Below are positions 1 through 45,575 of a stretch of DNA of 45,575 nt, in pieces; positions within the stretch are counted from its first letter, which is position 1, and every line of letters starts with the position of its first letter. A program made the translations under genes and the position numbers. Under the pieces are notes generated by a model. That model saw nothing but the letters and a program-made list of their open reading frames with translations, did no database searches and was not told where the DNA came from. Source of the stretch: Syncephalis plumigaleata (lineage: Eukaryota > Zoopagomycota > Zoopagomycetes > Zoopagales > Piptocephalidaceae); assembly GCA_025201365.1 (NCBI GenBank), contig JAIXMF010000076.1, positions 1-45,575 of the forward strand, given 5' to 3'.

Positions 1-20
1 ACCGAGTCATATAAAATAAC

Positions 21-87
21 ATCAATTATGACATGGAGTACTTGTTCGTTTTATTTAGCAAGACACTATAACGTCACACAAGACGAG
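21..87. repeat. Repeat shared with the 3' flank of kinase copy 2
   Basis: This stretch matches 13129-13194, which lies about 265 bp downstream of the second kinase gene, at roughly 80-85% identity by eye; both contain a TTTAGCAAGACA core. In copy 2 this sequence is kinase 3' flank, so the window probably opens just after another kinase unit. That last point is inference. Confidence 0.6.
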
Positions 88-362
88 CAAGGGTTTAATA
101 ATGGAAAACAATAGAGCAATAATGCATGTGATGACATTAAGGGTTTAAGACATCGTACGGAAAAGTATGGGGATGACAACCGCAAAAAAAGAAAATAGAT
201 TGTCATGTCCACATTCACGAACGAGCTACCCTTATCAACAAGAGGTGGCACAATAACGACGATTATACATAAGTATATATGTGTGTTCATAACTTATCGA
301 TAAAAGACCGCGAAGAAAGGATAAGGTCCTCTTGTGTGTGTGTGAGGTGTCTCGTCTGGTAG

Positions 363-826
363 AACTTGAAACCGATTCACAGACTAGCCTAGGAACCACG
401 CTTACAACAACAGAATCAATAGGTGCAAACAAAGCGCCACAAGTCTTCTTAGACAAATTGTAAGTGATATACGTGATAAATTATGATAATAATACATTAC
501 TAACTGATCTACTTTATTATAGCTTAAACCATTACATGGACAACTCTCATGGTATCCTCACAAATGTACCTGGTTCACCGAGGGAGCTCTACTTTGCTAA
601 TGGTGCTGAAAAGCATCGTATTATCTCGTGTATCATATACCGGCCCACACTGTTTGAAGGATCAACCAGTATTGCTATCGCCTCGTATAATGGCGATGTT
701 AGAATAGGCCCCATCGCGGATGACTTGCCCGTGTATCCGGACCAAGCACGTGTAATGGCAGATGGCATTTATACAGCATTCCAAAAGATGCTACTGGATG
801 CTTGTGATGGGCCTGAGTCGTTGTAA
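363..826 (+). pseudogene. Truncated WS/DGAT-like acyltransferase, C-terminal end (copy 1)
   Basis: Two exons are visible, about 363-459 and 523-826. They are joined by a 63-bp intron (460-522) with a GTAAGT donor, a TACTAAC-type branch site and a TATAG acceptor. The joined frame reads ...VFLDKF-LNHYMDNSHGIL followed by TNVPGSP, then IASYNGDVRIGPIADD. This resembles the C-terminal (DUF1298-type) domain of the wax-ester-synthase/diacylglycerol-acyltransferase family, where a TNVPGP motif is followed by an 'SYNG.v..G...D' segment. Only about 130 residues remain of a family that usually has 450-500, and the N-terminal HHxxxDG acyltransferase half is absent. The first 90 bases of the window already match a kinase 3' flank, so there is no room for the rest. 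I read it as a gene fragment duplicated together with the kinase. The 5' edge of the first exon is uncertain. Confidence 0.6.
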
Positions 827-2720
827 TAAGCAAAGCAATGTATTCGAGCATTATTTCATTCGTATATTTATAATAATAATACAGCTGTTGTTGTGTCAAT
901 ATACAAAAGTAAATACTATGATCTGGGTTTATTTAACATGGTAGCACATGATGGCTGGTTAGCATTCAGCTATATGTTTGTTGGAATGATAACACCAGTA
1001 CCGAGGTAGTTCTCATTCAATACAGGAATTTCTTAGGGGAACACAAGGAGAAAGAAAATAAGTTTTAAAGCCACGTCACCTTCTCCCTTAATCAAGTAAG
1101 TAGCATCATGGTGGTTACTAGATTGGAAAGCTCAATAAATTAGACACACCACTTACATGAGGACCGTCGTGGTAAGTAAGCTTGCGGTGGCATATGGAAG
1201 ACGAATGAACAGAAAAGATGGAACATTTGCCATTGCTGCAAGCTATTTAAGCATGCGCTGATAGATGCTTCGCTGCGAGTCGGTATAATTTTCGACATCA
1301 TACACTTCATCTGCATTTTTACAATCAATTAAATCATGTTCAAGTCTGCAGCTATGTTTCTTGTTGCCTTGAAGGTAGTTACTCTTATCCTAAGCGTGCC
1401 CACTATACTAGCAAGTCCGGTACGGTCTGAAATCAATCAAGGTATGTATTCAGTCATTATGTTGTGATGTGCGTATATTAACATAGCAGTTGATTAGGTA
1501 CAATCAATCCCAATATCTTCCTGGGAGCACCGATTACAAGTATACAGCAACATTTTATTCCACACGGAGTTGCACTTATCAAAACAATCGGAGGCAATAA
1601 TGATCAAAATGTTGCGCTTGCAGATGGAAAATATAAAGGTGCGCGTGCATTTATAAAATGTGTGGCTCCTCTACCAACTGGAACATCAGGATCTGATCCC
1701 CAGGGAGATATAGCCAAGGAAAAGGCAGCATTCTTGGTAAGATACTTGACATTTATTGTATTCACATACTAATCATGTTTCTTTTTCGCTTTTCTATCTA
1801 GATTCTTCAAGAGGCCGATGCTCGACCGGGAAGCAACAATCTAGTTGGCTATACCAATGTTTCCCGTGCTTATACGCATTTTGCATATGGGAATAATTAT
1901 TGCTTTGTATACTCGTACGACGGCGATATTGATCTAGCTGAATACCTTCGCAGTATATGGCCAAACAACATCCCAGCGATATCGTCGGGTAACATCCTAT
2001 TGGTACGCTCACTCATTAGTGATATCTTAAGTGGACTTATTTACTTGCATAATGCGCATTTGGTCCACCACGATATCAAGACGCATAACGTTGTTATTTC
2101 ATTCCCTTATCCCAATACTCCGCAACGACCAAAGGCGACCATTATTGACTTTGACCTTTCAGAGAGAATACAATATAATGGTAACTCTGTTGTCCCGACT
2201 AACAAACAAGTAGGAACCATGTCCTATATAGCGCCAGAAGTTTTTGCCCACCATCTAGCTGACCCTACGAAAAAAGATGTCTGGGCAGCTGGTATTACAC
2301 TTTATAAATTATTAACAAAGAGGTATCTAATAAGTGGTAATGATGACAGGGCGCTTGCTGTAAATATCGCGAATACATTTTCCCATGAACTTCCAGAACA
2401 ACTTTTCGTTTTTACTGGACCACAATTCCAACAAGCGGAAGTGAGTTCGTTGATCAATGCTCTCAAAGCTATGCTGGAGACTCACCCTACAAATCGGCCA
2501 TCCGCCAGAGAGTGCTTAGCTATTCTCAATGGAGCTAATCCACCACCTAGAACGCAACCAATCATGCCATCATTAACACCCTCCCAACAAGCAACAATTC
2601 CTGGAGGTTCAATGCCTGTGGAATTTGTAGAATCATCGTCAGGAAGGCCTACATCCGTTTTCTCTAATAAAGTATGGATACACCCATAGGAAACCGTATT
2701 ACGTTCATGCCTATATATGA
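489..2720. repeat. Segmental duplication unit, copy 1
   Basis: This unit recurs at about 10655-12890. It contains the WS/DGAT fragment, a gene-free spacer (827-1335) and the secreted-kinase gene. In the spacer I count about 11 differences in 509 bp against 10993-11501, and about 9 in 304 bp over the fragment. Similarity ends about 30 bp after the kinase stop. The spacer must carry the kinase promoter; I see no other gene in it. The left junction falls inside the intron of the WS/DGAT fragment, near ATAATACATTACTAA. Confidence 0.85.
1336..2689 (+). CDS. Predicted secreted protein kinase-like protein (copy 1)
   Basis: Three exons (1336-1441, 1498-1736, 1802-2689) give 410 aa. Both introns are short (56 and 65 bp) with GTATGT and GTAAGA donors. 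The N-terminus is a typical signal peptide: a basic MFK start, a hydrophobic core around residues 7-25, and a likely cut after ILA-S. A protein kinase fold follows, with a VAIK-like AFIK (Lys89), HHDIKTHN (catalytic-loop Asp206, Asn211; His replaces the usual Arg of HRD), DFD (Asp231; Asp replaces the Gly of DFG), APE near 259-261 and DVWAAG in helix F. The key catalytic residues are present, so activity is possible, though the Gly-rich loop is weak. The C-tail after about residue 350 is Pro/Ser/Thr-rich. No transmembrane segment is seen after the signal peptide, so secretion or lumenal residence is inferred. The gene is a paralogue of 11502-12864. I do not recognise a named family. Confidence 0.85.
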
Positions 2721-2747
2721 CGCCTCTCACTTCATTCATCACTGATC

Positions 2748-2860
2748 ATGATGATACTGCCGGCTAGTATCATCATCGGTGCCAATACAGGATTTTTCCA
2801 ACCAATTAGCGCATTTATCCTTTAACATTTTCTTTTTATTAATAAATAATCTTGCATAAT
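2748..2860. repeat. Dispersed 3'-end element, copy A (hairpin plus AATAAA box)
   Basis: A perfect 11-bp inverted repeat (2748-2758 with 2766-2776) is followed by a block containing TTTTCCAACCAATTAGC and TTATTAATAAATAATCTTGC. The block recurs at 7238-7292 and 10584-10654. It lies in the 3' flank of kinase 1 and holds an AATAAA-like poly(A) signal, so it probably helps form transcript 3' ends. Confidence 0.6.
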
Positions 2861-3085
2861 TGTTAATACCATCATCGCATTGCTATTATTATTGAGTAGT
2901 TGTCATTGCCCCAGCAGTCAAGGATTATTGCTGCCACACCACAAAACACGTAAGTGTTATCATTACTATTATTTATTCGTAAAAACAAAAGGCTAACTGC
3001 GCAAATTGGATGGAAAACACTATATGTTTCACGTATTGATGATGATGCTTCTATAGTAATAAAGGTACTTATTTAATAATAATAA

Positions 3086-3379
3086 TGCATCCACCCGACT
3101 TCAACTGGAAAGCTGTGGTCACTCTACGATATAATCCACAGTCACTTAAAGCAAGTATCACTAACCATATTGCAGTCGTTAGCGCACTCTGGGCAATCCA
3201 CCGTACACGAATGGCGAGTATATATGGCGACAGGCCAACTGATCACACAACCATCTTTTATATATGGCAATCCATACTTAAAGACATCATATACGCCAAA
3301 CGCCGTACGGCAATTGTGCAATCCACTCTTCAATTCTTCCATCACAAATGGCAATGGATTTCGTCAACATCTCTATTGA
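3086..3379 (+). other. Possible small or decayed coding stretch
   Basis: Two overlapping plus-strand frames are open here. One (3085-3414) starts at an ATG; the other (3086-3379) has no ATG but a more protein-like composition, with STVHEWRVYM and GNPYLKTSYTPNAVRQLCNP. Upstream at about 2865-2948 a leucine-rich, signal-peptide-like stretch ends in a GTAAGT donor, but it has no ATG either. I cannot build a convincing model. It may be a degraded gene or chance. The rest of 2861-3489 shows nothing else. Confidence 0.2.
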
Positions 3380-3489
3380 TTAACGTTGAATTTTGTTATC
3401 TTTATTCACATTAATCAATAAACACTTTTATCACACAAAATAGCTTTCTTCTCTTTTCTTGTACTGATCAAATAGTTGCCGTATAGATC

Positions 3490-4125
3490 ATGCCAAAGTT
3501 CACCGGTACTGCCAGGTTGTGCTTCACTCAACTGGATCCTCAATGGAGTAGTAGTAACAGCAGCAACAGTAGTAGTACATTGGATGCATCACCTAGTTAT
3601 CTGGATGCTGAATGGTTTCAAGGTCATGCTTTATTAAAGGAAGAAGAAGATAATACACTCGTTCAATCTAATACAATATTTACACTTGCAGGATGGCCAG
3701 CTCAGAATGCACCACCTATCCATGCGTGTTGTCGAGCATCATCGGGTGAACATGAACATGAAGATAAACCGGCAACGCCTGATGCTAGTCAACCTTATTA
3801 CGATCTACGACTGGAGAATCAACAAACAGGTCAAGTACTAACAATACTGAATGTACTACGACCATCATCAAGTGATACAGTTCGATTATACATGGATGAT
3901 GCAACAACAATAGCAACAACATCGGAACCATCATCATCTGAATCATCTGAATCAACAGAGATGAATATTGTTCATTATGAATTCAATACTACACGATTAC
4001 TGGTTGATGAAGAAGCATTAGCCTATGCTAAAAGATACTATCCTCGTCTAGCTGTAGATACACAATTACGTATTTGTATAGGCGAGTTTATTCTACATTA
4101 CACGCATCAATCAACTGATCAATGA
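3490..4125 (+). CDS. Uncharacterised 211-aa protein
   Basis: A single exon opens at ATG 3490 and closes with TGA at 4123-4125. The protein is acidic and rich in Ser, Thr and Glu. It begins MPKFTGTARLCF, has a Ser/Asn run near residues 20-30, a Ser/Glu-rich linker around residues 135-160, and a better-ordered C-terminal third containing ALAYAKRYYPRLAVD and RICIGEFILHY. There is no signal peptide or membrane segment. I do not recognise the family. The sequence pattern (alternating hydrophobic strands, low-complexity linkers confined to apparent loops) suggests a real gene. It converges with the minus-strand Aha1 gene, leaving about 400 bp between their stops. Confidence 0.65.
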   Translation: MPKFTGTARLCFTQLDPQWSSSNSSNSSSTLDASPSYLDAEWFQGHALLKEEEDNTLVQSNTIFTLAGWPAQNAPPIHACCRASSGEHEHEDKPATPDASQPYYDLRLENQQTGQVLTILNVLRPSSSDTVRLYMDDATTIATTSEPSSSESSESTEMNIVHYEFNTTRLLVDEEALAYAKRYYPRLAVDTQLRICIGEFILHYTHQSTDQ

Positions 4126-4531
4126 GTATAACAATAATAAAAAAATAAAATAGTTGCTAAGTGAATATATATATATCAGTATTATCAAGAAAAGAAAACA
4201 CATTTATTAATCTAGCTAGCATCGTAGTAATACTACTACGTAGTACTTGACATGACTTGCATGATTACTTGCTAGCACTTGTCGTCCCGTTCCATTCTAG
4301 CAATGGGCATGGACAATCTTGAACTGGACACGTTATTTTTCGCTACATCGATGTACCAAAACTAAATAGAACCATTAAACAAAAGAAAGTAAGAAACTAT
4401 TCTATACTATTTGCTAACCTAACACACACAACAACAACAACAACAACAACTTGCACCATGTGTTACTACCACTATCATCATCATCATCATCATCATCATC
4501 ACTATCACTATCACTATCACTATCAATAATA
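4126..4531. other. Convergent intergenic region with triplet repeats
   Basis: No gene is seen. It holds a short hairpin around 4223-4240 (CGTAGTA with TACTACG), a CAA run at about 4429-4450, an ATC run at about 4473-4500 and TCACTA repeats at about 4498-4524. It separates the 3' ends of the 211-aa gene and Aha1. Confidence 0.6.
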
Positions 4532-6311
4532 TTATTCTTTGAACCACCATGACACAGATACGCCTACTGCAACCACTGCCAGAGTAGTTCCTACTGGCCA
4601 CCATGACCATGAAGATGTTGTCGTTGATTGTCGTTTCTTTGTACGTATACTACGCTTTGTTGTCTTTATGGATCGTTTATGTTTGCTGTTCTTTACTAGA
4701 CGTGATGGTGATGATGACGACGATGATGATGGTGGTGACATGCTTGTGTCTTGTATAATTCGTATATTAGCAATTACATACCCAAAAGTACGGCTAATAC
4801 TGTCCCAGTAGTAGCGTTGCCAGTTCTCGCGTGTTGTGTCCTCTTGTCCCACGGGAACACCACGCTGGGTTAGTCGTAGTTCGGTGGACGAGCTACCTTG
4901 TGCCAAGGTAATGGCCACATTCGATTGATGATCTAAATGATAATAAATAAATACATACGCGTAATTAATATGAATACTCATCGTATTGATTAGATACGCT
5001 ATCACTTACTGGCTGGCCAAGAGGAGAATCGCCAACTCATGACTATTTTCTCATTTGGTACCTATTCGTTGATGATATCAATTAGTGTATCATTGCTGAA
5101 TACAATACAATACACTTACCAGTTCAACGATAGTACCCGTAATATTACCATCAAATAGACGGAAATCACTACCGATCTCTGGTCGAATCACTACGGGACC
5201 ACGAGTCCATGCTTGCACTTTATCCTGATTCAGTAGAACATCGTAGACATCATGAGCACTGGCTACGAATTCAACACTGAGCTTGATGTCGGTAGTGGAG
5301 AAATGAGTCGATGATGCCGATGATTTATCGCCTGTCGTCTCATTGGTGCTGTCCGCTGATCCTGCATTAGAGCCTTTACCGGATGACTTGCCAGCTGAGC
5401 CTGACGTGCTAGTCGAGAGACCCAGTTCCTCCGGTGGAATGTACACATCCTTTGAATGGGCTAGTGTTATTCATACATACACATACATATATCCATAGAT
5501 TCAATTAATCAACTAATTATGTATGTATACATATGCATGAATGCATTCTACGTACCATCAATAAGATCCTGCGAGAATCGACCAAGCTTCTTGCGTAATT
5601 CGGCAGTAAGCGATTTACGAATTAACTGCCTAACTGCGTCCATTTCACGTGTTTCCGACTCGATGGTAATGTCGAACTAGTCAAATACCATTGCACATCT
5701 TCATTAGATCATCTACTACTCGGTTATTGACGTATACTTACAACATACTCATCTTCCTCGGTATCATGCATCATCTCAGGAATACTGATATTTCCCTTGA
5801 CAATGGTACCATCGGCCGTGTTACCTTATGATATCCATCAATGTTGGTTAGTATAGATTAAATGAAGTTTACTAATTTATCTCTGGAGAACTCACCTTCA
5901 ACACCGAGCTTCATTACCAGATCGTACAGTGTAATCACCTTGCCCTTACGCTGGTTAATGTCTACATCGCCTGTACAATCGAGTACCGAGGTTATCTTGG
6001 CTGTGGCACCAGATGATGTATCGGATACCATAGTGCCTGGCAACTGCTCGGAAAAGTAGGTTTTAGCCCAGGCATAGCAGTTCTTTTCCGTCCTATTATC
6101 CATCGGCGACAACGAGTGAGGCATCAGTACAGTTGATATACACTTGTTGAACCCTATGCTACACACACTACCACTTACCAATGCCTATATAATATTCAAC
6201 AATGGAATAAAAACAAGTAAACGAGTGATCGTGTTATTACTCATATTCTTCTAGATTACCACTGACAACTTACCAGTTATTGACGTTTTTCCAGTTGGCC
6301 ATATTCGCCAT
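4532..6311 (-). CDS. AHA1: Activator of Hsp90 ATPase (Aha1), with C-terminal membrane anchor
   Basis: Eight exons on minus (6311-6274, 6179-6184, 6092-5896, 5824-5742, 5676-5556, 5460-5120, 5061-5010, 4932-4532) give 412 aa. Aha1 is a co-chaperone that stimulates Hsp90 ATP hydrolysis. The N-terminus carries the conserved NxNNWHW motif (NVNNWHW); its HW is supplied by a 6-nt exon. The Aha1_N domain follows (EKNCYAWAKTYF; GDVDINQRKGKVITLYD), then a Ser/Gly-rich linker and the AHSA1 domain (DVYDVLLNQDKVQAWTRGP; VPNEKIVMSWRFSSWPA). The homologous region ends near YYWDSISRTFGY. About 75 extra residues follow: a Ser run, a Lys/Arg-rich stretch, and a final hydrophobic segment WWPVGTTLAVVAVGVSVSWW before FKE-stop. 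That resembles a tail anchor and is unusual for this normally soluble protein of about 340 aa. It is divergent from TRS23. Confidence 0.93.
6179..6184 (-). other. 6-nt microexon of Aha1
   Basis: The exon GCATTG is flanked by AG on its 5' side and GTAAGT on its 3' side (89-bp and 86-bp introns). It supplies the last base of one Trp codon, a His codon and two bases of the next Trp, completing NNWHW. Without it the reading frame is kept but two residues of the family-defining motif are lost. Confidence 0.85.
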
Positions 6312-6620
6312 TATGCTTACAAATAGCTGAACTTACGAAGAAACAACCAAGACAAAGGAGAGGGAGATAACAACTAGTAGAAAGACAAAAAGACGCGCTC
6401 TTGTTGTCGACGATATTCGCTTTTTCAGTATTTATGAAAGGAAAAAGATGCAGACATGCACACATCACACACACAGAATGAGAGACATAGAAATCTTCTA
6501 GATGTTTCTATCGCCTTTCCCAGTCACCACATCATCATCATCATCACATCCTCTTCTATATCTTTTATATTCCACTCACCCTTCCACTTCTTACTGATTA
6601 CAGAAACCGTTGGAACTACA
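6312..6620. promoter_or_regulatory. Shared promoter region of AHA1 and TRS23
   Basis: The 309 bp between two divergent start codons holds no gene. A pyrimidine-rich tract with CATCATCAT repeats (about 6528-6600) precedes the TRS23 ATG. Shared regulation is inferred from the layout only. Confidence 0.5.
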
Positions 6621-7182
6621 ATGATCTATGCTGTATATATTATTAACAAAGCAGGTGGTCTCGTATTCCAGCGTGACTTTGGAGATGGCCTCAATAAACT
6701 GTCAGGCAATGACTATTTGATTCTAGCTGGTACATTCCATGGGTAGGTCATCTGTTATCCACTATAGACGATATAGACGAGTTATTCATTCAGGGTATGA
6801 TACGGTTTGTTCATTTAGTGTTCATGCTATTGCCTCTAAAATATCACCGATACCTGGATCATCAGGCATTGAAATGATAGAAGCGGACACCTTTCGTATT
6901 TACTGTTTCCAAACACTTACTGGTATGTAGAAAATGCTACAATCTACATGAATAGATAAGCAAACAAACAAGTGATAACAATGATGATGACAATAACTAG
7001 GCATTAAATTCTTATTGATTACCGATCCACAACATGCTAATGCTGATCAACATACGCGAAAGATATACGAGTTCTACGCGGATTACGCAATGAAGAATCC
7101 ATTCCACACGCCAGAAATGCCTGTACGTTGCGAGTTATTCGATCAACGGCTTGCCAAGTTTATACAAACAGTTAGCGCTTAA
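6621..7182 (+). CDS. TRS23: TRAPP complex subunit Trs23/TRAPPC4 (short form)
   Basis: Three exons (6621-6742, 6819-6922, 7001-7182) give 135 aa. The protein is a sybindin/longin-fold subunit of the TRAPP tethering complex, which activates the Ypt1/Rab1 GTPase on ER-Golgi and Golgi membranes. Signatures in order are [67 protein letters not shown], and [17 protein letters not shown] near the C-terminus. It goes directly from the N-terminal strand hairpin to the longin core, so it lacks the PDZ-like insertion found in animal TRAPPC4 (about 219 aa). The introns are 76 and 78 bp with GTAGGT and GTATGT donors. Confidence 0.93.
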
Positions 7183-7219
7183 AATAGTATTTGAATTCCA
7201 TTCCCTATATATATATTTA

Positions 7220-7292
7220 TGTAGTAGCATACTACTACAGGGTTATCCAACCAATTAACATTTGTTCTTATTAATAAATAATCTTGCACATT
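7220..7292. repeat. Dispersed 3'-end element, copy B
   Basis: An 8-bp perfect hairpin (7220-7227 with 7232-7239) is followed by GGTTATCCAACCAATTAAC and TTATTAATAAATAATCTTGC, as in copy A. It begins 37 bp after the TRS23 stop and includes an AATAAA-like signal. Confidence 0.6.
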
Positions 7293-8203
7293 CGTTAGCA
7301 TTATTAATAATTAGAATAAAAGTTAAGGGCTCACAATGTTGACTGGTCGAGAAAAGTCTGTACTATACAATGCAATACAAGCTTATCTTAATAATCAGTG
7401 TTCATCAAGATGATGATGATCATGATGATGACATTGTTGTTACTGCGATTATTGCTGATCATTCATTTACAGTGCTTTCTGTTTCCCTTCTTCTTCTTCC
7501 TTCAGTCAGAACAGGGGCTACTACTCCGTTTTCCAGTTTTCTTCAAACAAGTAATTGTGACAGTATAGTATTCGTTTTTCTCTTTTGTTTAACGTGCATT
7601 CTACGGATGGTAGACGAAGCATATTCTATTAATCGTCCATCTATCTGTATAATGTTTATTGCTGACATTTTACGGTAAAATAACACACCTGTAACAACAA
7701 ACATTTACTATTATTGGATACGTGCTTAACTTTTCATAATGTAACTAGACTATCATGTATACATTCCTAATTGTTCCTAATCATTACGAAAATAGACTTG
7801 ATACAGCGTGTCTGATAACCAGTAGTCATTTGACAAACCGGTTACTTGTGTGCCACCTATGACATTTTGTTGGGACCGTGCAGATAACAAACCTATAAAT
7901 GCTTATGATTAGGAATATTTGCTTCTATTCACTACTACTACCGCTACTATTACTATTACTACTGTTGCAACAATAACTACTACTACTGCTACTACTACTG
8001 CTACTACTATGACAACAACGATACTTGCCATTAGTACTACTATTATTACTGTCGTTGTTGTTGTTGCTACTGCTACTGCTACTGCTACTGCTATCCTTGA
8101 GCAGGTTTCATCTCTTTGTTATCAAAGGTAGATCTTTATTTGTATCTCGTGAGAACATCACCTGCCTTCCCTTCCTTCCCCTTTCTTTATACGAGTGAAA
8201 TAT
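7293..8203. other. Intergenic region upstream of OPT
   Basis: No convincing gene. An open frame at 7370-7678 is low-complexity and hydrophobic with no recognisable domain. ACT/GCT triplet repeats fill about 7925-8095, and a CCTT-rich tract (8161-8188) lies just before the OPT start, as is common in fungal leaders. Confidence 0.5.
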
Positions 8204-10564
8204 ATGGATAATATGAGTGCCTCTTTCGAAAAATCTATTACTCAGTCAGTTCCGGCAACTGTCGCACCCCTTTCTGAAAAACAACATGATATGAAGATGA
8301 CGGTTCTAGACGAAGAAGAACTAGTGTCGTTCATTGACAGAGGAGACAACGACGAGAAACGATCACAACGGCAACGACAGCGGCAACGACGACGAGAAGT
8401 GAATGAAGAGGGAATAAAAAGTGGAAAAGGCGAAGGTGGAGACGATGACGACGACGATGACGACGACGATGATGACGATGAATACGGACACGATATTGTA
8501 CGAGCTACCGTGAGCGATACGGATGATCCTAGTCTACCGACAATGACCATTCGTTTCTGGTTACTGGGCACGATCTTTACCATTGCGTTAGCGTTCATTA
8601 ACCAGTTCTTTTGGTTTCGCGCCACACCTGTGGTGGTCACTATCCTGGTGGTTCAACTGCTCTCTTATCCGATGGGTGCGGCAATGGCACGGGTACTCCC
8701 ACCTATCACCTTTGATCTACTAGGCCCTCGCCTTTCCTTCTCGCTGAATCCAGGCCCGTTCAACGTAAAGGAACACGTACTTATCGCGGCATGTACCAAC
8801 GCTGCTGCAGGTACCGTTTACGCCATCGACATCGTTACCATTAAACGAATCTACTACAAACAAGACTTGGGATTCTTCCCTTCGCTACTCCTAGTGATTA
8901 CCACGCAGTGTCTAGGCTATGGCCTAGCAGGGATGGCGCGTCATTTCTTGGTACGACCCGCTTCCATGTTATGGCCGGCGCAACTAGCGAATGTCGCCCT
9001 ATTCCGTACCCTGCACGAGCCAGAGGATACTAGCTATGGCCAGGTGACTCGTCTACGCTTCTTTCTCATCGCTACCCTGTCGAGTTTCGCGTATTATTTC
9101 CTACCTGGCTATCTGGCCACCTTCCTAAGCACCATCTCATTATTATGCTATCTGGGCCCCAATAGTAAAGTGGCCAACCAACTGGGCTCAGGCAATCGCG
9201 GTCTAGGATTGTTTACAATCTCATTCGACTGGAATTATATCGTGTCGTTTCTCACCTCACCACTAGTGGTACCGTTCTGGGCACAGGCCAATGTATACGC
9301 GGGATTTATATTCGTGGCCTTCGTGCTAATACCCATTGGCTACTACAATAACATATGGGACTCGCAAAACTATCCGCTAATTAGTAGCGATCTATTCATG
9401 CAGGATGGACGACCCTACGAGACGTTGGCCATTTTGGATGACAAATTGCAATTGGACGAGAGTAAATACGCCACCATTGGACCGCCACGTATGACGTTCT
9501 TTTTCGCTATCGGTTACGGTATTGGATTTGCCACGTTAACGGCGATTCTATCGCATACGATCCTCTATCATGGACGTGATATTATCAATCGATTACGCGA
9601 TGCTCGTAGTAACGACAAGGACATCTATAGCAAGTTGATTGACTACTACCCCGAGGTGCCCAACAGTTGGTATGCCGGCGTGTTTATCGTCAATCTCATA
9701 CTGGCGATTATCACCTGCGAAGTGTTCGGTCTCGACCTTCCGTGGTGGGCACTTATCTTCGCCATCTTTATTAGTGCCATTTTTATTATACCAGTGGGTA
9801 TCATCACAGCTATCACGAATCAAATGCCCGGCATACACAATATCACACAAATGATCATCGGGTACATTCTACCGGGTCGCACCATTGCTAATATCACGTT
9901 TAAAACTTACGGTAACATCACCATGTTCCAGGGTATTATATTTATGGGCGACATGAAACTGGGACACTATATGAAGATACCGCCGCGTAACATGTTTATT
10001 GCACAGACATTCGGTACCATTATCGCGGGTATCGTCAACCTGTCCACCGCCTATTTAATGTTCGATCTCATTCCAAACATATGCAGCGAAGAGGAACGCG
10101 TATGGAGTTGCGACAGTGCTCGTGTCTTCTATAACGGCTCGGTAATCTGGGGTGTTATCGGTCCTAGTCGTATGTTCGGTATTAACGGCTATTACGCATC
10201 GCTCAACTGGTGGTTCCTAGTGGGACTACTATTGCCTGTACCGTTCTGGCTAATAGCACGACGTTATCCCAACTCGTGGGTTAGATACATACACATGCCG
10301 ATATTCCTCGGCGGTACCGGCAATATGCCACCCGCTCGTCCTGGCATGTTCACCGCTTGGTTCACCCTTGGCTTCATCTTCCAATGGGTGGTCTATCGTT
10401 ATCGTAATGCCTGGTGGAAACGATACAACTATATTCTATCGGCTGGACTAGATTCTGGCGTGGCGCTCGGTGGTCTAGTGATCTTTTTTGCATTCCAATA
10501 CCGACAGATTGTACTCGATTGGTGGGGCAATCGTCCAGATTGTAATGCTTTCTCTAAATTATAA
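8204..10564 (+). CDS. Oligopeptide transporter, OPT family
   Basis: One uninterrupted exon encodes 786 aa from ATG 8204 (a GTG three codons upstream is not a eukaryotic start). OPT proteins are proton-coupled importers of small peptides and related compounds at the plasma membrane. The cytoplasmic N-terminus contains Arg/Gln repeats and a run of about 13 Asp (8446-8478), then the family entry motif VRATVSDTDDPSLP leading into the first membrane span. NPGPFNVKEHVLI sits near residue 181, YYNNIWDSQNYPL follows mid-protein, and the C-terminal GGTGNMPPARPG is diagnostic. Many hydrophobic segments fit a 12-16-helix carrier. The lack of introns in 2.36 kb contrasts with neighbouring genes. It is flanked by direct copies of the dispersed 3' element (7238 and 10584). 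Confidence 0.95.
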   Translation: MDNMSASFEKSITQSVPATVAPLSEKQHDMKMTVLDEEELVSFIDRGDNDEKRSQRQRQRQRRREVNEEGIKSGKGEGGDDDDDDDDDDDDDEYGHDIVRATVSDTDDPSLPTMTIRFWLLGTIFTIALAFINQFFWFRATPVVVTILVVQLLSYPMGAAMARVLPPITFDLLGPRLSFSLNPGPFNVKEHVLIAACTNAAAGTVYAIDIVTIKRIYYKQDLGFFPSLLLVITTQCLGYGLAGMARHFLVRPASMLWPAQLANVALFRTLHEPEDTSYGQVTRLRFFLIATLSSFAYYFLPGYLATFLSTISLLCYLGPNSKVANQLGSGNRGLGLFTISFDWNYIVSFLTSPLVVPFWAQANVYAGFIFVAFVLIPIGYYNNIWDSQNYPLISSDLFMQDGRPYETLAILDDKLQLDESKYATIGPPRMTFFFAIGYGIGFATLTAILSHTILYHGRDIINRLRDARSNDKDIYSKLIDYYPEVPNSWYAGVFIVNLILAIITCEVFGLDLPWWALIFAIFISAIFIIPVGIITAITNQMPGIHNITQMIIGYILPGRTIANITFKTYGNITMFQGIIFMGDMKLGHYMKIPPRNMFIAQTFGTIIAGIVNLSTAYLMFDLIPNICSEEERVWSCDSARVFYNGSVIWGVIGPSRMFGINGYYASLNWWFLVGLLLPVPFWLIARRYPNSWVRYIHMPIFLGGTGNMPPARPGMFTAWFTLGFIFQWVVYRYRNAWWKRYNYILSAGLDSGVALGGLVIFFAFQYRQIVLDWWGNRPDCNAFSKL

Positions 10565-10583
10565 TCTTTCTATAAATTAATTA

Positions 10584-10654
10584 CAAGGTTTTTCCAATCG
10601 ACTAGCGTTGTTAGGCTTTAACTATTGCTCTTTATTAATAAATAATATTGCACA
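10584..10654. repeat. Dispersed 3'-end element, copy C
   Basis: Contains AAGGTTTTTCCAATCGACTAGCG and TTATTAATAAATAATATTGCAC, matching copies A and B; the upstream hairpin is weak here. It starts 20 bp after the OPT stop. Its right edge is exactly where duplication unit 2 begins. Confidence 0.6.
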
Positions 10655-10688
10655 ATAATACATTACTAATTGATCTACTTTATTATAG

Positions 10689-10992
10689 CTTAAACCATTA
10701 CATGGACAACTCTCATGGTATCCTCACAAATGTACCTGGTTCACCGAGGGAGCTCTACTTTGCTAATGGTGCTGAAAAGCATCGTATTATCTCGTGTATC
10801 ATGTACCCGCCCACACTGTTTGAAGGATCAACCGGTATTGCTATCACTTCGTATAATGGCGATGTTAGAATAGGAACCATTGCGGATGACTTGCCCGTGT
10901 ATCCGGACCAAGCACGTGTAATGGCAGATGGCATTTATACAGCATTCCAAAAGATGCTACTGGATGCTTGTGATGGGCCTGAGTCGTTGTAA
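10689..10992 (+). pseudogene. Truncated WS/DGAT-like acyltransferase exon (copy 2)
   Basis: This is the same last exon as 523-826: LNHYMDNSHGIL, TNVPGSP and SYNGDVRIGTIADD are all present. The branch site and TTATAG acceptor upstream survive, but the donor and all earlier exons are replaced by the OPT 3' flank, so it cannot make a complete enzyme. It is a clear fragment carried along with the kinase unit. Confidence 0.7.
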
Positions 10993-11501
10993 TAAGCAAA
11001 GCAATGTATTCGAGCATTATTTCATTCGTATATTTATAATAATAATACAGCTGTTGTTGTGTCAATATACAAAAGTAAATACTATGATCTGGGTTTATTT
11101 AGCATGGCAGCACTTGATGGCTGGTTAACATTCAGCTATATGTTTGTTGGAATGATAGCACCAGTACCGAGGTAGTTCTCATTCAATACAGGAATTTCTT
11201 AGGGGAACACAAGGAGAAAGAAAATAAGTTTTAAAGCCACATCACCTTCTCCCTTAATCAAGTAAGTAACATCATGGTGATTACTAGATTGGAAAGCTCA
11301 ATAAATTAGACACACCACTTACATGAGGACCGTCGTGGTAAGTAAGCTTGCGGTGGCATATGGAAGACGAATGAACAGAAAAGATGGAGCATTTGCCATT
11401 GCTGCAAGCTATTTAAGCATGCGCTGTTAGATGCTTCGCTGCGAGTCGGTATAATTTTCGACATCATACACTTCATCTGCATTTTTACGATCAATTAAAT
11501 C

Positions 11502-12864
11502 ATGTTCAAGTCTGCAGCTACGTTTCTTGTTGCCTTGAAGGCAGTTACTCTTATCCTAAGCGTGCCCACTATACTAGCAAGTCCGGTACGGTCTGAAACC
11601 AAGCGAGGTATGTATTCAGTCATTATGTTGTGATGTGCGTATATTAACATAGCAATTGATTAGGTAAAATCGATCCCAATGTCTTCCTGGGAGCACAGAT
11701 CGCAAATATACAAAGCCACTTTACTCCACACAGAGCTACACTTATCGCAACAATTGGAGGCAATAATGATCAAGACATTGCGCTTGCATATGGAAAATAT
11801 GGAGAATCAGCTGCATTTATCAAATGTCTAACTCAGCAACCATTCGAAGGAACAGCATTTGATCGAAAGGTAGAGATAGACAGAGAAAGGGAGGCATTCT
11901 TGGTAAGATACTTGACATTTATTGTATGCACATACTAATCATGTTCCTTTTTCGCTTTTCTATCTAGGCCCTTAAAGAGGCTGATGCTCGACCGGGAAGC
12001 AACAAGCTAATTGGCTATACCAATGTTTCCCGTGCTTATACGCATTTTGGCTACTTGAATAACTATTGCTTCGTATACTCGTACGACGGCGATATTGATC
12101 TAGCTCATTATTATGAAATGGCATCGCCAGATAAGACCCCACTGGTGTCGCCGGATAACATCCCACTGATACGCTCGCTCATTACTGATATCTTGAGTGG
12201 AATTATTTACTTGCATAATGCTCAACTGGTCCACCACGATATTAAGCTGGATAATGTTGCTATTTCATTTCCATATCCCAATGACAAAAGCAAGCCAAAA
12301 GCCACAATCATTGACTTTGATATTTCAGAAAGAATACGTTATAATGGAAAAGATGTCGTCCCGACTAACAACCGTGTAGGAACCAGACTTTATTTACCAC
12401 CAGAAGTTTTTGCCGGATGGAAAGCAGACCCTAGGAAAAAAGATGTCTGGGCAGTTGGTATTTCACTTTATATATTGTTAAAGGAAACGTTCCTATTTGA
12501 TGCTGAGAGTAAAACTACAGTGGCTCGTAACATTATGAATACACTTTATTATGGAATTCCAGATACAAATTTCGTTTTCACTAAAGCACAAAAACGACAA
12601 GAGGGGATGGACTCGTTGGTCAAAGCTCTCAAGGCTATGCTAACGCCTAATCCTGCAAAACGACCATCCGCCAGCGAGTGCTTAGCTATCCTTAATGGAG
12701 CTAATCCACCACCTAGAATGCAACCAACCATGTCATCAGGAACATCCACCCAATTAGAAACAATTACTGAAGGTATAGGATCTATTAGATTTAGATCTGG
12801 ATCACGGAACAACAATCAACGGAATGTACCCATTGCATCTAGTGGCACATTGGTTCCCCAATAG
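11502..12864 (+). CDS. Predicted secreted protein kinase-like protein (copy 2)
   Basis: Three exons (11502-11607, 11664-11902, 11968-12864) give 413 aa, with introns identical in size to copy 1 (56 and 65 bp). The signal peptide is nearly unchanged (MFKSAATFLVALKAVTLILS). Kinase motifs are AFIK (Lys89), HHDIKLDN, DFD and, instead of APE, PPE (GTRLYLPPE). Comparing the paralogues shows that AFIK, not the upstream LIK of copy 1, holds the conserved ATP-site lysine, because that earlier Lys is Ala here. The C-terminal tail is Ser/Thr/Asn-rich and unlike that of copy 1. Exon 2 differs from copy 1 at about 59 of 239 bases, mostly changing amino acids, while the introns differ at only three sites. 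Lumenal or extracellular location is inferred. Confidence 0.85.
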
Positions 12865-13407
12865 GAAATCGTATTGCGCTCATGTCTATGCCTTATGCAA
12901 CAACAGCTTCAGCAATCTACGAATACACATGGTACACACATAGAATCTACAAAAGCACAATAAGTTGGAGGCCATTCCTTTAGACATCTAGCTATGCACA
13001 CAACTGCTACTCCCGGAATGTTATCCAGCTTATTGCGCTTTTACCCATTGCTTTATGTAAGCTTAATTTATTTGATTCATTTATGATAAAGCTTATTCTT
13101 CTCTATCTAATGATATACAAATGATACTATCAATTATGGCGTGGAATACTTGCTCGTTTGATTTAGCAAGACATTATAACGTGAGACTAGACGAAATTAT
13201 TCGATAATTGTAGTCACGATAAATGAACAATACAGGATGAATGGTGTCGTCAGCATTAATGTATATATTCTTCCTTTATCCGTTTCATTCGACCATTTAA
13301 CCATTTTCTTATTGCGTGTCAATTACTGCACCCTCACATAACTATTACAAACTTGTATTCCACGTAACAATTGCAAATAGATAGACGAGAGAGAAAAAAA
13401 GTAAGAG
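12865..13407. other. Intergenic region between kinase 2 and CLC
   Basis: No gene seen. About 30 bp after the stop resemble the 3' flank of kinase 1, then the sequences part. The segment 13129-13194 matches the left edge of the window (21-87). An A-rich tract GAGAGAAAAAAAG ends just before the CLC start. Confidence 0.5.
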
Positions 13408-16400
13408 ATGTCTACAGGCACCACTACCACGCCCTCACCGGATAGAGGAGCAGTTATAGGAGAGTCGACATTATCTACTTCTCCGCTTAGCCTGAATAAT
13501 AGCAACAACAATGATAGTAATAATCGCACTGTTATTACTAATGAACTAGAAGCAGTTAGACGCTACGAGGATTTCACCACTATTGGTAGGATAGTACACT
13601 ACTAGCACTTTAACTAATAGTCTGTGATAACTAATAATGATAATATTCACTATAATAGACTGGGTACGCGATACTATTCGTGAACGTGCTCGTCTTCACC
13701 GACTACAACGATTACGCGATGGCAGTTGGCGCTACTGGTTACTCGTTCTCTATGACGCGAGTCAGTCATGGATTGTCGTATTACTCGTTGGTTAGTATCT
13801 CACTGTATGTATTTATTTATTTATACCATTGACATTGACCATTTATTACAGGCATTGTCATAGGGGTTAACGCGGCATTTATCAATATTGCCACCGAATG
13901 GCTTAGTGATCTTAAGGAGGGCTATTGCTCATCTGGATGGTGGTTAAATCAAAAGTTTTGTTGTTGGGAGATCTGGGATCAAGGTAAGTAGTGTCTATCA
14001 TGTTATCAATCAATGTACAACAAGTAGTAGTACTCATTAATATCACTATATATACATATATACATATACATATACATATATCTATGTTCTAGAGGGATCA
14101 TGTCACGATTGGATAGAATGGAGTTACGCATTAGGTTTGGCTAGGGATAACTTTCTAGTTAACTGGTTGTTCTATGGAGGTTTCGCTGTAGGTTGATTAG
14201 ATTTCCATTACTACATGTCTGTGTGCATCTTTATTAATTCACTAATTGTGTAGACATTATTCTGTGGTGTCATTGGATATTTGGTCAAATATTATGCACC
14301 TTACGCTGCTGGTTCTGGTATATCGGAAATCAAAACCATTCTATGTAAGTAGAGTCGAGTAATTATTACATGATAATTAATGACAATTAGGTGGATTTGT
14401 CATTCATGGATTCCTCGGTGGATGGACGCTGTTAATTAAAAGTATCGGTCTTGTATGTATTTCATTCTAAGGATGATGTGATAGTATTAGCTGTTCCATT
14501 GTTAACTATTTCTATATATATGTCTATACGTTATATTGGTGTAGGCATTATCAGTAGGTTCAGGTATGAGTATCGGTAAGGAAGGTCCCGCTGTTCATAT
14601 GGCATGTTGTGCGGGCAATGTCGTATCACGTTTGTTTGAGAAATTTCGACATAACAAATGTAAGTTACTACACTTTCGTATTACTATTATGATAAATCTA
14701 ACGTAAACTACTGCTTAATAATTATAGCCAAGAAACGAGAGATCATTACTGCAGCATCTGCAGCGGGTGTTGGTGTAGCATTTGGTTCACCTATCGGCGG
14801 TGTTCTATTCGCATTAGAGGTAGCTAATTGCAATTGTATAACTTGTATACGTGTCTATTCATGTTTATTCATTCGCTATATCGTATTAACTAGGAAATGA
14901 GCTCGCAATTTACTTTGAAAACAATGTGGCGTAGTTTCTTCTGTGCCATGGTGGCCACTGTTGTACTCAAGGCAAGACATCGTTAATTGATCTATGTATT
15001 CATGGCGTGTCTCCATTTTATTAACCAACAAGTAAACATAGGCTATCAATCCATTCCGTACGGGAAATCTTGTCATGTTTCAGGCAACCTATGATCGCGA
15101 CTGGCATTTCTTTGAGATTATTCTATTCGTGCTTATTGGACTGTTTGGTGTGAGTAGTTTAATGAAAATAATGACATACATACATATATATATATATATA
15201 TACGGTATTCGTGATCTAATTGACGTGGCAACTATTCAGGGATTGTATGGCGCTGTAGTGATTAAATATAATCTAAAGGTGGCAAAATTACGTAAAAAAT
15301 ATCTTGCTCAATATGGAGTACAAGAAGTAATGCTACTTGCACTAGTTACAACTATGCTAGGCTATTTTAACATGTTTCTAAGGTTAGATAGGTCTATAAA
15401 AGTATTGTACCATGGATGACTAACGTATTCATTGATGATATAGACTGGATATGACTGAACTCATGTCGATTTTATTTAAAGAATGCGAAAAAGGCGATTT
15501 CAATGGGCTATGCCAGTAATTATTACTATTAATGACGTACTAGTATGAATAAACACGCTAATATCAATGCAATTATAGACAAACGCAAACTACTCGAATG
15601 GTTCGACTGCTGTTATGGGCCACGGTAATGCGTATTGGATTCACGATTATCTCATATGGTTGTAAAGTAAGTAATGTAAAATAATATGTCATATCTAACT
15701 GAACCATCATTATCATCATGTTGATTGTTGTTATAGGTACCGGCTGGTATATTTGTGCCATCCATGGCTATTGGTGCATGTTTCGGTCGTACAGTTGGCA
15801 TGATCGTTCAATCTTTACAACAGTAAGTGGTTGTCATTACATTGTCTATGCTATGCTGTGCAACTATACTAAAAGAAACACGTTCATCTAGTACCTATCC
15901 CAACTTTTTCCTATTCTCCAGTTGTCATCCCGATATCCCTGTAAGTATTATGTCGTATAATGTGATATCGATTATATTTACTGGATATTGATGTTACATT
16001 AGTGTATTACACCGGGTGCGTATGCATTCCTTGGAGCAGCTGCAGCATTATGGTGAGTGACTAGTGAATAGATTGTATGATTAACTAGCTAATCTAATAC
16101 AAATGATTGTCATCTAGTGGTGTCACAAAAATGACAGGTAGCATTTATGATGTAGAAATTATAGTAGCAATTGATAGACTAATAGCATGAGTATAGTCTC
16201 ATTGGTGGTCATCATGTTCGAGTTGACCGGTGCTCTAGATTATATTCTACCAACAATGGCAAGTGATCTAGTCTAACAAGACAATGACATACTTATAAAT
16301 GTGTCATCATCATATAGATTGTGGCTATGGTGGCCAAGGCCGTAGGAGATCGCTTCTATATGGGTGGAATATATCCTTTAGTGTGATGTTCATTAGTGAT

Positions 16401-17539
16401 GTAGTATCAGATCTACTGTTGAATATCTATTATGATAGCCTTAACCGATCACTCATTGATGTTTACTGCGGATCAACTGATTAGACTATACGGTCTTCCA
16501 TTCTTAGACAAGGAAGAGCATACGTTTAATGCTCCAGGTAAGCAGTTACATCGGCTATTGCACTATTATTAATGCTTATTATATATTTATACATTTATAC
16601 ATATATTGGCACTATTAGTATCTGTTGTCATGGTATCGGATCTGATGGTATTCCCTGCTACTGGTTTACATTTAGCTTCCATAGGTAGGACTATTGAATA
16701 GTTACTATATTACTACTACTAATAGTAATAGTAATTGCTATTGTTATATAGAAAGCGTACTATCCACTACTGATTACAAAGGATTTCCCATTGTGGACAA
16801 TCAAGAAGATATGCATCTATTGGGATATATTAGTCGATCTGAACTACGTTACTGTATTGGTATGTGATGGTGTACATCTTCATGATGATAGTACTGCCAT
16901 TAATTAACACGCTGCATCCAATGATAGAAAGAGCAAAACGATTGAACAATGTTACAGGCAATACAATGTGCTACTTTAGCACAGATCATACTACAATAAT
17001 GCCATCTAATGAGAATGACGATAATGAACTGGGATCACGTAGTATGTTAGAATTTGGACCATGGATCGATCAGGTAAATACTCATTAGTATGATGCTGCT
17101 ACTACTGCTACTGCCACTAGTTTATTTACGAATGATATAGACGCCCATTACAGTTCATCCAAAACAAGCATTGGAGGTAGTATTGGATTTATTCAAAAGT
17201 CTAGGGTAATTACAATTGACGATTAATGTCGAGTACATTTTAACTAATACACTGTACTATTAATTGTCTAGACCGCGTGTAATTCTAATTGAAGATGCGG
17301 GACAACTTATTGGACTTGTTACCAAGAAGGATGTGTTAAAAGCCGTGCACCGTACTCAGAACACACAAAGCGGTCCCGATCTACTGTCACCGTCATTAGC
17401 ACAGTCAGCAGCGGCAGATCCATCGTCACGCTTTGAACTGGCACCACTCGTGGGAGGTGCATCCAACACAAGTCTACTCTCTAATAGTTCATTGATGAAT
17501 CGAGGTAGATTACCAAGTGAATCCATTGAAATGGTATAG
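13408..17539 (+). CDS. GEF1: CLC-family chloride channel / Cl-/H+ exchanger (Gef1/ClC-3 type)
   Basis: I place 25 exons and 24 introns; the joined frame is 2430 nt, 809 aa, with no break. CLC proteins of this branch exchange chloride for protons in endosomal and Golgi membranes. Motifs: DFTTIDWVRD near the N-terminus, GSGISEIK (Ser200, chloride site), GKEGPAVH (gating Glu243), FFEIILF (Glu350, probable proton-transfer glutamate), [11 protein letters not shown], then two cytoplasmic CBS domains (about exons 21-22 and 24-25: [40 protein letters not shown]). Exons include one of 20 nt (16118-16137) and one of 49 nt. Two introns start with GC (14972-15041, 16259-16317) and one is AT-AC (16371-16466). 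Having both glutamates suggests an exchanger. The family is certain; GEF1 is assigned by overall type. Confidence 0.95.
16371..16466 (+). other. U12-type AT-AC intron in the CLC gene
   Basis: The donor is exactly ATATCCTTT, the U12 consensus. The likely branch site is AGCCTTAAC at 16437-16445 (7 of 9 to TTCCTTAAC), and the intron ends in AC at 16466. Removal joins GGAAT to TGCGGATCAA and gives [18 protein letters not shown], which aligns without gaps to the conserved 'GIYD.LI.LNGYPFL' segment of ClC-3/Gef1. No GT-AG pair nearby keeps the frame. Confidence 0.85.
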
Positions 17540-17617
17540 CCTACAGGCTTAAATGAAATAAATGAATGAATTAAGTAATAAACTGGACATTTGAGCAATC
17601 TATTATTCGCATAGTGT

Positions 17618-19256
17618 ATGTTAAATGTTACTGCCATATTAGTGATAGTAATAATTAATAAACTGATGACGTATACAGAATCTATTGTTTGTTACTGTTG
17701 TTTATTGTTTATACCACTTCTTGTCATGATTGCATTACAGTTTCGTAGGATTTTCAATGAGACATGTCTCACTTGTCCAAGAGTTTCTAGGCTGTTTGTT
17801 GCCATGCAACAACATGGTAACGGTATACAACAACGATTACATCCTTTTCCAATATCGTTAACGCCTAGATTCCTTACAACAAACACTACTACAATGCATA
17901 GTAGCAATGACCCTACAGTGAAGACAACACTAAATCGATTGATTGAGAAGAATCACAATGAATTCGACATTACGTATAACAATTATTTAGCCAATCATAT
18001 GGTGCATCATCTGTACGCACTCTACGCATTAGGAGGTGAGTACTCACTAGTGCGAACTACTATCAATGATGCTATAACCACAGCATTTGCATCATTTAAT
18101 TGATTAGCAAATTCTAAACGACTTGAACGAGCAATGAAAGTTGGTAGCGAGAAGTTGGTACCATTAGCCAGGCCAAAAAGTGTCATCACCATTGATAACT
18201 GGAAGGATTGTCGTGGTGATCTCAAGTAAGTATAGTGACAATAATGAGAGTAGTAATGGTTAAATTACGACTATAGTCCATTACTAGTTTCTTATAACAA
18301 TTAATTGATTGTTGTATATAGATTATACCCAGAATATCTGGTTTATTTCGAAAAGGAATTGAATCGCTTGGGAAGTAAAGACGAGCTATTCAATATATAT
18401 GTGCCACAATTGTTAGCGGGTGCCGTAGGTGCAGCAGGTCATCCGTTGATTCATCTGGGCTACGCCATAGAATTCGATGATACTACCGTATTAATCGAGG
18501 CACTAGCTTATGCCTGTGTAAGACGAATACCCATGGAGGATATCATCGATGGCACGTATGAGTTGATGTTGGATCAAGGTAGTGATGATGTAAAGATATT
18601 GGATGTTATACAACAGGTTACCGCGGATAGACGACTCGATGTCATTCCATGGAGACATGGAAGATTAGGCAGGAAGATCCAGTCGATATTCGAGCTTTGT
18701 CGCTCTAATGTTGTCGACTATTTTAATCGAGTTAGAATAACGCAAGGTAAGGATAATGAATAATAGATGCTACGATATTCATTTATTTATATTAGATAAT
18801 CTCGATACTCGTTTGATCGAACTGTTCAATGCTGCCACGATCACTTATGCTGGCACTGCCTATCATCATCAGCCGGATTTCTTTCTTCTTCACGGGGTGA
18901 CATCCTCGCATGCACTTCGTGTTGTGTATAATCGATTAACAGCCAAGGACAAAATACGACTACTACGTGCCGAGTGGCTTTTCCTACTCATTGCCTATAT
19001 CGGACAAGGTCGACCTGTCATACAGGTGGATAAGATGCTTGCGCCATATAGACGTGATTATCTATGGTCTCAAATTATAAAAGAGAGCATTGATACGGAT
19101 GATCAACATGTACCGAAATTAGTACATGCGATGCGATGTGCCGAACACGATTACGGCGAACAGCAAGGACAATGGCGTAGTGTAGCTGCACTAACGACAG
19201 CAACTATCAAGTACGGATCGGATTGGAATTTCCATGGACATGGAAAGGACGTCTAA
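17618..19256 (+). CDS. Questin oxidase-like protein (DUF4243/AflY family)
   Basis: Four exons (17618-18035, 18108-18225, 18322-18746, 18796-19256) give 473 aa from the first in-frame ATG. The family includes Baeyer-Villiger-type oxidases of fungal polyketide pathways such as questin oxidase and AflY, but most members are uncharacterised. Seen: TLNRLIEKNHNEFDITYNNY with NHMVHHLYALYALG (early His-rich motif), AGAVGAAGHPLIHLGYAIEF (core motif), and QPDFFLLHGVTSSHALRVV near the C-terminus. The first 90 residues have no family match and include a hydrophobic stretch, so translation may start at a later ATG such as 17893. It begins 78 bp after the CLC stop on the same strand. No polyketide synthase or tailoring gene is nearby, so a role outside a biosynthetic cluster is likely. 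Confidence 0.85.
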
Positions 19257-19373
19257 GAAGAGCCATCATCTGTCATCATACCTAGCGATAACAGTGCCAT
19301 TATAGTGATAGTATTACGTTCATATTCTTTATATACATATACATATACATACTAAATAAACAAATTCTATTCT

Positions 19374-19773
19374 TTATTCAATAGTATTTTGGTTAGCTTC
19401 TTTGAGTTGATCTAGTAATTTCTTCTCGTCAACGCGATGTTGTAATAGATGCTTGCCATTCAAGTGCACAACCTATCGTTAACTATTAGATAGAATTCCT
19501 TGATAAATGCATCAAACAACTTGCCGGTATGTCAAACATGTACACTTGATGTTCCTCATTACCTTTGGCGTAGATATCTACCTCTTCCAGTTCGAACGGA
19601 ACCTATTTGTTTGAAGTATTAGTTTGTCAAGAAGGAAGAAGCCAGCAATAATCGCTGTTTACCTTTTTCTGCACTCGCGCTAATGCCTCCTTTGCCTCCA
19701 CGCATAGTTGACAGGTACGCGAGGTGTACAAGGTCAAATGAAGAGCTTGACGACGTATAATTGTGGCGAACAT
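19374..19773 (-). CDS. Glutaredoxin-like thioredoxin-fold protein (DUF836 type)
   Basis: Three exons on minus (19773-19663, 19602-19525, 19472-19374) give 95 aa. MFATIIRRQALHLTLYTSRT leads into a CQLC redox motif and EAKEAL, then VPFELEEVDIYAKGNEEHQV, a cis-Pro MFDIP, VVHLNGKHLL and a C-terminal helix. This matches the small glutaredoxin-like proteins related to yeast YDR286C and animal C5orf63, whose function is poorly known. The second intron (19524-19473) begins with GC instead of GT; only that splice restores DIP-VVHLNGK. An upstream in-frame ATG at 19845 would add 24 residues with a hydrophobic stretch. The start region is divergent from the TMEM41-like gene 143 bp away. Confidence 0.85.
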
Positions 19774-19915
19774 GAGATTACTATAAAGAATAAACAACAA
19801 AAATGCGTAAATGCGTAAATGCGTGATGCTCCATGGCAGTTTCATTTCTTCTTTCTATCACTTCTTTCCACTCACCATTTTTAATTCTAGTCTTTATTAG
19901 CATTTCTCTTGAGAC

Positions 19916-20875
19916 ATGACGGCCACTTCTACAGGTAGTTTTGGACGTATTCTACTTATTGGCGCGATAGCCCTGTCTAGTGCAGCCTTGGTCTACCGGT
20001 TACTTGCTACTATACCGGGATTTCGACTACCAAGCACGTTGGATGAAGTAAAGGAGCAAGCGAGTATTCTACGTCAACTGCAACACGATGAACCAGGCCA
20101 TGTTATGGCGGCATTCATCGCCATTTATCTATTTAAGCAAACGTTCGCCATTCCTGGTTCGTTTCTTCTGGCAAGTAGCGCAATAGGCGTCAATAATCAA
20201 ATTGTTCTCGCTAATGGGACATATCATTTTATAGAATATCCTAGCTGGTGCTATCTTCGGCAGAACTGGTTTCCTGTTCGTTTGTCCATTGACGGCTGTC
20301 GGTGCGTCGTTTTGCTATTTGCTGTCGGCGACGATTGGCGGTCCACTCTTAAAGCGTTATATGACACGTCAACTTGAAAAGATGCGCATCGCTGTACAGT
20401 CTCGCCATAGCGATCTCGTGTATTATCTCATTTGTCTACGTTTATTTCCATTCACTCCTAACTGGTACGTGAATAATGCAACATCATCCTTATAGTTAGC
20501 AGTCGCGCTAATTGCAATTCACGAATAGGCTCGTTAACATAGCATCGCCGCATGTTGGTGTACCACTGTATCAATTCTTCTTTAGTATGCTAATTGGTGA
20601 GTATAAACGATGGATGCGCAGCACATATTAGAAGCATGATTAGATGCTAATAACCGTATCAATGACAATGATCATCAGGCTCGATGCCGTATAATTTCGT
20701 TAGTTCGCAGTCGGGAATGATCCTGAGAGAGATTTCAAGCGTGAGCGATGTACTAAAACCATCGACGCTTATTATGCTATCATTGATATCATTGGCGGCA
20801 CTACTACCAGCGATATTTCGTAAACGAGCGCAAGCATGGATGGAGAATAGCGCGACAAATACGAAAGCAGAATGA
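19916..20875 (+). CDS. TMEM41/DedA-type VTT-domain membrane protein
   Basis: Four exons (19916-20170, 20235-20464, 20529-20596, 20679-20875) give 249 aa. VTT (SNARE-associated Golgi protein) domain members such as TMEM41B and VMP1 are ER phospholipid scramblases involved in autophagy and lipid handling. A membrane segment sits at residues 8-30. The VTT core follows: YLFKQTFAIPGSFLL-NILAGAIFGRTGF, TAVGASFCYLLSATIGGP, LICLRLFPFTPNWLVNIASP, FFFSMLIGSMPYNFVSSQSG, then a final membrane segment and a short tail. The arrangement is closest to TMEM41A/B rather than yeast Tvp38. Intron 1 (20171-20234) starts with GC: reading through it or using a nearby GT would break the highly conserved IPGS..L.ILAG motif. 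Confidence 0.92.
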
Positions 20876-21349
20876 TCGAATTATGTATGTACGGAAACTA
20901 GCGCATTGTAATACATATCGAATAATAAGATTTAGTTAATTTCCTATGCCCTTCCACTAATGCTAAATACAAACTGATATTCAAGTAGAATATTTTTGAT
21001 ACATGTATATATGCATTGTTCATCTGCTTATTATTTGGATTGTAGCAGATGATGTTCAAGTGTTTGTATTAATGTCTACAGAACTAAATGTTGGTAGTAA
21101 TAATCAAGATGGATATGAATGAGATTATTATTTATGTTTATAGTGAGTAAAATGTACTAAAAATACAGAAGAAAGATTAAAGGATATTATGAATGAATGG
21201 GATTAAAGTGGAGTATAACCTATTATCGAGACAATACGCGTACAACGGATGTACACACATCGACGATGTTATAGCAACGACAACGGCGGCATGTTATTAT
21301 CTACAATATCCATGTATATGTGCAAGTTTGCTACTTTCGCGAATGGAAA
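20876..21349. other. Convergent intergenic region
   Basis: AT-rich sequence between the stops of the TMEM41-like gene and the cyclin. No gene seen. An ATATCCTTT on the minus strand near 21178 lies beyond the cyclin stop and is probably chance. Confidence 0.5.
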
Positions 21350-22947
21350 TTATACACCAGCAATTGCACCAATGCCACGTGGATTCGATCTTCGTAGTAA
21401 TCGACTCAAATGGTTCTCGGCATTATTGACAACGGTTACCTTTGGGACACTACCCTCGACTCCCGAAGAGAAGCTATTTTTGCTGCTATGTGATGACATG
21501 CTCGTCCCAGACGGGAACGAGACCATCGATTGCTGTGATTGCTGTTGCGGTTGTTGTTGCAGTTGTTGCTGATAATCTTGGCCGATTGCGACAACGCCTC
21601 TCCTATCGGGTAATTGATATGTTGTCGATGCTGGATAGATGGGCTGTTGCTGTTGCTGCTGCTGCTGCTGTTGCTCCGCTGTAAATTGCTGGGAATATAA
21701 AGTGTTGGAAAGTGGATTGTCCCCTGGCCACTGAAAAAACTTGTAGGTATTGTCATCGGGCTGGTAGGAACGAGGGCGTGATCGTTGCTTTTGGTCTGGA
21801 AACATACGTTGTGCAGGAAAGTCAGACTCATACGACGACTGGTTGCTGGGTATGCTATTGCCAGCGGAAATGGTGGACATGGTGGACAGACGTTTCCAGT
21901 CAGTGTTATCTACAGCATTACTACGCTTGACCGATGATGAAGACGATGTCGCCTGTAAATGATGTTTGGGAGGATACACGTCCATTGGGAGCGATTGCTC
22001 ACTGATCTTGCTCGTACCATCCAACGACGATGAAGGTACTGACGTGTATAGTTGCGCAACACGTATCTGCTCCGCATCATTCATTATTGGCGATGCTGTC
22101 GGTCTGTGCAAGCTTGGCGATAGTGGCGGTGGCGGTGGCGGTGTCATGATAGATCGATGAATCGGATGATTCGCTGGCATAAATCGAATGGCCACCGTCA
22201 CCAGATGCGATTCATCGATAGCAAGTGAATAGTCCAATAGGCGTAGCATTTGTCGTTCCATTAGGGAGATCTCGGCCGCCGAAAATCCAATCTTATGACT
22301 GGCCCAGTGTGGATTAGTTGGCCAGCAATCGCAGATACATTTTCCAGCAATAACGAGCGACGCTATGAATAGACGATGCGCAGTGCATGCTTGTCCGCGT
22401 GCCTCTTTAGGCAAACGAGATCGTAGTCGTTCCAGGAGAACAACCGCGCACATAAGTGTACCGGTACTTACGCGCGAGCATCGAGAAACAAAAGCGATAA
22501 ACTGTTCGAGTGGTGGTGGCGGAAGACCTGGTCGGTATGCACAGGTGGACGCGTCAATCGGTTTACTGACACCACCACCAACAACAACACCGTTCATACT
22601 ATAGGTTTTATACGGAGAGTCGCGCGAAGTTGCAATAAAGTTAAGCGCTGCATTGGGCAACATTTCCGGGACAACGCTATTGGCCGTGTCAGCAACTAGT
22701 CCTATTTTATTATTGGTTGGATGAATCAAGAAAGATCATGTACGCGTGTGTTAGTTCATCATTACACGTTTATCAATCGAATTAGGGTAAAGCAAAGTAT
22801 GGTCATTAACTTACTAATAAGCTCATCGGAAATGTTTATCGAGCACACTTGCTTTAACAGTTCCGTATCGACCAATGGATTGAGTAGATTGAAGGTGTCA
22901 CCATCAACACCAAGGGATACGGTCCTAACATTCGATCCGGGAACCAT
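21350..22947 (-). CDS. Pcl-type (Pho85) cyclin
   Basis: Two exons on minus (22947-22815, 22701-21350) give 494 aa. The cyclin box covers about residues 100-195: LEQFIAFVSRCSRVSTGTLM, CAVVLLERLRSRLP, the HRLFIASLVIAGKCICD helix, HWASHKIGFSAAEISLMERQ and MLRLLDYSLAIDESHL. This is the pattern of Pcl1/Pcl2/Pho80-class cyclins, which activate a Pho85/Cdk5-like kinase in cell-cycle entry, polarity or nutrient control. The N-terminus (NPLVDTELLKQVCSINISDE) is also found in fungal members. The C-terminal half is low-complexity: poly-Pro (PPPPPPLSP), many Ser and a run of about 12 Gln, probably disordered. The 5.5 kb upstream has no gene. Confidence 0.88.
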
Positions 22948-23485
22948 GTTGGCAGGAAAAGTATTATGGAATATTTTGAAACCGGATAGTTGATTTAGTA
23001 TTTTTACCGATCGTAAGCTGTCTAAAAATGTAAGAAAGTGATTGCAAATACAAATGAACGCGTAGTTAGTAAAAGGTAATATAAATAGCGGTTACAAAGT
23101 AATGATGAGATGGATAGTGATAATAGGTTATTATACGCGTGGATGTAATTGGAAATCAATAGCAACAATGTCAAAAAGATAGCGAGAGTTCTTTCTGTTT
23201 ACATACAGGTAATATTCTTATACGCATGGGTGAGGAGTTTAGGCATTGTAAATACTTGATAGATAGATAGATAGATAGGTAGGATAGCAAGCTGTCATCA
23301 AATCAAAAACAAATAATGCAATGGCTCAGTATACAAGTTTTGATAAAAGTGACAACAATAATACTGAATAAATCCGATTGTAATGCTCCCTCCGCATTAT
23401 ATGTTCTAGTTTACGCAGGCAGATTTATACAATGTATACGATATTACGATCCAGCATGGGAAAAGGGAGGAAATAGGGAGACAAG

Positions 23486-23524
<39 letters not shown>

Positions 23525-26500
23525 ACTAGAGACAGAGAGAGCTAAAGAGAGAGAGAGAGAGAGAGAGAAAGTAAGCAGTGCCAGATCAATTAAAGCACGG
23601 AGGGAGGAAAGAAACAGCGCACAAGCGCTTGATACACAGCACAATATAAGGGGAACAAACAAGACTAAAGTCGCGTGTAATTGTGCGTGTGCGTGTGCGT
23701 CTGTATGTGTGCACATACACACCTATATACGCTTTCTTTCTTTCTTTCCTTCTTTCCTTCTCTCTTTCTCTTCTTTGACAATCATTGATTGTTATCCGAT
23801 TGTAATGAAAAGTCGGAAAACAAGCGAGGGAAAAAGGAGACCGCCAGGCCAAGGAGATGTTTAAAAGCTAATATGAAGCAGCTTGTTGAGATAAATGCGT
23901 GAGTATAACGCAAAAAGATAATAGACGACAACAGAAAAAGACAAGCTGCGGTAGTGGTTGGCTAGTCATACACGAACACACGTATGGTGGTATATAGAAC
24001 AAAGGAATTGGAATAGACCATTAATTACCAGATGTTCAATAGTATTAGGGTGTACACATTGACATAAACATGGAAACAAACAGAAGTAGAAGAAGAAGAA
24101 GCAATAGCTAATAAGTAAGGAAACCAACCAACCTAAATAAGCCACAATAGCATAATAGTCTGTATGATTCATTGCTCAGGCATCAAACTAACAATAAAAA
24201 CAATAAAGACAATAAATATGACGAGTCCTCTACACAGAGAATAAAAAGAATTGAATGTTCATAAAATGGAGATGAAAAAAAGATCTTAAAGTAAGAAGTA
24301 AATAATGACATCAGCTTCCGTCAACAATAACAACAATAACAATAACGATAACACGATGGATGTCCTCTGCACAGCGTGTATTTTAATATTTAGAGTCTAG
24401 GGCCAACACCACACAATACACAATTCACGCACGCACGCACACGCGCACAGAATAGAACAATCATTGTCATATGCAACAGTAACAGTAACAATGATCAGAG
24501 ACGATGTTACCGCGATTTCCAAAATGATGTTCGCGCGTTACACGATTCCGTGTTAGTATCTTGTTAGATTAAGCAAGTAGCGCGAGTCTCACAGAATACA
24601 AACAATGACGACGACGACGACGACGACGACGACGATGCCATTAAGGAAATAATAGGCGAGATAATAATAGACAAAGATACCGGCATAGCACGACGCCACA
24701 ACAAAGAAATACGTTCACAGGAGGGGTGTATGTATTCGCACATTTAGTACTCAGGCGTACTACAACGCCACACTAATAGTGTTGGCTGAACGTTACAACG
24801 CGCAACAAGTCATCATATAGGGGAGTGAGTGAGTAACAATGAAAGATTGGTGCCATGCAATTTGCAAGGTAGTCAGTCAATCAGTCAACCATTATGGAAC
24901 AGGGAAAAAAGCAAGACGACATGCAGTCATCACTAATAAAATAAAAATAGCAGTCATGACGATAACAATTCCCTTCCCTTTCCTTTCCTTTCCTTCCCTT
25001 CCCCTCTTATCTCCATCTATAAATATATAGATACATGTACATTATCCAAACGGAGGAACTCACAAAGAAAGTTATAGGCTACTCTTCTTGCAATAATAAA
25101 TATGTATAGATATGCAGCACACTCGGTTAAACTGTATAAGCTAGCATGCTGCAGCATCAAAAGAAATAGGAGGAAAAAGAGGAAAAAGAAGAGGGTAGCG
25201 AACAGAAACAAGCATATCATCTGGGGGCAATAACAACAATAACACTATACTAAAGGAGAGTGAGAGAGAAATGGAAAATGCCAGTGACAGTACACGTTCG
25301 CTTATGTGAATTGAAAAAAGGAGAATTGATATGCGTGCGTGAATGATGTATATCGAGATGTGAGCAAGAGAGCAAGAGAGCAAGAAAGAGAGAGAGAAAG
25401 AAAGCTGGAAAGTAACAATAAAGCCACTTGATATACAAAGAGAAAGATACAAGCAATACTATACGAAGAGAATACTTACAGTGCGAATGGACAACGGGTG
25501 GATGGATGATCTACGAGATCAAGCCTAGCCAGTAACGTTTTTGAGCTAACACGGGAAAATAGCAATCAGCAACAAGTGTAACTTTGCCAAGACGGATTAG
25601 TGAGGATTGGAGGAGAACGAGCGATCTAAACAACAAAGGAAAAAAAGGTAGACTAGTGTTAAATTGGAATATAGTTCGATATTAATATGATCGGAATCAA
25701 TAAAGATTTGATGAAAAACAAATGAAACCGCAGTCAATGAAAGCTAGCAACGAGCTAATGACAAGAAGGGCGCGTGTGTGTATATGGATTAATGTGTGAT
25801 TATGAGTGTCGAGAAGCAAGTAATATATGTGGTAGACAAGGAGAGAAAGTGGAAGAAGATGTGGATAATATGGTCACCAACGCAAAGAAAATATAGATGT
25901 AATTAATCACCTTGGTCGAATAATGCATCATATATATATGCGTATGAACACGTACTATTCAGTTAATATGCTGCTGTAGTCGTGTTATTATTATTACTGT
26001 CATCCTTAGAGTGATGGCACAGCGTTGTTATATACAATCAATAGGTACCATGTAATAATAATTGTATGGAGTAATGGCAAATCTGATACAACCGAGAATT
26101 AGGAACGAAGAACATCAAGAGTGATCCTCTCTCTCTTCCTCTCTCTTTAATCTTCATTCAATGACGCAGCCAAGTCTGATCAATGCAATGTGGTAATAAT
26201 GACTGTGTGTGTTACGCTAGCTTTCAAGTAAGACTGAATAAAGAAACAACACACACACACACACACACACATGGTGTAAATCCACGAGACCATGAGTTTT
26301 GCTTTGATAATTTCACGCGGATCAAATGGAGGATTGGCGGTGGTGGTGGTAGTAGCAGCACTAGCAGTAGCAATATTGTCGAGTTACCAACCATAGACAC
26401 ACACACGCGCGCACACTCACATACATACACATACATACACATACATACACATACATACATACATACATACATATTATACATTGGTGGCAAAGCGTGTATC

Positions 26501-26615
26501 ACAAAGTTCAGCCATGCAATGTTTCGAAAAAAAGTATGAATCGACACGAAACTCAACGCGAAAGACAATGACTACTGGTCTCTTTCCTATGTACAGCATC
26601 CTCACTCACACACAG

Positions 26616-26646
<31 letters not shown>

Positions 26647-26930
26647 AGAACCAGATCAAACAATAAAAACCTAGTAATGGTCATCATTCATCGTGTTAAC
26701 ACGATCAACAGCAACAACAGTGATAAGAGCTGCAATCACACGTTGGCATAGACCGTCGATTAATGTTATACTGCATATGCGAATAAAGTATTATGACAAT
26801 CAGTGCACCATATCATTTGCAATAAAGTAAAATGATAAACATATATGTAGTAAATTCAAATAAACTTTACAATACGCGTTTATCAATGGGACTGTTCAAA
26901 CCTGCATTCGCTTAATGAACGAGCATAACA

Positions 26931-26962
<32 letters not shown>

Positions 26963-28466
26963 CAAATGGACAGACAAGCAGTATGTATATAGACGCGAAA
27001 AAGTACTGTATTCGTTGTTTTTACTTACAAGATTACGAGTCAGTAATAAGACGACGATGAATAGCGAGAGACAATAGCAACAACAACAAAGAAAAGTAAC
27101 AATTAATGTCAATATATCTTGGTTGTTTTCTGGCTAACAAGAAAAGAATGAGGAAAAGAAATGGGATAAGCGTATTTCATGTACAACAAAGACTGACTGA
27201 TGCATACGACTACTGATAAGTGTGGACAAGCTATCATGTAAAAAGAGATATCAATATGAGCTAGAGGAAACCGAGGTTTCACTCGTACGAAAAACACAGC
27301 GTTAAACGTATCGATTAACGACAACTGACACCAATGAGAAGTAGATCATGATCACATTCTCACACTAACTGTGCAACTAACCCGCAGCAACTCACCTTAA
27401 TGATGTTCATTAGAATTGTGTACAACAACAAGAAGACGACGACGACAACGGTGAACGTAAATGAGGGATATGCTATTTAGAAGAAATGATAGGTACGATA
27501 ATAATGATAAATAGTGACTCGTGAATAATGCTCCTATCTGACTATTGTAATAAACGATACAAGGTGTTGGCATAGGCTACTCATTCGATAGTAGTCTATT
27601 TATACAGGAGAATCAGGTTGATGTTTTCTAATCGGTACTTAACACTTCCGCCACTATTGATCCTAGATAACACGCACACGCACACACACTTATTACTATT
27701 GCTATTCTTGATGCTATGAATTTCCACTTGGAACATAGGTGTGAATGGTTACTAAATATTGACACATTCCTCGGAGGCAAAGAAGGAGGAGTAATATAAC
27801 CGTGAGTAACTCACTCGAGAAGCAGTAACGAGGTGAATAGAACACGATCAAGTAGGCGTGTGCATTAATATGGACATGTAGTTGGAATGGAAATGCGTAA
27901 AGAGAAGAATGATCAGCAGAGCGATATATATATGCTATCATTCAAGCTTGACTAATCCAATTCCCTTCTTTGACTAGGCGATAGTGCCATTTTCGTATTT
28001 CGCTTATTACGATTACTATATGCAAACGTGTAATATTCACATCCTCTATCACTCTCACTATTATTGTATGTTTGGACGTGCTCAATCATTTAAAATTCAA
28101 ATAGTTTCTATTTGTGTATTATCCAAATGATCTTCCAAAATGTCTGGGAACAAGCGATAAACGAGTTTACAATTCCGTCCCGGTAATTTCCATAATATCC
28201 GGCGGCTAATAAGGAAATTCCACAATGACCGTGCCAGTTGGATATAGGATAACCTTAGCTGGCTGTATAGACTAGACTAGATAGCCTATTATTAGTATTA
28301 CTAATAATACAATGGCATGTAGGATAAAGAATGTTGCAACATTTGGTTGATTAGTAGAATGGATACTTGTACTATACATTTACAAATTACACTCGTTTAG
28401 ACAAATAATTTATTCATCTAGAAAGCAAAAAAGCATCAACGATGATGACTATGAATGACATCATGC
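22948..28466. other. 5.5-kb gene-poor region upstream of the cyclin
   Basis: I find no credible coding gene, tRNA or rRNA. The plus strand is purine-rich, so a minus-strand transcript would be pyrimidine-rich, as fungal 5' leaders often are. GTAAGT or GTGAGT donors exist on the minus strand at 25474-25479, 27023-27028, 27390-27395 and 27809-27814. A long, spliced 5' leader for the cyclin, or regulatory DNA, is possible but unproven. The open frames here are microsatellite translations. Confidence 0.5.
23488..23570. repeat. CA/GA microsatellite
   Basis: A short CA tract leads into long AGAGAG runs. Many other simple repeats lie in the same desert: GATA at 23263-23278, GAC at about 24607-24635, CA at 26248-26270, ACAT at about 26418-26473, GA at 26620-26646 and ATG at about 26930-26961. 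Confidence 0.9.
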
Positions 28467-28811
28467 CTATGATTTCTCTTGCTTGTTCAGAATAGCTTGG
28501 GCTTGAATGCTCACTTCACCATCGGGTTCAATATACTTGATATGTGGACTGGTGGTAAAGCTTTGTAGCATGCTAATGGGTAAAGTAGCGGGAATGGCGT
28601 GGTAGCCCTTACCGATCTTGATCGAGCTCTCTGCCTTACCGCCCTCCTTGCTGATGTTAGCGCGTAGGTCGTTGGCCACTTGATCGTCGGCACTCTCCTC
28701 CAACACGATAATGTATTTGTCGTGACCCTCTTTTAGAATATCATTCATCATTGTGCTTATTAGCTACTTGTACTTGGCAATACTCGTGGTATACTGCTTA
28801 CCTGATGACAT
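28467..28811 (-). CDS. PBI2: Proteinase inhibitor I9 domain protein (Pbi2-like)
   Basis: Preferred model: a 10-nt first exon (28811-28802, ATGTCATCAG) and a second exon (28729-28467), giving 90 aa starting MSSEGHDKYIIVLEESADDQ. The 72-bp intron has a GTAAGC donor and a CTAAT branch site about 30 nt before the acceptor. The alternative is an unspliced start at 28751 (94 aa, MMNDILKEGHDKYI). The I9 fold is shown by KYIIVLEE (first strand), a central KIGKGYHAIPATLPISMLQ, and HIKYIEPDGEVSIQ (last strand). Stand-alone I9 proteins such as yeast Pbi2 inhibit the vacuolar subtilisin Prb1 and resemble subtilisin propeptides. No protease domain follows. The upstream leader contains tandem CGTTTCT repeats (28851-28877, as AGAAACG on plus). 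Confidence 0.85.
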
Positions 28812-29333
28812 GATGAACGACAAAGAACTGGTGATTTAGCAAAAGAGAAACGAGAAACGAGAAACGAGAAACGAGTTGTCAACGACACTAGTGTCAATTG
28901 CTGTAGACTTGTGCTATACAAACGTGTAGGAAATACAGACTGGTGCTCGAGTGAAGGACGTACGTACGTATGCACGCACGCAAGTAGAAGAATAGAGAAA
29001 AGGCCGAAACAAACGAGCAAACGAACGAACGAACAAGAAAGAACAGGATGGTGATATAGCAGAGTAACTCGGGAGGATTTAATGGGCTTGTCGCCGCTAC
29101 TTAAATAACCCACTTAACGCAAGGCAACAGCAACGACACAATATGACGTGTCCACATCTCCTCTTTCAATCACATGACATGACGTCATATTAGTATATAG
29201 AAAAGCCCCTTGTAAACGATTTTTATAAGGATTTATTCTGCATGGCATAGTATAGCAACCACCGACTGTGAAATGATTGTGTCGTCCTAATCATGTGACA
29301 TAATATAAAAGCAAAAGAGAATAAATCTAATAA
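28812..29333. promoter_or_regulatory. Upstream region of the I9 gene and 3' flank of GAR1
   Basis: No gene seen. Near the I9 gene it is purine-rich on plus with a GAGAAAC tandem repeat and short GTAC and GAAC repeats (28960-29035). Nearer GAR1 there is a TGACGTCA palindrome at 29180-29187, a CRE/ATF-type core, but its use is unknown. Confidence 0.4.
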
Positions 29334-30302
29334 TTAGTAGCCGCCACGACCACCACGACCGCCACGGAATCCACCACGGCCGCGTGGAGCACCACCGAAT
29401 CCACCACGACCACCGCGAGGAGCACCGAATCCACCACGACCTCCACCGCGACCGCCGCCAAATCCACCACGTCCACCGCGAGGAGCACCGAATCCACCAC
29501 GACCTATAATGATAAATAGAACATGATGATATTATATGAGTATATGACAGCAAACAAACAAACAAACGAATGAATAAATGAATAGTAGATTACTTACCAC
29601 CTCGTGCACCACCACGAGCACCGCCACGTCCACCACCACGCGCTGATTTCTCAACTGTATAATTTATTATTAGTATCATTATCATTATAAATAAGCAACT
29701 CATTTCTAAACTAGTTCCTTATTTATCTCTGGTTGCTTACCTTTAGATGCTTTAGGTTTAGGCAAGAATCTGTCTAGCGGTAATAATTTATCGGGTGCAA
29801 TAAATACTTTGTCATCGGATTTGAAGGATCCAGCAACGACACCATCTTGCAGTTTTACCGTAAAGTAGACCTCATTCATTGGACCAAGAATCTCGTCTAC
29901 TTTACCGATTTGTGTCTTATTCTCAAGGTAGATGGGTGCATTAAAGTAAGGGATCTTTGGATTGGTAGACTTGCACACCATCTCTCCCTCGCAAGGGTGA
30001 ATGAACGCGCCCATTTCTATTAAATCGCATTGAATAATGCATAAAACAATAGTTTAGTATTACTCTACCGATATATAGATATATAGTATATGGACAACTT
30101 ACCAGTAACTGTATCTGGAGGACCAGCTGAGAAACCGGCACCACCACCACGTCCTATCGATAGTAGAGTAGAATAGTTTAATATATATATATATATAAAT
30201 AACCGAATAATAGAACGAGTTAATAGTATAATATTACTTACCACCGCGGAAACCGCCACGGAAACCACCGCCACCACGTCCACCACGATTGCCGTATGAC
30301 AT
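29334..30302 (-). CDS. GAR1: H/ACA snoRNP subunit Gar1
   Basis: Five exons on minus (30302-30242, 30153-30103, 30016-29741, 29654-29598, 29503-29334) give 204 aa, the usual Gar1 size. Gar1 is one of four core proteins of H/ACA ribonucleoproteins, which guide pseudouridylation of rRNA in the nucleolus, and it binds Cbf5/dyskerin. Layout: an N-terminal glycine/arginine-rich segment ([20 protein letters not shown]), the conserved core ([63 protein letters not shown]), then a long C-terminal RGG domain of repeating [11 protein letters not shown] units. The exon borders neatly separate the RGG blocks from the core. Confidence 0.96.
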
Positions 30303-30668
30303 ACTATATGTTTTTTATTTGATGATCAAAGAATAAAGGGGACGTTATAGATTAAGATCCGTGCCAGTTCGTGGAAGGACAAAAGAATGAAAAAAACTGC
30401 TGATCTTGTTGGACTGTCCAGCCGTAAGAAAAAAAAGTGAGGGCGTTCAATTAAAAAGTAAGAAAAAAAGAAAAAGAAACTCAATTCAGAGTTAATCTAG
30501 ATTGAAAGTGTACATGTATCCAATCAATCACCTCATTCACATAAATCATTCCTTAATTGTGCGGTTGTCATTATGTACTATTGAATCTATACACTTCAAA
30601 TAACCAAGAGTATTTGATGATTGTAACTATCATTATAGGATATTGAATAATAAAATAGAACACATTAA

Positions 30669-30699
<31 letters not shown>

Positions 30700-30971
30700 T
30701 GTATATGAGAACATGCGTATTTAGTGATGATTAAAGTTTAGAGACAATCACTACGCAATGGTAGTGGAGATATTAAACGAGGTGCAACTACGACGACGAG
30801 TTAATAAGGAAATGTTGCTTGTATCCACCGGACAGAGTTGCTATTGTATTCATAGACGAGAATAGCAACAGCAACAATATAATAAGAATAAGAATAATCA
30901 AACCATTATATCGTGTATATGTGATTGGCAATTAATATATGTATATATATGTATATATATATATGAGTATT
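30303..30971. other. GAR1 upstream region and septin 3' flank
   Basis: No gene seen. Holds an ATGT tetranucleotide repeat (30671-30703) and AT/TATATG repeats close to the septin stop (30939-30963). The poly-purine stretch at 30420-30480 lies within about 180 bp of the GAR1 start. Confidence 0.5.
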
Positions 30972-32523
30972 CTAGACATTTCCGGGACTGCTTGTGTTAT
31001 TGGCATGAGTGCCATTTGGTGGATTGCCTCGTTGTTGTTGTTGTTGTGCCTCCTTGAGTGCCAACAATTGCTTGGTACGGAATGCTTCATAGTGGATATG
31101 AGCGGTAGTTTCAATCAAGTCTTGCAAATGAGAACGTGTAAGGAAGTTACGTAGATGCACGAATTCACAATGCGTCTCATCCTCCACTAATGAGTAATAC
31201 CATATATATATATATATATATGTATATATATTAGTATACTATAATGTTGTCAATAAATACAATCATACTTACCATTAATTACACCCCATCGATTACGACG
31301 ACCGCGTACTTCCTTGCCATCGACGATGACGTTCTTTTCCGAACCAACCACGGCAAATGGAATACGCTCCTTGATCGAACGATTCAACTCTTGTTCCGTC
31401 TCGTCATCTTCTTCGCTCTCATATGGATACAGTTGAATATCATGGAATTCCAATTCCTCCTTGATCTGATCATTATCATCATTGTAACAATTAGTTTCTA
31501 TAGTAATCCACGATTATTATCGCAAACTTACTCTCGCCTTAAACGCCGTACGCTCTTCCAATGTCATCGAATCAGATTTGGCAATGATCGGTACCACGTT
31601 GACCACTTCACTAAGCTTCTTTAACACTTGAATATCAATGGGTTTCAATCTAGATTAATAAAGCAAAAAGAAAGAAGAAATTTGAGCAATCTACATCATT
31701 ATTATTATCATCATCTACACCTACGCATGACCAGTGGGTGAAATGAAGAATAGGCAACAGTGAATACGTGTGTCCTGCACGTAGCGTTCACGCGTGGCAG
31801 TCAACTCTTTACGCAGATAGACCGCATGCTGATCCTTGATATACTTAATGATGGGATCCCAGCTAAATAGTATGGAATGTGTTATTACGGCAGATCATGA
31901 ATAATATGAATGGAGTAATCACTTTGCAAATCAACTCCCTCCTCCCCTCCCCCTTCACTTACCAGTTATCATTGTTAACTTGGTCACCATAACCGGGAGT
32001 ATCAACGATAGTCAAGCGTAACTTGACTCCATTTTCATTAATTACTAGATGTGTATCAATGAATAACATTAATAACTTGCTAATCGTTATCCTGCCTTGT
32101 TATTATCTTGTCTTTAGCTTACAATGAGATACCGTCTGGATCTCCACCGTTTGACGCGAGGAATCCTCGGCCGAGTGACGACCCTTGGTGTCGATTAAAT
32201 GTGCGGCAAATAGAGTGTTTACAAGTGTCGATTTGCCGAGACCAGTCTCGCCTGTGTAGTAGTGTTTCATTAGAATATGGAATATAGACATCAATACTAG
32301 TTATCTTGGTAGACTACTTACCGACTAGGATAACATTAAGTTGAAAACCACGTTTCAATAGCTTCTTTTCAATCTGACTGGTAATGGTGTCAAAACCAAC
32401 ATAACCATTCAGGGTTGCCTATATACGAGTGTCATTGTAAGTGAACGAGTCCACGACGATGTAGCAAGTGCCAAATAGGAAGATATAACACGTCTCGCTA
32501 CTTACCTGCTTTGGTTCAGCCAT
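30972..32523 (-). CDS. CDC10: Septin, Cdc10-type
   Basis: Eight exons on minus (32523-32506, 32418-32322, 32251-32123, 32044-31963, 31862-31725, 31649-31532, 31465-31273, 31186-30972) give 329 aa. Septins are GTP-binding filament proteins at the division site and cell cortex. GYVGFDTITSQIEKKLLKRG is the lipid-binding polybasic/entry region. G1 is GETGLGKS (residues 39-46), G3 DTPGYGD and G4 AKSD. The septin unique element lies in LRNFLTRSHLQDLIETT, and the family-typical WGVINGVEDETHCEF crosses an exon border. There is no C-terminal coiled coil, only a short Gln-rich tail; this and the entry sequence place it with Cdc10/AspD rather than Cdc3/11/12. Confidence 0.95.
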
Positions 32524-32958
32524 GATGTAGAATCAGTCAAGTAGTAACACAATAGCTAATAGATGATTGGTATTGTTTTAATAGTAGTAGTAGTAGTAAT
32601 GGTAGTAGTATTAGACACGCAAACACGATGACAATAGCGATAACAATAAAAGGAGATGAGGCACGCGTAGGATGGAGGAGAATAAGCAGAGGAGAAATAG
32701 ATGATGAACTTGAGCCACGCATTCACACTTCTTCACTTCAACAGTCAAGCGAATACACGAGCGACCACCTGGTAATTTTGATTGGCCAATGATGCTAACC
32801 TGTGGATGTGCCCATCCATCTCCGATTCATTTATAAAGCGTGATGATCCTATACACGCTTATTACTGCTAGAGCAACTAATCAAATATAAAGATATGAAT
32901 GACATATGCTACATTCAATGTGTTTAAGCGTATATTAGTATATTTATTACTATTATTG
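32524..32958. promoter_or_regulatory. Septin upstream region and hydrolase 3' flank
   Basis: No gene seen. AGT triplet repeats (about 32580-32612) and purine-rich stretches on plus lie in the presumed septin leader. GATTGGCCAATGATG at about 32780 contains overlapping CCAAT/ATTGG boxes, a possible HAP-complex site; this is only a motif match. Confidence 0.4.
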
Positions 32959-33979
32959 TTATTCCTTTGGTATGTTGAGTGTATCCATGAATGATAGAAT
33001 TGTTTCTACTAGTTCAATCTGTCCTGGCACAGGAGTGACAGCATGATCCACATCTGGAATAGTCTTCAACACGGTGAATCTCGAGTAGGCAGTCTTGGCA
33101 TTATTGAGCAACGTTTCTGTTTTAACATTACTCGGTAGATACTCGTCCTTTCCCGATAATATCATGGCAAGCTTTGTTTTAACCGGAGCGTAGATTGCCT
33201 TGCGTTGTTTCAACGTTAAATCGGAAGAGAACATATCATCCGTGCCTCTATCGATATTATTCAAGGGTTAGCCGACTAAGACAAGAAATGATTGTACGCT
33301 ATACATGAATCTTACCCTTTATCGGCTAGTGAAAGGAATCGATTGGCGGTAACTGGGGCGAATGAGTAAGCATCGCGAGGCATCATTTCCTCGCCATCAC
33401 CTTCAGCGACCATTTTACGACCGAGAGCAATCCATTTGGCATGTTCCGGTTCTGCTGAAGCATACCATTCTCGATCGGATAGAGCGGCTTGCAATACACA
33501 GCCAGCGAGCATTCGTTTATGCTTGCCAAAGCGAGCATAGTGTAGTGATTGTTGACTGCCTATTTACATAAATAACATGATTAATCAATGAATAAAAATA
33601 TCATCAACATCAATGGATGCTATATTTACTTACCGGTAGAATGACCAACTAACATGATATGCTTCTTGCCTTGCTTAATCAGTTGATCCAACAGCAAATC
33701 TAGTTCACTCGTGTCACGCTCAAGGCTACCCGTACCAAAACCGTTATACGACGAGGAGAGCGTTGGATGTACAGTTGACCAGCCACGCTTGCCCACCGCA
33801 TCGGCAATTCTAGTTGTCCAGGGCAACGAGAGCTGACCTTCCGTGAGGCCAGGCAGTAGAATCATCGCATTAGGCGTGCTAATTGGACCCGAATGGAATG
33901 CCGTCAAATGCTGCGTATTATTACCAAAGGTAAATAGAGTGCCATTTAATACGGCTGACCAAATGATAGGAGCAATCAT
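32959..33979 (-). CDS. Alpha/beta hydrolase, DUF1749 (UPF0613) family
   Basis: Three exons on minus (33979-33634, 33559-33316, 33247-32959) give 292 aa from ATG 33979; the open frame upstream has no ATG. Landmarks are NAMILLPGLTEGQLSLPW (oxyanion-hole region), WSTVHPTLSSSYNGFGTGSL, and the nucleophile elbow LVGHSTGSQQ (Ser114, GxSxG) split by an intron. GCVLQAALSDREW follows, then a late Asp/His pair: SGKDEYLP (acid) and IPDVDHAVTP (catalytic His). This is the pattern of fungal and plant DUF1749 proteins, whose substrate is unknown; some are annotated as siderophore-related esterases. Confidence 0.9.
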
Positions 33980-34504
33980 TATCAATAACAGTAATAATAA
34001 CAATCGATATACACTAGGAGTACTATTATTATTCTTATTACAATAGCTACAATGTTAATATCTGTGCAGGAACAATAAACTAGAGCAAAAGATGATGGAT
34101 GTCATCCTGAATGATGGAATGAATCAGATTTATTTATATATGTGAGTGAGTGAGTGCTTGTCTATGGTACCTATCAATAAAGGTGTAGATATCGAGTAAG
34201 CCATTGGTTAAGGATACTTGTAAACTATCACCCCTTTCAGTATGCATATGCAACGCTGCTATCCACCAATGTCATGCATATCCCTATTAGTAATGACTGT
34301 CAAGTAGCCTATACCCTTTTTTTAAAAAAATAGAGAAGCCTGTAGAATAAAAAACTAGTTTAACATGTTATTCCAATTCGTTTCTCTCCCTTCTCCTCAT
34401 CAATATCACCATCGACGACCATTTCCTCGACTAGTCACGACATAGGCCAGTTGGATAAGAACGCGTCATCAGCCATTGCACCAAAGTCCTCTTCATCAGA
34501 ACCA
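33980..34504. promoter_or_regulatory. Divergent promoter region (hydrolase / TatD)
   Basis: No gene seen. Includes AAT/AAC triplets next to the hydrolase start, T- and A-runs at 34318-34328, and a pyrimidine-rich tract (34380-34410) before the TatD gene. The reading frame of TatD is open from 34451 but without an ATG before 34505. Confidence 0.5.
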
Positions 34505-35488
34505 ATGCTTTACGATGTTCACTGTCATATCATCGATGATGATCCCAGTCAATATCCACTAATAAGTCAGTTGAAAACGCAAAGGCTTTGTCTAATGGGT
34601 ACATGTCCCAACGATTGGCCTAGTGTCCGCGACATGGCCAAACAGTATCCGGAGAAAATTCAACCAGCATTTGGACTTCACCCATGGTTTGCCGAACGAG
34701 ATGCAACACCACCACCAACGACAACGACAAATAAGGCTTCTTCTTCTTCTTCTAGTGAGCATGATATTTGGTGGTTGCCATTATTGCGCAACTATCTTAC
34801 AGAACATCCTAATGCAATTGTAGGGGAAATTGGTAAGATGCCACGTAATAAGACATAAATGATAGAGCTGATATATGTGCCATGCTCAGGTTTAGACAAG
34901 ATAGCACGGGACAGAGAGACGGGGCAACAGTATGATCAAGCACGACAGCAGGAAGCATTCGCGGTGCAATTCGATCTGGCAGCCGAGTTGACTAGACCTG
35001 TCTCCGTGCATTGTGTACAGCATCAAGGTGCACTGATGGATTACCTACTAGAACGAGCCAAACATGCCACTAGTTGGCCACCATCTATCATGCTACACTC
35101 GTATACAGGATCGGCAGACACGGTAAAACGATTACTACGTCTCGAGAAGCAACTTGTTCGTTCTGCATCATCATCATCGTCATCGTCATCGTCATCATCC
35201 AATGATCATTCATGTCGTACACCTCGTTTCTATTTTAGTATCTCATCTGTTATCAACGAACGATGTTGTAGGAAAACGGAACAATGGTTACGAGAAGTGC
35301 CGATAGATCGTTTACTACTTGAATCTGACATACATAGAGTAGATCAAGTAGATCCACTAATGGAGCAAGTATGCTCGCTAGTCAGCGAACTTTCCTCCAC
35401 ATCATTATCCATTGACGAGATTAAACAACAAGCATGGCAGAATGCACAAACATTCTTTGGTCCATTTACTAGCAATGCAAACTCATAA
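34505..35488 (+). CDS. TatD-family metal-dependent hydrolase (Scn1-like)
   Basis: Two exons (34505-34832, 34890-35488) give 308 aa from the first ATG. TatD proteins are TIM-barrel metal-dependent deoxyribonucleases; the fungal Scn1 branch was found as Cut9-interacting. Metal ligands follow the family order: DVHCH (residues 4-8), GEIGLD (split by the intron), SVHCVQ, MLHSYTGS and LLLESD. LMGTCPNDW and PAFGLHPWFAER are typical of the Scn1 group. There is a run of about 12 Ser between the MLHSYTGS and YFSISS strands. The short intron (57 bp) has a GTAAGA donor. Confidence 0.93.
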
Positions 35489-35755
35489 ATAATCTTGAAT
35501 AAATTGTAATAGTAAACAATGATCGTTGATGAGAATACTGACTACTGCATATACTAGATTGTTGAAATCTTGTATCAAGTGAATTGTTGATGATGTGCAG
35601 AATTCATCATCCGTTTAGTGATTACAGAGCTAGCCACTACAATGATCAATAAATAGTATCTCCCTCTTTTTCTTCCTTTTATTCGCGTTACTTTATACGT
35701 GTATACGTCAATACTTTCTAGATTCAACGTTTAATTACGGATTTGCATTTCAACA

Positions 35756-38251
35756 ATGCGTAATCTACCACGAATAACCAGTGGTTCATGGTCTAGTCGT
35801 GCAAGAAGAGGACTACTATCGACGACAACAGCTACACGCTTATTAACACGTCGATCATTCTTAAGCAGTAGTAATAGATCGTTAGCAGTAACAGAAAGGA
35901 ATACTAAACCAATAGTAACTGCAATAAATGAATCAGGTAGTAGTAGTAGTGGTGGTAATCCGTCATTGAATGCAATATCCAATGTGAACGATAGTCAAAC
36001 AACTCAACGTGAACAAACGAACAACGCAACCGCCGAATCATTCTCGATATTCCCGATTTTACTGCCAGTTAATGCACAATGGGACCCGCCATTCTATGGT
36101 CGATCCAGTACATCGATACAAAACAAGACAAAGACATCCAAACGGAATAGAGCAGTGAAATCACGAACACTCGAACCACCATTACAGCTAGCGGCACGAT
36201 TAAGAGAGAGACTTCAGAATAAAGGTGAAATAAAGGGCGATGAAGACATGCTGGCATCCAAGAACATCAAAGTAAAGAAAGTGCGACATAATACGGAAGC
36301 GAGAAAAGTAAGCAATGATAATGAGCAGCTATACCAGCGCAAGCTAATCTAGTTCATTGTCAGGCATTTACACTATTGTTCAAAGCATGTCAACTACTTA
36401 CGCAAGTGAACACATCAGACTTACAAACACGAATGGTCGATACAATCTATGGCGAGTTAAGGGAGCAATACGCTAGTAATTCAGCTTTATTTAGTCGACT
36501 CATGGCTCAACTGATTCATAAGTGTGATCGAATTGATCGTGTTGATTTGGCCGAATCTGTATTTACTCGACATCATAAACATGAAGGTGACGTACTTATT
36601 TCGGTAAAAGCGATACATGCCTACACGGAGATGGCCGTCCTACTATGTCGACGTAGACGATTTGAACAAGCAGATACGAGTAAGTAGCATAAGCATATAT
36701 ATACGAGCATATATATTAATGAATGCATTTATAGTATTTCGTGTAGTAGAAATGGGTGGTGCTATGCTGGATGTTAAAGCATTCAATGCGGCGATCATCG
36801 CTAATGCACGCGCCAACAATCTACCGGCTGCTTTTAGTTATGTACAACGTATGATTGCCGCGGGTTGGAAACCTCGATCTGCTCCTATTAATGCATTGAT
36901 TGTGGCACACCAGCCATCGGATCCTAGTTATGATAAACGTATCCAACAACTGCTTACCATGCTGGATCAACTAGCGAGCACGCCTAATGGTACACTTGCC
37001 AATGCCAATACATTTATTCCATTATTGGAACGAGCCAGCACACTCGAAACATTGGAGACTTACTGGTCGGAAATACTGAAGCGTAATTTACACGGCAATC
37101 CAGCGATTCAACGTGTATTTCTAAATGCTTGTGTTCGTGTCACTATCAACGATGCCACGACCAATAGGAATAACGTGAAGAATCATGACTGGCGTAAGAC
37201 AATGTCGTATTGGCAAACGATGTTGGGTCGTTTTGAGAAACGAGGTGTCGTCTCTTCCGATGCCTATCGTACAATGCTAATCGCTTATGCTTACAAGTCG
37301 AATGCCATTGGTGCGCGTGCCATGGCCACTCGTCTAGCGGGTATAGATCAAATATGGTCGCGTACAAGTATACACGCTTTATTACACGCTTTCGGTAGAT
37401 GGCCTAGTCATTGGTCGGTAGATGGTATTATGATTAATAACAAGGAGATCGCCTATGCCATGCATCGACATCGTGCTCGTCTATGGAGTACATGGAATAT
37501 CATAATGAAACAACGATCGAATGGATTACACGCTGATGACAACAAATCATCATCAAGGATAAAAGTATTGGCACCGCATAGTTTCTGCCTTGACATGATA
37601 TCTGCGTTGGGACGAGTCAATGACGTGCAAGGATTACGTGTCATTGCAGGCATTGATACATGGAATACAACAGGACAACTTAATAACAATAATAATAACA
37701 GCAATAATACACGCGACACTCGAATACTCTTACCATTGTTAGCGACATTACAATTGGACAGTGGACAATTGAAGGATGCACCGAAACGAACGATACTCGC
37801 ATTGGTACGCGCGCTTCGTGGTCATCCAAAAGACGCGTTTGATATTTGTCAATTAGCATCGCCTACCATACAAGCGGATCCTGCACTTGCCACGGCATTA
37901 CTCGATAGTCTGACCATGCAGGCGCATCATGTTCATCTTCGTTCATTTTTATTACAACTCATTAGCTGGAGGAATACACTATTACAAGATGCGGATAGAT
38001 TAGCCGGTTCCCTAGTACGTTGTCTAGAATCATTAGCGGTAGCAGTTGATCATTCAACAATAGATCAAGCATCGAATGAGACATTAAAGTATAACACTAG
38101 GGATAATCGTGATACAATGCCACCAGCTTATGTAGCGAGGACATTGTTAGTAGCTCGTGAAATAGCCTCGATTATTAGTACGATTAGCATGGATACCGAT
38201 GTTAATCACGCGGCACATATACTTGATTCGCATATCACACGTCAATTCTAA
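35756..38251 (+). CDS. Pentatricopeptide-repeat-like mitochondrial protein
   Basis: Three exons (35756-36307, 36364-36679, 36735-38251) give 794 aa. The N-terminus is a likely mitochondrial presequence: rich in Arg, Ser and Thr and free of acidic residues for about 45 residues (MRNLPRITSGSWSSRARRG). The body is helical with repeat-like segments such as AFTLLFKACQLLTQ, AFNAAIIANARANNLPAAFS and YVQRMIAAGWKPRSAPINAL, the latter fitting a PPR consensus. PPR proteins bind organelle RNA and act in its processing, stability or translation. I cannot assign a specific orthologue. It follows the TatD gene on the same strand after 267 bp. Confidence 0.75.
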
Positions 38252-38799
38252 TCGCTGTCGTCGTTATTGTCGTTGCTCTTTCTTTTCTTCTTATTCATTT
38301 TTCTGTATTTATTATTATCGATTGATAAAGGAGATTGTGTTCATTCAATCAATACACACATATACACATATATTATAGTTTGATAATGATAACATAGTTA
38401 ATGAACACTGTACAGGATACTTGTTCAGCGATAAATACTAATGATTTTATTAGTTCTTGCTAAGGAGACAAGAATATCGTACAATTACGTATGAGGAAAA
38501 TCAAAGTAGCAGTTTCTTTTGTTTAAGAAGTATTAAGTGGGAAATGAACAAATGAAATACGACTCATTTACCAACCTTGGTACACAATTAAATAGAGTTA
38601 AAGCAATTGGTAAAGAAAAAAAAAGAATGAAGATGAGTAGGAGGAGGAGAAGCATGTCAGTAATATTGATTTCATATCAACTGAATAGAAAGAAACAAAA
38701 TAACATAGTCGTGAAATACATACAAATAAATCAAATGAAATATATAGAAGAAAAGTATAGAAATCAAAAGTACCATCATTACACTTGTTGTATACTTGC
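38252..38799. other. Convergent intergenic region
   Basis: Lies between the stops of the PPR-like gene and the 618-aa gene. AT-rich with no gene seen; an open frame on plus beginning near 38537 is Lys/Arg-rich and runs into antisense of the neighbour. Confidence 0.5.
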
Positions 38800-40974
38800 T
38801 CATTTCGGTGGAGAAAATAGATCAAGTTCAAGTGGAATTACAGGTGATGGTAGGAAATCCATAGGTAAAAGCGGTACATCAGTGTCGACCTCATCGATTT
38901 CCGTCTCTTCCAACGTCATAGGAGGCCAGTCGATTGCTATCGAATGACTATTATTGGAACTAATGGCAGAGTTATAATAACGTAGTAAAGGTTGAGTGGA
39001 TATACTACTATGAGCACTATGAGAAGCAGTAGCATTACCACCGCCATTGCCATGATGACTTGTTGTTACTTGGACGAATTGATGATTAGTCTGTCGTTGA
39101 GCGTGGAATCGACGTGATGCAAAGGAACGCGGAGAAGGTGGTGAATATGGAAGTGAACCAACATAATCATCATTATTATTATTGATGTGCTTACTGCTAG
39201 AGATACAATTGCTATACGAATGATAGGATGCTAGAGTGGTGCCACCACCACCACCATTACCATTACCACCACTAGCATTACCACCTATATGGCTAGTGCT
39301 ACTGCTATTATTGTTGTTATAATAATTGTCTAGATCGGTGACATCTGAAGCGATGGAATGTATAGATCGTCGAGAGGATGCACGAGGCACGGCATGCAAT
39401 GTATGATGTCGCTGGCGTAGCATATTATTATCAAAACGATCCTCTTCATCCTCGGTATCCATAAAGGAGCGACGTACTTGAGTGCGAATATCTTGTGCCT
39501 CGTCATCACGTCGTCCTGCTGTATAACGCAAAGTTAGATTAACATTATAAATAATTATAAAGCACGCTCTTACGTTTTAACCTAACAAATGAAGGAGTCG
39601 ACCGAATAATACGACTATGAGGAGCATCCGGATAGAGTGCCATCTAATGAGCAATAAAATTAGTATCATCATCATCAATATCACTAGTGATCACTTACTC
39701 GTAAATCATCGCGTAGTTGCATGTATCGAAATATCGATTCGAGTTGCGGATCCGTGTCGAGTAGCGCTAATAGGTCGCGTACCGACACCACTCGTCGATC
39801 GCATCGTTGAGCGTGCAGGCCTAGTTCAACGGCTAGATGACGTGCCACTTCACGGATAATACCACCGAGTAGCATTAGATACTCGGTATAAGCGCGACGT
39901 CGTCGTTTCGACATACGTGCACCGGAAACATCGCGAACCGTGGCCGAGCGACGAAATGACAGCGTTTTCGTTGCTCTATTACGGAATAGATCGCACAATT
40001 CAACGCCGTTAAGCATAATGGCCCTAGAGTCTTCCTCGATACAAGTGGCCAGATCTTCCATGCTCTCCCGAGGATTACTACGACCACTGCTAGGTTGTCG
40101 TAGAAAGTATTGCTGCACGGCAACACTACTACTGAAGCTGCCACTACCCAGACCATGCCTAGTCATGGGTGTATCGTGGCGTGGATTATTATTGTTGTTA
40201 TTGTTGCTGTTGTTACCATTATCACTTAGGGTAGAATTGAACGTAGGGTTACTTAGTTTGAACGATGTGGATGCAGCACGACTAGTATACGGCACCCAAC
40301 AACTGAACATTCGTTCGATAACCTCTAGTTTACGTGAGGAAGGTTTACGCTCACCACTGGATCGACAAGTAGTATCGCTAGAACGCAGTGTACATACACG
40401 AACACACGCTTCCTGCAGTGAACCCGGTAGGAACATGTGTTCAGCGGTGATGCGAACACTGGCTCGTGTAACCGGCACTGGGATTTCCCCACAAAATCGG
40501 ATAACCAGCTCATCGAGAAACGTATTCACCGCTTGTACCGCCTCTTTACTGGCCTGTACACCAGAGGGGAGTAGAGCACGAGCCTGTCGCACCGTGACGT
40601 AGACGGGCTTGAACGGTGTGGATGAAATGACCGGAGATGCGATGGGTGCGGCAGCATTTACAGTTGTGGCAGCGGTAGAAGATACTATAAGGTATTAAGA
40701 AGAGTAAGAAGAAAAAGGTAAGAAACGCGTCAGTATACTGGTATGCAATACAGGTTTATGCATGTTCTCTGCACTCCGTTCGATGGGGGGGGGGAACAGG
40801 GCCAGAAAACATTGTCGTCTTTGCTATTGTCGTAATAGCAGCAGCAGCAACAACAACAACACTGATAGTAGTAGTAACCTAGGTTTCATACTTACGTCTT
40901 GAGGAGTTACCCCAGTCTTTAGTAAAGGAGATACCGCTAAATGACCAAGCAGTGGAGGCACGACGCAACGACAT
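38800..40974 (-). CDS. Uncharacterised 618-aa protein
   Basis: Four exons on minus (40974-40896, 40684-39696, 39643-39574, 39518-38800) give 618 aa in one frame. The N-terminal half looks folded: VYVTVRQARALLPSGVQ and SKEAVQAVNTFLDELVIRF are amphipathic helices, RITAEHMFLPGSLQEACVRV follows, and a second helical block contains NGVELCDLFRNRATKTLSF, RRAYTEYLMLLGGIIREVAR and VSVRDLLALLDTDPQLESIF. The C-terminal 240 residues are low-complexity (Asn, Ser, Gly runs) and end in an acidic-hydrophobic patch, EETEIDEVDTDVPLL. No signal peptide or membrane segment. The helix pattern vaguely recalls histone-fold or adaptor-type domains, but I do not recognise the family. Intron 1 is long for this locus (211 bp). 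Confidence 0.75.
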
Positions 40975-42635
40975 AGTTTACAAATGATAGATGAGCACAT
41001 TCGTATACGAAAGATATACAGTCAAAATACGCCAACCAGGGCAATAAGCGAGGATAGAACGCAGAATAGAGTATAGTTGTTATATCAATAATGCTATCTA
41101 GTTCCTCGTACGAACCACTCTGACTAACACTTAATATACAAGACTCTGTCCGAGAGAAACTTTGTAGTAGCAACAGGAGGAGTAGTAACAACAACAACAA
41201 CAATAGTAGAGGTAATAATAATAGTAATAATAGTAATAATAATAATAAAATAACTGCTACTAAACTGATAAAGAAATAAAGATGCAGTATTGTAGAATAC
41301 GTCTGAACGGAGGATATCGTATGTGTGTTGTGTGTTGTGTGTGCGTGCGTGTGTTGTGTACGTATGTGCAATGGGTGCGGTTGTAAGTGGCTGACTCGTT
41401 ACAGACTCGCCTCTTTATGTGGTTGCAACTGACTATCCATCAATGTACTGTTGCAGCAATAGCAGTAATCGTACTCGTAACAACAGCATGATCTATCAGG
41501 CGACCTAGCATGGCAGACTGTACGTTGAAAGGGTCACTAACACTGCTAACATTGCTAATTGTCGTTGATTCATACCGAATGGATGAATTACACTGCACTT
41601 TGCGTGAATAAACTGGATTATCTCTTTCCTTCCTTACTCTCTTTTTCCTGCTCTCTCTCTCTTTCTTTCTTTCTCCATGAAGCGGAAGCAGCCTCACCTT
41701 ATTTCGGCATGTGTGTGTATGTGTTCTCCTGCTTCTTGCTTCCTTGGAGACCTCACACACACACACTAGTGGTCAACAAAGGTGGTTTCAAGCAGGTGAC
41801 AAGTTTCCGTTCAAACTCCGAGTTACCAATCAAGCAAAAGTGACATGATTGACTTGTGCTCATTTTTCCAATTTATCATCATTCTCTCTCTACTCTCCTT
41901 GAAATGACGACATTATTCATATGCTTGAACAATCATTGGATAATAAATGAATAGTAGATATCTTACTTGTATATTCCTCTAGATGTTAATAGTTAATTAA
42001 AATTCGTAGAGTTGTAATCCGCGTTATTCAGCATGCAATATGACTCGAACAAAGGTCCCATGGTACTTGACATACAACGATGATGTTGTTGATGATGATG
42101 CTGATTGAAAAGTAGCATGAGATCATCCGACATGTATTGCTGTTCGTATGGCCATTGCACGGATGTACGTGTGTAGACAGTATGACGCGTTGAGAAGCAC
42201 AGCTATTTTGAAACAGTATGCTATTCATAGTTCATCCTCATCATCATCATCCTCATGTAGTCAACGCAAGCATGCTCTACGTGCAATGGGCATGCTGTTT
42301 AGAAACATTTAGCATGATGTAAATTTATATCAAAGAGAAGCTGCAACAACAATGTGACTTGCATCATCATTGTCATTATCATTATCAAGTAGAAATGTAA
42401 AAAAGCAGGTACACGCTCAATATCAAGGTTAAAGCTTGACACTTTTATTTAGAATAATAGTTCGGTTTAATACAACTAAAATTAGCATGCTGACAATCTA
42501 TGAGTCAGTTAATAGTAGCGCGTAAGCTTTCATGTAATAAAATATTAGAAATAGTTAATAAAAAAATGACAATCAATCACTTTCATTTTCATTTCCATTT
42601 CTTGTAAAAACAAATTGCAATAGTATTCGCGTATT
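40975..42635. other. 1.7-kb intergenic region between divergent genes
   Basis: No gene seen. Contains AAC/AGT/AAT triplet runs (41185-41250), a GTGTGTTGTGTG tract (41322-41356), CTTT-rich stretches (41640-41670) and a CAT repeat at about 42237-42255. It must hold the promoters of the 618-aa gene and PMS1. Confidence 0.5.
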
Positions 42636-45575
42636 ATGTCCCTTTCTATCGATACGAATTCCAAAGCAAGTATACGTCCACTTGACACGCAGTCAGCACA
42701 ACGTTTAAGCAGTGATCAAGTCATACGAGATCTCGGTTCAGCTGTCAAGGAATTGGTGGAGAATAGTTTGGACGCGTGTGCTCGGTCAGTTGGTGAGCTA
42801 CTCGAACTCAAGAAAGATAACGCGCAATATCGTTTGCCAAGCCACTAATACAGCTGCTTGTCCATATGGTGTATTATTAATAGAAATTCGGTTTCGCAAT
42901 CACGGTCTAGACTTGATTGAAGTCATCGACGACGGAAATGGTATTGCCACGAACGATATTGAATTAATAGGTAAGCGAGGGCGATATTATGTCATATGCT
43001 ATATATTTTATCTAATACTTTATTGGTGGTATTGCGCTACTTGTAGGGAGACGACACTATACGTCGAAATTACGACAATTCACCGATCTTAGTCAGGTGT
43101 TGTCGTTCGGGTTTCGCGGTGAAGCGCTAGCCTCTTTGTGTGCCGTGTCCGGTAAGGTGCAGCTTACCACGGCCACACCGAATGATGCACCTCGCGGAAC
43201 ACGCGTGATATTTGATCATCAAGGCAGTATTGTAGAACGGTCGAGTGTAGCACGAACTGTGAGTTAAATTTACCGAACATTACCGTCATCATCATCGTCA
43301 TCATCACCATCATCATCATTCACTGATATAGATACATTATGATTAGAGAGGAACGACAGTGACCGTGGAGGGACTACTATCACGTCTACCGGTGCGACAG
43401 GCAGAATTCAAACGCAATGCAAAACGTGAATTTGCACGCGCTTATCGTTGGCTACAATCGTATGCAATCATCTCTGAGGGTGTCAAACTAACTGTACGTC
43501 ATCCTATGGGACAAGGGTATGCTACACTATGTCTTTATTGTTATTCGATTGATTACTCATTCTAGATTACAGGATAATGCTATCAACTGATGGTAGTTCA
43601 GATATGCTAGGGAATATTAGTCAAGTGTACGGATTGGGCCAAACGAAAGAGTTACTTGCTGTAGATTTTGCATTCAATGTTGCTTCGTCCGATAATGATG
43701 ATGAGAATGATGATGATAATGAGGAGGAGGAAGAGAAAGCAGCAAAAGCAGAGAAAGAAGGAGAGACTGATGCCGCTACTAGTGATAAAAAGTAATTGTA
43801 TACATGGATATGATGAACTACTACCAATTAACTAATATATATCTACATAAATCTAGTCAACAATGTAAGATTACTGGCTATCTTTCTCGTGGTGAACCCG
43901 GTTGTGGTCGTAGTAGTGGTGATCGTCAATTGCTTTATCTTAATCGTCGTCCAATTCACTTACCAAAGGTGAACGAATAAGGATATAGCATACTGATTGT
44001 TTATTAATACTCGGTAATAGATGATTAAGATGTTAAACGACGTGTATCGTACATTAAACATACAGCCAGTTCCCGTGGCATTTCTTAATATTCAATTGGC
44101 ACCTGGTAAGCTGACTGAACATGATTCCTCTCATTCTCTCCTCTAATCTAACTTCTTGCCTTGAATAGATCGATACGACGTCAATGTAACACCCGATAAA
44201 CGCACTGTAATGATACATCATGAAGCATCGATTATTGCACAATTCAAGGTGATAACATTTGTAATAATAATTGATGGCTACATTTACTTACTAAATGAGT
44301 AGGAATACTTGAGTGAGCTTTACCAACCATCACAGCGTACCTTTACCGTACAATCAAGTTTGCTAGGGCATTTCTCGTCATCATTTGAAATTGTTGAAGA
44401 GCCACAAAGTAATAAAGAACAAGAGGCCAATGCTTCATCCCCGATTTTGTCGTTGCGATCACTTAGCACTGAAGCCAATAATCCGTTAGACTTATTGTCA
44501 TCCTCTAGCGAGACGGCTATGGATTTTCAAGCAAAGGACATCTCACATATATTGCAAGAGGAGGAGTTGATCGATAGTAATCCGTGTAGGGTGGAGGGAA
44601 TTGTAAATGATACTACGTCCAAGAAATCAAATTATATCGTCGAGAATAAGGGTCAGACAACACTGGAAACATTCCTGAATAGAGGAGGATATGCATTAGA
44701 GCGTCGAGAGAATACGGAATATCAAAATGCGCCAGAATCAGCCTTAGCTCAGCATGATATCGGCAACGATGGTGGTGATCCAGTTGAGACGACAACCGTC
44801 AATGTTTATGGCGACATCGCGTTATCTAGTTCGCAATCATTGTCCGAGCATGTCACGCAACTAATCAACAAAACTGACCAAGAGACCACCAATGACAATG
44901 TAACAACTAACGATGCAGTGAAACGAAAACGGAGCGTATCACCTGTGGACGCATTGCTGGTCGCTTCGAATAAACGTCGACCACATTTGCAGAACTTAAC
45001 AATGACGACAATGTTCTCGGCGGAAGCGTGTCGTCTCTATCATGAACAGCTCAAGGACAATTGTAAGCATAGTAGTGGTGATGGCGGCAAACATATCAGC
45101 AATCCCATTACTTCACTCGTGCGTCAACGTCAAATCCTACAAAATGAAGCCGGTCTTACTTCGGATGCCGTTACAGCGGAGCAAGCACTATCTCGCGTAG
45201 TTAAAAAGGAAGATTTCTATCGTATGGAAATATTGGGCCAGTTCAATCATGGATTTATTCTTGTACTATTGCCGGATGCTACGCAGTCCAAAGAGGATAC
45301 ACAATTATCAAGTAGACGTCAACACGGCGATTTATTTATTATTGATCAGCATGCGGCCGACGAGAAGTGGTGGTATGAGAAATTGGTTTCACAGCCACGC
45401 GACCGACCACAACCATTATTAAGGTAAGATTTGCGGAAGTAGACAAGCTTGATGCAATATGAATGAAATATCGCATGAACATATCTATACATACGTTGAC
45501 TTACCATCGGCTATCAACGATAGGCCACGAATACTCGATGTTAGTGAATCGGAACGTGTTGCCATTGTAGAGATT
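42636..45575 (+). CDS. PMS1: DNA mismatch repair protein Pms1/PMS2 (MutL homologue), 3' end outside window
   Basis: At least ten exons: 42636-42792, 42884-42970, 43047-43258, 43347-43516, 43573-43791, 43857-43968, 44021-44105, 44169-44248, 44303-45422 and 45524 onward. Pms1 pairs with Mlh1 as MutL-alpha, which nicks the strand during mismatch repair. The GHKL ATPase motifs are intact: [36 protein letters not shown] and [12 protein letters not shown]. The first intron is placed by homology: only the acceptor at 42883 gives SVEIRF. The transducer domain has LLYLNRRPI and [10 protein letters not shown] long Ser/Glu-rich linker follows, then [15 protein letters not shown] and the endonuclease metal motif [12 protein letters not shown], matching DQHA(X)2E(X)4E, so nuclease activity is expected. 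The open reading continues past the window edge. Confidence 0.95.

What the first reader, a model, noticed from the sequence alone, without database searches (positions are those of the whole stretch)
11502..12864. Kinase paralogues: exons differ far more than introns and flanking DNA
Comparing 1336-2689 with 11502-12864, exon 2 differs at about 59 of 239 bases, mostly changing the amino acid. Intron 1 differs at 1 of 56, intron 2 at 2 of 65, and the upstream spacer at about 11 of 509. Exon 1 (signal peptide) is nearly identical. Neutral sequence normally diverges fastest, so this inversion points to strong diversifying selection on the mature protein, as seen in toxin, venom and effector families, or to conversion that homogenises the non-coding parts. 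Secreted kinases in an arms race with a host or prey is an attractive hypothesis. Counts are by eye.
Basis: seen in the sequence. Interest (0 to 1): 0.85.

Follow-up and report, generated by a model that had tools for sequence, protein, structure and literature searches.

The report
Kinase family with diversified substrate pockets
A fungus that lives on other fungi carries about a dozen copies of a probably secreted enzyme; copying between the genes keeps their non-coding DNA alike, while the residues expected to choose the enzyme's targets are kept strikingly different, which suggests a parasite that diversifies what its kinases act on.

Summary
In detail: between the two window genes exon 2 differs at 58/239 bases, introns at 1/56 and 2/65, upstream DNA at 11/501. 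The contig is one haplotype of the mycoparasitic fungus Syncephalis plumigaleata; 14 copies were found in the assembly. Selection alone does not explain it. In exon 3 even synonymous sites of unchanged codons differ at 30/154 against 3/121 in introns; in exon 2 this excess is weak (5/43; fourfold sites 0/17) and amino-acid change dominates. Gene conversion is shown directly: g1 carries a neighbour-like upstream region on its own lineage's gene body, and C112_1059 carries a ~560-base tract of its tandem neighbour that its allele lacks. Selection acts too: site models favour it even with one tree per 12 codons (2dlnL 58). The varying residues are not random: ten positions that in PKA set peptide specificity carry 4.6 residue types on average against 1.9 elsewhere, peaking exactly in register, while 14 catalytic-core positions never vary. 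Best reading: conversion homogenises neutral DNA and shuffles exon blocks; selection keeps the substrate pocket diverse. Conserved-intron patterns are known from opsins and venoms; the closest functional analogue is Plasmodium FIKK. Secretion and host targeting are inferred.

The parts
1336..1441 (+). g1 exon 1: hydrophobic N-terminus, probable signal peptide
   Evidence: hydropathy
1442..1497 (+). g1 intron 1 (56 nt, GT-AG)
1498..1736 (+). g1 exon 2: kinase N-lobe, lysine in AFIKC
1737..1801 (+). g1 intron 2 (65 nt, GT-AG)
1802..2689 (+). g1 exon 3: rest of kinase domain and variable tail, stop 2687-2689
488..1335 (+). g1 upstream homology unit shared with the other copies; 14 of 16 diagnostic sites like the neighbouring group-B copies
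11502..11607 (+). g2 exon 1
11608..11663 (+). g2 intron 1
11664..11902 (+). g2 exon 2
11903..11967 (+). g2 intron 2
11968..12864 (+). g2 exon 3, stop 12862-12864
10654..11501 (+). g2 upstream homology unit
12103..12117 (+). g2 codons 161-165, helix D region: variable positions aligned with PKA Phe129 and Arg133
12247..12252 (+). g2 codons 209-210, aligned with PKA Pro169 and Glu170
12373..12396 (+). g2 codons 251-258, P+1 loop (PKA Leu198-Leu205), most variable stretch
12472..12474 (+). g2 codon 284, aligned with PKA Glu230

Best explanation
The two genes belong to a Syncephalis family of probably secreted, probably active protein kinases. Three steps. (1) Shown: copies exchange sequence by gene conversion or unequal recombination, over the 1-kb upstream unit, the introns and blocks of the exons. 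(2) Inferred from (1) and the divergence pattern: neutral stretches (upstream, introns, probably the signal-peptide exon) therefore share a recent common history, while divergent exon lineages are retained because selection keeps them, so exon divergence is older and larger. (3) Statistically supported but not tested in the laboratory: the retained diversity lies in the substrate-binding residues, with an invariant catalytic core, so the copies should phosphorylate different motifs. That the targets are host (Mucorales-type fungal) proteins is inference.
For: 14 copies share the upstream unit at 91-97%; both introns are GT-AG in 14 of 14. 13-copy pooled values: exon 2 pS .164 pN .165, exon 3 pS .17-.26, upstream .055, intron 1 .048, intron 2 .074. 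Chimeras: g1 upstream 14 of 16 sites neighbour-like, exon 3 121 of 127 and 3' flank 118 of 118 own-lineage; C112_1059 exon 3 has 79 of 79 consecutive diagnostic sites (1824-2383) like its tandem neighbour, while exon 2 has 36 of 41 like its allele. PHI: 0 of 1000 permutations for 11 copies. M2a over M1a 2dlnL 129, 88, 58 for 40-, 20-, 12-codon trees. Specificity positions 4.6 against 1.9 residue types, p 1e-5; 0 of 100,000 random sets as high; shifted sets 1.2-3.0; 6 of 10 among the 15 selected sites of 301. Control: a second kinase subfamily at two of the same gene clusters differs by 0-4.9% in exons, introns and flanks alike.
Against: Exon 2 fourfold sites differ at 0 of 17 in the focal pair and 18 of 650 over 30 pairs, i.e. 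at intron level, so old divergence is not shown for exon 2. Window pN did not correlate with fourfold divergence (rho 0.21, p 0.28). LRTs shrink as trees get more local, so part of the signal is recombination; 12 codons may still hold breakpoints. Closest allele pair: exon 2 has 27 N and 4 S changes, Fisher p 0.09. The specificity list was drawn up after one search had shown the selected sites; one of its ten positions (159) is invariant. No signal-peptide program, expression or activity data. A short-read or haplotig artefact in the assembly cannot be excluded.
Confidence: 0.68

Rival explanations
1. Pure diversifying selection on recent duplicates, without conversion: introns and flank are simply young.
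For: Exon 2 fourfold sites 0/17; exon 1 has 5 nonsynonymous and 0 synonymous changes between g1 and g2; M2a support.
Against: Exon 3 same-residue synonymous sites differ at 30/154 against 3/121 in introns, p 5e-6; 3' flanks of the two groups are unrelated (.585); upstream and exon trees disagree.
Confidence: 0.08
2. Conversion alone, with exon blocks imported from divergent paralogues and no selection for diversity.
For: Mosaic blocks and strong PHI signal.
Against: Random tracts would homogenise exons and introns alike; two introns of 56 and 65 bases stay alike between diverged exons; variability peaks on specificity positions while 14 core positions are fixed.
Confidence: 0.12
3. Introns and upstream DNA are under strong functional constraint.
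For: 1 kb of upstream DNA is alike in 10 of 14 copies over its whole length.
Against: Introns do vary among copies, up to 16% in intron 2; upstream DNA includes a carried-along acyltransferase tail as alike as the rest; no intron similarity was found by blastn between this family and subfamily C, whose only hit was 109 bases of coding sequence.
Confidence: 0.07
4. Relaxed constraint: copies are decaying and drift freely.
For: 3 of 14 copies have shortened exon 3 frames (30, 193, 240 codons).
Against: 11 of 14 have exon 3 frames of 281-308 codons; catalytic-core positions are invariant in 13.
Confidence: 0.05

Closest known systems
Primate L/M opsin genes (gibbons, PMC3213168; abstract and section 12 read)
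   Same: Paralogue exons more diverged than introns, both synonymous and non-synonymous above intron level, conversion tracts mostly in introns, selection against homogenised exons.
   Different: Two genes, no dN excess there; here 14 copies, hypervariable pocket residues and exon blocks shuffled too.
Snake three-finger toxin genes, ASSET (PMC2474615; abstract read)
   Same: Introns alike between copies, exon segments switched on a conserved fold.
   Different: Small non-enzymatic toxins; here an enzyme with a fixed catalytic core.
Plasmodium FIKK exported kinases (PMC12137140; abstract, outline and passages read)
   Same: Expanded parasite kinase family, conserved ATP site, fast-evolving peptide-binding area, diverged substrate motifs.
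   Different: Different organisms; motif here is FIKC, not FIKK; exon/intron conversion pattern not reported in the passages I saw. Only computed here, not assayed.
Toxoplasma rhoptry kinases (PMC3682881; passages read)
   Same: Lineage-specific, secreted, tandemly expanded kinases.
   Different: Includes pseudokinases; here the core is intact.
MHC class I/II exons and introns (recalled)
   Same: Deep exon lineages with homogenised introns.
   Different: Recalled, no call; vertebrate immune genes.

Membership tests
Protein kinase (Pfam PF00069) | Profile match above the curated cut-off | tested here: met
   g2 96.1 and g1 99.2 bits against 31.7
Protein kinase (Pfam PF00069) | Catalytic residues (Lys, HxD, Asn, DF-, APE, DxW, Arg) | tested here: met
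   14 positions invariant in 13 copies, one copy having a gap at one position; DFD replaces DFG in 13 of 13
Protein kinase (Pfam PF00069) | Phosphotransfer activity | not testable with these tools
   sequence only; AlphaFold2 model mean pLDDT 63.8, kinase folds as best Foldseek matches
Secreted effector kinase | N-terminal signal peptide | tested here: inconclusive
   strongest hydrophobic window is N-terminal in 14 of 14 copies; no predictor run
Secreted effector kinase | Action in the host | not testable with these tools
   no expression, localisation or host data
FIKK kinases | FIKK motif | tested here: not met
   FIKC in 13 of 13
Conversion-homogenised paralogues with retained exons (opsin type) | Exon synonymous divergence above intron divergence | tested here: met
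   exon 3 met (p 5e-6); exon 2 weak: 5/43, p 0.03, fourfold 0/17
Conversion-homogenised paralogues with retained exons (opsin type) | Tree conflict between non-coding DNA and exons | tested here: met
Conversion-homogenised paralogues with retained exons (opsin type) | GENECONV tracts | not tested
   program not available; diagnostic-site runs and PHI used instead
[quoted passage not shown]
   -

The most novel reading that the evidence does not exclude
An obligate mycoparasite runs a repertoire of secreted kinases that is a specificity-shuffling system: ectopic conversion deals out exon blocks, selection targets the P+1, P-2 and P-6 pocket residues, and each copy phosphorylates a different host motif. 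It would be the fungal counterpart of Plasmodium FIKK kinases, arisen independently, with a recombination engine added.
Probability: 0.35. Interest if true: 0.88.

Novelty: new variant of a known kind. Interest (0 to 1): 0.68.

Why it matters
Effectors of fungus-on-fungus parasites are little known. If right, one gene family ties three things together that can be tested on the bench: conversion as a source of new effector combinations, selection confined to specificity residues, and an independent parallel to malaria's exported kinases. It also gives a natural set of about ten kinases that share a fold and catalytic core and differ mainly in the substrate pocket, useful for learning how sequence sets kinase specificity. 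My literature searches in the held open-access library found no paper with both Syncephalis plumigaleata and kinase, and the 11 papers with Syncephalis, mycoparasite and genome showed none on such a family by title and abstract start; subscription papers and preprints were not searched.

Tried and rejected
Considered and dropped. Compensating frameshifts as the source of amino-acid change: codons of three hypervariable stretches were read and show substitutions, not shifted frames. Subfamily C as donor of the exon blocks: 42-43% protein identity to g1 exon 3 and only 109 bases of DNA similarity. A general exon excess in this genome: not seen in subfamily C, whose exon limits I set by eye. An 11-position specificity list with PKA Tyr235 was used first (4.5 against 1.9, p 3e-6); I dropped that position because the papers' passages did not show it, leaving ten. 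Hitchhiking of synonymous sites: invariant codons 5-8 codons from a variable one have pS .053 (14 codons) against .18-.26 nearer, but fourfold sites give no trend, so I do not lean on it. Literature searches on secreted fungal kinases and on combined conversion/effector terms gave no direct match in their listings.

Rows left out: C112_963 (frame stops after 30 codons of exon 3) from every codon count, so 13 of 14; C112_966 from the upstream tree and C112_1264 from the exon 3 tree; C112_963, C112_1264 and C351_409 from the PHI set of 11; C112_1264 from the last windows. The haplotype background leaves out the four bins inside g1's unit, the bin 12866-13365 beside g2 (24/500) and a 40-base end bin.

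Full report
What the window is. The window is contig C358 of a 32.6-Mb eukaryotic assembly. A database protein named Syncephalis plumigaleata (P0005, on a 2,349,014-base contig, the length of C112) is letter for letter my spliced model of copy C112_1049. So this is that mycoparasitic fungus. C358 is the other haplotype of C112:1048353-1073500. Outside the kinase genes the two haplotypes differ at 149 of 17,240 bases, 0.86%. C112 holds one more tandem copy where C358 has g2.

The genes. g1 (1336-2689) and g2 (11502-12864) have three exons of 106, 239 and about 890 bases. Both match PF00069 (96-99 bits). The N-terminus is the most hydrophobic stretch in 14 of 14 copies, so a signal peptide is likely, though no predictor was run. 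The catalytic lysine, HxD, lysine, asparagine, DF-, APE and DxW positions are kept; DFG reads DFD in 13 of 13.

The family. The upstream DNA finds 14 copies, and exon 3 protein finds the same 14; the tool calls such counts lower bounds. Eleven have exon 3 frames of 281-308 codons; three are shorter (30, 193, 240). Some copies are alleles of each other, so the haploid number is lower; I did not settle it. Group A is g1, C112_1049 and C112_603; group B is the rest. A capped profile search (7,995 candidates) listed 17 proteins: 11 named Syncephalis (three species), two unnamed metagenome proteins, and four weak kinases.

Divergence. g1 against g2: see the observation check. Over all 78 pairs of 13 copies: exon 1 pS .043 pN .071; exon 2 .164/.165; exon 3 thirds .173/.092.261/.203.223/.198; upstream .055; intron 1 .048; intron 2 .074. 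Group A against B, 30 pairs: exon 3 pS .19-.43, introns .042 and .059, 3' flank .585. A codon model gives the focal pair dS .264 and dN .318 in exon 2, dS .19-.61 and dN .22-.40 in exon 3. A stricter count uses codons whose amino acid is unchanged: exon 3 differs at 30 of 154 third positions against 3 of 121 intron bases (p 5e-6), its fourfold sites alone at 12 of 73 (p 7e-4); exon 2 differs at 5 of 43 (p 0.03), its fourfold sites at 0 of 17. So exon 3 is older than the introns, while in exon 2 the excess is mostly amino-acid change. This result, found on re-check, weakens the old-exon argument for exon 2.

Conversion. Using sites where g1's relatives (C112_1049, C112_603) agree and its group B neighbours agree on another base, g1 matches the neighbours at 14 of 16 upstream sites, and its own lineage at 2 of 2 in exon 1, 12 of 17 in exon 2, 121 of 127 in exon 3 and 118 of 118 in the 3' flank. 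The upstream data reject group A as a clade (AU p 0.019); exon 3 has it at full support and rejects the upstream-like grouping (p about 1e-45; that grouping was chosen after the upstream distances were seen). C112_1059 is like its allele g2 in exon 2 (36 of 41) but like its tandem neighbour C112_1062 at 79 of 79 consecutive sites in 1824-2383. My own PHI implementation gives 0 of 1000 permutations for 11 copies and for the 8 of group B, 0 for exon 3, 1 for exon 2 (14 copies), 6 for upstream (13 copies). C112_1062, a B copy, shares two intron 2 states with A copies C112_1049 and C112_603. Conversion therefore reaches exons as well; it is not barred from them.

Control. A second kinase subfamily (L037, L038, L039; 42-43% protein identity) lies by two of the copies on C112 and by the copy on C371. 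Its three copies differ by 0-4.9% in exons, introns and flanks alike. The exon excess is thus special to this family, on one control.

Selection. I wrote M1a/M2a in Python (fixed kappa 3.2, one FastTree tree per window, 13 copies). 2dlnL is 129, 88 and 58 for windows of 40, 20 and 12 codons. The fall shows that recombination inflates the coarser tests; the finest is still strong (p 2e-13). Against this, mean pN/pS of exon 2 is not reliably above 1 (0.69-1.54), and the closest allele pair (27 N, 4 S in exon 2) gives p 0.09.

Where the variation sits. Motif-anchored alignment to solved kinases maps codons 159, 161, 165, 209, 210, 251, 255, 256, 258 and 284 to PKA Glu127, Phe129, Arg133, Pro169, Glu170, Leu198, Pro202, Glu203, Leu205 and Glu230; the step from those chains to PKA numbers is recalled. 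Passages of PMC1783638 give Glu127, Glu170, Glu230, Glu203 and the Leu198-Pro202-Leu205 pocket as substrate contacts; passages of PMC3219626 add Phe129, Arg133 and Pro169. These ten carry 1, 4, 5, 3, 4, 7, 7, 7, 3 and 5 residue types, mean 4.6, against 1.93 at the other 291 domain positions (p 1e-5) and 2.75 at the 155 variable ones (p 3e-4). Shifting the set by 1-12 positions either way gives 1.2-3.0; none of 100,000 random sets reached 4.6. Six of the ten are among 15 sites with posterior over 0.8 in 301 (p 1e-6). I had seen selected sites before writing the list, so these p-values are not fully independent; the shift test is the fairer one. Codons 255-256 form 10 different pairs in 13 copies. 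Fourteen core positions are invariant. Seven relatives from other species or metagenomes differ at the ten positions too; four keep every core residue that they cover, and P0006, P0013 and P0008 each depart at one.

Mechanism. Conversion keeps the copies exchanging DNA, so neutral stretches coalesce quickly. Selection keeps many pocket variants in the pool, so exon lineages persist and are recombined. Shown: exchange, mosaicism, the exon 3 synonymous excess, the concentration on pocket positions. Inferred: retention by selection, secretion, activity, and different targets. Host proteins as targets are a hypothesis.

Known parallels. Opsins (PMC3213168) and venom genes (PMC2474615) show conserved introns beside diverged exons. 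FIKK kinases (PMC12137140) show a conserved ATP site and a fast-evolving peptide-binding area; their abstract reports diverged substrate motifs. The combination in a fungal parasite is new to me and was not met in the searches named above.

Noticed in passing
window 488-834 and 10654-11000: The duplicated upstream unit carries the tail of a WS/DGAT acyltransferase (PF06974, E 4e-6, for the g1 side); database models P0004 and P0007 fuse this tail to the kinase, probably an annotation error.
   Followed up: partly
C112:1058397-1063609 (L011, L012): One haplotype has two tandem kinase copies where the window's haplotype has one (g2): copy-number difference between haplotypes.
   Followed up: partly
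C112:1259005-1259256 and C112:1263776-1264339: Two same-strand pieces match successive parts of exon 3 (residues 190-273 and 1-196 of P0001), about 4.5 kb apart: copy C112_1264 may be interrupted by an insertion.
   Followed up: no
L015-L022, copy C112_966 exon 2: C112_966 exon 2 is 281 nt instead of 239: an in-frame 14-residue tandem duplication.
   Followed up: no
window 12866-13365: The 3' flank of g2 differs from C112 at 24 of 500 bases with 27 gaps, well above the 0.86% background.
   Followed up: no
window 13400-14500: Reads by eye like the start of a CLC-type chloride channel gene with several short introns; not searched.
   Followed up: no
whole family: The beta-3 motif is FIKC in 13 of 13 copies, one letter from the FIKK motif of the apicomplexan family; likely coincidence.
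   Followed up: no
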